From Labia minor (Eukaryota > Arthropoda > Insecta > Dermaptera > Spongiphoridae), in contig OY720346.1 in the NCBI GenBank assembly GCA_963082975.1, positions 37,537,787-37,601,786 of the forward strand: a DNA stretch of 64,000 nt, read 5' to 3'. A model generated the notes under the pieces. It was not told the DNA's origin, did not search any database, and saw only the letters and a program-made list of their open reading frames with translations. Shown one piece after another: positions 1 through 64,000 of this stretch (positions are counted from its first letter, which is position 1; each line of letters begins with the position of its first letter). Position numbers and translations under genes: made by a program.

Positions 1-450
1 TTTTTTGCCATTCTAATTTGTCCCATTCTAGCCACTTGTCCTGCCCACCGTAGCCTTGTCGATTTTATAATTCTAACTATATCTGGAGATGCATAGAGGT
101 CATGCAATTCCTCGTTATGCAATCTTCGCCATTCCCCGGTGACCTCATCTTTCTTTGGCCCATTTCTAAATCTACTCTCGTCACCTAAGGTCATAGACCA
201 TGCCTCACACCCATATAATACAACCGGTAAAATAATTGTTTTATATATTTTAACTTTTATCCCCTTTGATAATAATTTGGATGCGATAAGCCCCTTTATT
301 CCATGATAACAGACGTTCCCGAATGTAACCTCGCTTTAAACTTCGTTATCACAGAACCTAAGTATTTAAATTTTTTTACATTTTCAAATTCTATATCTTG
401 TATATTAAGATTTTGTTTATTAATACTATTCCTCTTTGTTACTAAATACT
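1..450 (-). pseudogene. RTE-like LINE fragment (C-terminal part of reverse-transcriptase ORF)
   Basis: Read on the minus strand, this encodes broken pieces of the C-terminal part of an RTE/'CFDP2-like' non-LTR retrotransposon polyprotein. From right to left there is a segment reading NLNIQDIEFENVKKFKYLGS (the conserved FKYLG block after the RT palm), a degraded LYYMGVRHGL block (equivalent of the 'YGCEAWS' region), and a tail NGEDCITRNCMTSMHLQI followed by a decayed form of the RLRWAGHVARM motif. Several stops and frameshifts interrupt it, so it is dead. The 3' end of the element lies left of the window. The same tail recurs at about 27,997, 33,880, 40,110 and 41,190, always on the minus strand. 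The family call is from motif recognition; clade assignment is tentative. Confidence 0.75.
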
Positions 451-1150
451 GATATTAAATCTATAAATGAAAAATTTAAATCTAATAATTTTCTAGTAAA
501 TATATTCCTAGAATTTATTCGATAATGAGGGTGGGGCATAGAAATTCAAGTTACTTGAAGAATAATTGCACCCTCTCTTCTGTTGAAATGTGTAGAGAAC
601 ATTAAATGATAAGCTTTTGATTTTTTTTTTAGAATCCAATTTGTATAGAATAAATAAATAAAAATGAACACACATTTATTTATACTTAAAAAAAATATAA
701 TAAAATAAATAATAATAATAATAAGTTTAAGTCTGACATTTTAGGTCAGATAATTCTATTTATATTTGTCGTGAAAAATCTCAAGTCATAGAATTTATTT
801 ATTTATTCTGAAATGAAAAATTAAAATCCCCTCACCCTTTATATATTATTAGTCAATTTATTTCGAATTTTATTTATTTATTTATTTAGAAAATCATATG
901 AATATAAATCCATCTCATCTATATAGTTAATGTTTTTTCTTTTCTCATTTCTATTTATATTGAAACGATTTAACTTTGTCAAAAATGTCAACCCACTATT
1001 CAAGGATTCAGATTAATCGGAAGCCATCTTTTGAATTCATCATTTGTCATTATAATTATACATTTTATAAAATATATTTCACTTACAATTGGAAATCTAA
1101 ATCAGTTGATACATTAATTAAATAATCTAAATATATATATATATATCATT
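451..1150. other. AT-rich DNA, nothing recognised
   Basis: Low-complexity A/T sequence with an (AT)n run near 1126-1148. No coding signal or repeat family recognised. Confidence 0.6.
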
Positions 1151-1154
1151 ATAA

Positions 1155-1487
1155 TCCGCGGAAAACTTGGTAACCTGGTTTTCGACTACACTTTTATTGG
1201 CCAATTTATTCCATCAAGGGTTCTTTGCAGAGACCGAAATAAATGGTAGTCAGAAGTGCAATGTCCGGGTTATATGGAGGATGCATTAAAACTTTCCAGT
1301 CAAGCTCTGTTAGTTTTTGAAGGGTCATCAAAGAAGTATGTGGTCTGGCGTTGTTGTGTTTGGACCCAACACTTTTTCTATTGAGAAGAAAACAGAATCG
1401 ACTATTTGGCTAGGTTCAAAAAATTCATAGTAGTCGATTCCCTTCCAATCCCAACATAGCATTACCTTATTGGCGGCAGACATGTTT
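1155..1487 (-). pseudogene. mariner transposase fragment (C-terminal half)
   Basis: The minus strand encodes a decayed Mos1/mauritiana-like mariner transposase. It reads VMLCWDWKGIDYYEF, then a gap, then LTELDWKVLMHPPYNPDIA, and after a frameshift SDYHLFRSLQRTL. These match the known mariner blocks around the first catalytic Asp and the HPPYSPDxAPSDYHLFRSM block holding the third. The segment holding the second Asp (HQDNARPH) is missing, and stops are present. No terminal inverted repeat is recognised, so this is a fragment without mobility. Confidence 0.8.
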
Positions 1488-1489
1488 GA

Positions 1490-1913
1490 ATTAAAAATTT
1501 AAATTAAACTTTTGTCAATTGATAATTTTTTTTTGTTTATTGTTTTTTTTTTTAAAAAAAAAACACATAATCCCAAAAGGAGAAAGGGTGCGAGAGCAAC
1601 ACCGGGGACACGAACTATTCAAAATGAAATAAAAATGTAAATTAGAAACAAACAATTCCTTAGAGAGGGAGAAAGAACAGAAAACATTGTTTTTATTGCT
1701 ATGAATCCCTATCAAAATAATTCATATATTAATTTTAAATATCGTATTAAACTCACCTTCTCTTCTTTTTTAAAAAAATTATTTATATTTTATTGTTATA
1801 CTTATACATTGATTTTATATCTACAAAATATATAAAACTATTGAATATAATAAAATTACAACATATCTAAATAGTAATGGATAAAGTAATAAAGACTTAA
1901 ATTCAATTTTTAA
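1490..1913. other. AT-rich DNA, nothing recognised
   Basis: Poly-A/T tracts around 1527-1563 and simple sequence. A 66-codon reading frame here is composition-driven and has no recognisable domain. Confidence 0.6.
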
Positions 1914-1921
1914 CTTATATA

Positions 1922-2201
1922 CAGGGCCGCGACGTGGGTGCAAAGCGCCCGTGTGCAAATTTGTAAAAAGCGCCCCCTTTATCAATAGAACAATAAAAGC
2001 TTACCACTTAATTGCTATTGGCACTAATTTACACTTTATGCACAATGCTCTAATTCACAGTTTGAATATTTCTAAATAAATTAATAAATTTAAAAATATA
2101 GTCAGAATACATAAAATAAAAAAGAATGGTCAGTTTGGTGCCCCCTACACCAGGCGCCCGTGGGCAGCGCCCACCTTGCACACGTGCACGCCGCGGCCCT
2201 G
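1922..2201. mobile_element. hAT MITE with 8-bp target-site duplication
   Basis: A 280-bp non-coding element has inverted ends: the left begins CAGGGCCGCGACGTG and the right, reverse-complemented, begins CAGGGCCGCGGCGTG. It is flanked by a perfect 8-bp direct repeat, cttatata, at 1914-1921 and 2202-2209. CAGGG ends and 8-bp duplications are diagnostic of hAT transposons. The termini are GC-rich (GCGCCC blocks) and the interior is A/T-rich. The perfect target duplication suggests a fairly recent insertion. Confidence 0.9.
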
Positions 2202-2251
2202 CTTATATATATATAAATGTGTAAGCTTCAAAAAGTCATACTGTTGGCCAG

Positions 2252-3010
2252 ATGAGTCATATTTGTATCTACTGCCAGGTACTAAAGTTTAATAATGAAA
2301 CAAAAAGGATGTGTTAAGCTGGTGGAAAATTCAAATTGCCTCTAATTGATGCACTTCCAGAACCAATAAAAACTGCTGAATCTACCGCTGAACCCGAAGC
2401 ATTTCCTCTCAAACATTATGAAATGTAACTAACTTCCTTCTAAATGACATCATTTTGTTCGGATACCGTGACTGCTCAATTCATGCCAAATTTTAAAATC
2501 AAATGGCAAATATATCACAAACCTGGCTCCCTGCCTTCATTCTCAGGTAGTGACAATAAATATACTTCATTCGTGATGATAGAGATGAAGTGGATGCACG
2601 TTGTACATACCTCGTTAAGAAGAAGATCCATTATTTCGCAGTTACAGAAGCTCCTTCACGAAAGGATCAATTAGGTCTATTTTTTCAAAACGGCAATTCA
2701 TATAGTGAATAGGCATGACTTCATAGAATGTGTTTTCAGACAAAGACGGAAGGATTTAATTGTGAAGCATGAAGAGTTTAGATATTTGTGCTGCTGGATA
2801 TTTTCAGTAAAATAGTAAAAAGAGTTTTTCCACATGCACATATGCTGAAATTATACGGTACGACATCGATAAGAATTTGCATGCAGTTGTTATCAAAAAC
2901 ATGATATTCGAATTCATCATGCATGGTGGACGTGAAATCCTCTAAGCACTATCCTTGAGCCAACAGAGTTACAGGGGACGATGGATATTCTCGGTATGTG
3001 ATTTCTCATC
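2252..3010 (+). pseudogene. Helitron/Helentron N-terminal (Helitron_like_N) coding remnant
   Basis: This is a degenerate coding region of a rolling-circle transposon Rep-helicase. It opens with SHICIYCQVLKFNNETKRMC, then GGKFKLPLIDALPEPIKT, matching the CxxCxALKFxxE...GKVxLPxLxxLPEPL signature upstream of Helitron Rep domains. Next comes MPNFKIKWQIYHKPGSL, which is the Helitron 'FRIxGxIYHxxGSLLP' block. After a frameshift, DEVDARC is followed in another frame by LRRRSIISQLQKLLHE. A later piece reads VVIKNMIFEFIMHGG and TGDDGYSRY. Stops and frameshifts are frequent and the HUH and helicase domains are absent, so it is dead. It explains a possible source for the Helentron-like short repeats elsewhere in the window. 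Confidence 0.85.
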
Positions 3011-3621
3011 CATGCAACCACATAGATTAATTGAAAGTGCTTAACAAAAGCAACCACATTACATCCAATTTTCATATCCCTCGTATCTATTATTACATTG
3101 ATTGAACATCAGTCGTTTCTAATGATGCTTTTATTTATTAAACTAATGTTTCAAAATTTTGAAATTCAATATATGTATATTTGTTTCAATATCAACTTCG
3201 TGTAAGTAACCAATGGTTGAATGTTTTGAATAAAAATCAAATGACCACATTCTATGAATATCCTGTCTGAAAAATCGCTATTGTTAAAGTGGATCGCTCA
3301 TCCGATAAATAATAAGAAGAAGTAGAAGAAGAAAAAGAAAATTGTAAGATGAAAGAAAATGCGCCAGGTGAATGCTTTAAAAAGATGATTCTTTGTAATA
3401 TTTGAAGTAAATCTTGAAAACGCCCTGTTGCGCCCATTTTAGATGTTTGAAGGGATTTTTAAGTGGCTTCTGAATCGTAAAAAAGACATTCCATATATTT
3501 ATATAAATAAAAAAATACGAATAATAAAATATAAAGATTCAAGATATTGTTTATTTTTTAATAATTTATGGTTGTATTATTCTTTTACATATCAAATAAA
3601 TTTAATACTTCAACAAAAATT
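3011..3621. other. AT-rich DNA, nothing recognised
   Basis: Possibly further decay of the Helitron remnant, but no domain is readable. A purine-rich GAAGAAG tract lies at about 3311-3342. Confidence 0.4.
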
Positions 3622-4172
3622 CTGGAGTTTCTCCACTGGACTATCTCGCAAATTTGAATTGGATTAATTAACATATATTATATTTAAATTTAATTTAATT
3701 AATTAAATTATAAAATTAATAAATAATATTTATTAAACCAGCGCGTATTTGGCTCTTTGTTGGTGACACCAAGTCACATGCTGGCGCGTGATAGGCAGTC
3801 AACGTATTAAAAAACTTAAAGATATATGTTTGATAGTTATGCACATGATTAAAAATTGTATAAAACTGAAATATATATATAATTTCAGAATCGCTCAAAG
3901 TATCGGAATTAATTTTTACGGTCTTCCTGATGAGCTACATTTCTCAAAATTTGTAGTTTTCTATCAAACTGTGTATCAAATTTCATTATTCTAGCTCAAA
4001 CCGTTTTTGCGTAGTCTTGTCAATATATATATACACACATACATACACACACAGACATTTTTCTCAATCTTACTATGACTCAGGGACCTTAAAACCGTAT
4101 AAAAATATCAAAATCTTGAAATCGAAATTTTTCGTGATCGCAATACTATCTCTAGCGATATACCGCTATAGT
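3622..4172 (-). mobile_element. HEL-A repeat, copy 1 (Helentron-associated type), with internal inversion
   Basis: This is a full-length copy on the minus strand. Its left end is the 3' hairpin (ctggagtttctccac), then ACTATCTCGC. Its right end carries a degraded form of the same 10-mer region followed by an A run. Internal landmarks are the ccagcgcgt...ctggcgcg block near 3739-3790, the AGCTCAAACCGTTTTTGCG core near 3993-4013 and a (TATA/CACA) microsatellite near 4023-4056. The piece from about 3812 to 3918 runs in the opposite orientation to its flanks. No coding capacity. Confidence 0.85.
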
Positions 4173-5349
4173 AAAAAAGAAAAAAAAAATTCAAATCAGT
4201 TCAGTTTTAATTACATCTTTATTCTGTATAAAAGTTAAAGAGAGGAAATTGGAACTGAGAGAGACAGTTTATATTCCTGTTGAACTCCCCACTCCCTTTC
4301 ATGGATGGCAGTGGAGGGGAATTTTCTAAGAGAGTCAAATAATAATACTCATCTCGCTTGGGTCTGGCTAATGTATTTTTCTTCCTTTCGGAAAAGTGAA
4401 GAAAACGAGACAATGCTTAAAGCTCACACAAACAGGAGCCTACATTATTCTCATACACAACAGAGAGAGAGAGAATGACTTCCCTCCGCCCTCTCCACCA
4501 TGTCTCTCCAACATCTTCCTGCCCTTTTCTCTTTCATTTTCGCCTAATCTCCAACTCCTTAATGTGTTCTTCTTTTTGCTATCTTTATTTTTCTACAAGC
4601 TTTGTTGTTTACTTTTTTTTGTTTTAGTTCAAACAAAAACTCAGATAGCTTGATATAATTAATTATTTTATTGTTCTTCTCAGGTTTTCTCGGGGGGAAA
4701 ATCTGTATATGTTTATTCTAGACTTGAAAATTTAATAATAATAATAATAATAATTTTAATACAACTTAATTTTTAATAATAATCATAAATAACTTTGGAA
4801 TTCATAAATTAAAAAAAGAATGAATGAATAAATCGAGATGTTATATTTTATTAGGATTATTACAGAATGCCAACTCACCTGTCAGTACGGACCCAAATTC
4901 CCCATGTAGCTCTCTTTTATCTGTAAATATTTTAAAGTACGAAAATGGACAATAATAATTAATTTTAACAAAACAAAACAAAATAAATCTAATAAATCTT
5001 TAATATGCCTCTGTACTGTTATATCAATATGATAAAGACTTCTCACTACACCCAAGGATGACTTCGACCCATCACAAATTCCCCACCACCTAGAATATAT
5101 ATAGTCTTACTTGAATAAGATCGCTATTTTTTTAAATTTCTATGACGAAATAAATCAAAAAAATATAATAGATGCAGTGCACCTGCCAATCTCAACATAT
5201 TCCAACATATAATTTATAGAAGTATAACATTTAATGAGCCATGCTTTATATAATGATAATTTTTCCTCTCTTATATTATTTCACCAGGCCTAAAGAGATG
5301 TACCCGCTGTATTCCTCAATGTATTAGAATTAAATTGACACTCATTTAA
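4173..5349. other. No gene recognised
   Basis: Single-copy-looking sequence, somewhat less AT-rich at 4240-4560 with purine and pyrimidine tracts. An 85-codon frame at 4396-4653 is a pyrimidine-rich low-complexity translation (FFFLLSLFF), not a credible gene. From 4730 to 5340 the sequence is AT-rich. Confidence 0.5.
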
Positions 5350-5638
5350 TAAAAAAAAATTTCCGACTTTTGTACATCCTATGCAAGGACAGCGCCATTC
5401 AAGTCAGTTATATTAATGAGGTGTCTTATGATCCGTAGAAAGAGTTCTATCAACCTTTAGCTTGATTTTCTTGATCGGAAACGCTATCAAGTAGCTTTCC
5501 CAATGTTGATCCCGGAGGCTGGGTTGACTCCCTCCCATAGACCGCAGTTAGATAAATTCTCTTGCCAGGTCACGGGACTTGAACCCGGGATCACGAGAGT
5601 GTGGGGGTTAACATAGTTAACTAACACCCTACTATCTC
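5350..5638 (-). mobile_element. tRNA-derived SINE (SINE-1), copy 1
   Basis: On the minus strand this starts with a tRNA-like head: an A-box-like TGTTAGTTAACTATGTTAAC, then the B box CCGGGTTCAAGTCCC. It continues through a conserved body (GCGGTCTATGGGAGG, GTTGACCCA-like) to a 3' part with ACACCTCATT, GCGCTGTCCTTG and GATGTACAAAAGTC, ending in a T run. A second copy at 6925-7199 matches along the whole length, which defines the unit of about 290 bp. The intact B box shows RNA polymerase III promoter ancestry. It is a SINE rather than a tRNA gene because the body extends far past a tRNA and is repeated. Confidence 0.85.
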
Positions 5639-6924
5639 ATTTAACAAATATTTTATTTTAAAAACAAAATTTAATAAAATGGATGACACATTGAATTCAT
5701 TGACCTATGCTATTTCAGACTATAGATAGAAAGTTCTTATTTTTAATAACTACATTCCTCCAATCGTCATCCTACTCTCTTCTAAACTATTTGATTTAAT
5801 TTAAAATTAATTTATTGTAATTTAATTCAAGATAATTCATGTTTAATGAATATCAAAATAATTTCAAAAATATTTATCAAAGATGAAATCCTACACGAAA
5901 TTGTATTTTGATTAAATTTTAACTCTTCTTTTTTCTCAATCGCTGTTTCTCTTTCTCTGTGTGTGAGGTTTTAATTAATAAAGCTCGTTAATAATCTCCC
6001 CTCCTTGGATCCTCTTCATTTTCATCCATCCATCCATGAATGTTCATGTTTTTCCATTTTCTTTCCACGTATGTTCACTAACCATTTGGAATGGCCAATT
6101 CATAAACACGCCAACGATATTCAAACAACAATCTTCAGATTGCAAGTCTATTGTTCCAATGTGGGTTATTTATTATGAACGATGTTTGGACGACAACAAC
6201 CCTTGTGAATCGATGTTTATCGGCCCCAATGATTAGACCAAGTGTGCTCAATAAAATAATAATACAAAACGCCCTTGAGTTATTTTATCTAACTGTTTGC
6301 CAAATTACTCTGTTGTAATTGGCAAACAATTATTATTCAGAAAGTTGGTCTATAGAAATTACTATTCATTTATCCCTATCGTCCCCCCCCCCCTCCTCCA
6401 CACAACCTTCTCTTTAATCAACTTATTTTCTATGTGGATATATAATATATCACTAATATTAGCTGTAAATCTCAACTTCTCTGGTTAATATCATTAGAAG
6501 ATTATTGTTTATAATGGTTGTTGTTATTTGAAATATATTACTAGATTCTGTAAACTTTGGTATTAGCTTGCATAGGAGAGAGCTCCTCTGGCAGTTACAA
6601 AAATACAAACATTCAAATGTAAATACTGACCTCAATAAGCTTGTTTATATACCATACCAATGAATACCATTACAAACAAATCCCCTTTTATTACTAATAT
6701 TATTTATTAGATTCAAGAGTATAATAATCTTAACAATTTATAAAATTATCAAATACTATTTCATATTAAAAATATATAGAATTATGTATTAAAGTGCGCC
6801 CCAAACTACTTCAATTGACCCTCAACTCTTTGATATAATTATTATATATTTTTTTAAAATTATTCTATAAAATTACATAGTAACTTTAATTTAATTTTAA
6901 TATAATAAAAATTTAATAAAAATA
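5639..6924. other. No gene recognised; less AT-rich patch at 6000-6240
   Basis: Mostly AT-rich. The 6000-6240 patch has a more even composition (CCATCCATCC, GGCCAATTC, CGGCCCC) and no repeat signature. A 66-codon frame at 6036-6236 has no recognisable domain. A C homopolymer of about 11 lies near 6386. Confidence 0.4.
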
Positions 6925-7199
6925 TAGAGACGCCTCATAGAGTGTTGGTTAACTGTGTTAGCTCACATTCTTGTGTTTAAGTGCCGGTTCTGGTAAGGGG
7001 ATTTTCTCTTGTTGCGGTCTATGGGACGAAGTCAACCCATCCTACTGGATCAACATTGGGAAGCTATTTAATAATAAGTAGCGGCTCCGATTAAGAAAAT
7101 CAAGATAAAGGTTGATAGGATCCGTTCTACTGATTATAGGGCACCTCATTGATAGGTGCTGTCCTTGTGATGTACAAAAGTCAGAGGTTTTTTTTTTAT
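6925..7199 (+). mobile_element. tRNA-derived SINE (SINE-1), copy 2
   Basis: Full-length second copy of SINE-1, on the plus strand. The head TGTTGGTTAACTGTGTTAGC aligns with the A-box region. The B box is decayed to TTGTGTTTAAGTGCC. The body (GCGGTCTATGGGACG, CAACATTGGGAAGC, AAAATCAAG) and tail (GGCACCTCATT, GTGCTGTCCTTG, GATGTACAAAAGTCAGAGG, T run at 7188-7198) match copy 1. The decayed B box indicates an older insertion than copy 1. Confidence 0.85.
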
Positions 7200-7688
7200 A
7201 AAAACAATTTAATTTTCGTTATTCTTAACCACTTATATTATATAACAAGATTGCTTTAATTATTATATAGATATATTTAAAAAAAAAAAAACATGATCAA
7301 TAAAAAATTTATATAAACTAAAAGAACAAAAAAAAAATAAAGTGGAATGAAAAGTAATAAATAAAAGTTTCAACTATTTTAATCAAAAACTTTAGTCGTT
7401 TCATTTATTAATTCATAATTCATTCAAAAATAAAAATAAAAAATTCAACCAATCGATAGTTTTAATTTGTTTTGGTTTCTCATTTTAACTTTGAAATCGA
7501 GGTATAGAAAATAACATCAGCAAAAATATAAAACAATTGCAATCGGGATTCAAGCCGTAACCACACTCTGAAAATGTACGAAATACCGCAAAAAGACCTC
7601 AAATGAATATGACAACGTATTTAAAGAAAGGAAGTAGAGACCTTCAAGCCTACATAATGCATAACATGGTAGGGAAATTAGGTATAAT
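7200..7688. other. AT-rich DNA, nothing recognised
   Basis: Poly-A tracts and simple A/T sequence only. Confidence 0.6.
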
Positions 7689-7870
7689 ATACAGTACTTG
7701 GTTCACCGAGCCGCCGCTCGGTCATTAAAAAAAAATATTCCTTATTATCGGGTTTGGATGGAACTATTAATACTTAAATATACCTATTAATGCACTGAAA
7801 GACAGAAAAGTATAGCCTTTGAATATAACATAATATATATTTCGTAATTTGATTATAAAATATTATTAAA
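7689..7870 (-). mobile_element. HEL-C repeat, copy 1 (terminal fragment)
   Basis: This opens with a hairpin ACCGAGC-cgcc-GCTCGGT (about 7707-7724). It continues with the block TATTAATGCACTGAAAGACAG and AACATAATATATATTTCGT, which also follow the hairpin in the copy at 20,679. In layout it resembles the 3' end of the HEL-B family read on the minus strand. No coding capacity. Confidence 0.65.
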
Positions 7871-10404
7871 ATAAATATTTTTAATTTTATTATAACGTTT
7901 TTCTTAACTTCACTTGGCGTCTGTCTCTCTGTCTCCCTGTCTGTTCGCTCTTTTGGCAAATTGAAATCGATTTTTCATCGACTTTTTATTGAGATAGACT
8001 TTTGAAAATTTTTATGGATATTTCAATCGATCCCTAGAAGGTATAGAAGAAATATAATTGAATTATAATTAATTAATTGTAACGTTGGGCGCTTTTAGTT
8101 TTCATTTGATTTCTATGCAATTAACTTCCTTTATAGAGCTATTATTCATATATATACATATATAGCACACTAAAACACTTCATTAACAAGTAACACTATT
8201 TCTTCTAATATAATCAACCATTTTGGATTTGATTGATAATATTTTTCGATAACGTTTTTCGTTAAATATGAAACAATTAATCCATAAACTTTGTCAGGCT
8301 TATAGAAAAATTATTTTATTCTTTTTAGTCCATTGGAAAAACGTTATTTTATAAAATTTTTTTATATTTATATTGTAATATGTTAAAATATAAATAATTT
8401 ACATTTTAACATAGAACAGAAAATAAATTATTTAAGGGATTAAAGAATAAAAATAGAGAGTAAATGATTGAATATTTTAAAAATAAGACAATTTGTGGAA
8501 ATTTAAATAACTAAGAAATCAGAGGTGGAGGGGATAAGGAAGAGAGGTGGGAGGGTGTGTGAGCGACAGACACGAGCATGATGAGATGGTTAGCCTTTTG
8601 AGCGGTTAGTGAATTTTATAAAATAAAGGGTGAAATATTAAAACTGGATGCATCCGGAATTTGTAATAATAGTAAGTGATCACTTAGATTTGTTTATAAT
8701 TTATTTTGAAATTACCTTTATAATATTATTTTTTTTTCTTTTCTTTCTTTGATAAAAAATATCATAATTTATTTTTTTTTACCTCTATATTTTTTTGTAT
8801 ATTATATAAATATTATAAATAATATAATATATATATATTTATATATTGTTTTTTTTATTGTTAAATTACTTATTTTTTTTTTGTTTGTTCATGAAGATAT
8901 CATTTTTTTTTTCAAAATTCAAATACTATCCAATGCATCCTTGCGAACGTCACTTGCTTAATAATGGCTTCTGAAAGCATCCAATAATTAAGTCCAAACT
9001 CCTGCGACAACATAATAATGAAGAAAGTTGGATTTCAAAAAAATCAACATCTCAAAGTGATTCAAGTAATATCTAGTTAATTCACATTATCAGGGAGAAA
9101 AGAAAGTAGGGTAATAGTTTAGTCTAACCGATATATGATAGATTTTGATAAAAAACGTTACTGGCAGATTCTTTTTTTGATTCAAAACAAACTTTCCTTA
9201 AGCAGTATGTGGCGGTCGCTTCTAGTTTACGAGATAAAAATTATTAAAGTTTGCATATAAATCGATTGATATTTTATTTAGCTACCATGTTTTATTATTT
9301 GACCACTAGAGGGCTCCACTAATTTTCTGTTTTTATAAATTCTGTTTGGATAAAATTAATTAATAATGTTCCTATATCCATATTATGAGGCAGAGTTTAG
9401 TTTATTCTACAAAATAATTTATTTCAAATCGTCAGTGGGTTTTGTGCCTGGCCACATCTCATTTTTAATATGTAAATTCAATACACACATTTTTTGAACT
9501 TTTATTTATATGTTATCAATAAATATAATTTCTGTGAAGAAAATTTTTTGAATACCATTTTTGCATACTTTTTAAATACATTTTTTTAATAGCGACTAGC
9601 AAAAAATTTCAAATTTTAAAAAATAACTTCTCCGACTATCTCGGTCATCCCTTGTTTATACCAATACAACTTTTCTCCCAAGATCGAATAAATTGCATTC
9701 AAAACTTTCAGTCCAAAAATGAATGGATAACGTCGCGTAGTTTACTAAAAAGATTAATTTCAATATTCAATGTGTTGGTATATATATATTGTTTTGGTGC
9801 TGGAGGGGTTTTTTTCCAGTCCAATTTCTCTCTCCAATGTTTGAACAACAACTTTGATAATAATTCATAATTAGCGAATTTATTTGTTCATATGCAAATA
9901 GATGATTGGGAGAGTGTCATTTACATTGGAGAGTGTATGATTGAGTTTCGACATAGAATGAGAGTGAAAATGGATGTATGGATGTTTGAAAATTAAAATT
10001 AAAAAATAAAAAAAAAAAAAAAACTAACAAAGATACATTATAAAGTATGATTTTTTTGAACTTTTTAATTAAATTCAATAAATAATTTAAATTATATTGA
10101 ATGTTTTGGTATATAAATATATATAAGTATATATATATATAGTCAAAAAAATTGAAAGATTTTTTTAGGCAAACAATTAAATGAAATGATAATCGTTTTT
10201 TTTTTAAAAAAAAACACTCTTTGATTTAAAATATCCAAATATATTTTATATATATAAAAAAAAAATTATAATCATAAACAAATTAATGGGGGGAGGGGGG
10301 GTAGTATTATCGGCATTCAAAAAAATTTGTGTCTTCCTCATAATAAAAAAAATCGAAATAATACATTTTATGTATTTCATTTAATTCACAAAAAAATATT
10401 AAAT
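7871..10404. other. AT-rich desert
   Basis: No gene recognised. A hydrophobic 70-codon frame at 8749-8961 is a translation of T/A tracts. A short patch at 9418-9470 (TTTATTTCAAATCG ... TGGCCACATCTCATT) recurs in diverged form at 30,965-31,005 and resembles the 3' hairpin end of HEL-B. The patch at 9120-9320 (CACTAGAGGGCTCCACTA) is not AT-only but unassigned. Confidence 0.4.
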
Positions 10405-10625
10405 AGAACTATGGGTGGGCAACCAGGTGCCCGTGGAACAATTTTCAAGTTCCTGCATTCAAATTACTAAGTATTAAATTATTACAAAAAAAAAGGTAAA
10501 ATGTTTTTGCAATCAGGCTCTTAAACATTTTCGATTTTTCAATATTGCTCTAAGTATCACCACCCCTATTATATTATTTCAGAAATGTGCCCGACTATTG
10601 AAAAAAGTTGCCGACCTCTGTTGTA
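10405..10625. mobile_element. probable hAT MITE
   Basis: Left end GGGTGGGCAACCAGGTGCCCG, right end (reverse complement) CAGAGGTCGGCAAC followed by GTCGGGCAC. The shared GTSGGCAAC and GGGC blocks in inverted orientation are typical of hAT-type ends. The first bases of the left end are eroded and I cannot define a target duplication, so the boundaries are approximate. Confidence 0.5.
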
Positions 10626-11510
10626 TTGTATTATATAAAATGATAATTTTTATAATGCTAAAAAAATTTGAAATTGTAAATCTTTCCTCTTGCAAATTTG
10701 ACTTTCAGAAGTTTTAGTATTATCTTAAGCTTTTTTTATTGGTAAAGAATTTTCTACTTGTGACAGACAGCAAGGTAATTGGGTTTGCAGGCTTTGAGCA
10801 AAAAATAAAGAAAAAAATAGCAAACGTCAACGTCAAACACAGACAGACATTTATAACCATCACACTTGTTCAATAGGTAGTTTTTTACCAAGGTATTTAT
10901 TATGTACTTTTTATGATTTACTATCCTTTTATTGTTTTTAAATTAGAAAAACCCTACTATTTTATGTCCAAATCTCTTTCTATTAGAATTAAAAAGGTAG
11001 GATCGCATTTACCCCGTCATATAAAGCAAGTATGTGTTAGAACTGAAGTAAGTGCGCGAGTAAGTGTTTTTCACGAATCTCATTTAAATGAAATGATATA
11101 TTTAAAATTCAATAAAAAAATAAACAAAACGTTAATTTTTTTTTTTAATTTCCGTAGTTGGCCAAATAATTGTTTGTGGGTACTTATAAAGGTATTTTTT
11201 TAAACCTATCCGGGGAACGAATTTAAAAATTTTTAGAGAATATTTTCCAAGTTAGAAATAAATTTCTATGAACATTAACTTTAAAAAAAGAATAGTATTA
11301 TATAATTTGGAAAACTCGGTTACTCCACTTTAAAGGTACTGGCTCTGAACAGCCCTAACAATAATGTTTAACCATCGAAATAACCTATTATACTTGATAT
11401 AATCCTAGTATTATTTAGGCTAAAAGTAAAAATGGTTTTTCTAAATTTATTTGGAGACAATACATAGTCTATCAGTTTATTTAATTTTTTCAACATAAAC
11501 ATCAATTTTT
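10626..11510. other. AT-rich DNA, nothing recognised
   Basis: A 96-codon frame at 10913-11203 shows no domain and reads as A/T-biased translation. Bases 11456-11510 (ACAATACATAGTCTATCAG, CAACATAAACATCAATTTTT) are also found just upstream of HEL-A copy 4 at 26,211-26,278, so HEL-A may extend about 55 bp further left in some copies. Confidence 0.5.
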
Positions 11511-12028
11511 ACTATTACGAAAATTTTCGATGTCGAGATTTTGATGATTTTATACGTTTTGAAGGTCCCTGAGTCATTTTCACTAAGGTTGAGAAAAATG
11601 TCTGAGGGTGTATGTAGACAAGATTACGCAAACACGGTTTGAGCTAAAATAATTATTCAAATTTCGTAGTTTTCTATCAACTTTTAGAAATGTAGCTCAT
11701 TCGGAAGAGGACCATTACCTAGCACGTTTTCATTTTTTTTCCTCTAAATTGACCTTAAAAATATAATTTTTCTCATCATTAAAAATTGTATAAAACTGGT
11801 ATATATATAGAATTTCAGCTTGATTGAATCGCTGAAAGTACCGGAATTTTTTAATATGTTGACTGCAAAACACGCGCCAGCACGTGACGTGGAGCCATCA
11901 ACAAAGAGCCAAACACGCGCTGGTTTAATAAATATTATTTATTATTTATAATTTATAATTAATTAAATTTAATTTAAATATAATATATGTGATAATTAAT
12001 CCAATTCAAATTTGTGGAGACCATCCAG
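11511..12028 (+). mobile_element. HEL-A repeat, copy 2
   Basis: Nearly complete plus-strand copy. The 5' end is eroded (ACTATTACGAAAATTTTCG). It contains GAGATTTTGATG, the short (TG)n tract, GATTACGCAAACACGGTTTG (core), a CACGCGCCAGCACGTGACG block and a degraded 3' hairpin (GTGGAGACCATCCAG). Confidence 0.85.
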
Positions 12029-13227
12029 ATTTTTTTTTTTTATTTGACACAATTTATCAGGTAAATGGTTTTTCTATATATAATATACTATATATATTTA
12101 TTAATTTTTTTACTTCTAGTTTAAAAAAATAAATAAATTTTAATTTGAAATTGATTAAAATTCTAAATGTTTTCTCGTCTTCCTTTAATCATTCCCAACC
12201 CCCACTCTCTCTTCTTTCTCTCTCCCTCTCTCTCTTTCTATTTCCTAAGTCATTATATCTTATTCAGGTATGAGAGGAGTTTTGACTATCTTAAACACTA
12301 AAGTAATAACTTTTTCTATTTCTCTTTCATCACCTTTACATATTTTTTTTATCTTTTTTTTTTTAATATTAACCCCTTAGCCAGTTGTTTTTGATAGTAT
12401 TCTTATTTTATTATATATATTTGTAAGTTTATTAAAATTAGAATAAATAAAATTTTAATTTTATATAAAGAAGAATATTATATTTAAAATTTTTCTACAT
12501 ATAACATTGATTAATTAAAATTAATGACATTGGAAAATTTAATTATTTTTAAAAAAGAAGGAAAGAGAGAAAAATCTATAAAAGTTTTTTTTTTTCATTT
12601 CTATAATAAGCAAAATTTATAAATTTTTATTAATTTTCTAACATAATTTTCTTGTTCATGTCATAATCTTTTGATATAATAGATATATAACAACTTAATC
12701 ATTTAGGAATTGTAAATTTCTAAAAATTCAAATCAACTTATATATAGTTACATAAGAGGTGGCTTTTATTTTCCTACTTAATCAACAAGAAATTATGTTT
12801 GTTTGCCTCTGTTATCTTTTCCTTACTAGAAACTAAACGAAGAACTAAATTAAATGAAGAGTTTATAATTAAACTAAACGAGAGATAGAAGATGGGTGGG
12901 GAGTGGAGGTGGGGTGTTTTAAAACATACATTGCGTCGGGGTTGGTTGCCTCCCCCCTAAATGTACTTTCATCTAAACAAGAAACTATACAAAAAGAAAA
13001 AATATAGTACCCAACTACGAATACTATCTTAAACAGTAGAACTATATAACTTTATATTAACACCATTTAAATATAAATTCAAAACAATGTTAAATTATAT
13101 AACATGATTAAATTATTGTTTCAATATACTATATAATATAATGTATTAAATTTCCCTATAATTCTTTAATCTCAATAATATTGTACAATTAATAGCATTT
13201 TATTCACTTAAATGTTCATGATATATA
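12029..13227. other. AT-rich desert
   Basis: A CT-rich stretch lies near 12,195-12,245 (CTCTCTTCTTTCTCTCTCCC) and a GC-richer patch near 12,890-12,960 (GGGTGGGGAGTGGAGG). No gene or repeat family recognised. Confidence 0.5.
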
Positions 13228-14110
13228 ATAGTTTGGGGAAAAAGAAATTTTATTTTTTCGGTAGATGGCTGTAGTGACCGTAATCTCGTAAAGTTTCGAT
13301 CAAACAATATCAACTTTATACTCATTGATAAGGTGACATTTCACACTAAAGAAAATTATTATGATGTTTTCTGTTTCGTCCATTCAGTTGTGAGATACAG
13401 GGTATTACAAATGGAAGTTAATAAAGAAAATATTCGGTACATTTTACATTTTTTCTTTGATAAAAACCAAAATGCAAGCCACGAGGCTGAAATTCTGAAT
13501 GGTGTTTATGGTGTAACAGCTAATTTCGTGCAACTTTGCTTTCGTTGATTCGGTTCAGACATTTTTGATGTTAAAGATGTACCTCGCACAGGCAGCCCCG
13601 TCGTCGAAAATGTCAATCAAATTACAGAATTAATCAAAGACCGACCATAACAAAGTTTAAAACCATTTGCGCAAAGTTGGTTTGGGTGCCACACGAAATA
13701 ACACCAAAAAACACGTTGGATAAAATTTCCATCTACAAAGCCTTGACCAAATGTAATGATATCGACCCATTTCTTAAACTGATGGTGACTGGGGATGAGA
13801 AATAGGTTACATACGACAATTTTCATTCAATGTTTCAATGTTTTTAATTTACACCTTAATTTATAATATTTTGCAAATAGGAACATTTATCTTTCTGTTT
13901 AATTGTTATTAAAATTAAAAAAAGTTAATTTCCAAAGGGGCGGTGAGTAAATTTTTTCTGGAAAGGGGGCGTTTGGCCAAATAAGTTTGGGATCCACTGG
14001 TATAACCAAACACTAAATTGAGATCTCTACTATTAACAATTGGACCGTTTGAACAGAAACGGCCAGAATTGGCAAACAGAAAAGATGATGTGTTCCAACA
14101 GGACAACGTT
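13228..14110 (+). pseudogene. mariner transposase pseudogene, interrupted by a hAT-like end
   Basis: A mariner-type 5' end (TTTGGGGAAAAAGAAATTT, about 13231-13250) precedes a transposase start at 13411: MEVNKENIRYILHFFFDKNQ, with the helix-turn-helix blocks ASHEAEILNGVYG and, past a stop, FGSDIFDVKDVPRTGSP. A deletion follows, then in other frames KNTLDKISIYKALTK and DIDPFLKLMVTGDEK.VTYDN, which holds the first Asp region. From 13,997 the remnant resumes as NQTLN.DLYY.QLDRL and EQKRPELANRKDDVFQQDNV, the second Asp region. Between the two halves lies non-mariner sequence ending in a hAT-like terminus. The C-terminal third is missing. The match to the mauritiana group is by recognisable motifs. 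Confidence 0.85.
13835..13996. mobile_element. hAT-like terminal fragment inserted in mariner
   Basis: The reverse complement of 13,918-13,996 starts CAGTGGATCCCAAACTTATT and continues GGCCAAACGCCCCCTTTCC. A CAGTG...CCCAAACTT start is characteristic of hAT ends. It splits the mariner reading between VTYDN and NQTLN. The left boundary and target duplication are unclear. Confidence 0.55.
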
Positions 14111-14962
14111 GATTTAAAAATTAATGTTAAATTAAAAAATTAAATAAAAATACTTTTCAGTAAATATAAACATATTTTATTATATTTAGTTTAACAATAT
14201 CTATAAAAATCTATTAAATAAAGAATCTCTGAAATATATAAATACTGGTATAACGAATAATACATAACTGAAATTAAGTCCATTTCCTTATATATTTATA
14301 TAAATATTTTATTTTGAAATTGCATTATGGTACATTCGTTCGTTTCTCTGCCATGTCAGTCTTCGTTACTCCTATTCAGTATGCATAAATGAAATCCCAA
14401 CAAGATGAGAAGGAGGGGTGGACTTGCGCCTCCAGGATAAACATACTTCGACATTACAAATTACAATGACAGTGGGTAGAGGTTGTCTGAAATGAAAACA
14501 AATATAAATGGAGAGCGGGGGAGGGCGATGGGGGGAGGGAGGGCTTTGGAATTCATACAGAATTCACAAATGTCTTTATTAAAATTATAATATTATGGTA
14601 TATGAAATTACAATGCATGAATGAATCAGACGGAAAATGTTTTAATTAAAATTTGTTGTTTCATTGGATTATTAAATATGAACCAAGTGATAAGCAAAAT
14701 TGTTAAACAATCATGATTATTAGGTCAAATTACCTCCTTTGTAATATTATAATTAGCAAAGGTGAGAGAAAAACTTACACCAAATACACCAATAAATTCC
14801 CATTATAGAATTAATTCAAAATTATTTTTAAATAACAATAATTTATTGAACATTTTTTCATATACTATTAAGATTAAAATCAAAAAAGTTTTACTAAAAT
14901 TGTAGAGAAAATATCTCAAAAACTTTTCATTACAAAATATTATTTAAAATTTTTCTATTTAA
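14111..14962. other. No gene recognised
   Basis: AT-rich with a GC-richer, G-rich patch near 14,395-14,560 (GGAGGGGTGGACTTGCGCC, GGGGGAGGGCGATGGGGGG). No repeat identity. Confidence 0.5.
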
Positions 14963-15555
14963 TATTTGGCCAGAGATAGGATTGCGATCACGAAAATTTT
15001 CGATGTCGAGATTTTGATGTTTTTATACGTTTTAAAGGTCCCTGAGTCATTTTCACTAATGTTAAGAAAAATGTCTGTGTGTGTATATAGACAAGATTAC
15101 GCAAAAACGGTTTGAGCTAGAATCATGAAATTTGGTACACTGGCATTATTCAAAATTTGTAGTTTTCTATCACCTTTTGAGAAATGTAGCTCATTCGGAA
15201 GAGTGTCAGATTTTCATTTTTTTTTCCTCTAAAGTGACCGTAAAAATAAAGATATATGTTTGATAGTTTTTCACATGATTAAAAATTGTGTAAAACTGCT
15301 ATATATAGAATTTCAGCTTGATTGAATGACTGAAAGTACAGTAATTAATTTTTTTAATTTTTTTAATATGTTGACTGCTTATCACGCACAAGCACGTGAC
15401 GTGGTACCATCAACAAAGTATTAAACACCCGCTACTTTAATAAATATTATTTATTAATTTTATAATGTATAATTAATTAAATTTAATTTAAATATAATAT
15501 ATGTGTTAATTAATTCAATTTAAATTTGCGAGATAGTCGAGTGGAGACACTCCAG
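14963..15555 (+). mobile_element. HEL-A repeat, copy 3
   Basis: Full-length plus-strand copy. The 5' end is eroded (GGCCAGAGATAGGATTGCG). The core TTACGCAAAAACGGTTTGAG and ATCATGAAATTTGGTACAC are intact. The 3' end is GCGAGATAGTCGAGTGGAGACACTCCAG split over 15528-15555, i.e. an inverted copy of the 5' 10-mer and then the terminal hairpin. Confidence 0.9.
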
Positions 15556-15739
15556 CTTTTTAGTTATTTAATTTTAATTTTCTTTTTCTTAATTTAATGA
15601 ATTTTAATTTCAAAATAAATAATAAAAGCATGGTTAATTACTAAATTGCTTTGAAAAAGATTAGTGAAATATAAATAAGGGTTATTTTTCAATCAGTTCT
15701 GTTTATTATCATATAATAAAATGGATTAGTTTTATAATC

Positions 15740-16200
15740 TTAAAAAGTGTAAATGAAGGAGGGGGTTGAAGGGGTTAAAGGCCGATGGATTGTGGGTGAA
15801 TCTTGTTAGTGGGTCTTATATGAAAAATGGAAATATTAAGACCCCCAAGGGGATGGTTTTTCTCTTTAAACGGCGGTGGTATAATTTAAAAGCTGGATTA
15901 GTTGACAGGGCAATTTGGGACAGTGTCCAAGAATGACGGAGCCCGGGTGTTAATTTTGCAAATGGGGTGTCAAATCCATAAGGGCCTTGAAGGGTTGGTT
16001 CCTAGGGTTGCCAGCTAAATACAACCTAGGCCAGCATTTGCATAAACCGTCTTATGTTGTTAATAGGACTACGGCCTGTTAAATAATCCAATATGGATTC
16101 ACTAGAGCCCATCTTTTCTCTAATCGCCTACATCACTACTTTCCGTTCTACACCACCCCCACTTGCAACCACACATCTTCATTTACAAATGAATACACGT
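15740..16200. other. Less AT-rich single-copy island (possible conserved non-coding DNA)
   Basis: About 450 bp of near-even base composition in an AT-rich desert, without repeat-family signatures, long frames or splice-site pattern. Motifs such as ATTTGCAT (octamer-like, near 16,034) occur, but I cannot claim function. It could be a cis-regulatory element or an unrecognised old repeat. Confidence 0.3.
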
Positions 16201-16676
16201 GTCTGATTAATTAATTTAATATCAACATCAAAATTAATAAAAAAAAAAAAATAATAATAAAATAAAATAATAATAATTATATTTGAAAATATGTAATGAA
16301 AAAATATTTTTTTTTAATAAAATTTAATCTGCATAATTTAATTGATTAAGATTTTTCATTAGTTCTGAAAGACCATACAATTAATTTTTTCAAATTTGAT
16401 ATTTTCTTAAAATAAAATCATAATTGTTTGTTTTTATTTATAATATATTATACTATATCTTGTATTTTTATAATATAGATTCCAGCGGTAGGTAAATAGA
16501 CCCCTTCACTAAGTCAACTTCCAGCTTCCATCGAAATTTTAAATTCATTGTTTTTATTATTAATATTATCATTTCTATATATTTATGTTACTGAAATTCG
16601 TTAAATTAACTCCTTATATCCTTTATTATTATATTATATGTTGAGTATTTATATTTATTTATTTTATGATTAAATA
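16200..16676. other. AT-rich DNA, nothing recognised
   Basis: Simple A/T sequence with AATAAT runs at 16,240-16,275. Confidence 0.6.
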
Positions 16677-17184
16677 CGAGGGCAGGTCAATAAGTCGGTG
16701 ACTTTTTGAATGAAACACGGGTTTTTGGATAAAAAATTATTTTATTTTTAACGTAGTCCCTTTGAGCTCTTAACACTTAGTCCCACGTTTCTCCAATTTT
16801 TTCATCCCTTCCAAAAAATAAGATTTGTCAAGGACATCAAAATGCCGTTTATGTGATGATTTAATCTTTGGAGTCAAATTTCTTTCCGCTAAGTCAATTC
16901 TTCAGGTTTAGAATCAAAAAATAATCTCTTGGGGATGAATCCGGAGAATAGGGCGGATGAGGGAGCAATTAGTATCCCAATTCATGGGTTTTTTCATGAA
17001 AATTCACTTTTTTCATTTTCTTCTCAAATCAAGTGGTAGTCAGTCTGCTATTAATGGATGTCACACAAAAAGCTCAAATTTCGACAGGAGTCAGCTGAGA
17101 GTTTCCTGTTGACAGGAGCTGTGTTGCCATTTTATTTAAGAGACAGGAAATTTTAAAAGTCACGAACTTATTGACCTGCCCAAG
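16677..17184 (-). mobile_element. Internally deleted mariner-like element with TIRs and TA duplication
   Basis: A 508-bp element has inverted ends: left GGGCAGGTCAATAAGTCGGT and right, reverse-complemented, GGGCAGGTCAATAAGTTCGT. A TA dinucleotide flanks both sides (16675-16676 and 17185-17186). On the minus strand there is a decayed transposase C-terminus in several frames: PRDYFLILNLK, then FDVLDKSYFLEGMKKLEKRG, TKC, ELKG. This resembles the mariner SPCDYFLFPKLK block and the 'LEGIKKLEERWTKCIELKGDYVE' tail. The 5' half of the gene is deleted, so the copy is non-autonomous. Confidence 0.85.
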
Positions 17185-19002
17185 TATTTTGTTACACTTT
17201 ATTTGAATATAGATAAATTTTTATTATACAAAATTTTTAAATAATTATTTTGTATTTTAACTATATGTTAAATATATACATATGGTATTTTTTACAAAGC
17301 ACTCAAGATGAAGTTGTTTGTAGTCATATTAATTTAAATTTGATTTTGAATTGTTATGTAACTTTGGTGAAACTCATCATAATTTTGGATTAAAATTGCT
17401 TTCATTCTTGTCCACCCTTGTATTTATTATTATTATAAATATTTATATTTATTAGTGAGAGCTGTTTAACAGATAAAGCAACCACTCCAAACTGCTACAA
17501 CCTCCAAACAACATGACAACACTCTACATTAGCTCTTCAGTAGAAATTTCAACCATGTTAATTAATTTGAAACAAAAAAAAAAACAATTTTATTTCACAA
17601 ATATATATATATATATTGATATATTTCATATATCAATGTATTTAAAAACTACTACCAATAGGTACTTTTTAATTTTAATTTCAAGGTGAGTGTTTTAATG
17701 TCAGTTATAAAGAAATCTGAATAGACCGAAGTGGAGGGGATGGTTTCCATTTGCGCTTTGTTCACTAAGTGTGTGTCTTGTATGTTTGCCGATGAAAGGG
17801 CGTAGATCAAAATTTGAAAGTGATATATATATATATATATTGTATATGCATGTTGAGAGATATGAGTAAAATTGATGAGAGTATACGGGAAGAGTGTCGC
17901 AGCCTTTTTCCTATCCCCTTTGATTAAAACACTTTCAAATTTATATTTTTTAGTTAGATAAACAAGAACGTTAATTTCACTTTGCATATTAAATCTAAAA
18001 TTTAAAAGATATTTACTTTTGAATGGCCATTATGCAATAGGATTTCCATACAAGTGGAATATATTAAGATCGGTGATGATGATAACGAGAACTAACTAAC
18101 AATTCTCCATCCACACCCATATCTCTCCCCCCACCTATTCCCTTTTGGAATAATAATATTGTAGAAAATTACTTACCTAGGTCCTATCTAATTTAACTCC
18201 ATTCCACTCCTCAATGTAGGTTAATAATTACATTTTTATAAACTAAGAAGAAAAGAATGTAATAAATAATAAAAATATAATTGAAATTTTCAAAAAAAAT
18301 TACAAGTAAATTAAATAATTAGTAAATAAAATCATTATTTTCATTTCAATACCATACTTGTGGGAATCTGACATGCGCGCCTCCTTAGAGAGAGCTGTGA
18401 ACTATAAGCAATCCAGTGAGTTATGTTCTTATAAATTTTGTTCATAAATCGTCAAAATACAAATCAATTCGAAGGAGAACAGGTTTTTCATTACATTACA
18501 TTTTTATAAACTAAATTTTCTAACTGATGGTGTAACATTTTTTTACAATCCCACTTAAGGCGTTCTAAAATATTAAAATTTAATTTCTTCTGTTCCCCGC
18601 TATTTCTTTTCCAAATCAAAAAGTAATTCTCTCAGAGGAATTAAAAAAAATGGGTGGCATGTCAAACTGAGCCAACCCAACATCACTCAATAACGATTAA
18701 AATGGAGACATGCATCGTCTATCGATTAGCCAACGAAAATATTAATCCATCGTGAAGGGGAAGGCATTATCGAGATATTGCTTCTTAATGGTTCACGAGG
18801 CCCAACCCGTCAAAACTGATAAGCGGAAAAACGTAAAAAAGAATTCAGTCGGATTAACATTTTAAACATTTTAAGTGACATTTTCAACAATCGGTCTATC
18901 TATCTATCTCTCTATTATTCTATCATTTTTTTTTGATTTTTTTTCAAAACAAATTAGATTATTAGATATTTACTTTTATAATTATATATGTTATATTTAT
19001 TT
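17185..19002. other. No gene recognised; one less AT-rich island at about 18,640-18,840
   Basis: Mostly AT-rich. A 111-codon frame at 17652-17987 (minus) contains an IYIYIYH run from a microsatellite at 17,821-17,842 and no domain. The 18,640-18,840 island (CAAACTGAGCCAACCCAAC, CATCGTCTATCGATTAGCC) has balanced composition and no repeat signature. Confidence 0.45.
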
Positions 19003-19184
19003 GAAGACCTTAGAGCGAAACAGTGGTAAGCCACACTTTTGCCGAAAATTGTTTTATTGCATTTATCATATGGCTGGAACAATATTAAACCACTAAAAAA
19101 GTTATTTTGACTGTTTCGTAATAAATAGCGCTGCTATCGCTAAATCATGTTGTTGGTGTTGGCAAAATTACTTCATTTTCTTAC

Positions 19185-19424
19185 GTGAAGAGCATGGTAA
19201 GCCACATCAATATGGCGTCGACTTCTGGTTTATGTCTTCGTTCAAGAGCATTTATTCGTGAAAATAACCGTTCTAGTCCTGAGTTTTTTGAGGAGAGTGA
19301 TGACAGTTGTGTCGACAAAGACTTTGTACCAAATAACGATAATATGTCGATAGATTCTTCTGAGATAGGTTATAGTTTTTTATTTTTTTGGCTTACCACG
19401 TTTTTATGTAAAAATATTTTGTAA
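19185..19424 (+). CDS. Hypothetical N-terminal frame of the transposon
   Basis: A 79-codon frame inside the TIR element. Residues 14-60 are hydrophilic, acidic and serine-rich (NNRSSPEFFEESDDSCVDKD), a style seen at transposase N-termini, while the last 20 residues read into A/T sequence. A donor-like GT follows at the TCTGAGATAGGTTATAG region, so the true exon may end near 19,368. I do not recognise the protein. It is probably part of the element's transposase gene rather than a host gene. Confidence 0.35.
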   Translation: MKSMVSHINMASTSGLCLRSRAFIRENNRSSPEFFEESDDSCVDKDFVPNNDNMSIDSSEIGYSFLFFWLTTFLCKNIL

Positions 19425-19563
19425 ATAATTTATGCAAAAGTATTGTATGCCATGTGGCTTAAGATGTTATTGCCCAACAACGAGCAAATATATTCACCAG
19501 AAGGTTGGCTAGATGTCATTCAAAAATCAAACCGAAAAAACCCATTTATAGTAACAAAAATGA

Positions 19564-20010
19564 GTCAAAAAGACTTATTCTTATGAGCCTCTGTTGGCGA
19601 ATATAAACAAAAAAGCACGCTTTTCTGATAAGACAAACTTGGAATTTTCAGGAACGTATAGCTTTTGCTTTAAATCAGAGAATATTGGATCATTTTTTGT
19701 TAAAAACACAGTTAATGGAGAATACAGGAAAATTAATGTCTTAAAACAAGGTAGACCTGTAATGATAACCTTGTTAGATATTAAACTTAAATACAACGAG
19801 CCATTAAAAATAGCAGAAAAGAAAATTAAAAATGTACAAACATTATTGCCTTATATACCTCCAGCCTATCAATCATTTTACACTCAATTAAATGTAATTG
19901 TTGATGATGTAGATGATGAGGTTGAAATTTTAGATAAAGCAAAAACACGTGAAGCTACATTTTATGTAAATTCTATTTTTTTTTTTTGTGAAAAAAAATA
20001 TAGTAGATAA
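19564..20010 (+). CDS. Hypothetical C-terminal frame of the transposon
   Basis: An open frame of about 148 codons with no upstream ATG (the frame opens after a TGA at 19,561), so it is an internal exon or a truncated gene. Residues downstream of LKQGRPVMITLLDIKLKYNE include LLPYIPPAYQSFYTQL and an acidic tail (VDDVDDEVEILDKAK). The composition is protein-like compared with the surroundings. I recall similar PYIPP-type tails in insect transposon proteins but cannot name the family. No DDE triad is visible. Confidence 0.4.
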   Translation, partial: VKKTYSYEPLLANINKKARFSDKTNLEFSGTYSFCFKSENIGSFFVKNTVNGEYRKINVLKQGRPVMITLLDIKLKYNEPLKIAEKKIKNVQTLLPYIPPAYQSFYTQLNVIVDDVDDEVEILDKAKTREATFYVNSIFFFCEKKYSR

Positions 20011-20323
20011 AGATGTTGAAATTTTAGATGTGTTATAGATGTATTATATTATCTTAGTTATTTTTATCATCCGTTTAGTTTAGTTTTAGCAAAAACATGG
20101 TAAGCCACATTTTTTTCAAAATAAATTCTAATTTTTGTAGAAAAAATGTTTTATTTAAAGAAATAATAGTTGCTGACTTTTTCCCTTTACTGATATTATA
20201 TATTGAGCAAATTTGAAATATATGCAGTAAGCCCAATGTTTTATATCTTTTCTTTAAACTTTAAACTGCAATATCTCAACTTTTTGATTTTGTGGCTTAC
20301 CACTGTTTCGCTCTAAGGTCTTC

Positions 20324-20678
20324 ATTTTTTTAATTACTTTCCAAGATTGATTTGATCTTTAGTTTTAATATAAATTTGTATTTGTTTATGTTCGGGGTTA
20401 CCCCTTTACAGCCACTTCAACAGCATTATGATATTTATTTATTAAGTCTTATATATATTAAAATATATATAATATATGAGATTCTGATGCGTTTTGTGAA
20501 GATAGGCTCTACTACTACCAGTATTAACATTTATCTCTTAATATTTAACTATATAAATATAAAAACTTAACATACACACTAATGTAATATGATATTAATA
20601 ATATAATAATCATCTATCAGAAAAACAGAAAAGAATTAGGAGTGAATGTAATATAAATATAAACGCATATGAATATAT
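20324..20678. other. AT-rich DNA, nothing recognised
   Basis: A/T-rich spacer between the TIR transposon and the HEL-C copy. Confidence 0.5.
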
Positions 20679-20985
20679 AGTACCTGGTTCACCAAGCCGC
20701 CGCTTGGTACTTAAAAAAATGATTTCTTAGGAACTATGATTATTTAAGACTAAGATTACTATTTAAAATAAACACTAAAATATATGAAACAATTTCAAAT
20801 AATTTAAAAGAACATAAATTAAAAAAAATAGTCACAAAACATTCAGCCATTAAACGAATGAATTAATGCACTGAAAGACAGAAAAGTATGGCCTGTGGAT
20901 ATAACATAATATATATTTCGTAATTTGATTTATTTATTTTGTATAAAAGGAAGCGCTAACAGCGTTGCCCGGCGACATTTTTTTT
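20679..20985 (-). mobile_element. HEL-C repeat, copy 2
   Basis: Hairpin ACCAAGC-cgcc-GCTTGGT at about 20,691-20,708, then GAAACAATTTCAAATAATTT (shared with HEL-B), AATTAATGCACTGAAAGACA, AACATAATATATATTTCGTA and, at the far end, AACAGCGTTGCCCGGCG. The last motif resembles CCGGCGTTGCCCG within HEL-B copy 2, so HEL-B and HEL-C look like relatives. No coding capacity. Confidence 0.7.
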
Positions 20986-22989
20986 ATTATTAAAATTCCT
21001 ATTTCAAATTAAGAATCAACTAACAAAGATGATTTTTCACGAAGCTGAAATCATTACATATCGATTTTACTTTATAAAAATTATCTATGGGGTGAATTTC
21101 AAAAATATCCTTAGAGCGGTTTAATATTTCAAAAATACAAATATATAAAAATTTTTGCTAGTATAATAAGATAAGTTAAGATAAATAGCAAGTTCTTATA
21201 TAATACTAAACTTAAAATACTTTATCAATTTTTATTAAAAGTATGACTATTTAACAAAAAAAAATACAATTAATTAATTAGAATAATATTTAATAATTAT
21301 TATATATTATTTAATATTATAGTAACTTTTATAAAATAATAAATTCCAATTTTTATTTAATTTAATAAAAATGAAAATGTAATTTTAGTTGGAAATTTAT
21401 GAAATATAAAAATTATACACCCCAATTCTTTTTTTAAAAATTAAATTTTAAATATTTGTCATGATTTGTTTCCTAAATAGGTACTATTCCTTTATTCTAT
21501 TCTATATTAAATATGACATATATTGCTTTTAATTGATTTGAGAATGTTGACAGTGAATCTCATGAGATATGCACGGGTAGGTGACATATATAAGGGGTGT
21601 CAAGTTAGGACAGAGGACAATTATGGCCCTTAGATGTCTCATTTGGGCATGTCCAAACGTGAATAGAGTTCTAATGGGTTTCCCTTTATATAATATACCT
21701 TTATGCAACCCTAATATACCCTCATCCATTTTATTTATTTTTAAAATTAATTTTAATCTTTATTCAATGTGAAATTCAAATTTTATTGATATTGAAAGAA
21801 GGAATTAAGTAGAAAAGAGGGGATAAATGAAACTAAAGATAGATTCTATCAAATGCATCACAATTTTACACAAAGACGGGAAAAATCAAATTTATACAAT
21901 TAGAGATAAAAAAAAAAAATAAAATAAAACATGACCTGGTCGTATTTCAAAGTGAATAAGGTACAATATATTTTTTTTTTGTGATTTCATTTTGTATGCG
22001 TCTTTTTTCTATCCTCTCTTTTCTTGTAGGTTGAATTAAATTTCAAACGATTTTTTAACTACCGTTTGACGCTCAAGTTATATACCCCCTCTCTCCATCA
22101 GTTTTTTTTTTCAATTTACTGATGTAATAAGATTTGATTGAAAAAAAATAGAATTAATATTCATTGTTTCTTTTGAAAAGTGCAGAAGATACCTAAAAAT
22201 GATTTTATAATATAAAAAATATTATTAAATATTATTATTAAGGTAACCTTAAGGTAGTGCTTAACCAAAGAACTTGAAGACCCAGGATCGCGAACGTCAT
22301 CAAATTTAAAAAATTATAATATAATATTTAATTATATCAAATTTTCCATTTAATTTAATGTTTATTAATTGAGAAATATGAATGCTGGATTAAAAATAAA
22401 AAATATATATAAAAACCTTTTTAAAAACACGCTTTTATTTAAAAAGTTTTTTTTTATTTCCAAATTTTTAGTCTTGACAGAAATTTCGCCCCGTTTATTA
22501 TTTCAGGTTAAAGTGTTAAGAATTCATTTATTTATAAATAATTAATATGATAATAATAATATTATTTATTATTTGAAAAATATTTAAATAGTTTTAATTT
22601 TATTAAAATGAATTTATAATTGGAATTTCATTAAATTTTGTTTAATATAATTTTTTTATTTTTATTATTTTTAATTCACAAATTTTAAAAATCTGTATTT
22701 TTGAAAAATTCAAAATATTTCTTTTTGATTATTAAAGTGTCATCGACATTCAATATACGTTTCAAATTTGAGCGAAATTTCTCAACCAGAAGTGGGTCAA
22801 ATTCACCTTGCAAGATTTGTCGACAGGACACGATAAAAGCGTGTAAAAAAAATTAAATGTATGAATTTCTGTATATATATATATTTTCTTGGTTATATTT
22901 TTACAAGAAAATTCTTGAATTTTATTTTAGAAACTTTAATTAATATTCAAACTATTCATCCGTAGATTTGAATTCGAAATGATACGATT
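20986..22989. other. AT-rich desert with one mixed-composition patch
   Basis: Long A/T-rich stretches. The patch at 21,540-21,735 (GGGGTGTCAAGTTAGGACAG, GGCCCTTAGATGTC) has overlapping frames on both strands but no domain. A GCGAACGTC / CCAGGATCG patch near 22,282 is unassigned. Confidence 0.45.
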
Positions 22990-23590
22990 TCTTTTAAATC
23001 ATGTAATATTCGTAAAGTCCACTTCGGTTGGTTTGGCTTTTCTTCCCTTTCATTGAAGCGGCTGAAACGAGGATGACAACTGCTTTTCACAATCATCCAT
23101 CAACGAACGATGAACGAAGGAGAGTGGAAGAAAGGATGGTGGATGATGGTAGGCGGTACGCTTCTTATGACCGTCCAAAAGTCGACATTCTTTCACCCGA
23201 CTGGAGACATTCGATATTCTCAACTGAAGATTATGATAATAATCGAGGCCGCTTATCGACTCGGTTGACAAAAGGCCGCGTTGGATTGTCGAAGAAGAGG
23301 AGGGGGGGGGTGCCCGGGATGCCCAGGGTTGGGCCGAGGTCTCCACGTCGATTCCCGGGGGATTAATGCTTGGCAAAGCATCTCGCAGACATCCGATACC
23401 CTATCTACAACCCCTATCCCTTGGCTAACCCTATCTTAGTCGAATCCCGATTCCGTTACGAGATTGATTGTGCCCGGGATTAACACGGACAACGGTTCGG
23501 TTGATTAGTCCTCGGCTACTAGGTTTAAGGGTAGAGGGAGGTGGCAGAGTGGTGGTGGACTGCCATGTCATCCCTTTTCTAATTAGCATT
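22990..23590. other. GC-rich island of unknown identity
   Basis: About 550 bp stands out by high G+C and many CpGs, including a G homopolymer near 23,306 and paired CCCGGG sites (23,311, 23,354, 23,473). Overlapping open frames run on plus (23,028-23,366, 112 codons, Arg-rich: NDERRRVEERMVDDGRRYAS) and minus (23,050-23,376). A TTCATTGAAG just before 23,060 could be a splice acceptor. None of the translations matches a family I know, and I do not recognise rRNA. It could be a CpG-rich first exon, a promoter, an rDNA-spacer piece or an old GC-rich element. Confidence 0.35.
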
Positions 23591-24095
23591 TCCTTGTTTT
23601 TCTCTCTTTATTTTGATTTCCTTCATTTTTTTCATTTTTTTGTTTTTTTTTAAATTAATTTTTATTTAGAGATATCATAAGTTTTCGAGATAAAAATTGA
23701 TATATTATATGTTCAAATTTTGTCCTTTCTGTTTAAAAAAAATAAATAATAAACTATTAAAATTATCAAGAAGAATCATTTATAATTAATAATTCAAATA
23801 TTTTACTAGAAATGTGTATATTTATTATATTATTTATTTATCATTATTTATTATGTATATTCTATTGATTTTTAATATTTTATACAATTTCTTTCAAATT
23901 TTCCTTAACGTTTCATATTTATCTCTTAATTAAGAATAGAATATAATTTAAAAAAATAGAAAAAATTATGTAATGTCTAATTAGGAAAGAATAGGTGGAA
24001 TAGAGTAGGCGTAGCTTAAGCCAAGAATAATTAATAGTAATAGTATAAATTGTAGAAATTAAATCCAAGAATAAAATAAATTTAAATAATAATAA
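23591..24095. other. AT-rich DNA, nothing recognised
   Basis: T-rich and A/T simple sequence. Confidence 0.6.
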
Positions 24096-24245
24096 TAATA
24101 ATAGACTCTTCAGTGGTTTAGTGGTTAGCACGACAGTCTACCACTCTGAAGACTCCAGGGGAAATTCAATAATTAATAATTTCTCTTTAAAGCTCTGCGT
24201 GATCCTCAGGGTCTATCCGCAAATAATAATAGTAATAATAATAGA
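24096..24245 (+). mobile_element. tRNA-derived SINE (SINE-2), copy 1
   Basis: Head CAGTGGTTTAGTGGTTAGCA has a strong A box (TGGTTTAGTGGTTAGC, similar to tRNA-Glu/Asp/His types). A weak B-box region follows (GGGGAAATTCAATAATTA), then a body with GCGTGATCCTCAGGGTCTAT and CCGCAAATAAT, ending in (AAT)n. A reverse copy lies at 42,733-42,842. About 140 bp long. Confidence 0.8.
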
Positions 24246-25559
24246 ATATTTAAATTTAAATATAATCATTATTTCTAAATTCATATATAAAGATTGATTA
24301 AATTAAATGAATAATCAATTGGAATATGAATAATATATTGGTCTTTTATTCATTAATATAATATATTTTTTTTTAAATTCATGCAAATTCTTTTAAAAAA
24401 AATTTCAATTTAGAACTTTCTCAAGGGAAAATAAATCGCTTTAATTCTAAATCACACAATCATGTCATATACATACATGTATATACCAATATGAACATAT
24501 ATTTCATAAAGAATATCAATAATCTAAAGTAAATAAAATGTTCATTTATACCTTTTAAAATAAAAATACATAATTCATTTCGGGGGTAAAAATTTTATTT
24601 TTAAAAAACTTTAAAAAATATTCAATAATATTTAGATCCAAGATTAAAGATTAAGATATATCCATTATTTATCGATGTTAATTTATTTTTCATGTTTTCA
24701 ATTCATTATACTTATAGGGATATGATATATGTATACATTTTGCATATCCTTTAAATCGGTCTTTAACTTGAACAATAAACAAAAAAGCAACAAGATTTTG
24801 ATAAGCCTTACCTGGACAAGCCCTAATTGAATGCTGTTTTTATTGTAAAAACAACAGTCAACTAAACAACATAAACTCCCTCTTCCCCACTATTCTCTTC
24901 ACCTTCATATGTTAATAAATAAACGTAAAAAAACATTTAATATAAACATATAAAAATGGAAAACAAAAGCATTTATAAATCTAATCTTTAAGGATATGAA
25001 ACAGATATTCCCTTTTATTTACCTTAACCCCCCCCCCCCGCCACCGCTCACCCTTATCCTAAATAAAATTAATGATGTTGTTGTTAATATAATGTAAAAG
25101 CTTTAAATTCAAAACTTTATGAAACAAGGAGTTATTTTGAAATAGTATAATATCTTGTTTATAAATTACAAATAAAAGAATACCATTAATATGGTAATCA
25201 AAATAATGAAAAATGCTTATTTTATTATTCTGTATAATGAAATAACAATTATTATTATTATTTTGTAAAAAAAAACAATTAATTATTATTTTTTAAGGTT
25301 ATAGGGATTTATATTAATGATTTTTATTTTTATTGTTTATTGATTTGTTCTTTACTGAAATCAATAGACAAAAAGTAAAAATATCAAAGTAGATTGTGAG
25401 TTAATTAGTAGAGAATTGATAGCTGAGAATAGGGATAGCTGGAGGAATGAAGGTACTGCAGACAAGTACTCTTGAGTTTAGAACCTCACGGAGATTGATT
25501 AATCGGTAATTTATTAATTTATTGAAGATATAATATTTATATTGGACTTGCTATTATTC
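24246..25559. other. AT-rich desert
   Basis: A C homopolymer near 25,029-25,038 (CCCCCCCCCC) and a balanced patch at 25,380-25,500. No gene or repeat family recognised. Confidence 0.5.
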
Positions 25560-25900
25560 AGGGCCTACTTGAGGGCAGCAAAACTAACATTTGTCCGGGC
25601 GGCAAATTTGAAGGGTGGCATTTTTGTTATGTATGTAATGAATTTTACGAATATATGAGCATAATTTATTCTATTATTGTTATGAAATGCCGAATGTGGC
25701 TATATATACATTTAAGAATAAAAGAATATTAAGAATAAAAATTTATTCTATTGCCCCGGAGGCCGTAAATGCTAAAGCAGGCGATATTTTATTTTTGGGA
25801 AAAAGTTTATTTGAGTTTGTTGTTGGAATCAAGTCCCTATTTATTTATTTATTTTTCGCTTTAAAATATAAATTTGAAAGATGACATTTTTTAAAAAAAC
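25560..25900 (+). mobile_element. hAT-like terminal fragment
   Basis: Starts CAGGGCCTACTTGAGGGCAG, then GTCCGGGCGGCAAATTTG and AGGGTGGCATT, the type of GC-rich sequence found at ends of hAT elements ('CAGGGCC...GGGCGGC'). The following 65-codon frame (25,687-25,884) has no recognised domain. A PEAVNAKAGDILFLGK patch near 25,762 is less AT-biased, but the frame ends in A/T noise. No right end identified. Confidence 0.5.
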
Positions 25901-26278
25901 TGGAATGAATAGATTTAGAGTTGTCTGAATTAAGATAAAATAGAAGTCGAAGCCGAAGTTAGTGAAACAGCTGATCAATTTTAAATTTTTAGTCTTTTTA
26001 AAATTTAATTTAATTTAAAACTTCGATATAAGAAATCACAAAAAATTCCTTCAAATAATTATTTTACTTTTTCTAATCCTATTGTCCCCAAATGACATAA
26101 ATAAATAAAGATATAAAAATAATTAATTTTATGAATTTAATTGATTTAATGTACAAGTTCGTTATATAGATAGATTAATAGGAATAATAATAATTAATTA
26201 TATACATTACAATACAGAATACATAGTTTATCAGTTTAATTAATTTTTTTAAATTTTTCAACGTAAACATCAATTTTT
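25901..26278. other. AT-rich DNA
   Basis: Nothing recognised apart from the shared HEL-A upstream extension at 26,211-26,278. Confidence 0.5.
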
Positions 26279-26884
26279 ACTATCTCGCCCAGGGATAGTA
26301 TTACCATCACGAAAATTTTTGATATCGAGATTTTGATGTTTTTATACGTTTTGAAGGTCCATGAATCATTTTCCCTAAGAATAAGGTTGAGAAAAATGTC
26401 TGTATGTGTGTATGTGTACAAGATTACGCAAAAACGGTTTGAGCTAGAATCATGAAATTTGGTACACGGGAATTATTTAAAATTTGTAGTTTTTTTAATC
26501 AAATTTTGAGAAATATAGCTCTTTCGGTAGAAGATAATACCAGATATTTTCATTTTTTTCCCTCTAAACTGACTGTAAAAATAAATATATATGTTTGGTA
26601 GTTGTTCACATGATTAAAAATTGTATAAAACTGCTATATATAGAATTTCAGCTTGATTGAATCAATGAAAGTACCGGAATAGTAAGTTTTTAAATTTTTT
26701 AATACACTGACTGCCAATCACTCACCAGCACGTGATGGGCCATCAACAAAGAGCCAAACACGTGCTGGTTTAATAAATATTATTGATTAATTTTAATTTA
26801 TAATTTAATTAATTAAATTTAATTAAATTAATATATGTGTTAGTTAATCCAATTCAAATTTGAGAGATAGTCGAGATAGTCCAG
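26279..26884 (+). mobile_element. HEL-A repeat, copy 4
   Basis: Full-length plus-strand copy. 5' hairpin ACTATCTCGCCCAGGGATAGT, GAGATTTTGATG, a short (TATGTGTG) tract, TTACGCAAAAACGGTTTGAG and ATCATGAAATTTGGTACAC, a CACGTGATGGGCCATCAAC block, and a 3' end in which GAGATAGTCGAGATAGTCCAG replaces the usual hairpin. Confidence 0.9.
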
Positions 26885-27990
26885 ATTTACTTTTTAAAAA
26901 TCACTTCAACTGTTGAATTAATTATTTCTTTAATTTTTCTCTATCAAGAGTGTTACAATCTAATTGGTGACCTTAATAATATATTTTATAATTTTTAAAC
27001 AAACTATGTACCTCAATGATTCGATTTGTGGTAATTTATAAAATAAATAATCTAATCAAAATTTAAATATATTAATTAGTCAATTTCATTTTTGTTCATC
27101 ATCTGACAAAATGGGACTGACATTCATTTCACTTGGTTTCCACATTTGCCATTAAACTTTTCTTTAAAGAGGCAGTGAAGGGTTCCAAGAGGTGCTGACA
27201 ATCCCTCGTCTGCTGTTCGTAAATCTTAGTTTATGTTGACGCGTCCTGAGTCTTGAATCCTGTCTTCATTTCAATTCGACAACTGACTGTCTATCGTCTG
27301 TCTTAACGTAATCTCCACTCTGTCTCCATGCAATCCAACTAAACCTTTATTCCCTCCCCACACACACAAACAACTAAACAACGCTACACTCTCATTAAGA
27401 CATTTCACCATAATTCATATATAATTCAAATATTTAATATAATGTATTGAATAAAACAAAACAAAACTTGTTTTTAAAATAAAATAAAATAAATAATTTA
27501 TTTATATATTAGGATATTATAAAGTATATATATTTTTATTATTATTAAACCACCTTCCCTTTATTGTTAATGGTTGATTTGGGTTTTCGATAACAGTATC
27601 AAGAGTTGATTAACGAAAATAGCAATCTAGTGAATCGGGAGGGTATGTAATACAAATAAGGGCTTAATTATAGTTATTGTACTCCTAATTAATAGCCTAC
27701 GGACAGAAATCCTGATTGTAGTACTCAACGATAGGTGGAATTTCATTTATGCCTATTATTAACAGTATAAACCGACATTAGAACGGATGGAAAGTGAAAT
27801 AAAAATTGTAACGTTGATAAATATCAATAATTAGATGAATAAAGGGATGAATAAACATAGGAATCATAAATTAATAAATATATAAATTACTAATAAATCA
27901 AGGTGTAGTTTACATATATTTACAATTGATTTTTTGAAATATATATCTAATACCTACATAAAAAAAATAGACAATATATAAAAAGATAAA
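26885..27990. other. No gene recognised; mixed-composition patch at 27,100-27,340
   Basis: AT-rich except for 27,100-27,340 (CTCGTCTGCTGTTCG, GACGCGTCCTGAGTC) and 27,590-27,800, which look single-copy and non-coding. Confidence 0.45.
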
Positions 27991-27994
27991 AATG

Positions 27995-28640
27995 GTTTAC
28001 AATATTTTTCTATCTATCTGTGTGGATCTACGGAACTGGAAAGTTCTTCTCCAAGCTTTAACCATCCAACTCCTATCATCTCCTATTTCTCTCACGTCCC
28101 TTCCTACATTGTCCGCCCACCATGTCCTTGGACTCTCAAGCGGACGTTTCCCAATCGGTCTTCCCACAAAAATACTATTCGTCATTCTTTCCTCTCCCAT
28201 TCTAGCCACGTGCCCTGCCCATCGCAGCCTTCTGGATTTGATAACCCTAACTATGTCTGAAGATGTCTAGATGTCATGCAATTCCTCATTATTCAGTCTC
28301 CGCCATTCCCCGGTGACCTCATCTTTCTTTGGCCCATATATATAAATTTATAAATAATTAAATATTTTTAATAAATAAAAACTTTTATCAAATCAAATTG
28401 AAAAAACGTGATACAATTTATTGAGCTCATATTTCTTTGGCCAATAAATGCCGTGAAGAATCCTATTCTCAAATACTCTAAATTTACTCTCGTCTCCCAG
28501 GGTCATAGATCATGCCTCACACCCATATAATACAACCGGCAAAATAATTGTTTTATATATTTTAATTTTGATCCCATTTTTGACGATATAGCATATACCT
28601 CATGATACCCGATTGTATCCACGATTTAAATTCTTCCTGA
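27995..28640 (-). pseudogene. RTE-like LINE fragment, 3' end with (GATA)n tail
   Basis: Minus-strand C-terminus of the RTE-like polyprotein: KSRRLRWAGHVARMGEERMT, then IFVGRPIGKRPLESPRTWWA, DNVGRDVREIG and WMVKAWR. This is the standard RLRWAGHVxRM...GRPxxRW.D tail. The 3' end is a short (GATA)n tract at 28,009-28,018 on the left. Upstream coding (NGEDC..., MGVRH) continues to about 28,640. A piece of about 97 bp at 28,335-28,431 interrupts it and is flanked by an 11-bp direct repeat TTTCTTTGGCC (28,324-28,334 and 28,432-28,442), consistent with a small insertion and target duplication. Confidence 0.85.
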
Positions 28641-29019
28641 ATATTATTATCCTTTTATAATATTATTATTATTTTCAATTTTACAATTTTCAAATTTTTT
28701 TTTTAGATTAGTCTTTTAAAATGTTTATTTCTGATAAATCTTAAATTTTAACCAACCTTTACAGTTTACAGTTTAAAGAAATTTTTTTTTAATATAGAAA
28801 TGTTTTGATTATAAGATTTTTAAAGATTGTTTTTGTCTCGGAATTTGATTTTGTTAATGGTGTTATAATGTCCATTAAAAATAGTTTGTTTTTTTATTTT
28901 TAACATATTCTGTTCTGTAAAAATTCTGTTCATAAAAATAATTTTAAAGCTGAGTTGGAATAAATTTTTGTAAAATTTTAGCCAAATTTTGTTATTATAA
29001 TATTTAAAATATTGGATGC
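28641..29019. other. AT-rich DNA, nothing recognised
   Basis: A/T-rich without repeat signature. Confidence 0.5.
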
Positions 29020-29326
29020 TTACAAACTTTATTGTGCCATATACCCCTAGCCATGTTTTTCAGTTTTGGGTAGACCCCTTAAATTGATTTTTTATAAAAA
29101 TTTTTTATCCTTTTTTTAGAGCCTTATTGAAAAATAAAAAATGTTTTAAGAGTAATGTCGGAAAAATAATTTACCTTTTTTTTAGAGCCGTGTCTGGAAA
29201 GCACGTAGACCCCCATAGACCCTCATTTTCATTTCATGGATCCCCAAATTTGTTATTCGCTGCCGTAGACCCTTGCTGGTTGCCATAGACCCCTAGAGGT
29301 CGATATAGACCACTTTGGGAACCTCT
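29020..29326. mobile_element. hAT-type MITE or terminal fragment
   Basis: The right end, read in reverse complement, begins CAGAGGTTCCCAAAGTGG and continues with repeats of GGGTCTATGGCAACC type. CAGAGGTTCCCAAA ends are characteristic of hAT elements. Multiple 'TAGACCC' repeats lie inside (29,073, 29,208, 29,265, 29,284). The left boundary is unclear. Confidence 0.6.
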
Positions 29327-29636
29327 GATTTAGAATAATCCTGTATATATATATATATATAGGTAGATAGATAGTTGATTTATTTATTTATAAAAACTAA
29401 GTAATAAAATGTCTAATTAAATATAATATAGTCAAAGCGAATTATAAATTCTAAATAATCAAAACAAAAATCAATTATATTCAGGAAAATTAACATAAAA
29501 ATATAAAAAATGTTTTTTGTAGATTTTCAATTTATACGATAAAAAAAACAACCCATTTATATTCATTTCATTTTACTAATATTAATGTTAAGCGTTTAAC
29601 GATTAACGAAGATTGTTTAAAAAAAAACCGGTCAGG

Positions 29637-29669
<33 letters not shown>

Positions 29670-30491
29670 GGTATATCATATTTTTATAAAAATCCTGCAG
29701 GGTGGAAATAATCAATTCTAATTAATAATAATAACAGCATACAATAAAAGATTCCTGGTAATGATAGATTTAAATTAAAAAATATGTAAAAAATAAAAAA
29801 AAATATATTTTTATGGAAAGAGAGAATTATTAATCAAATATTGACCAGAATATGATTAAATCATTGCGTTTACATATTTTCACTATTTATTTATTTAATA
29901 GTTTACCATAAAATATTTATTTTTTTTTTATTTTTCTTTATTGTTTAATTAGAGTAAATAAAGTGATAGACACATTGATCGGGAAAATTTTATTTTTCTA
30001 TTTCTCAGTATCTCCCTCTCCCCTCTTAAAAAACACATTGCGTTATTGATTTTTTAATTAAAAATTATAAATATTAAAAAATTGAATATTCTAAAAACAA
30101 ATAATTAATAAATTTCGATTACAAAAAAAAAAAAACATGTGCGAAATATATATATTTTTTAAGTATTTATTTAATATTTTTTTTTCACAAAATTTAAAAG
30201 TTATTGAATGTAACATCTGTAACTCATACTCATTCAATTTTGTATTCTCTTTTTTTCTCTCATATCATTCAAATAAATTAATAAAATAATGAATAAATTA
30301 TTCAAATATAATAAATAATATAATATATTCTGATTGATTATACAAATTAAGAAAAAAATTAAATATTTATAAATGTAATGTTATAATTTATGGGTTCAAA
30401 ACTTCCTCTTTATTTAGTTTAAATTGGGAAATTATTAATAAATTATTTTTAAGAGTATAAAATATTAAATATTCTGTTTTCTTTTTACTAT
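29327..30491. other. AT-rich desert with (TA)n microsatellites
   Basis: (TA)n at about 29,345-29,361 and 29,641-29,670. A GGTAGATAGATAG run at 29,361 may be a remnant RTE 3' tail. Nothing else recognised. Confidence 0.5.
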
Positions 30492-30775
30492 TTTTTACCG
30501 AACGACAATAGAAAGGGAAGGTATTGTTTTCACACCAAATTACGCATGTGATGATTTTTACATATCTTCACGAATCATGCATTTTGTTAACAGAAAAAAG
30601 TATTTTTAGCATGAGGTTTGTTAGTCTGTCCGTCCATTGTGTATCCGTATAGACGTGCACAGCTTGAAAAAGTCAACGGATTTTGATAAAATTTGGTATA
30701 TTTACTTAATGCATCAGTAACATGAATTCATCAACTTTTGGTGTATATCCGGAAACCGGAAGTGGTAGTTTACAA
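30492..30775 (+). mobile_element. HEL-B repeat, copy 1 (3'-truncated)
   Basis: Starts near ACCGAACGACAATAGAAAGGG, continues with GGTATTGTTTTCACACCAAA, a GTCYGTCC microsatellite remnant (GTCTGTCCGTCC), the core CAACGGATTTTGATAAAATT and ATGAATTCATCAACTTTTGG. It breaks off after CCGGAAGTGGTAGT. Confidence 0.85.
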
Positions 30776-32059
30776 AATATTAATTTTATATTCATTGTCG
30801 GATAATACTTCATTACAAATATAGTAGTGATAAATAAATGAGTATTAAACTAAAATAAAAACCCAGAAAATATAATTTACTCATTTTAATTCAAGTTTTA
30901 AAAATTTTTTTTTTATACTTTATAAATATTATATATATAATGTTGTTAATAATAATGAAATTAATTTATTTCAAATCGAGTGTCTGGCCACAGCTCATTG
31001 AGTATTTGTTATTTAGATGTAAATAATATTTCCCTACTCTATAATAATTAATAAATTGTTTAAATATACATATTTTTGGTATGTGTGGTGTGTGTATATA
31101 TGACGTTTTATTAATAAAATATTTTAGTCTAAATTCATTCAACGATAGTGTAATAGTCAAGTAAAACAAACTCATCTAAAGTGCAATGGGGATATGGCCT
31201 TAACACTAATTCGCCAACATATATATATATATATCTAAATGTCCAGGTGCATTTGATTATACAGCATCATGTTTTGCCTAGTAGATGGCTTTTGCAATTT
31301 AAACAAAACAGGTAAAGTAAATGGGAGGGAAGGGACTTTAAGAGTTATTTGTATAAATACCAGGAGCTTTTCATTGGATAATTGGCTTTAATGGGCTCTT
31401 GAATTCAAGTCCAATAAATCCTTAACACGATTTTCGCAGATTTTCTTTTAAATGGAAATCAAGGGATTCTGCGTGAATTTAATATATATATATATATATA
31501 ATTCTGCAGAACAGTAGTATTCAAGAGAAAATGGGAATTATAAATATGTATATAAATATGTAATATCCAAAAGAGTTATTAACATCAAAACTTGATATAC
31601 GTATATATTTTAAAAAGAAATGAAATTTTTATATAAAAATTATTAATATAAATTTCATTCAAATTATTCAATTGTAAATTGTATTATGTAAAATATTAAC
31701 AATATAATGGTTAGTGTGTATCTCTAAAACTTTAAAAATGATTAAAATGTTGTATGTATAAGTTTTAAGTATGATATAGAAATTTTTATTAAATAATGGG
31801 TTACAAAAATAGAGAGTTCAAAGTTTTTAACTTCTAGAAATCTAAAGAAAAATATTCAATTTATTCGAGTGATATTTTTTTTCATTTTGATTAAGTATTA
31901 ATTAATTAATACATATACAATACAATCTCTTGTATCAAATTAATTGAGTCATTTTATCATAACATATTTTTGAATACAAATGAATTGCATCTATAGACAA
32001 GATATGATTGTAATAAACGGGTTTATTAAAAAATAAAAAAATAAATTGTTTAAATCATA
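30776..32059. other. No gene recognised; mixed-composition island at 31,240-31,450
   Basis: AT-rich apart from 31,240-31,450, which looks single-copy (CATCATGTTTTGCCTAG, TTGGCTTTAATGGGCTC). 30,965-31,005 matches 9,418-9,470 and resembles the end of a HEL-B relative. (TA)n tracts at 31,218-31,233 and 31,482-31,500. Confidence 0.45.
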
Positions 32060-32870
32060 AATCTAGTGGTGTGGCTAAGAGCTATCCGGACATCATCAAT
32101 AATTGAATCCATCTGAGCAATATCATCACATTCCCCAATAAGCTCTTCGATTCAGGATGACATCCTCTCTGTTTAACATGTTATTGGATCTATATTTTGG
32201 TTATTTGGTTTATTCATAACATTCAATGTTTAGAAGATAATGCTCTATTTTGATTTTTTCTTTTTTCCGATTCATTATAAATTATCTACGGAAACTTTCA
32301 TCCTTTTCATGTTTTAATAATAGGGATCATTTTTTTTTTCTATTTTCTTTGACTTATTCCCTTTTAGATATTCTATTATCAAATTCACCTTATTTCTGAA
32401 CCTGTCAATGTCATTATCAGGACGTAATTTCCAGACCAATCTTTTTTTGCTTTTTTGTTTTTGTAACTCAAAATTTGATATTGGCTTAGTTGTTGTTCGT
32501 TTTTCTCAAGAAACGGTGTATCTATAAATCTTTTTTTAATAATAACATTTTTTCTGTCTGAGATATTTTGTTCAGACAGGTCCAATTCTGAGTATTACTG
32601 AGTTACTAAATACTCTATGAAATTTATATCTTCCCCGGGAAATAGATTATCTTTACAATCATTAATTATTTCATCATTAGTTCTATATTCATTTCTTTGG
32701 TCAATTTAAGATTACACACACCCAACAACGCAGCACCATCTCTTCGACAACGCAAGCGTCCGATATGTGTCACCATTTGATCTTCTTGGTTTTGACAATG
32801 ATCCTTTGGTTGATCAATAGAAACTGTAGCTTGTGGAGTGGCAGGAGTCCTCTCCATCAACATCCTATCC
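32060..32870 (-). pseudogene. Unidentified degenerate coding-like stretch
   Basis: Minus-strand fragments look protein-like: ATPQATVSIDQPKDHCQNQE then DQMVTHIGRLRCRRDGAALL (32,666-32,863), LSEQNISDRKNVIIKK (32,385-32,585) and, further left, IEELIGECDDIAQMDSIIDD (32,065-32,155). They lie in order in different frames separated by stops, which suggests one decayed gene or transposon ORF about 800 bp long. I do not recognise the family and no splice pattern is evident. Confidence 0.35.
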
Positions 32871-33869
32871 TAGATTAATAAATAAACATTATATAATCTT
32901 TAGTTAAAAAAATAGCTAAAACAATTATTGATGAAAATGATGAACTAGTTGAACTTGAAAATAAAGATTAATTCAAATCTAACCAAGTACAGATTTAAAA
33001 TATAATATATAATTTGATGGTTTATATTCCTAGAGTCAATAGAACCGAATACAAATACGACTAATAGAACTAATAAACTAGTAAGTATAAAAAAGTTTTA
33101 TAAATTAAATTAAAAAAATAGAGTAAACAAAGTAGGTTATTTATTTATTTATATTAAACCCTATTATTCATCTAACTCATGGAATTGTAAGATTTAAGTT
33201 TAAATCATATTTTGTCCAAAGTTCTATATATATATATATAAATAAGTATATATATATATATATATATATGAGTGAAATTGTTCTTAATAATCTACGATTG
33301 AAAAAGTATCAAACACGAAAATTGATCAACAAATAAAATTCAATCATACTTTATCAAAATAATTGAGCGTAAAAGTATATCAACTTATAAATATATAAAT
33401 CAAAAACTTGAAGTGATTTTTTTCACTAGGTTTCGAAAGGATTTAAAGAGTTCGGGAAGGGGAGAGATCGGGATAAGAAACAGGACAAGTTTCTTTTCTA
33501 TTGATGTCAGAAAACAAAATCATAAATCGCAAACAGATCCATTTATCACAAAGTCAAGGGGGTAGATGGAAAATGAATTTTATGGCAATTTGCATTTCAA
33601 AAGAGGAGGACGATTGAGCCGAAATGTATCTTGAGAGGAAGGGGGAGAGAGGGTGATGTTTTCATAAAAGTACACCTACTTACGAAATTTATTTATTTTA
33701 TTTTATTTGTAAAATGTAAAATCAATTATGTAAATAACAACTATTTAAATGTCGTACGATTTTATTGAAAAAGTTGCTGTAACATCTCAGGCATATATCA
33801 AATATGGAATCCTTACTTCTACTTATATATATATATATACATGTTATTGAGAGTTGCAATCTTCAAATT
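32871..33869. other. No gene recognised; mixed-composition island at 33,425-33,660
   Basis: (TA)n tracts at 33,224-33,269. The 33,425-33,660 stretch (GTTCGGGAAGGGGAGAGATC, GGCAATTTGCATTTC, GAGGACGATTGAGCCG) is single-copy-looking and non-coding. Confidence 0.4.
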
Positions 33870-34385
33870 GTATATAGATATTATCTATCTGTGACTCTAC
33901 GGAACTCGAAAGTTATTGGCAGTACCAACCCTTCAAACTTCCCTAACATGAGCCACCTCCTTCCAACTCCTATTCACTTCCAACTGTCTCACCTCCCTCT
34001 GTACAATGTCCTCCGTATTCTTGATCTGGTTTTACTATTAACAAGTTTCTCGCAAGTCTCTTCTCTCCCATTCTAGTACCGTTCATCACGACATTCTCAA
34101 TTTAATGATCCTATCTATGTTTGGAGGTGTAAGAGAATATGCAATTCCACGTTATGCAATTTTCTCCATCCTTAGGTAACCCCATCCTTCTTCGCCGCAT
34201 ATATGTTACGAAGAACGCTATTTTCAAATATTCTAAATATATTTTCATCTCCCAAACTTCAAAGACCACGTCTTAAACTCATATAACACAACGGATATTA
34301 TTATTGTTTTATATATTTTAATTTTGATACTCTTGGTTAACAATTTTAACGAAATAAGCCCCTTTACTGCAAATTTTTCTTAAAT
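33870..34385 (-). pseudogene. RTE-like LINE fragment, decayed 3' end
   Basis: Minus-strand RTE family tail, more diverged than the copy at 27,995. The 3' end has (GATA) units at about 33,881-33,890, then the shared CAGATAGATA...CTTTCGAGTTCCGTAGAGTC 3'-UTR block. Coding similarity is reduced to scattered blocks. The right limit is near the GCCCCTTTACTGC sequence that other copies share. Confidence 0.75.
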
Positions 34386-34750
34386 ATATATAGAATAAAA
34401 CAATTCTATTACCATAAAACCAAGTATCATAGTTAAAAAAATCATTCAAATTCTTCACTAAACTTATCAGTTATTCAGGTTAAAGTTTGTCATAGTGAAA
34501 TTTGTAAGAAATTTTTTAAAGTTTATATTGAAGGTACTAAACCATTAAATAATGAATATGTATATAGACATTGTTTAGTAATGTTAAAATGTTTTAAATG
34601 TTGATGATAAAGATCAATAAATTATCAAAATATCAAAAAGATTGAAAAAAAAACTCTTAGAAATAGGGCGACTGAATTCTTTTTAATAAAGGGATTCAAA
34701 ATCGATTGGGATATCGAGTGGGATATTAAAATATCTCACAAATTAAAATA
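34386..34750. other. AT-rich DNA, nothing recognised
   Basis: A/T-rich spacer between RTE and HEL-B copies. Confidence 0.5.
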
Positions 34751-35400
34751 AGTTGACCTGTGGTCAGGTCCGAACCGACCGACGGTTTGAAATAAATTAA
34801 TTTCCAGCTACAGAAACAATTTCAAATAATTTTAATATATCTATTAATGTAATAACAAACAGATATGGATAGAACATAAATATTTTTAATTTTATTTTAT
34901 TTATAATATATAGCTAAAGTAGCCGGCGTTGCCCGAGATCATAATAAGGAGGCTGTGACGTCATGAAGGGCTGGGTGACGTCATATAATTTTAAATTAAG
35001 AAAAACATAATGAAGATGATTTTTCCCGAAGATAAAACCAATACATTCGTGGTGATATGTAAAAAATCTCCTCATGTGAAATTTGGTGTTGAAAATAACC
35101 CTTCCCTTCCTATGGTCAATCGCTAATACTACCACTTCCGGTTTCCGGATTTGCACCAAAAGTTGATCAATTCATCCCACTGATGCATTAAGTAAATATA
35201 CCAAATTTCATCAAAATCCATTGAGCCGTTCAGGCTGTACACATCTATACGGACGGACAGACGGACGGACGGACGGACAGACATCATGCTAAAAATACTT
35301 TTTTCTGTTAAGAAAATGCATGATTCGTGGAGATATGTAAAAATCTCCACATGTGAAATTTGGTGTGAAAACAATACCTCCCTTACTATCGTCGGTCGGT
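34751..35400 (-). mobile_element. HEL-B repeat, copy 2 (full length)
   Basis: Most complete copy of the family, minus strand. Its 5' end (right side) reads ACCGACCGACGATAGTAAGG. Its 3' end (left side) holds CGTCGGTCGGT, the exact inverse of the 5' 11-mer, immediately followed by a terminal hairpin with arms GACCTG and CAGGTC. Inside are a (GTCC)n microsatellite (35,251-35,282), the core TCAATGGATTTTGATGAAAT type sequence, two CCGGAAGTGG-like blocks, paired TGACGTCA sites at 34,956-34,983 and CCGGCGTTGCCCG near 34,921. The reading frames here are composition-driven. Confidence 0.9.
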
Positions 35401-36290
35401 AAAAAACAAACAAAAATGGGCTGACATTGTTAAATATGTATTTAAACATTATTTTAGTTAAGAAAACGCATCTGATTATAAAAAGGTCATTGAACAGTAA
35501 TTTTAATTTAGAAAAAATAAAATAAAAACCCAAATAAAAATTGGAAATTTCCTTTTATTCTTAAATTTTCTACCCGATGGACTTTAAAACCATCCTTTCA
35601 TACGTTTATTCACCCGTCCTCCCATCCCCATCTACTCTTCTTCTACCCAGTTTGTTTTAAATTAATAATCATCCAGTCATTTCGTTCTACTGAGATTAGA
35701 AATGTATAACAGGCGGGGATCAAAAAGTTTCAAAATCACGGGCTTAAAATAAATTATGAATAATTAAGTTGAAATTTTGTTGGTAGTTTTAAAATAGGCC
35801 GTTGATATTTTCCACCTAACATTTTAGAGAAGTTAACTAAATTGCTGACAAGTTTGTTTGAAAATTTAAGACCTAAATGGAAATGACAAGAAACAGTGAA
35901 AGATTTTGAAAATCCATCACGTTGAGAATGAAAGAGAAAGTGAAAGCAATGAATGGTTGGGTGGGGTGGATGAAAAGAAGTCAAGAGATGAGCATAGAAA
36001 TCTTTTGGGATTGCCAAATCAACTTTTCAAAACTTGAAAATTAAATATATATTAGAATATTTTGTATTTATTAATAATAATAATGAGATGAAGCCTTTTA
36101 TAAAAAAAAGCAAAATGTGCAGCATCGTACACGTGGCGGAAGTGAAACTTCTTACAATCTAGAGAATAAGATAAATTTTAGTTGAGAGTGTGAGTGAGAG
36201 AGAAATAGAGAAAAATAAAGGGATCATTTCGAAAGACATATAACAGTATAAAATTTTCGTAACAAATATTCGCTTTATTATTATTATTAT
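35401..36290. other. No gene recognised
   Basis: AT-rich with mixed patches. At 36,137-36,156 the palindromic end GGAAGTGAAACTTCTTAC resembles the end of the 521-bp duplicated unit at 38.7-39.7 kb and of the fragment at 43,045. A frame at 35,754-36,017 has no domain. Confidence 0.4.
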
Positions 36291-36860
36291 CTACTCTATC
36301 ATCATATCTACATTGCCTGTACTATTGTCGGTTGGTGCTTCAATTGGTAATACTGATATTAATGACTTGTGATAACTAAAATAAGATATATATGTTCGTG
36401 ATTCGATATTTTCTATATAACGTGTAAAAACAGCATCTATTGTAGTTCCAGATTTTGTTGTTGATTCCTTGGGATCGTTATTTATAAGCAGACCAAATGT
36501 TTCTCGAAGAAAGTTGATCAACGGCAACGAATCATCAGATCCAAAATTTACATTAAAATCTCCCCCGAGAATTAGAGGGATTTTATCTTCGCCTCGTTCA
36601 AGTGCATTAGCACCTGTGTGGCTATAAACCAGTAGTGAAAGGTGTATGAAATAAATAATATCGTCTAAATTTTGGTCGTTATTTTTTTTCGGCATAGTGA
36701 AATCTGTGGAGTAGAGAAAAGCAGTTTTAAATGCAATAATAATTTTAAATTGATTTAGTAGTGTTAAAGTAATGTTGAGATTCGGATAAATAACGTGAAT
36801 GGTCATCGACGCACATAACTGTATGTGTTGGCGTGTGAATCGCCGACCATGTTCACACAC
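36291..36860 (-). pseudogene. Helentron-type endonuclease (EEP) domain fragment
   Basis: A 189-codon minus-strand frame without stops. From about residue 63 it reads LDDIIYFIHLSLLVYSHTGA, then KIPLILGGDFNVNFGSDDSL, LINFLRETFGLL, then STTKSGTTIDAVFTR and TYISYFSYHKSL. GDFNVNF with TTIDAVF and the SYHK ending is the signature of the endonuclease/exonuclease/phosphatase domain found in Helentrons (Helitron2) and in related arthropod proteins annotated as helicases. The N-terminal 60 residues look like noise. No helicase neighbour is present, so it is a fragment. It complements the Helitron N-terminal remnant at 2,252. Confidence 0.8.
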
Positions 36861-37163
36861 ACAATTACATGCGTCGGTATGCGTGCACGCTGTATATTTG
36901 ACTTGAGAATTTTAATTATTTCACGATATATATCTTATCTTATTATGCTAGCTAAAATTGTATATATCTATCTATTTATCTATAACCATTGGTTCTCAAA
37001 AACCGCTCTAACGATTTTTTTCAAATTCACACTAGATATAGTATTTATAAAGAAAAATTGAGTTTTATTGATTACATCTCTTGAAACTTACAGCTTCATT
37101 ATTAATTTCTTAATTGAAAATTATATATGGGTGACGTAAATGGCATCCATTTTGAAATTTTAC
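36861..37163. other. AT-rich DNA, nothing recognised
   Basis: A/T-rich, with (ATCT)n-like TATCTATCTATTTATC at 36,963-36,980. Confidence 0.5.
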
Positions 37164-37594
37164 TCCCGCCTTTTTTTAATTTTGTATTAATATTTTTTTT
37201 ATATTTAAAATATTTTAAAATTTATAATTTAATTTCGAAATAAAATTAAAAATATTTATTTTTAATAAAATATATATATATATTTATTAATCCCGCTTTT
37301 TTTTAAATGATATTGTATTAACATTTTTTTATATTTAAAATATTTTAAAATTCATTATTTAATTTCGAAATTTTATATTTAAAATATTTTAAAATTTATT
37401 ATTTAATTTCGAAATAAAATTAAAAATATTTATTTTTAATAAAATATATATATATATTTATTAATCCCGCTTTTTTTTAAATGATATTGTATTAACATTT
37501 TTTTATATTTAAAATATTTTAAAATTCATTATTTAATTTCGAAATAAAATTAAAAATATTTATTTTTAATAAAATATATATATATTTATTAATC
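37164..37594. repeat. A+T-rich tandem repeat, about three units
   Basis: Units begin at about 37,164, 37,291 and 37,465 with (T)CCCGC(T)n. They continue with TTATATTTAAAATATTTTAA, ATTTCGAAATAAAATT and a (TA)n tail. Spacing is 127 and 174 bp, and the middle unit holds an extra internal duplication of about 47 bp. The second and third units are almost identical. Confidence 0.85.
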
Positions 37595-37970
37595 TCTCTC
37601 AAAAAAAAACAACAAAACAAATAAATGTCTTTGAAAGATGGTAAAAATATCTTTGTAATTATCAAAATATCATAGACCAGCAGTAAGAACAATTGTTTTT
37701 ACTCCCCGAGTTCGAAGGATCGAAACTCGCCGCGTGCATTTTTTTTTTATCTATTTTCGTGATTTATTTATTCATTGTTCTTTTATTAATTAAGTTTTAG
37801 ATAGTTTTATAATTTTTAATATTTTTTCAATAAAATATTATTTAATACATTTAATAATTGTAATAAATAATTAAAGAATTGTATATCAATATTTTTTAAA
37901 GGGTAGAGCGAGCTCGGTGTCTCAGGTATTAATATTACCAGCCAAATCCAATAATAATGAATCATTTTTT
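37595..37970. other. AT-rich DNA with one tRNA-like arm
   Basis: Contains GAGTTCGAAGGATCGAAACTCGCCGC near 37,708-37,733, which has a B-box-like GTTCGAAGG but no convincing A box. Otherwise unassigned. Confidence 0.3.
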
Positions 37971-38094
37971 ACTATCTCGCCAGAGATAGTATTGCGATCA
38001 CGAAAATTTTCGATGTTGAGATTTTGATGTTTTTATACTTTTTGAAGGTTCCTGAATCATTTTCACTAAGGTTGAGAAAAATGTCTGCGTGTGT

Positions 38095-38134
<40 letters not shown>

Positions 38135-38525
38135 AGGCAAGATTACGCAAAAACGGTTTGAGCTAGAATGATGAAATTTGGTACATGGACATTATTCAAA
38201 ATTCATAGTTTTCTATCAACTTTTGAGAAATGTAGCTCAACCGGAAGAGGGTCATTACCTACAACGTTTTGATTTTTTTTCCTCTAAAGTGACCGTAAAA
38301 ATAAAGATATATGTTTGATAATTTTTCACATGATTAATAATTGTATAAAACTGCTATATATAGAATTTCAGCTTGATTGATTAGCTGAAATTACCAGAAT
38401 TAATTTTTTAACACTGCAAATCTCACGCGCCAACACGTGACGTGGTGCCATCAACAAAAAGCCAAACATGCGCTGGTTTAATATTTATTATTTATTATTT
38501 ATAATTTATAATTAATTAAATTTAA
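37971..38525 (+). mobile_element. HEL-A repeat, copy 5 (3' end lost, expanded (GT)n)
   Basis: 5' hairpin ACTATCTCGCCAGAGATAGT is intact. The internal microsatellite is expanded to about 45 bp of GT (38,087-38,130). The core, TCACGCGCCAACACGTGACG block and TTAATTAAATTTAAT region are present, but the 3' terminal hairpin is missing. Confidence 0.9.
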
Positions 38526-38654
38526 TAATAATTTTTAAATAATATAAATAATATTTAATTATAATCTAATCAAAGAAAATAAAAGTTTGAATCTATTTGA
38601 TAGTTGATCTTTTTACATATAATTAATCTCAAATTAAATATTTTTTAATATTAA

Positions 38655-39696
38655 AAAAAAATAACAAATTTCATATGTATATTTATTTTTATAAATGTTT
38701 AGGCAAATTTTGAAATTAATATATATTTAAATTCAAATTGTATTTAATTGCGATATCTACTGGACAAGGTGGAGATCTCGCCCTCTTTTGATCATAAGTC
38801 ATACTAATTTTTATTCTTTGACCCAGTAGAAGCTGAGAAATATTATTCCGCGTCAACGTACTACCGCGCATGCGCGCCGTGGACTTTGGACCTAGCGAGA
38901 GCGTAGTAGAACGAAAGACAGCACAAAACGAAGAGGCAGATAGCCTCTTTCTCAAAGACGAAAGACCGGACAAAAGAAAGACCCAGATAGCCTCTCTCTC
39001 AAAAACGAAACACCGCACAAAAGAGAGTCGGAGATAGAGGCTATCTCATTCTCACTCGTTATATCTATATCTTTTTTCTCTCTTGCGTTTCGTAACGCGT
39101 TACGAAATTTCAATTTTTCAATTCACTCTCCATTCTCAACCAAATGTCAGGACGCCGCTAAAGAAGTTTCACTTCAAAAAAATAACAAATTTCATATGTA
39201 TATTTATTTTTATAAATGTTTAGGCAAATTTTGAAATTAATATATATTTAAATTCAAATTGTATTTAATTGCGATATCTACTGGACAAGGTGGAGATCTC
39301 GCCCTCTTTTGATCATAAGTCATACTAATTTTTATTCTTTGACCCAGTAGAAGCTGAGAAATATTATTCCGCGTCAACGTACTACCGCGCATGCGCGCCG
39401 TGGACTTTGGACCTAGCGAGAGCGTAGTAGAACGAAAGACAGCACAAAACGAAGAGGCAGATAGCCTCTTTCTCAAAGACGAAAGACCGGACAAAAGAAA
39501 GACCCAGATAGCCTCTCTCTCAAAAACGAAACACCGCACAAAAGAGAGTCGGAGATAGAGGCTATCTCATTCTCACTCGTTATATCTATATCTTTTTTCT
39601 CTCTTGCGTTTCGTAACGCGTTACGAAATTTCAATTTTTCAATTCACTCTCCATTCTCAACCAAATGTCAGGACGCCGCTAAAGAAGTTTCACTTC
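38655..39696. repeat. Perfect-looking 521-bp tandem duplication
   Basis: Two adjacent units (about 38,655-39,175 and 39,176-39,696) appear identical throughout when read base by base. Within each unit there are 47-bp subrepeats (ACGAAAGACAGCACAAAACG..., three, the last diverged), a 20-bp palindrome TTTCGTAACGCGTTACGAAA, a CGCGCATGCGCGCC site, and an end with the palindrome GAAGTTTCACTTC. The identical 100-codon minus-strand frames (38,716-39,018 and 39,237-39,539) translate the subrepeats and are not credible genes. Diverged relatives of the unit end lie at 36,137 and 43,045, so this is probably part of a mobile element. Confidence 0.9.
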
Positions 39697-40094
39697 AAAA
39701 ATATATAATATATAGTTATTTTTTTCATTCAATTAAACAAGGATTGGCAATAAAATATTTTTTATTTTTTATTTTAAGAAATTTTCTATTTGTCTTTTAT
39801 TAATCTTATGAACACACACATCCCATGTCAGCTCCACTTAATTTTGTTTCTTATCAAACTCCATTACTAGTTCTTAGATATTCAAACCTTGACATGAGAG
39901 CTTCATATACATACCATCCACCATCCTTCTTTACCATTTTTATTAAATTTTATAATTAATTTTTTTAATGTTAAATTTAACAAAAAAACAATAAATAAAT
40001 TAATTCAAAATTAATAATTTAAATAGGGTTTTAAATATTTTATTTATATATATTTATTTATTAATTTAAGTATTTTTATATTTTTAAAAAATGA
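39697..40094. other. AT-rich DNA, nothing recognised
   Basis: A/T-rich spacer. Confidence 0.5.
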
Positions 40095-40099
40095 ATGTA

Positions 40100-41165
40100 T
40101 CTATCTATCTATCTATCTATCTCTGTGGCTCTACGGGACTTGAAAGTTCTTGACTTCAGTAACCACATTCCTCCAAGTATTCCTGAGGTACAACCATCCA
40201 ACTGGCAACTCCTTCACGTCCCTTCCTACAATGTCCACCCACCCCGTCCTTGTTCTTCTAAACGGACGTTTCCCAATCGGTCTTCCCACAAAAATACCCT
40301 TCGCCATTCTTTCCTCTCCCATTCTAGCCAAATGCCTTGACCATAGCAACCTTCTCAATTTTATAACCCTAACTATGACTGGAGATTCATAAATGCAATT
40401 CCTCGTTATGCAGTCATCGCCATTCCCTGATTACATCATCTTTCTTTGGTCCATATTTTCAAATACTCTAAATCTACTGTCGTCTCGCAGGGTCATAGAC
40501 CATGCCTCACAACCCGTTTAATACGACCGGTTTTATATAGTGGGTTATTCTAAAGGATCGACCCATGTTTAAAAATCCGTATTTATAAAAGTACAAATCC
40601 TACATTAATAACTTTTATACCAATGGAAAGAGGAACTTTCAAAGTTTTTTTTAATGTATTACACGTCTTCAATGTGGCCTCCAGCTGCTGCACGGCAAAC
40701 AGCTACGCTCATCCCACACACGAGGAAGTGTATCTGCTGTTACTGAGTGCACAGCAGCAGTGATACGGTCTAGCAGATCGTACAAAGTTGTTGGTTGAGA
40801 CTGGACGAAAACAGCTTTCTTAACATAACCCCATAAGAAATAGTCACATGGGATGAGATCAGATCTCGATGGCCAGAAGTGTAGAGCAAAGTCTTCATTT
40901 CCCCTGTGACCAATCCAGCGCTGAGGAAGGAATTTAAAAAGCCTTAAAAACTTCCTCTTTTCATTGGTATAAAAATTATTCATGTAGCTTTTGTACTTTA
41001 ATAAATTCGAATTTTTAAAAATGGGTCCATCATTTAGAATAACCCTGAATTTTAATTTTGATCCCCTTTGATAATCATTTTATCGAAATAAGCCCCCTTA
41101 CTGGATGATAACTAGAGTTACACGATTGCAATCTCGATTTAAATTGTTCTTGAATATTATTATCC
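40100..41165 (-). pseudogene. RTE-like LINE fragment with nested Tc1-like insertion
   Basis: Minus-strand RTE copy ending in (GATA)n at 40,102-40,122 on the left. C-terminal blocks include RRLLWSRHLARMGEERMAKG, IFVGRPIGKRPFRRTRTGWV and DIVGRDVKELP. Coding traces continue rightward through the MGVRH-equivalent block at about 40,500. The LINE is cut at TTTTATATA (40,532-40,540) by the element at 40,542-41,045 and resumes with TTTTAATTTTGATCCC at 41,050, matching the uninterrupted copies at 241-265 and 28,552-28,575. Confidence 0.85.
40542..41045 (-). mobile_element. Internally deleted Tc1/mariner-superfamily element, nested in LINE
   Basis: Inverted ends of about 50 bp: left GGGTTATTCTAAAGGATCGA and right, reverse-complemented, GGGTTATTCTAAATGATGGA, both continuing CCCAT...AAAAAT..G.ATTTAT.AAAGTACAA. 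Inside, a 104-codon minus frame (40,669-40,983) encodes the C-terminal part of an IS630/Tc1-type transposase: RWIGHRG, WPSRSDLIPCDYFLWGYVKK (holding the last catalytic acid region), TTLYDLLDRITAA and a degraded WREIDY-like tail. The N-terminal and first catalytic parts are deleted. The insertion is at a TA-rich site. Confidence 0.85.
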
Positions 41166-41184
41166 TTCGTGATTACAAAACCTA

Positions 41185-41700
41185 ATCTATATATACATCT
41201 ATCTCTGTGACTCTACGGAACTCGAAAGTTCTTAGCCGCACCCTCCAAGTATTCCTATTCTGAGCCACAACCTTCCAGTCCCTATCCTCTCCCATCCTTT
41301 CCCACATTATCCACCCACCGTGTCCTTGGTCTTCCAAGAGGACGTTTCCCACTCGGTCTCCCTACCAATATATTTTTGCCATTCTATCTTCTCCCATTCT
41401 AGCCACGTGTCCTGCCCACCGTAGCCTTCTCGATTTTATAATTCTAACTATATCTGGAGATGCATAGAGGTCATGCAATTCCTCGTTATGCAATCTTCGC
41501 CATTCCCTGGTTGTCTAATTACATATTCCAGAACTAAATTAAATAAAATTGGTGATAATGCGTCTCCTTGTTTTAACCCATTTCGAATTTCGAAAGTTTC
41601 TGACAATATTACAAAACCTAAGTATTTGAATTTTTCTACATTTTCAAATTCAATGTATCTATGTATGTATCTGTATATACTGTACAATAATAATACTTAT
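41185..41700 (-). pseudogene. RTE-like LINE fragment with scrambled reverse-transcriptase blocks
   Basis: The left part is the usual tail with a GATA-like 3' end (41,200-41,212). The minus frame 41,448-41,687 reads IEFENVEKFKYLG, then FEIRNGLKQGDALSPILF with NLVLEYVIRQ, then NGEDCITRN. In intact RTE elements the GLKQGDxLSPxLFN palm motif precedes FKYLG, so here the order is reversed and long segments are missing. It is a rearranged or template-switched copy, not a working RT. Confidence 0.8.
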
Positions 41701-41734
41701 ACTTATATTAATATTTAATTAAATTAAATATATA

Positions 41735-41766
41735 CATCCGTACAGCCACAGAGATAGATAGATGGA
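41735..41766 (+). repeat. Isolated RTE 3'-end remnant with (GATA)n
   Basis: ACAGCCACAGAGATAGATAG matches the 3' ends of the RTE copies but in plus orientation, so it comes from a separate truncated insertion. Confidence 0.6.
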
Positions 41767-42732
41767 TAATATACAACCATTCTATACAATTATTATTAAA
41801 CATTTTGGTTGATATTTAATGATTGAAACTATTGTAAATTACCTATCAATATTCTCATATGCATTTTTTAATGTAATTATTAATTTGCTATCTTCAGTCC
41901 ATATTATACATTCTTACATTGTCTATTAGTCTATTCACATTTAAAAAGATAATAATATCTACTATATACAAGTTTATTATATAAATTTGTATAAATCTGT
42001 AATATGGGTGGCATGTATAAATGTATATTTGGCAAGGGATATATTATATTCCGACACAGAAACATAATTTATACTAAATAATAAATATTCCATTAAGGCT
42101 GAGCAAACTACAGATATGGATATCAAACTCAAAATGATTTACTATATTATCCCTAGTTTAGTATTCAGTTGTTAGTTAAGTTCGTAGATTATTTATTAGA
42201 AAATTCTCTATAGAACATTTACATCGAAAGGATATTAGTTAACCGAGGGACATTTTATTAAAATATTATTATTTTCCTTAATTGAAAATATAGTTTAAGA
42301 AAAACTATAGTAAATAATATTTTAATGAGAGAGTATATTAAAATATATATTGATTATTATATATACAGTATTTCCCTTGTACAAAAATTTTAATTGTTAA
42401 AAAAAATACTTTTTATTCATCCAATCAAGTTCAAATACATTTTTTTAAACTTTTAGTATGTAGTAGATGACAATTGATGTTAATACAGTTTTTTTTGTCA
42501 AATATAAATTTGTAAATTTAACAAAATTAATTTTAGTTTAGAAATTTAGCAAGATATAAATGTGTTTTGCATTGCTTAAGATGATTGAGCATCCTCTTAC
42601 AAAATTTATGCCTTGTGGGCGAAGCAAAAATTTATTTCATTTGATTTTCATTAATTTTTTAATACATTAAATAGAGGTTTAGCAGGTTTAAATAGGAATT
42701 GATTTATTTTATTATTATTATTATTATTCATA
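41767..42732. other. AT-rich desert
   Basis: No gene or repeat family recognised. (ATT)n at 42,709-42,729 is the tail of SINE-2 copy 2. Confidence 0.5.
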
Positions 42733-42842
42733 TTATTTGCGGATAGATCCTGAGGATCACGAAGAGTTTTAAAAATAAATGATTAATTATTGAATGTGGT
42801 AGACAATCGTGCTAACCACTAAAGCACTGAAGAGTCTGATTT
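42733..42842 (-). mobile_element. tRNA-derived SINE (SINE-2), copy 2
   Basis: Reverse complement of SINE-2: the head AGTGCTTTAGTGGTTAGCAC on the right side, then GATTGTCTACCAC, and body CGTGATCCTCAGGATCTATC, ending in (AAT)n on the left. Confidence 0.8.
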
Positions 42843-43044
42843 TTTTAAAAAAAAAGATGCAAAAAGGGGGTTATTTCGAATATTTTAAGAATTTAAATTA
42901 TTCTAAATCTTTCTTTTGCCAACTCTAAGTTTTTTATGATGATGTAACTACTGAAATGTGAATTAATAAATTAATTAGAAATCCCAGGGAGAGTTTAAAC
43001 TAATGATTTTTATTTCAGATACATAATCCAAACTCTATAAGAGT

Positions 43045-43165
43045 TTTTGAAGTGAAAACTTCTTTAGCGGCGTTGAGCACTTTTGCGGGATGGGGAAAAA
43101 GTATAGAACTCGCGTGAGATTCCAAAACGACCCGACCGACCGATATACGCATGCGCAATACGCCA
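43045..43165 (+). mobile_element. Terminal fragment related to the 521-bp unit
   Basis: Begins TTTTTGAAGTGAAAACTTC then TTTAGCGGCG, which mirrors the end of the 521-bp unit, and holds ACGCATGCGCAATACGCC near 43,147. A GC-rich patch in AT-rich DNA. Family unknown. Confidence 0.5.
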
Positions 43166-43367
43166 GAATGTTAGACACTAAACTTCTGATACATTCTTTA
43201 CAAAATTTTACATATTTGCCATATTAAATATTATTATTTATATTTACATTAATAATCAGTATTACTAAATTATGTATATATAAAATAAAATATTTTAATA
43301 TATTATTATGTGTTAAATTATATTAAATTAATTTCTAATATATTTATATAATTTAAAATTAATTTCA

Positions 43368-43369
<2 letters not shown>

Positions 43370-43413
<44 letters not shown>

Positions 43414-43494
43414 TTATATACTATATATAATATATTATATAATATATATTTTAATAAATTAATTTTTAAATGTGTGTGTGTGTGTGTGTGTGTG
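43370..43494. repeat. Microsatellites (TA)n and (TG)n
   Basis: (TA)n at 43,370-43,409 and (TG)n at 43,471-43,494. The latter abuts the start of HEL-A copy 6 and is the internal microsatellite of that element. Confidence 0.9.
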
Positions 43495-44006
43495 ACCGTA
43501 AAAATAAAGATATATGTTTGATAATTTTTCACATGATTAATAATTGTATAAAACTGCTATATATAGAATTTCAGCTTGATAGAATCGCTGAAAGTACCAG
43601 AATTAATTTTTTTACACTGGAAATCTCACGCGCCAACACGTGACGTGGTGCCATCAACAAAGAGCCAAACACTCCACTATCCACTCGACTATCTCGCAAA
43701 TTTGAATTTGATTAAATAATATTTATTAATTTAAATTAAATTATAATTTAATAAATATTATTTATAACATCAAAAACATCAAAATCTCAACATCGAAAAT
43801 TGAATTGCTGAAAGTACCAGAATTAATTTTTTAACACTGGAAATCTCACGCGCCAACACGTGACGTGGTGCCATCAAAAAAGAGCCAAACTTTCGCTGGT
43901 TTAATAAATATTATTTATTAATTTTAATTTATAATTGAATTAATTTAATTTAATTTAAATTAATATATGTTATTTAATCCAATTCAAATTTGCGAGATAT
44001 GCTGAA
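43494..44006. mobile_element. HEL-A repeat, copy 6 (rearranged, head-to-head pieces)
   Basis: Plus-strand piece 43,494-43,670 (GACCGTAAAAATAAAGATAT to the CATCAACAAAGAGCC block) is followed by a minus-strand 3' terminal piece (CACTCGACTATCTCGCAAAT, 43,684-43,703), then a minus-strand 5'-region piece (TCAAAATCTCAACATCGAAA), and then another plus-strand piece from 43,802 to about 44,001 ending GCGAGATA. At least two copies have recombined. Confidence 0.8.
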
Positions 44007-44341
44007 TATGCTTTTAAATAAAAAAAAATTTCAAGAAAGTAATTGGAATTATTAATATTAAGAATCAATAAATAAATTTATTAAATATACATTTAAACAT
44101 GTAAATTAATCTATATATAAATTTAATAAATATTCAAACAATAATTGAAACAATATAAATAAAACGATTCAATATTTTACTTACATTGTGATTTATATTT
44201 TTATTTTTATTACAACTATTATTATGGGTATGTTATTTTTGGCAGTTTAAAAAAAATTAAAAATATTAATAAAATTTATCAAAATAATAAGTTGAAAAGA
44301 TTTCCAATTATTTTTATTTATTTATTGTAAATTTTTCAATG
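44007..44341. other. AT-rich DNA, nothing recognised
   Basis: A/T-rich spacer. Confidence 0.5.
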
Positions 44342-44545
44342 TAACCATGGTAACCATAAATAGACTTTTACCAAAATATTACTAATTAAATTAATTTTGG
44401 ATTTAACTACACTAAAACCTTCCCTGGGACGCCCACAACAATCCCTGAAAGTTTCATCGCAATCGGACGGGTAGTTTTTGAGTATTTGACAGACACACAC
44501 ACAGACAGACAGACAGACATATATATATATATATTCATACACATC
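44342..44545 (-). mobile_element. HEL-E repeat fragment
   Basis: Read on the minus strand it has a (GTCT)n/(GTGT)n microsatellite, then GTCAAATACTCAAAAACTAC, CCGTCCGATTGCGATGAAAC and TTTCAGGGATTGTTGTGGGC. The layout microsatellite - AAAAAC - GATGAAA is the same as the core of HEL-A, HEL-B and HEL-D. Ends are not defined. Confidence 0.55.
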
Positions 44546-45694
44546 GTATTTTTAATATTTTTGTAATAATAATCAGTTTGCTGAAAAAAATAATTATGAA
44601 TTATATATATATACGTATATAAATTTCATTTTTCTCGTGAAGCTGGTGCGCATTCCGTCTGCTTTCAAATTTCTTACGCACAAGTTTTCACTTCTGTCGG
44701 CAAGTCCCACGACTGCCAATTCGACTTTTTTTTAATAATATTTATATGATTGAAAATGCATAGAAAAATAAATTTATGTACTTGAAATTTAAAAAAAATA
44801 CGGTGATAATAGAACAGCCTAAAGTATGTAAAATAAAAAAAAATCAAGTGAAAATCAAATTAAGCATTGGTGGTAGATTTATATATATATATTGAGAGAT
44901 CATTACAGACTATCTAAGAAGTGAAGAGTCGTTGGATGTCTGAAATTGCAAGAATCCATCAACTTTTCTTCCCTTCTTAAGAGAATAAACGACAAGGGTT
45001 GCTCGGCCTACGCCATCACCTGTCATTCCAGCACAAAAAAAATATAGGGTGAATGGAGGGAGGAGTGAGAAAAAAACTTCAGAGCGTTGTAAGGGAAAGA
45101 AGGGCGTAAACGAGGTTCAGGAAGTGATGCGAAGAAAAGGGAATAATTTGCTGTCGTTTGACGGAAGCCAACAGGACGACAACCTTACGACGTTGATTAA
45201 TGCCAAACTGAACAGAGACAGCACCTTCCACCCCACCCTCTGGATAATCAAGTTGGAACGGCTGAATTCACGCCCCTTCTTAATCCTTACTTATTCAGCC
45301 AGATTGTACCTTCAACTCTTGATGGTATTCCTGTTGTTTTTTTTTTAAATCTCATCCCATTTCTTCATTCCTCTGCCTTAGCATTAATAATTAAAAACTT
45401 TCAATCTAAGATGATAGATTAACAATTAATTATTAAACAAAAAAAAAAAAAATACAAAACACAAAACTTAATATTTTCTTTAAGATATTTAATATTTAAA
45501 TACTTTTATTTGAGAACAATTTATATAATATATATTTAATGATTTTTGAATAGAGCAGTTTATTCAAGGAATAAATTAAATCACGGATGATCTTCTATCT
45601 CCAACATTGAAACAGTGCATCAAAAATAAAAAAATATAAAAAATTGAAGATTAAGATTAAAATCAATTTAAATTAATAAATAAAAATAAAAATT
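44546..45694. other. No gene recognised; mixed-composition island 44,640-45,350
   Basis: The island (GGTGCGCATTCCGTCTGC, GGCAAGTCCCACGACTGCC, CGGCCTACGCCATCACC) is single-copy-looking. It holds a 99-codon plus frame at 45,049-45,348 (basic N-terminus KKTSERCKGKKGVNEVQEVM, hydrophobic end) without a recognisable domain. It could be an unknown small protein, but start context and composition do not decide. Confidence 0.35.
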
Positions 45695-46292
45695 CGGGAG
45701 TGTCCTCCCATAGACTTTCCCGCATATAAATAGGTAATTAGGTTATTATTATGTTTAACAATAATAAAAATAAACAAACTAATTAATTTAAATTATTAAG
45801 TAAAATTGTTTAACACTATTATATTATTTATAATTTACACCTAACGCTACTTGTATAGGTAAAATGTCACTTCCGGTAGTCAGATCATGATGAAATTCGG
45901 TATCTGAATTTTTTTCATATTTTTAAATCTATATACAAAATATGAAGCAAATATCTCGAAGCAAACTGGTACTTTACTTGAAAGGTAAACGCAACCAGTG
46001 TAGGTAAAGTACCACTTCCGGTTAACCGATTTGGACGAAATTTTAAAAGAAATCTACAAACGGTGAATAATATCGGTGTACCAAATTTCGAAGTCCTAGC
46101 TTGATTAGTTTTTGAGTAAATTTGCTCACAGACATTACATACATACATACATACATACACACACACAGACATAATTCGAAAAATGGTATTTTCCGACTCA
46201 GGGAGGTCTAAAACGTCAAGATCTATCGAAATCTCGAAGTCGAAATTTTTGACGATTCCAATACTTCCCTTATACGAAGTATGCGGGAAAGT
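45695..46292 (-). mobile_element. HEL-D repeat, copy 1 (full length)
   Basis: On the minus strand the 5' end is ACTTTCCCGCATA. The 3' end (left side) holds its inverse, TATGCGGGAAAGT, followed by a terminal hairpin with arms GGAGG and CCTCC (GGGAGTGTCCTCCC read on plus). Inside are a (TGTA)n/(TG)n microsatellite, the core TTACTCAAAAACTAATCAAG with TCGAAATTTGGTACACC, and two CCGGAAGTG blocks. The plan is the same as HEL-A and HEL-B. Confidence 0.85.
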
Positions 46293-46599
46293 AAAAATGA
46301 ATGAATAGTAATATATTTATATCTGAGTCGATACGCAATAAATTATTTATTTTTTTGATTTATGATTAAAAATAAATTCACCACGAATGTGGTTTTATTT
46401 CTGGTTCGGCGAACTTGAAATTCAATAATTCAAGGTAAATGTAAATTAATAATCTAGAACAGGGGGTGGACGGGATTTGTTTTACAACTATTCGATAAAT
46501 AAACAAGTCATCAACTCGAAATAACGAGAGATTGAGTAGCATTATAAATATTTTAGGTAGCATTTACTCGAAGTCAGTTGGTGCATACGCAGTTACCAT
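46293..46599. other. No gene recognised
   Basis: Mixed A/T-rich sequence. Confidence 0.5.
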
Positions 46600-47030
46600 C
46601 TAGCTGTGCGCCGCCATTACCGTGCGGCTCGACTGGGTCAGTCACTTCAGAAACGCCATGACTGCTGTAGAGCAGAAAGCGCAGTGTGTTTTGTAGTTAA
46701 CAGAGTTCATCTCTGTTAGTGCAACGTCATTTTCGACGTAATTTTAGGTAAAATCCACCTAAGGACAAAACTATCTATCAGTTTAAGGAAACTGGAATTG
46801 TTGATATCAAAAAAGTTGAAATTAGGAATGGCTAAAACATCTGTACAGAATATTCTCCACAAAAAGAAGAATTTATGCAGTCATCGCAACTGCAATGCTT
46901 CAAAACACGTGGCGAGAGATTGATTATTGGTTAGATGTCTGTCGTGCGACGGGGAGAGCACAAATCGAAACTTTTTAGAACTTATCGAAATCCCTTCAAC
47001 CTTTTTTGATAACCCTGTATATTATTCTGT
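46600..47030 (+). pseudogene. Tc1/IS630-type transposase remnant, catalytic core deleted
   Basis: Plus strand, starting at ATG 46,658: MTAVEQKAQCVL, a stop, TEFISVSAT, then FR.NPPKDKTIYQFKETGIV, which matches the helix-turn-helix 'NPPxxKTIYxWYKQFxETG' region of insect transposases. MAKTSVQNILHKK follows. The reading then jumps to NTWREIDYWLDVCRATGRAQ and a stop, the usual C-terminal tail of the same family. All catalytic DDE blocks between are missing. The right end TTGATAACCCTGTA resembles the GGGTTATT ends of the element at 40,542, so the two may be relatives. Confidence 0.8.
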
Positions 47031-47768
47031 TTCTAATATATGCTTTTTTAATAATAAATTATTTATTGCTAATATATAGTGTTCCTTCATATAATATATT
47101 TAAATATTTATATTATATCTAAACACATATTTTAAATTGAAATCATATTCCTAGATGTATAATAGGTAGATTATTTTCATAATTTTCTATTTAATTAACA
47201 TTTGATTGATTATTTGTATTAAAATTCAAACAAAAAAAAAAAAATTAAAATTAAAACAAATCCAATATTATTTTTAAATTCTATACAATGTACAGAGAAA
47301 ATGCTTTTATTTATTCAATGTAGTATATATATATTTATAAACATATAATTGTTTATCAATTTAAATGAATATTAGATAACGCCGTTAATAATGATAGAAC
47401 GTGAATGTATTTATCGTTTACAACTTATCCCTATTATAACAATCAACATTACAATCCTTATCAAACGGATTGATCACCCATATTTAAAAACAGTACCAAT
47501 CGATTCTTTCCAAATCTAAATTCGCAGTAACAAATAATAAATAAATAAAATAAAAATCAACATCAATTAAACTTACAGTTTGTTTTTCAAGTCAAATTTT
47601 AATCATTAAAAAAAATGTTATTTATCATTCATCGTTCTGATGAAGAATGCAAGTAAAGTAGTATATATATATATACAGAGAGAGAGAGATTTATGAGAAA
47701 TTATATTATATGCTAATTAGCTATTATAATTAAGCCACTGTTTAGTTGAAATCATTTTTTTTATGTGT

Positions 47769-47821
<53 letters not shown>

Positions 47822-48269
47822 GGCTATATAGTTTTATGTAGATATGTCATATTTTATATTTTATTTATGCATCAAGGTTCTAAACATGCCATGAGTCTTG
47901 TAATACAACAGCTATCCGACACGAACTAAGAAAAAGTGTCGCTCACGAAATATTATTAATATATAGCCAATGTCACTGGGGTGTTCAAAGTTGGCGACAG
48001 ATTGGAGAAGAACTGGGATGAGGATACCCCTTGGCATATTGAGTTACATCAACAGATCACGACCAAATGAAACTGCCCAGCCAAGATGAAAAGATACAAA
48101 TCAAAAGATATCATTGAATGAAGATTTTTTTTTCTTGGAAATTGAAACAAAAAATCATGAGAAATATATTGTCAATTTTTTTTATTAATATATCTATAGA
48201 TGTATATAATTAATGTCAATCAAATCTTTGATTTAATATAATTTAATATAGATTAGTACTTCAATTTTT
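47031..48269. other. AT-rich desert with (TA)n; mixed island 47,870-48,120
   Basis: (TA)n at 47,771-47,814. The 47,870-48,120 patch (CAGCTATCCGACACGAAC, GGCGACAGATTGGAGAAG, GCCCAGCCAAGATG) is less AT-rich, single-copy-looking and non-coding. Confidence 0.45.
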
Positions 48270-48484
48270 ACCGACCGACGATAGTAAGGGAAGTATTGTT
48301 TTCACACCAAATTTCACATGTGGAGATTTTTACATATCTCCACGAATCAAGCATTTTTTTAACAGAAAAAAGTATTTTTAGCATGATGTCTGTACGTCCG
48401 TCCGTATAGACGTGTACAGCTTGAACGGCTCAACGGATTTTGATGAAATTTGGTATATTTACTTAATTTGGTATATTTACTTAT
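48270..48484 (+). mobile_element. HEL-B repeat, copy 3 (3'-truncated)
   Basis: 5' end ACCGACCGACGATAGTAAGG, GTATTGTTTTCACACC, GTCCGTCC tract and core CGGCTCAACGGATTTTGATG. It ends with a local duplication of TTTGGTATATTTACTTA at 48,448-48,483. Confidence 0.9.
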
Positions 48485-49530
48485 TACGGCTTAATAAATA
48501 AATAAATAAATTATTAATATTCTTAAAGGATGATTTATCTGTTTTCATCTATTTTGTAAATATTCTGTTTAGAAAAATCCAAAAAAAAAACATTTAATAA
48601 AGAATAAATAAATTTTAATTTAGAATAAAAAATATTTTTTCTGAAATTAAAATTAATTATATAAAATTTATATATATAAGTCAGATTGATTTTTTTATTA
48701 TCATATGTTAGTGTGATGTATAATATCCAATTTATTAATGGTTAATGGATAAAGATGAAGTTCTTAAATATTTGGAACAAAATAGTTTTTAAAAATGAGC
48801 AAAAAAAAAATTTAATATGTGTAAAACGTACCTTAAAATTCAATTAAAAGATTAAAATCAAATTTAATAAATAATTATAATTATTTCATTAATTTGCAAA
48901 TAATTCTGTTTTTGAATGCGCGCGCACCCTTCCTCTACCCCGAGCTGCCTTCGCTTTCCTACTCCTTCAGCCGGCCTCAGTAGGCAAGTGAACACTCACA
49001 CACACTCACAGTGCACTGCATTCATACGCAGAGCTGATTTCGGCTAAAATCAACCCTTAATCACTCGATAATAAAAAAATATATCGAAAAGTAATTCCTT
49101 TTTATTAACAACCTATTAATTGAACCCAGAAATTATTATTGATCGTTAGAAAAAAAAAATTAAATCATACTTAAATGATATTAAATATAATATTAATAAT
49201 GATTCGATAATAATTTTAATAACTTATAATTAAATGCTTATTGATACAAGATACAATCAATTTAATTGTTTCAAAATTTCACATTTTATAAATTCAATAA
49301 AATTAAAAAAAAAATCAAAAAATTATTATTATAAATAAATTATATATTTAATTTAATTTCCCTTCAATATATAATAAATTTTTAATTAATTTCCTATTAT
49401 ACAAAAACTAACTATATTAAAAATTCTCACAGACCTAAAAATAATTGATTTATTAATTTTAAAAATAATAATAATAATATATAATCTTTAAAACATAACT
49501 TATTTAAATACATATTTATCTCCCCTTTTT
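48485..49530. other. AT-rich DNA with a GC-rich patch at 48,915-49,035
   Basis: The patch (TGCGCGCGCACCCTTCC, CCGAGCTGCCTTCGC, CAGCCGGCCTCAGTAGGC) has no frame or repeat identity I can name. The rest is A/T-rich. Confidence 0.4.
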
Positions 49531-50083
49531 ACCTACCGACGATAGTATGGGAGGTATTGTTTTCATACCAAATTTCACATGAAGAGATTTTTACATATCT
49601 CCACGAATCATGCACTTTGTATTGGTTTTATCCTCGTGAATAATCATTTTCTTTTCTTAACAGAAAAAAGTATTTTTAGCATGATGTCCGTCCGTCCGTC
49701 CGTATAGATGTGTACAGCCTGAACGGCTCAACGGATTTTGGTGAAATTTGGTATATTTACTTAATACATCAGTAGGATGAATTGATCAACTTTTGGTGCA
49801 AATCCGGAAACCGGAAGTGCTAGTATTGCCGATCGAAGAGAGGAAGTGAAGGGTTATTTTCATATCAAATTTCACATGAGGACATATCTCCAAGTGTTAT
49901 GCAGTTTGTATTGGTTTTATCCTCGAGAAAAATCATCTTCATTAGTTTTTTCTTAATTTAAAATTATATGACGTCACCCAGCACTTCATGACGTCACAGC
50001 CAGCCCTTATATATTATAAATAAAATAAAATTAAAAATATTTATATTATATCCATATCTGTTTTTTTTACATTTAAAATATCA
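49531..50083 (+). mobile_element. HEL-B repeat, copy 4
   Basis: 5' end ACCTACCGACGATAGTATGG, (GTCC)n at 49,687-49,703, core CGGCTCAACGGATTTTGGTG, CCGGAAACCGGAAGTGC, and the TGACGTCA pair at 49,970-49,997. The 3' hairpin is lost where the copy joins a HEL-D piece. Confidence 0.9.
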
Positions 50084-50271
50084 GTTAACCGGAAGTAGCA
50101 CTTTATTCTATATATATATATATATATAAATGTTACCAAATATCAAATTTGACACCAATAAACTAATACGAACTGGCTCTTTATCAATACCAAGTTTACA
50201 CATTCTAAATATTCATTCACAACTCTTTATACCTATTTATATGCGGGAAAGTCTAGGGGAGGACACTCCCG
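50084..50271 (+). mobile_element. HEL-D repeat, copy 2 (3' part)
   Basis: GTTAACCGGAAGTAGCACTT matches the HEL-D interior. The 3' end reads TATGCGGGAAAGTC then TAGGGGAGGACACTCCCG, i.e. the subterminal inverted repeat and terminal hairpin. The 69-codon frame here is incidental. Confidence 0.8.
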
Positions 50272-51457
50272 CTTATTTCTTTATCGAGGCGAGAGTGATG
50301 GACATCTATTCAAGTCTACGAGCTGTTCTTCGAGTTTAATCTGCGAGAAATATCAACCCTTTATTAACTCCGAGGTCAGTATTTATTATTCATTTTATTT
50401 TTAATTCAATTTAAAAATTGATTATAAACTAATAAGTTATTTTTCTTCTTTTATTTCATGTTTCAATCTTCGTTCCTGCTACTGAATGTTGATTTGAATT
50501 CTTGATTATCTTCTCCATCCTTCATGACGATGAAATGATTGAAATACAGCTCTCCAAATGTAAGTAATAATCGTTATTTATTTAGCATGGCGCACCTTAA
50601 AATAGAAAATGTAAATATAATATTTAAAGTAAAGTTTAATATAATATAGAAACTATAATTAAATTACAATGATTTTTTCCTTTTGATAATATTCATTAGG
50701 AGATTATAGAGAAATATATTAAATTATAGGACAGAATTTAGTGAGATTAGGGAATTTCAGAGTACATCTTTCAAGAAGAAGCATTGATAAAGGAGGCAGT
50801 AGAGACAAAGGTATTTTTACAATTACTAGGTTCCGATGCGTTATACTGGGAGGGTGGCTATTTTTGGATATATATATATATAGTTGTTAGGAATTTTCAG
50901 GTGGTTGCCTCCTACATCCATGCATGTTCTCATCATACTAATTCATACATTAGATTAGAATTAATAAATAAATAAAATGTGGGTGGATAAAACAAATGGC
51001 ATGCTATTATTTAAGGGATGGATTGCATGAATTGCATGTCAGGTCTGAATTGTGCCATTTTGTATTACTGTGAGTGTATTTGAGGTCGATTGGATGAACG
51101 GGAATTCGGGAAGGTTTCTTATCATTGTACTGATAAATCATATTTGGAAAGAAATAAAATATGGTAAAGCTTATTTAAAAAATTAACTTAATGTATAATT
51201 TTTGTTAATTATAAACTTGTGGTACAACTTATTTTAAATAAATAAATAAAATTAGATCTCCTAAAATTTTTTTTAATTTTGATAGATCAAATATTCTTAT
51301 TCTTTAGCTCACTTACAAATCCCATACCATCATTTTGCTTATTCTTATGTGTATTCTGTCCCAGTGTCCCCGCAAAAATTCTCCGGGAGATAAAAATGTC
51401 TCGGTTTACATAAATAATAATATCATCCGTGAATAAACCCAATATTATTCAATTTTT
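50272..51457. other. No gene recognised
   Basis: AT-rich with mixed patches at 50,280-50,370 and 50,990-51,130. A frame at 50,784-50,975 contains an IYIYI microsatellite translation and no domain. Confidence 0.45.
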
Positions 51458-51829
51458 ACCGACCTACGATAGTAAGGGATGTATTGTTTTCACACCAAAT
51501 TTCCAAATTGAGGAGATTTTTACATATCTCCATGAATCATGCATTTTGTAGTGGTTTTATCCTCGGGAAAAATCATCTTCATTAGTTTTTTCTTAATTTT
51601 AAACTATATGACGTCACCCAGCCCTTCATGACGTCACAGCCAGCCAGCTACTACTTATATATTATAAATAAAATAAAATTAAAAATGTTTATATTTATTA
51701 TTTATGTATCCATATCTGTTTTTTATTACATTAATAGATATATTAAAATTATTTGAAATTGTTTCTGTAGCTGGAAATTAATTTACTTTAAACCGTCGGT
51801 CGGTTCGGACCTGGCCACAGGTCAACTTA
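51458..51829 (+). mobile_element. HEL-B repeat, copy 5 (internal deletion, both ends present)
   Basis: 5' end ACCGACCTACGATAGTAAGG. About half the interior, including the (GTCC)n tract and core, is deleted. The TGACGTCA pair is kept. The 3' end CGTCGGTCGGT plus hairpin GACCTGGCCACAGGTC is intact. Confidence 0.9.
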
Positions 51830-51883
51830 TTTATATTACGATAATATAGAAAATAATATATATAAATATTATATACTTATGTA

Positions 51884-52440
51884 CGAGGATTATTCAAAAG
51901 AAAAGGTGAATTTTGAATTATTTCGAAAAGTATTCATTTATTTATCAATATTCATTTTGTCCCCTCCAAAGTAATTCCCCTCAGATATACTGCACTTATG
52001 CCAGAACTTCTGAAATGCACTTTTCGGTAAGGCCATCAGCCCGTTCTTTGATTCCATCTTTATCTCATCAATTGTGGCAGTGGCGCAACCAGGGGGGGGG
52101 GTGTTTATGTTTAATCCCCCCAGGAGAGAAAAAAAATTCAAATTGCTATATATTATGTATAGTACTATATTACAAATAGGAAAGAAAAAATATAATCCTT
52201 TTTATTTGAAAAAAAAAATTCTTTAAGTATAACTTAGTGTATAAAAAATAAGTTTATTTTATTTTAAAAAAATATGCATTTTGTCCCCTTCAAAGTAAAT
52301 TTCCTTCAGATATAATGCACTTATGCCAGCGCTTCTTCCAATTGCCGAAATACTTCTGAAATGCGATTTTCGGTATGGGCATCATCGATTCCGACTTTAT
52401 CTCATTAATTGTGGCAAAACGCTTTCCTTTCCTTAAATTA
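51884..52440 (-). pseudogene. mariner-type C-terminal fragments, two pieces
   Basis: Left piece 51,884-52,077 starts with a TIR-like CGAGGATTATTCAAAAGAAA. On the minus strand it encodes LPKSAFQKFWHKCSISEGNY then FGGDKMNID, the end of a mariner transposase ('...RWHKCIxxxGDYFEGD'). The second piece, 52,262-52,440, repeats the same coding region in less deleted form and reads uninterrupted through the TTAATTGTGGCAAAACGC site. In the left piece that site is occupied by a hAT-like end. Confidence 0.75.
52078..52260 (+). mobile_element. hAT-like 5' end inserted in mariner
   Basis: Starts CAGTGGCGCAACCAGG followed by a G run, then TTAATCCCCCCAGGAGAG. The same sequence, more eroded, begins the element at 61,350, and its inverse closes that element at 62,423. 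No right end is visible here. Confidence 0.75.
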
Positions 52441-52591
52441 TTAAAATTTGTTATTTTGAAGAAAAATGAATGAATGGCCTTTAATTAATAAGATACTTAC
52501 AAATATAAATCCAAATAATAAATATTTATACAAAATCACAAATCAATTCATTTTAAAATTTCTGTATATTTTCATTTTTTTTTTAATTTTT

Positions 52592-53101
52592 ACTATAGTA
52601 TAAAAAAATATATGCATGTGTATATGTGTATGTGTAGACAAGATTTCGCAAAAACGGTTTGAGCTAGAATAATGAAATTTGTTACACATGCATTATTCAA
52701 AATTTATAGTTTTCTATCAACTTTTGAGAAATGTAGCTCATCAGGAAGAGAGTCATTACCTACCAGATTTACATTTTTTTTCCCTAAAATGACCGTAAAA
52801 ATAAAGATATATGTTTGATAGTTTTTCACATGATTAAAAATTGTATAAAACTGCTATATATGAAATTTCAGCTTGATTTAATCGCTGAAAGTATCGGAAT
52901 TAATTTTTTAACACGTTTACTGGCAATCACGCGCCAGCACGTGTCGTGTTGTCATCAACAAAGAGCCGAACAGGCGCTGGTTTAATAAATATTATTTATT
53001 AATTTTAATTTATAATTTAATTAATTAAATTTAATTTAAATATTATATATGTTAATTAATCCAATTCAAATTTGCGGGACATTCGAATGGAGACACTCCA
53101 G
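52592..53101 (+). mobile_element. HEL-A repeat, copy 7 (5' part lost)
   Basis: ACTATAGTA joins directly to the microsatellite (TGTGTATATGTGTATGTG), so the first 100 bp or so are deleted. The core, CACGCGCCAGCACGTG block and 3' end (GCGGGACATTCGAATGG, AGACACTCCAG) are present. Confidence 0.85.
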
Positions 53102-53589
53102 ATTTTTTTAATAAAAATTAAAAAAAGAAAATAAACAAATTTATCTCTGTTATTAAATATGTATACTTTGTAGATATATATTTAGTGAAAATTAAATTTT
53201 TAAAATTAATTGATAAAAATCATTTTAGAAGATTCTATTTATACTGGTATAGAAGAATAATAATATATATTTTAGTATTTAAAATATATATCCTATCCAT
53301 TATTATGTTTAAACATTATTAAAAAGGTCTTGTTACTCCATAAGATTTTAATCTAATGCAACTAACATAATTCTATGATTAATATCACTTAACTATACCC
53401 TGAAGGGTAGATTTAAACTCTGAAATAATTTTATTTTTTTATCAAGAACTTTACAAATATCTATCGCATAACAAATGGGAATAATTTATTAACTTTAAGC
53501 GTAGTCTACAATTATTGTTGATAAAAAGAAGAATGGGGATGATAAAGAGGAGGGAGAATGTTTGATAAGATTATCTACTGTGCTTTGTA

Positions 53590-53621
<32 letters not shown>

Positions 53622-54165
53622 TTGAACACATAAAATGAATTATTTTGATAATAGAGATCTTATTTGCATTAAAAAGAAAGTAGAAAAAAATTAAATTTCT
53701 ATATAGGTATACGAGTATAAATGTAAACATGTATATTCCCTAGAATGCAAATGGAAGAAATTATATTTGATGAATATAATAAATAAAGGTGAGTAAAGAT
53801 AAATATGTATTATAGCAAAGTAAAAGCTTTTTTTTTAATTTATATTCAAATAATATAAAATTTTAAATATGGAAATAAACAAAAATATATGTTTAATTCA
53901 GTACAAGCATCAAAAATAACATGAAGGGTTCTAATTCTTAATATTTCGTCTAAAATTCATAATAATATTATATATATGTATATATATATATACACTAGTA
54001 TAGTATTTATATACATTTGAAATAAAAATTTTCTGTGATTAATCAAAAAGGGTGAAATGTAATTAAATGAGTTCTTGATTTATGTTCAGGTGGGCTCTAT
54101 ATAAAATAATATATAGGATATTAAAATCAGCTCTTTTTCTTTCATTTTGAAACAAAAAAAAATAA
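53102..54165. other. AT-rich desert
   Basis: (TA)n at 53,590-53,617 and 53,970-53,991. Nothing else recognised. Confidence 0.5.
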
Positions 54166-54640
54166 ATCTGGAGTGTCTCCACTCGACTATCTCGCACTTT
54201 GAATTGGATTAAATAACATAATATATTATATTTAAATTAAATTTAATTAATTGTAAATTGAGGTGGCTTGGCCGAGAGTGTACCATAGCAATTTTCTACA
54301 CAAGAAGTCGGCGTTCGATTCCAACTAAGAACAAATTTTTCTAATAAAATTAAATTTAACATCAGCTGCCTCCGGCTCCAGGAACTGTCAGTTCTTGGTT
54401 CTATACATGCGGAAGGCAACGGGAAACCACCGCATTAACATTCCCAAGAAAAATTATCATGGCTGGGCACCTTCTAAGGCTATCCTAGATAATAGCCCTG
54501 ATAATAGCCAAACTCCGAAAGGTAGACGGCACCTTAAGAAGAAGAATTATAAATTATAAATTAAAATTAATAAATAATATTTATTAAACCAGCGCGTGTT
54601 TGGCTGTTAGTTAATGGCCCCACGTCATGTGCTGGCGCGG
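54166..54640 (-). mobile_element. HEL-A repeat, copy 8 (3' half, split by SINE-3)
   Basis: Minus-strand 3' half: CTGGAGTGTCTCCACTCGAC, ATCTCGC at the left, and CCAGCGCGTGTTTGGC...GTGCTGGCGCG at 54,590-54,640. SINE-3 (54,260-54,544) sits within it. At about 54,641 it joins head-to-head with a plus-strand copy. Confidence 0.85.
54260..54544 (+). mobile_element. tRNA-derived SINE (SINE-3)
   Basis: The tRNA-like head has A box TGGCTTGGCCGAG (54,264-54,276; close to tRNA-Leu/Ser TGGCCGAG) and B box GTTCGATTCC (54,312-54,321). The body contains GCGGAAGGCAACGGGAAACC and ACCGCATTA, and the element ends in an (AAG)n tail. Flanks AATTGTAAATT (54,249-54,259) and AATTATAAATT (54,545-54,555) are a near-perfect 11-bp target duplication. 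Internal promoter boxes are well preserved. Confidence 0.9.
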
Positions 54641-54703
54641 TACGTTTTGAAGGTCCCTAAGTCATTTTCACTAAGGTTGAGAAAAATGTCTGTGTGTGTG
54701 TGT
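54641..54703 (+). mobile_element. HEL-A repeat, copy 9, left part
   Basis: GTACGTTTTGAAGGTCCCTA, then TTGAGAAAAATGTCTGTGTG: the HEL-A 5' region up to its (TG)n tract, where the 28S/R2 insert begins. The remainder of the same copy continues at 56,334. Confidence 0.9.
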
Positions 54704-54726
54704 GACGGGAGTAACTATGACTCTCT
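54704..54726 (+). pseudogene. 28S rRNA fragment upstream of R2 site
   Basis: GACGGGAGTAACTATGACTC then TCT matches eukaryotic 28S rRNA immediately upstream of the R2 insertion site (canonical GGCGGGAG..., one G to A change here). The last bases TTAAGG before the canonical R2 cut are missing, a common small deletion at R2 5' junctions. It abuts (TG)n with no other 28S sequence to the left. Confidence 0.9.
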
Positions 54727-54822
54727 GGGCCCTCTTCCCAGTTGAGTCATGGTTCAGCAAGCAGCAGCCTCCTCGTGGCTCCCGCCGGATACCCTGATCA
54801 AAACAGGGGAACTAACTGTGCC
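54704..54822 (+). ncRNA. HDV-like self-cleaving ribozyme of R2 type (predicted)
   Basis: Predicted double-pseudoknot elements in order: P1 5' strand GACGGGA (54,704-54,710); P2 5' strand GGTTCAG (54,751-54,757); P3 GCC / L3 TCCTCGT / P3' GGC (54,767-54,779), where L3 closely matches the HDV loop; P1 3' strand TCCCGCC (54,780-54,786); GG for P1.1 (54,787-54,788); P4 hairpin CCCTG-ATCAAAA-CAGGG (54,792-54,808); J4/2 CTAA with the presumed catalytic C at 54,812; P2 3' strand CTGTGCC (54,816-54,822). P1 has one A-C mismatch, caused by the G to A change at 54,705; with the usual 28S base it would pair fully. P2 has one mismatch. Cleavage would fall just before 54,704. R2 elements of several arthropods are known to use such ribozymes to free their 5' ends, some inside 28S sequence. 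Confidence 0.8.
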
Positions 54823-55054
54823 TGGTGTAAGTAACTTGTGCTGCCTCTGCGTACCCAGGTGCCTGCGGGTTGCCATCCCGCTCGCACGACTTCAAGTCGG
54901 CCCAAAGACTAAAAAGAAGCCTCGGACAAGGACGGACTCATCCAACGCCGGAGAGCCATCTGGCTCTTCCGGCCCGACCATTGCAACGAATAATGCCGAC
55001 ACGACGGATCACCAGGACCTCTACCGCTATGTAAACCGGACCTGGTGGCAGTAA
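54749..55054 (+). pseudogene. R2 N-terminal ORF remnant
   Basis: Frame of 101 codons starting MVQQAAASSWLPPDT. It overlaps the ribozyme, so the start may not be the true one. Residues around VGPKTKKKPRTRTDSSNAGE are basic and serine-rich, then SGSSGPTIATNNADTT. No complete zinc finger or Myb motif is visible, although CCLCVPRC (residues 31-38) is cysteine-rich. The frame ends at TWWQ where the endonuclease frame takes over in a different phase. Taken as the N-terminal part of the R2 protein by position. Confidence 0.5.
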
Positions 55055-55389
55055 GGGATGGCATAGCCCTAATTCTGGTTGCCCAGGTGGTGAGTGAACA
55101 TTGTAATCTGGATGAAGTTCACCGGACTAAAAAGGGTAAATATACCGAGCTCGAAAGCTCAATTAAACGGAGGTATAAGGTAAATGAAGTTAAATTTGGT
55201 TCATTTACCCTCAACTGTAGGGGAGTCTGGAGTATGAACAACCTTAAAGAACTACTAGGATTGGGAATCCTTAAAAAAGGCGAAATCAAAATCCTATCAT
55301 CAAGAGTTCTAGTGGGTGGACTTTCTGCATTCTGGAGCTTTAACAAAACAACCAATACGAGAAGCCAGACAAAAACTGGCATAGGATGA
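55030..55389 (+). pseudogene. R2 C-terminal endonuclease domain, catalytic Asp lost
   Basis: Starting upstream of the first Met, the frame reads PLCKPDLVAVRDGIALILVA, then QVVSEHCNLDEVHRTKKGKY, then VNEVKFGSFTLNCRGVWSMN, LKELLGLGILKKGEIKILSS and RVLVGGLSAFWSFNKTTN. KPD followed 12-14 residues later by D is the PDDXK-like restriction-enzyme motif of R2-clade endonucleases. Here the expected LDxQV is LVAQV, so the second acidic residue is Val. That loss should abolish target cleavage. The rest of the domain is uninterrupted, which suggests either recent decay or mobilisation in trans. Assignment is from motif recognition. Confidence 0.8.
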
Positions 55390-55555
55390 GGTGGCCCATA
55401 AGAGATCAGCAGAAAGGGTGCCCTTCAGGCGCAATATACCGTGTGCTTTTAGTGGGTATTACCATTCTCTACTCACGTTAGAATGGGCGAGTCCCACACT
55501 CCCAGAACCTTGATCTGGGGTGCGTAAATGCATTTCCGCACACTTAAAAAAAAAA
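55390..55555 (+). other. R2 3' untranslated region and poly(A) junction
   Basis: Follows the endonuclease stop. Contains CCAGAACCTTGATCTGGGG, an inverted repeat (CCAGA...TCTGG) at 55,502-55,518, and ends in an A run directly joined to 28S TAACCAAATG. R2 3' UTRs are folded and bound by the R2 protein; no specific fold is claimed. Confidence 0.6.
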
Positions 55556-55628
55556 TAACCAAATGACTCGTTATCTAATTAGTGACGCGCACGAATTGAT
55601 TAACGGGATTCCCACTATTCCTAGCTTT
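55556..55628 (+). pseudogene. 28S rRNA fragment downstream of R2 site
   Basis: TAACCAAATGACTCGTTATC, then TAATTAGTGACGCGCACGAA and TTAACGGGATTCCCACT match 28S rRNA immediately 3' of the R2 cut (canonical TAGCCAAATGCCTCG...), with several substitutions. Similarity fades after about 70 bp. Together with 54,704-54,726 this brackets the R2 copy exactly at its standard site. Confidence 0.9.
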
Positions 55629-56333
55629 TTGATTGAGGCAGTTATTAAATAATGATCTAGTTGATTTCCCCACCTGGTGTGATGGATTAGCGAGATTCCC
55701 ACTGTTATCTCTTGCGAGATAGTCTGTCCCTGTCTTTTGATAGGGATATTTATTGAATAATAATATCGTTGATTTCCCCACCTAGTATGGTGTGCAACCT
55801 CTATATGGAATATGTTGGTTCTCAAGAGATTCGCGAATGTGAATTCACTTATTTCGTATGTGCTGCCATACTGAGGGGATCTACTAGCGGAGAGTCTTAG
55901 CAAGTAGCTACCTTCCATAGGTTCCCGTCGTAAGTACCTCTTTTGAGGGGATCTAAATGCTACCGCTGCGCCCCTTTAGGTCCGGGGATAGAATAGGCCT
56001 AAGGTAGTTGCTGCCTGCCGTAAAAGGCGACTAATAGGCTTTTCGCTAAGGATTCGTATGTCTAACCCAGTCCGTCCTCCAAACATTATTATAATTATAC
56101 CCTCCACGCCCTCCAGTCTCAAAGGTGGCGGTAACCTTTCGTTCCCACAATAGGAACCGAAGAAGTCTTGGGATTGAGATATCTTTGGTATATCATTCCC
56201 AAGATTTAGGGCGATCGACCATTATGGGCCTGAATGATCATAGCATCAGAATGGTACCACGGGATCTGCCCGGTGAGAATTCTCCCATACTCACGAGCTA
56301 CGTTGCGTTTCATCACACTTGAGATTCATACTT
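55629..56333 (+). mobile_element. Unidentified 3' part of the 28S/R2 insert
   Basis: About 700 bp, G+C-rich. Its start repeats: GGATTAGCGAGATTCCCACT at 55,682-55,701 is a second 28S-like head, and GTTGATTTCCCCACCT occurs at 55,660 and 55,768, giving two diverged tandem units of about 90 and 115 bp. Later landmarks are TGCTGCCTGCCGTAAAAGGC (about 56,011) and CCCAGTCCGTCCTCC. The stretch ends at the (TG)n tract of HEL-A. It may be the 3' end of a microsatellite-targeting non-LTR element, but I cannot identify it. The minus-strand frames here translate the repeats and are not genes. Confidence 0.4.
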
Positions 56334-56780
56334 TGTGTGTGTGTGTGTGTGTGTACAAGATTACGCAAAAACGGCTTGAGCTAGGATCATAAAATTTGGT
56401 ACACGGACATTATTCAAAATTTGTAGTTTTCTATCTAACTTTTGAGAAATGTAGCTCATTCGGAAGAGGGTCAGATTTTCATTTTTTTTCCTATAAATTC
56501 ACCGTAAAAATAAAGATATATATTTGATAGTTTTTCAGATGATTAAAAATTGTATAAAACTAATATATATAGGTTTTCATCTTGATGAATCGTTGGAAGT
56601 AACGGAATTAAATTTTTAACATTGCAAATCTTGCGCCAGCCCGTGACGTTATGCCATCAACAAAGAACATGGGCGCTGGTTTAATTAATATTATTTATTA
56701 ATTTTGATTTATAATTTAATTAAATTAATTTAATTTAAATATAATTTATGTTATTTAATCCAATTCACATTTGCACTCCA
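56334..56780 (+). mobile_element. HEL-A repeat, copy 9, right part
   Basis: Resumes with (TG)n at 56,334-56,354, then TTACGCAAAAACGGCTTGAG, ATAAAATTTGGTACACGG, the CTTGCGCCAGCCCGTGACG block and an eroded 3' end (TTTGCACTCCAG) with the hairpin lost. Confidence 0.9.
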
Positions 56781-57849
56781 GATTTTATCTTTAAAGAAAT
56801 TAGTTTATAAGAGTATAATTTATTTAGAAAATTATGATATTATTAAAAAAATTTTAAAATGTTGAAAAAAATTATCGATTTTTAAGGAATGACACAATCT
56901 CAATTTGCTAATTTTTTTTTTTAATTATTTAAGAATCTATTTTTCTCCCTCTCCCCCATCATTATTCCTATTTCATTCAAATTGCCAGATTCAAATGAAA
57001 AATTATTGTTCTTTTCTTATCAAATATATATTTATGATCATTTTTAAAATATATATGAAAAGAATATAAGTTACTTTAACATTAAATGATATATATATAT
57101 ATATATATACGAATTTATATTGTATAATATTTCTTTAAACATTTGGCAATTGAACTCTTTTTTTTTAAATTTATCGAAGACATTAAATATAAACTTTAAA
57201 TTGCCAATGGAAGTGAACATGTATAATTCACCGTCGGTTTTCTCTTCTTGCTCTTTCCTTACACCCCACCGCCCCTCTTCCTTCACCAAACAAGACACAC
57301 ACTTTCTGACACCTCAAGGGGTTAGAAAAAGGACGGTTGCTTGCTACGACGATTCTACATACAAACTTGCTGCCTTACCGGCCGTTAACATTTTCTTTTT
57401 GTCTTTTTCTCTCTCTCCCTCCTCTTGAACTCGTAACAATGCATTATGTATATAGGCATCTACTTGTTTTACAACTATATTAGCCAAGCTAAAAGAGACA
57501 AAGAGAAGAGATTGGGTAGAGTGAAGAAACTGCAAAGGGTGATTTTGCAATTTTTATAGATTTATACTCCTAACCACCCTCACTCCACCATTCAACACAA
57601 AAGAAGATAATCAGTTTTCTTTTGGTGACCCAAAAAGTTTTTCTTTATAGCAACTTATTTGATATATTTCAAAGCAGTCAAGGTTACAAGGAACTTGAAT
57701 TTTGTTATTCAACACAACTTAAATTATATTTTTATTCTACACATCTGTGATTTTTTTTTCATCTAAACCAACCCAAAAGAATCCATGGGCCTCTTTGATT
57801 AGGAGCAATGTTACAGGGGCCGCATTTTAGGGAAACGAATTTAATCTTT
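56781..57849. other. No gene recognised; mixed-composition island 57,225-57,500
   Basis: A/T-rich, with (TA)n at 57,089-57,110. The island holds overlapping frames on both strands (57,120-57,428 plus; 57,344-57,550 minus) without recognised domains. ACAGGGGCCGCATTTTAGG at 57,812 resembles a hAT-like end. Confidence 0.4.
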
Positions 57850-58460
57850 ACAATGTATTAAAAAAGGATGTGGCTATTTATACATAGTGTATGTATACTC
57901 AATTGGCTATTTATACATACAGTATGTATACGCAATTGAATATTTATACATACAGTATGTATACTCAATTGGATATTTATGCATACATATTTTTAACTAC
58001 AGTTTATTTTTACAATTCAAATAGTATCTATGACAATTTGTTTGTTTTTTTTAATAAGAATATAAATAATATTGATATGATTAATAAAAATAATAGTAAA
58101 CATTGATTTAATAGAAATTAAAATTAATATAGAATGTATCACTATTCAACATTTCGATTCATTCATTTCTCATTGCTTCCTTATTCAAGTGAATATACAA
58201 TTATAGGTTTATTAATAAAAATCTCTTTAATAACTCTTCTATGAATAATAATTATTAGTATAATAGAATAGTTGATATAATTAATAAAAATAATAGTAAA
58301 CATTGAGTTAATAGATTTAAAGTTAAAATAAAATGTAATATAATATTATTATAAACTTTTTGGTTAGTTAGTACGTTAAACGTAACTACAATAGCTAATT
58401 TCTTATATGTATAAATATCCAATTGAGTATACATACTGTATGTATAAATAGCCACATCCA
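57850..58460. repeat. Repeat cluster: 35-bp tandem units with distant inverted copy
   Basis: Three to four units of about 35 bp (TGGCTATTTATACATACAGT, ATGTATACTCAAT) at 57,870-57,985 contain the palindrome ATACATACAGTATGTAT. The inverse sequence, including the flanking GGATGTGGCTATTTATAC, lies at 58,405-58,458. In between, about 65 bp (AATAAAAATAATAGTAAACA) is directly repeated at 58,079 and 58,279. The ends (ACAGGGGCCGC at 57,812 and GGCGGGCCGCAC...GGCCAGGCCTGCTC at 58,763-58,812) suggest an old hAT-like element around the whole cluster. Confidence 0.65.
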
Positions 58461-58815
58461 TTAAAAAACACTTTTAATACTTTCTTGATGCTTAATGTTT
58501 AAAGTTTTTATTTATTATTTTTCGGCTACTTTTTTTTAAATAAAAATAATAATTAAAATTTAAATTAAAAAAATATATTCTCTATTAATTACTATTATTT
58601 TTAACTTTTTTCTTCCTATTTATGGAATAAAATATGTAGTTTAAAAATTGTAGGACATATTTTAAATAAAAAAATGAATTAATTATAATTATTTCAATTA
58701 TATTCTCTGTTTTTGAATATACAGACGAGAAATGAAAGTTACAAAAGAAATATAAAGTAAACTGGCGGGCCGCACAATTTTTCACGGTAGGTCGCGGGTT
58801 GGCCAGGCCTGCTCT
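58461..58815. mobile_element. AT-rich DNA ending in a hAT-like terminus
   Basis: GGCGGGCCGCACAATTTTTC, CGCGGGTTGGCCAGGCCTGC at 58,763-58,809 is typical of hAT right ends ('GGCGGGCCGC...'). The rest is A/T-rich. Boundaries uncertain. Confidence 0.45.
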
Positions 58816-58819
58816 AAAC

Positions 58820-58972
58820 TACCCGTAAAAATAAAGATATATGTTTAAAAGTTTTTCACATGATTAAAAATTGTATAAAGCTGCTATACATAGAATTTCA
58901 GCTTGATTGAATCTCTGAAAGTACCGGAATTAATTTTTTAATAAGTTGACTGGCAATCACGCGCCAGCACGT
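58820..58972 (+). mobile_element. HEL-A repeat, copy 10 (internal fragment)
   Basis: CCCGTAAAAATAAAGATATA to GGCAATCACGCGCCAGCACG; both ends missing. Confidence 0.85.
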
Positions 58973-59876
58973 TGGATTCATAGTTCAATAATCCAGAGTT
59001 GCTAAACCATACCATTTACACCCAAGGACCATCACCAAAAAAATCACTTCAATATATATATATAGAGATAGATAGATGTATATTTTATTTTTGCGAACAT
59101 AAAATTAAGAATTGAAAATATTCACTTTAATAAAAATATAGAATATTTATTACTATTCTTTTCTTTAATTATATAATATATCTTTTGAATTTTAATGTTA
59201 ACAATTCCAAAAGATAAATTCATATAAACATATACTAATATATACATTATATGTTTAATGGTGATTATGAATATATGAAAAGTAATATATAATAAATTAA
59301 AAATGTATGAAATTTTCTTTTTTTAAGAACAAAAAAGAGAAATTCGTATCATTTTTGGTATAATTAATATATTTTTATATAAAATTGTTTTTTTTTTTTA
59401 CAAAAAATTAACATCTCTATATTGAATACAACATCAACATCAACAATATGATGATGTATAAAGAAAAAAAAGAGAGGGTTTTAATTGGATTTTCATCAAA
59501 CGATAAAAGAGAGTAAGTAAGAAAGGTTCAAGTTTTCGATCCAGGCTTTAAAACAGCTTTTAGAAAAGTGCTTAGAGAGAGGAAAGCATAAATTAATCGT
59601 TAAAAGGTGGCTTCGCTGACTAGCTTCTCACTAATGCATTCCGTTAATTACTATTCATTTTGCTAATATCGCTAAAAATGGCAGAAAAGCCACTATTCCA
59701 TTTTCCTTTGAGGAAAAAAAACTTGTCATAAATCAGCCCTATTTAACAACAAATGATGGGATGGTTAAAAACAAGAAAGAAAAAATACTCTCTCTCTATA
59801 TGTATATAAATATATATATAGAGAGAGAGGTATTTTTTCTTTCTTTCTTATATATATATATATACATTGTGACAAA
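58973..59876. other. No gene recognised; mixed-composition island 59,510-59,760
   Basis: A/T-rich, then a single-copy-looking island (GATCCAGGCTTTAAAAC, GGTGGCTTCGCTGACTAGC, TTCCGTTAATTACTATTC). A (TA)n/(GA)n inverted pair AAATACTCTCTCT...AGAGAGAGGTATTTTTTCTT surrounds 59,785-59,843. Confidence 0.45.
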
Positions 59877-60235
59877 AAAGTTTTCAGAATCATTGTTTTT
59901 GTCGATATTCGTGGTGTGGTGCATCATGAATACAATACAGAGGAACAAACGGTCAATAAAGAATATTATGTGACTGTTTTGAGGCGTTTGCGTGAACAGG
60001 TACGTCGTGTTCTGCCGCAATTGTGACAGACAATTCGTGGATTTTGCAAGACGATAACGCACCATCCCATCGAGCTAGGGTTGTGAACGCATTTAAGGCA
60101 AAATACTCGATAAATACTATCGACCAGGCGCCGTACAGTCCAGACCTGGCCCCGTGTGACTTTTTCCTCTTTCCAAAACTAAAATTGCCTCTCCGGGGAA
60201 CCGGTTTTGAGAGAGCTGAAATTTTAACTTAAAAT
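59877..60235 (+). pseudogene. mariner transposase fragment (catalytic domain, DD34D)
   Basis: Plus strand, 5'-truncated at a (TA)n tract. It reads FVDIRGVVHHEYNTEEQTVN then KEYYVTVLRRLREQVRR. After a stop and frameshift near 60,025 it reads DNSWILQDDNAPSHRARVVN, then APYSPDLAPCDFFLFPKLKL and a stop. The three catalytic acids are visible: D at 59,904-59,906, D of DDNAPSH, and D of PCDFF with exactly 34 residues between the last two, the mariner DD34D spacing. One frameshift and loss of both ends make it inactive. It resembles the irritans-type group by HDNAPSH-like and FPKLKLPLRG blocks. Confidence 0.9.
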
Positions 60236-61210
60236 TTATTATTGAGATTATTGTAAATATAATTGTAAAAATTTATCATTTTCTGTTAATGAAAATTGTT
60301 TGAAAACTTTATTTGTTGCTTTTAATTATAAATGAATATTTTTGCTCAAAATAAAATTTAGGGGAAGTTTTAATGAACATTGCAATTTTCAAGTTTTTAT
60401 TTTCTTTAAAATAAGAAAAGATGATGAGAAATTTCAATATGGATAATTTTGAAAAAATTCCCCTTTAAACTTATTTTTCAAAACCAGGAATTTTCATATA
60501 ACTTGGAAATTTGTTTCACATTTCCTTAACAGTTATGATTTTATTTTTTTGAATGACAATTTAAAAAAAATAATGATAATATTTATTTGATTTTCTGGTA
60601 TATATTTTATTGTTGAATTCATTGATTACGATTTTTTGTAATATAAAATAATTATATTTTATTTTTTTAAATGATTTTTTATCTCTATGCAACTTCTTCT
60701 AATAAAATTAACCTAAATTTCGTTTCATTTAATCATCTTTTTTTTCTTGTAAGGTTGTTAATTAATCATCCAAAAGATCCAATTTCATTGGCTTTTCAAT
60801 TTTGATAGGATAAAATATCTTTATAGTAAAATTGGATTAGCCCCTTCAACAGGCACATATTCAACTCATTCCTCTGCCTGTTAGTTGTTATTAATTTTAT
60901 GTTCATGCTTAAATAATAAATTTACTTAAACCCTTCATCTTGATAATATAGGGATAGAGGTGGGTAGAAGGGGAAGGAGGTAGGATGTCTATATCATTGA
61001 AATGAATATCAATTTGTATGAATAGTGCTAGAAATGTTTTAATCCCATTCAATATTGGATGGTTGCAGAGCAATCAGGCGAGTTAATTAAATATATGTAT
61101 TATTGCAAGCTCACCAATGCATTTTTACAATCATTTAATAAGAAAAAATAAAATTAAATAATTTTTTAAATATCTATCTTTGAAGATATATATATATATA
61201 TATATGTATA
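60236..61210. other. AT-rich desert
   Basis: No gene recognised. (TA)n at 61,187-61,206. Confidence 0.5.
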
Positions 61211-61494
61211 CGAGGTTTGTTCAAAAGAAAAGGTGAATTTTGAATTATTTCGAAAAGTATTATTCATTAATATCCATTTTGTCCCCTTCAAAGAAATTCC
61301 CCTCAGATCAGCTCGTTTTTTGATTCCACCTTTATCTCATCAAGTGTGGCAGTGTTAGGGTTTTAACCCCCCCCCCCAGGAGAGAAAAAAATTCAAATTG
61401 CTATATATTATGTAATATAGTACATAATAGTACATAATGTATTATAAATAGAAATAGAAATACAAATAGAAAAGAAAAAGAAAAAGAAAAAGAA

Positions 61495-61890
61495 AGGTCC
61501 GCATATACAAAACCTGCATACGACCCATCTTAACCTACGCCGTAGAAAAACAAGAGCTGAAACCACCAAAACCAAAAATCGTCTGCAAGTGGCCGAAATG
61601 AAAGTTCTGAGATCGATCTCCTGGCTCAGTATCAGAGACAAAGTTCGGAATGAATACATCCGAGACCAATGCGGAGTCGTGAACATAGTGGAATGGGCAA
61701 AAGGAAGATGCCGAGTGTAGTACGAATATGTGATGCGAATGGGCGATGAAAGGATCGTCAAGTTAGCCCTATTATCCAAACCAACCACAAAGAGAACTTG
61801 TGGGAGACCGCCTAAGAGATGGAGTGACAGCTGGCAGCATTCACGGGACTGATCTGGAACATAACAGGAGAAATCCTAAGAATAAGAAGA
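61495..61890 (+). pseudogene. Non-LTR retrotransposon C-terminal fragment nested in hAT element
   Basis: Plus strand. YKTCIRPILTYAVE, then after a frameshift RLQVAEMKVLRSISWLSIRD, KVRNEYIRDQCGV, NIVEWAKGRCRV, stop, YEYVMRMGDERIVKLALLSK, PTTKRTCGRPPKRWSDSW. This is the C-terminal region of a LINE polyprotein (E.K.LR...RLRW..H..RM.....GRPxxRW) different from the RTE family elsewhere in the window. It is preceded by (AAAAAG)n and followed by an A-rich tail (AAGAATAAGAAGAAAAAAA). The flanking hAT sequence GAAAAGAAAAA / GAAAAAAATC suggests a short target duplication. Confidence 0.8.
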
Positions 61891-62063
61891 AAAAAATCTT
61901 TTATTATTTCTCCTAAATCATAAAAAACAAAAGACTTAATATAAGATTACTAGATGATTGTAAAATTTGACTATTATTTAAATATAAATAAATTAAATAA
62001 AAATATTACTCAAATTTTAAATATTTTTTATTATTAATACATTAATTATTAATTTCATAAAAA

Positions 62064-62273
62064 TTATGAAGCGAAGACTAATTACAGATTTTTTCAAAAT
62101 AAGAAAGAAGGTAAGATTTGAAATTTTTTTATTTTAAATTGGTGAATTAATTCTTAAATCCTTTTCTTTCAAGAATTAGATAGTGAAGCTGGACCTTCAG
62201 AAACAGTAGATTGTGTTAATAGGAATAGCGAAGAAGACAAAAAAGAAATAGTTGATCTCACAACTGAAAAGGT
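62064..62273 (+). pseudogene. hAT-type transposase N-terminal exons
   Basis: MKRRLITDFFKIRKK starts near 62,067, the MKR..I.DFF style of many hAT transposase N-termini. GT at about 62,111 (AAGGTAAGA) and AG at about 62,175 (TTTTCTTTCAAG) give a 60-bp intron. The next exon reads ELDSEAGPSETVDCVNRNSE, EDKKEIVDLTTEK and ends in AAGGTAAATT, another donor-like site. All later exons are deleted because the element's right end follows within 150 bp. Confidence 0.6.
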
Positions 62274-62499
62274 AAATTTTTTTATTTGTTTATATATATT
62301 GAAATCGAATTTCGTTTTTTCACGTAGCCAGGGAAGAGACGGTGGGGGGAGGGGGACCCCGCCAAAGGAAGGTGGAGCGGCTAGTCAAAACCCCCCCAGT
62401 ATCAAATCCTGGTTGCGCCACTGATTTGTGGCATAACGCTTTCCATTAGTGTTCCTTTTTTTTAAGTAAAAAATCGAAGAACACTAATTTTTCAGTTGT

Positions 62500-63345
62500 C
62501 AAAAACAAACTACTAATCCAAAATGGCTGATAATGTCAACATATGAGAATCATATGTGTACCAACATAACAAAAAAAATTTCGATAATCGAATGTACACT
62601 GTAATTGCTATCAATTGTTTCATATCTGATTTTATATTATTATTATATAATAATTTATCATTAATTAAATATATTAAAATATGTATTATGATTATTCATA
62701 ATTTTATTCCGAAATTAAAACAATAATGAACCAACTAAAATAAATTATTTTGTGGGTATTTTATATTTTTACAATTTTTATATTAATCTGTTTGAATTTC
62801 AAATGATGTAGATTGTTATTAAAATTAGTTTAATTATAATAATATACTGTACAATCCAATTTCATAATTTAAAAAAAAATATTCGAATTTAATATATTAT
62901 AGAATATATACATGACAGAAAATAAATATTTATTTATGAAATGAAACAAACATTTAAAGAGGATTAATTCATTTTCGAATTAAAAAAATAATAAAAATAT
63001 ATAAATAAATAAATAAAAATGTAATAATATATTATATATTAAATGGCAATTAAAGAGTAGAATGATTGATATTTAATATTCATAGTATATATTTTTTTTT
63101 TATAAATATTTTTCATATTATTATATAATGATATTTTATTTTATAATTAAAATATGTTAATAAATATAGAGAAAATAATATTTAATAATCAACGGTTGCA
63201 CTCCAATTGGGGTAAAAAACTGTTAAGAAAGAAAAAAAAACAAACGGCTTTTTGTTAAAAAATTCAAGAAAAATCACTTCAATTATTTCTTAATTCTAAA
63301 AAATATGAAATAATAATAGTTTATTTCAGAGTTTCTCAAATGTTT
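62500..63345. other. AT-rich desert
   Basis: No gene recognised. Confidence 0.5.
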
Positions 63346-63866
63346 ACTATCTCGTCAGAGATAGTATAGCGATCACGAAAATTTTCGATTTGAGATTTTG
63401 ATGTTTTTATACCTTTTGAAAGTCCCTGAGTTATTTTCACCAAGGTTGAGAAAAATGTCTGTGTGTATGTAGACAAGATTACGCAAAAACGGTTTGTATC
63501 AACTTTTGAGAAATGTAGCGAAAGAGGATCATTACCTACCACGTGTTTTCATTTTTTTCCCTCTAAACTGACCGTAAAAATAAATATATGTTTGATAGTT
63601 TTTCACATGATTAAAAATTCTATAAAACTGCTATAAAGTGAATTTCAGCTTGATTGATTCTCTTAAAAGTACCGGAATTAATTTTTTTAACACTGCAAAT
63701 CACGTGCCAGCACGTGACGTGGTGCCATCAACAAAGAGCCAACACCCACTGGTTTATTAAATATTAATTATTAATTTTAATTTATGATTTATAATTAATT
63801 TAATTTAATTTAAATATAATATATGTAATTTAATTCAATTCACAAATTAGTCGAGTGGAGGCACTT
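63346..63866 (+). mobile_element. HEL-A repeat, copy 11
   Basis: 5' hairpin ACTATCTCGTCAGAGATAGT, GAGATTTTGATG, short (TG)n, TTACGCAAAAACGGTTTG with a deletion of the ATCATGAAATTTGGTAC part, the CACGTGCCAGCACGTGACG block, and a 3' end TAGTCGAGTGGAGGCACTTT. Confidence 0.9.
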
Positions 63867-64000
63867 TTTAAGAATAAAAAAAAAGATTTTTGATTGAATT
63901 TTTTTTTAATTCCCTGAAGATGTTTTATTTTATTTTAAAAAAATACCAACTCAATTCAATATCTAACTAAATGTTGAATGAAGGGGTAAAAAAAGGAGAT
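63867..64000. other. AT-rich DNA, nothing recognised
   Basis: Window end, simple A/T sequence. Confidence 0.5.

Follow-up and report, generated by a model that had tools for sequence, protein, structure and literature searches.

R2 and chimeric R2/R1 insertions outside the rDNA of an earwig share a 5′ edge at the predicted R2 ribozyme cleavage site

The window analysed here, a stretch of 64,000 nucleotides from contig OY720346.1 of the earwig Labia minor, contains an insert that is an R2/R1 hybrid and one member of a family of such copies. The family shares a 5′ edge 28 nt upstream of the R2 target site in 28S (position -28), where an R2-type HDV-like ribozyme is predicted to cut. The preferred reading, to which we attach a probability of roughly 0.84, is that a co-transcript cleaved itself at -28 and that R1 machinery placed the resulting chimera at a TG site. 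An initial annotation of this DNA had already proposed a self-cleaved RNA that was reverse-transcribed at TG; the common edge, the fit of a ribozyme model and resident R2 junctions with duplications from -28 all favor that proposal, which is amended here by naming R1 as the likely insertion machinery.

Organization of the insert and its host repeat

The insert comprises, in order, a 28S leader, the 5′ end of an R2 element, the remainder of this internally deleted R2, the 28S segment that separates the R2 site from the R1 site, and a short R1 derivative (Table 1). It splits a (TG)n tract within a dispersed repeat, where the initial annotation had located it, and the coordinates (54704-56333) hold. 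The host repeat is very high-copy, with 4115 first-look candidates when both flanks, joined, were used as the query against the L. minor genome (604 Mb, 71 contigs). In all 40 matches scored among these candidates, the TG tract runs through without an insert; because these empty sites are uninterrupted, 54704-56333 represents an insertion into a common repeat. The insert is accordingly flanked by high-copy repeat sequence and not by the R1 site of a 28S gene, and it is not an autonomous R2 at the 28S R2 site, being located off the rDNA with its R2 internally deleted.

The (TG)n tract measures 15 nt to the left and 21 nt to the right of the insert. In 12 other copies of the host repeat it is 15-25 nt long, but the copy at 38082-38134 has a tract of about 53 nt. 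Comparing tract lengths (36 nt, split, versus 21-25 nt in eight copies) would give an estimate of the target-site duplication, which was not retained as proof in view of the 15-18 nt found in four copies of the window and the roughly 53 nt of another.

The leader, GACGGGAGTAACTATGACTCTCT at 54704-54726, matches 28S from -28 to -6 apart from a G-to-A change at -27. It is directly preceded by (TG)n, with no more 28S to its left, in keeping with the earlier description. The R2 deletion is placed near 55028, a point at which matches of other copies start or end. Of the composition first described, 28S, an internally deleted R2 and 28S again stand; the second 28S piece can now be identified as the spacer between the R2 and R1 sites, for which a probe aligned over 71/71 nt at 89%, and the approximately 700 bp formerly left as other sequence are the R1 derivative. 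This derivative is missing the R1 coding region. Its junction between 5′ and middle sequence is also found at six other loci (L009, L011, L013, L017, L023 and L025), and its final 36 nt correspond to the terminus of L060, a further R1 3′ copy.

A fuller sister copy (L014+L076) displays a 28S leader, R2, an A-run, 28S sequence reading TAGCC...CCCTATCT, the R1 5′ region and two open frames. Its R2 contains a reverse-transcriptase domain (Pfam RVT_1) and is itself incomplete, having no match to the 3′ coding part. The first R1 open frame, which has no Pfam match, is ORF1 by position, and the second carries an Exo_endo_phos_2 endonuclease domain together with reverse-transcriptase motifs recognized by eye.

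Table 1. Features of the insert and the adjoining target tract, in window coordinates; positions within the first HDV-like core were counted by eye
Feature	Position	Strand	Remarks
Left part of (TG)n target tract	54690..54703	+	Within high-copy dispersed repeat
28S leader	54704..54726	+	-28 to -6 relative to R2 site; P1 5′ strand at 54704-54710
R2 5′ region	54727..55028	+	Remaining HDV-like ribozyme and coding start; ends at internal deletion
HDV-like ribozyme core	54761..54844	+	Predicted
P2 of core	54761-54766/54839-54844	+	3′ strand displaced by J4/2 insertion relative to other copies
P3 of core	54767-54769/54777-54779	+	L3 at 54770-54776
Core motif	54768-54778	+	CCTCCTCGTGG
P1 3′ strand of core	54780-54786	+	
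P4 of core	54792-54796/54804-54808	+	
Candidate catalytic C	54812	+	
R2 3′ part	55028..55555	+	C-terminal coding remnant, 3′ UTR, A-run
28S spacer	55556..55629	+	From R2 site to about R1 site
R1 5′ region	55630..55960	+	Two related repeats holding a piece like the 28S R1 site
Second HDV-like core	55885..55970	+	Inside R1 5′ region; P2 GUAGCU/AGCUAC in relatives, decayed here
Short R1 derivative	55961..56297	+	Middle and 3′ sequence; common to several other copies
R1 3′ terminal sequence	56298..56333	+	Past small internal deletion; homologous to L060 end
Right part of (TG)n tract	56334..56354	+	Host repeat goes on to about 56774

A 5′ edge common to many copies

Leaders were collected genome-wide with a pattern covering 28S -26 to -6 (21 nt, up to three mismatches), which is independent of R2 sequence and blind to copies truncated to the right of -26. 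The pattern occurs at 43 sites, as compared with one for a reversed control, and so is not explained by chance. At 26 of the 43, the flank is non-28S and the left edge lies at or next to -28: the match extends exactly to -28 in 18, one or two bases further in two (L072, L074), and to -27 in five (L062, one of two in L012, L069, L018, and one of two in L014), the remaining site being the window copy with its changed -27. Six sites are rDNA-resident, with 28S reaching at least to -116; five of these lie on contig C5 at a spacing of about 16.6 kb and were read on the left side and 5′ end only, while the sixth (L047+L037) was read on both sides. Two more are the inner leaders of duplicated resident junctions, eight others, outside intact resident junctions, have 28S continuing further left, and one (L075) looks like chance.

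The inner leader of L014 and that of L018 are not independent edges because both are nested in a longer element and have an upstream segment in common. Leaders with more than three mismatches are present in L022, L028 and the second copy of L027, one matching to -27 and two to -28; the upstream segment of L014 and L018 also occurs in L022, and L028 sits in the rDNA region of C5. Genome matches to the insert itself begin at insert positions 1-5 in 12 of 48 rows (the window copy and L016 counted) and at position 39 in one, with the other 35 not covering the 5′ part.

Taken alone, the window copy fixes its edge only to between -28 and -26, an uncertainty of up to 2 nt that arises because the flank is (TG)n and position -27 is an A; the family of copies fixes the edge that this copy leaves ambiguous. 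The earlier assignment of the edge to the G of the ribozyme site at -28 agrees with 26 census sites and, for the window copy, carries this 2-nt ambiguity, and the comparison of coinciding with scattered 5′ ends gives 26 at or next to -28 versus eight further left. Downstream of the leader, the sequence varies widely among the edge copies, which fall into four R2 5′-end types by similarity. Since the downstream sequence differs in this way, the -28 edge does not simply mark the boundary of a single repeat family.

The eight sites with 28S further left (L016, L020, L024, L048, L054, L055, L056 and L070) reduce to five cases if the last four, which lie on C5 at 19.55-19.59 Mb and look like one tandem array, are counted as one. 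L020, in the rDNA region of C5, and L024 have 5′-truncated R2 elements, and in L024, an off-rDNA 28S/R2 fragment, the 28S reaches beyond -116. In both L016 and L048 the 28S ends at about -82/-83, which is unexplained. L016 has the same R2 5′-end type as the window copy, yet its 28S continues to the left; this is the observation that the initial annotation had named as contradicting its reading, and it stands as one exception in a clear pattern. L016 also has an A at -27, which would weaken P1 and, in this single case, fits an uncleaved leader; the window copy has the same A at -27, but a short edge.

Fragments such as L024, along with L048+L039, an off-rDNA piece with 28S on both sides of R2, are what could be expected if rDNA fragments were carried elsewhere by DNA-level translocation or repair insertion. 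As an account of the window insert, with a break near -28 by chance, such an event is scarcely credible given that 26 census sites have this edge in common and that sister copies are flanked by R1 3′ ends and target duplications.

A different possibility is that the 28S leader was inherited, with copies spreading from off-rDNA masters and the edge reflecting one or a few ancestral events. L028 and the second copy of L027 do resemble each other in their flanks and have the same altered leader, in which a P1 change is compensated (U3-A41), and an upstream segment is common to L014, L018 and L022. The edge is nevertheless found in four R2 5′-end types, in R2-ended as well as R1-ended forms and with mostly unlike flanks, and inherited leaders would still need trimming in every round. 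Inheritance seems unlikely as the source of the edge, while deserving some weight.

Several edge copies depart from the simple arrangement. L064 retains the -28 edge while the 3′ half of the ribozyme is absent, which calls for a deletion that came later or arose by template switching; in L073 and L074, the edge is present with no recognized R2 downstream. An extra segment past the outer leader in L014, L012 and L065 would be explained if the reverse transcriptase had jumped templates into a resident junction and the outer leader had then been cleaved.

An HDV-like ribozyme predicted at the edge

The sequence described as the most conserved of R2 ribozymes, CCUCCUCGUGG (PMC5035012), is present at 54768-54778. 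No Rfam family is found in the window at the gathering threshold. In a permissive search of 54650-54900, the HDV-like drz-agam-1 is the best of 4227 families and falls in the expected register (20.1 bits, E 0.074; gathering score 37). The expectation that an HDV-like covariance model would fit the 5′ part of the insert is thereby borne out, at a score below the Rfam cut-off.

Base-pairing was counted in 23 of 30 core sequences, comprising 19 R2 and 4 R1 copies; the window's own R1 core, L019, two cores from L023, L048, one from L006, and L045 were set aside because no leader was found, or as rearranged or near-duplicate sequences. P1 is paired in 127/133 cells of the 19 R2 copies, with two-sided changes at three pairs, and equally good pairing is reached by 16 of 2000 shuffles. 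For P3 (67/69 cells, R2 and R1 copies together) no shuffle in 2000 does so. Pairing in P2 (123/138 cells, R2 and R1 copies together; 185/2000 shuffles) and in P4 (2000/2000 and 287/2000 for its two groups) is not clearly above shuffled sequences, and a plain single-strand fold, which lacks pseudoknots, does not outperform shuffled controls (z -1.2). At the level of the family, covariance model and pair counts together fit a nested double pseudoknot of P1-P4, with the L3 motif and a candidate catalytic C. In type D of the R2 5′ ends (L069, L072), a P1 partner, CTTTCGCC, occurs once in about 350 nt of each copy, a weak sign considering that an estimated 0.3 would be expected by chance.

With P1 interrupted by an A.C mismatch and J4/2 enlarged by an insertion, the predicted ribozyme of the window copy is probably inactive at present. 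In Bacillus rossius, a G-to-A change at the base of P1 lowered cleavage about tenfold (PMC4370867).

Pairing in P1 of the R1 cores (27/32 cells) is uninformative, since 1667 of 2000 shuffles match it. No R1 copy was found to start at the predicted cleavage site of this core: at all six genome sites R1 5′ sequence lies further left, amounting in L025 to only about 10 bp by alignment.

R2 elements resident in the rDNA provide a separate view of the same position. Five R2 copies of a single type have 28S to their left; the junctions of L049, L051 and L052 are simple, and those of L050 and L053 (2/5) contain a second leader starting exactly at -28, that is, a tandem duplication. Self-cleavage of R2 at -28 has been predicted and confirmed in an earwig, Nasonia giraulti and the silkmoth, and R2 5′ junctions with tandem duplications of the corresponding length were presented as a signature of it (PMC3774820); the R2 of B. 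rossius is likewise reported to cleave at -28 (PMC4370867). The duplications in L050 and L053 match this published signature.

The genomic DNA is also compatible with an edge at -28 produced by a stop of reverse transcriptase, owing to RNA structure or an rRNA modification at -29, instead of by the 5′ end of the RNA. Such a stop would need to coincide with the predicted cleavage site across differing downstream sequences, and the resident R2 duplications agree with the published signature of cleavage, making this explanation very improbable.

R1 3′ ends and target-site duplications

Sister copies point to the enzyme that would have carried out the insertion. By eye, 7/9 loci with sister R1 3′ ends share sequence as far as TGT and differ beyond it; L059 departs from this pattern, and L033 is without a recognizable R1 end. 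TGTCCC is where 28S resumes past R1, the 28S at the R1 site reading CCCACTGTCCCTATCT, and in L023 it directly follows an R1 3′ end.

Four sister copies combine the -28 edge on one side with an R1 3′ end on the other. L065+L031 has a 14-bp target-site duplication, GTCGAATGAGTGAC, with one extra A between it and the -28 leader; L023 has one of 15 bp, TTGTCCCGGTTTAGA; and L014+L076 has an uninterrupted duplication of 11 bp, TTGCTATTGTG, which extends to 16 versus 14 nt with a 2-nt difference. For each of these three, 0/2000 shuffles of the left flank reach the observed length. The duplication of L061+L017 is weak, being 9 bp only and equaled by 153/2000 shuffles; this locus is more complex than the other three, one R2 being followed by 9 nt of 28S and a partial second R2 ahead of 28S and R1. 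Neither this duplication nor that of L014+L076 starts with TGT. L014+L076 is located in a retroelement gene, as its left flank matches Pfam RVT_1 and the right flank is of the same kind by eye.

Other copies have R2 3′ ends. L015, L018, L021 and L022 terminate in an A-run, beyond which the flank begins, and two R2-3′-ended loci (L067+L078, L066+L079) have no clear duplication by eye. The fact that several copies end in the R2 3′ UTR and A-run in this manner leaves some room for the R2 protein as the enzyme that inserted the window copy. That copy continues, though, through R2 and 28S and meets its TG site with an R1 3′ end, and R2 protein is an improbable agent of its insertion. The insertion machinery of the window copy is most likely that of R1.

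Proposed mechanism

Transcription of a 28S gene with R2 in the R2 site and R1, or a short derivative of it, in the R1 site would produce a single RNA. The HDV-like ribozyme of R2, which draws its P1 5′ strand from 28S, would then cut this co-transcript at -28. R1 protein may recognize the R1 3′ end and nick a TG-rich site resembling the start of the 28S target, TGTCCC. Reverse transcription of the whole chimera as far as the ribozyme-made 5′ end would yield a 28S-R2-28S-R1 insert off the rDNA. We infer the timing of the internal deletions, as we do cleavage in the cell and the role of R1 as the enzyme of this copy, from genomic DNA.

Relation to known systems

R2/R1 hybrids (PMC3414825), cleavage at -28 (PMC3774820), and off-28S R1 copies with leaders and duplications (PMC2718515) are already known. 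The closest parallel is with the Drosophila R2/R1 hybrid SIDEs, which begin with an R2 ribozyme, finish in an R1 3′ end and are described as moved by R1 machinery with 14-bp duplications (PMC3414825). Movement by R1 machinery is likewise proposed here, and a 14-bp duplication is seen in one sister copy, L065+L031. The window copy has the two terminal features of these hybrids, the R2 ribozyme being assigned to its 5′ end by homology and predicted fold. According to the same source, the Drosophila hybrids reside at the 28S R1 site, and the R2 share is the ribozyme and a few nucleotides (PMC3414825). The earwig hybrids differ in that they lie off the rDNA and keep the -28 leader, the R2 3′ part, the 28S spacer and the R1 5′ region; the fullest of them (L014+L076) is a composite with R1 ORF1 and ORF2.

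With the R2 ribozymes characterized previously, the family shares a P1 built from 28S, the -28 site and duplications at resident junctions (PMC3774820; PMC4370867). The data described in the relevant parts of those reports are in vitro cleavage and rDNA junctions, whereas here the cut end appears as the edge of an off-rDNA insertion. Drosophila R1 copies outside 28S resemble the earwig copies in having duplications (3-14 bp), targets like the 28S site and, in some cases, 28S leaders; as described in that source, the leader ends at -9 with variable length, and R2 is seldom seen outside its locus (PMC2718515). Non-site-specific R2-like elements share the presence of R2-clade copies at many sites, with no 28S leader described in the portions of these reports that deal with them (PMC7650587; PMC5035012).

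In the open-access literature, no report was found of off-rDNA R2 or R2-28S-R1 copies with a ribozyme-cut 28S leader. Xiong et al. (1988) reportedly described R1Bm and R2Bm outside 28S, and an earlier description there is possible.

Implications

In the reports considered here, R2 cut sites come from in vitro assays and from rDNA junctions, where annealing to the target makes the leader difficult to discern (PMC3774820; PMC4370867). Off-rDNA copies retain the leader as a scar, so that the cut site can be read from genomes, for each lineage and over time; ribozyme cleavage in the cell would in this way be read from DNA. The findings also suggest that R1 machinery can export R2 and 28S sequence from the rDNA, a point relevant both to the escape of site-specific elements and to the off-target inserts of R2-based gene insertion tools. 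Conceivably, R2 and R1 behave as a two-element transcription unit in which the R2 ribozyme trims a common 5′ end at -28, R1 machinery moves the RNA, and R1 has also taken up an R2-like ribozyme core; for this broader proposal the case for and against is evenly balanced. Were it true, a 28S-R2-28S-R1 RNA (about 8 kb in L014+L076) would reach non-ribosomal sites, and ribozyme processing would have been recorded in the genome dozens of times.

Boundaries and rearrangements among the R2 copies

In two copies lying outside the rDNA, L016 (C10:53537292) and L048 (C6:16317380), the 28S sequence extends leftward beyond the -28 edge, the left end of the 28S leader at the predicted R2 ribozyme cut, to a common point at about -82/-83 (TTTCTGCCCAGTGC), which is a second boundary. 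The second of these copies, which continues in L039, contains a direct repeat, AGAAAATTTTGAAAATCAACT, at some distance from each of its ends.

Elsewhere, a segment of approximately 170 to 600 bp separates the outer 28S leader from the R2 sequence (L014, 58467096-58466483; L012, 17313739-17313573; and L065), and in L014 and L012 this segment is flanked by two leaders. The arrangement looks like the product of a template switch by reverse transcriptase. A further locus, L061+L088+L017 (C1, from 8347731 down to roughly 8340300), holds a tandem of two R2 elements that differ in type; 9 nt of 28S precede the join between them, and 28S and then a short R1 follow the pair. One copy, L045 (C5:17373162-17373721), carries R2 3′-28S-R1 5′ sequence; immediately after it comes an R2 5′ end in inverted orientation that has the -28 edge, an arrangement that resembles a 5′ inversion.

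At the 3′ ends of L024 and L058, the flank is preceded by 24-31 nt of downstream 28S, which suggests that a read-through RNA served as template.

A second HDV-like core and an altered leader

The R1 5′ region of the window insert contains a second HDV-like core, which is also present in L011, L013/L006, L017, L023, L025 and L045. Its P2 helix, which has decayed in the window copy, reads GUAGCU/AGCUAC in the relatives, versus GCAGCU/AGCUGC in the R2 ribozyme; it is altered yet retains pairing. L014 holds an R1 with open frames, in which the core is incomplete. In the genome search, none of six sites started at the predicted cut of the R1 core. Capture of an R2-type ribozyme by R1 would have no known precedent.

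Features in the window
Feature	Position	Remarks
Second HDV-like core, within R1 5′ region	55885-55970	resembles R2 ribozyme
Further host-repeat copy	38036-38454	TG tract ~53 nt
Further host-repeat copy	15026-15354	
Further host-repeat copy	26345-26693	
Further host-repeat copy	11553-11901	
Further host-repeat copy	52617-52958	
47-nt repeat	38910-39037 and 39431-39558	two arrays of same unit, ~520 bp apart
Tandem pair	37197-37545	174-nt unit

In L028 and the second copy at L027, which may represent a single event because their flanks are alike, the leader is changed to GGTGGGAG, and the 3′ strand of P1 is altered to match (C-G to U-A). This matching change suggests that the fold has been maintained while outside the 28S constraint.
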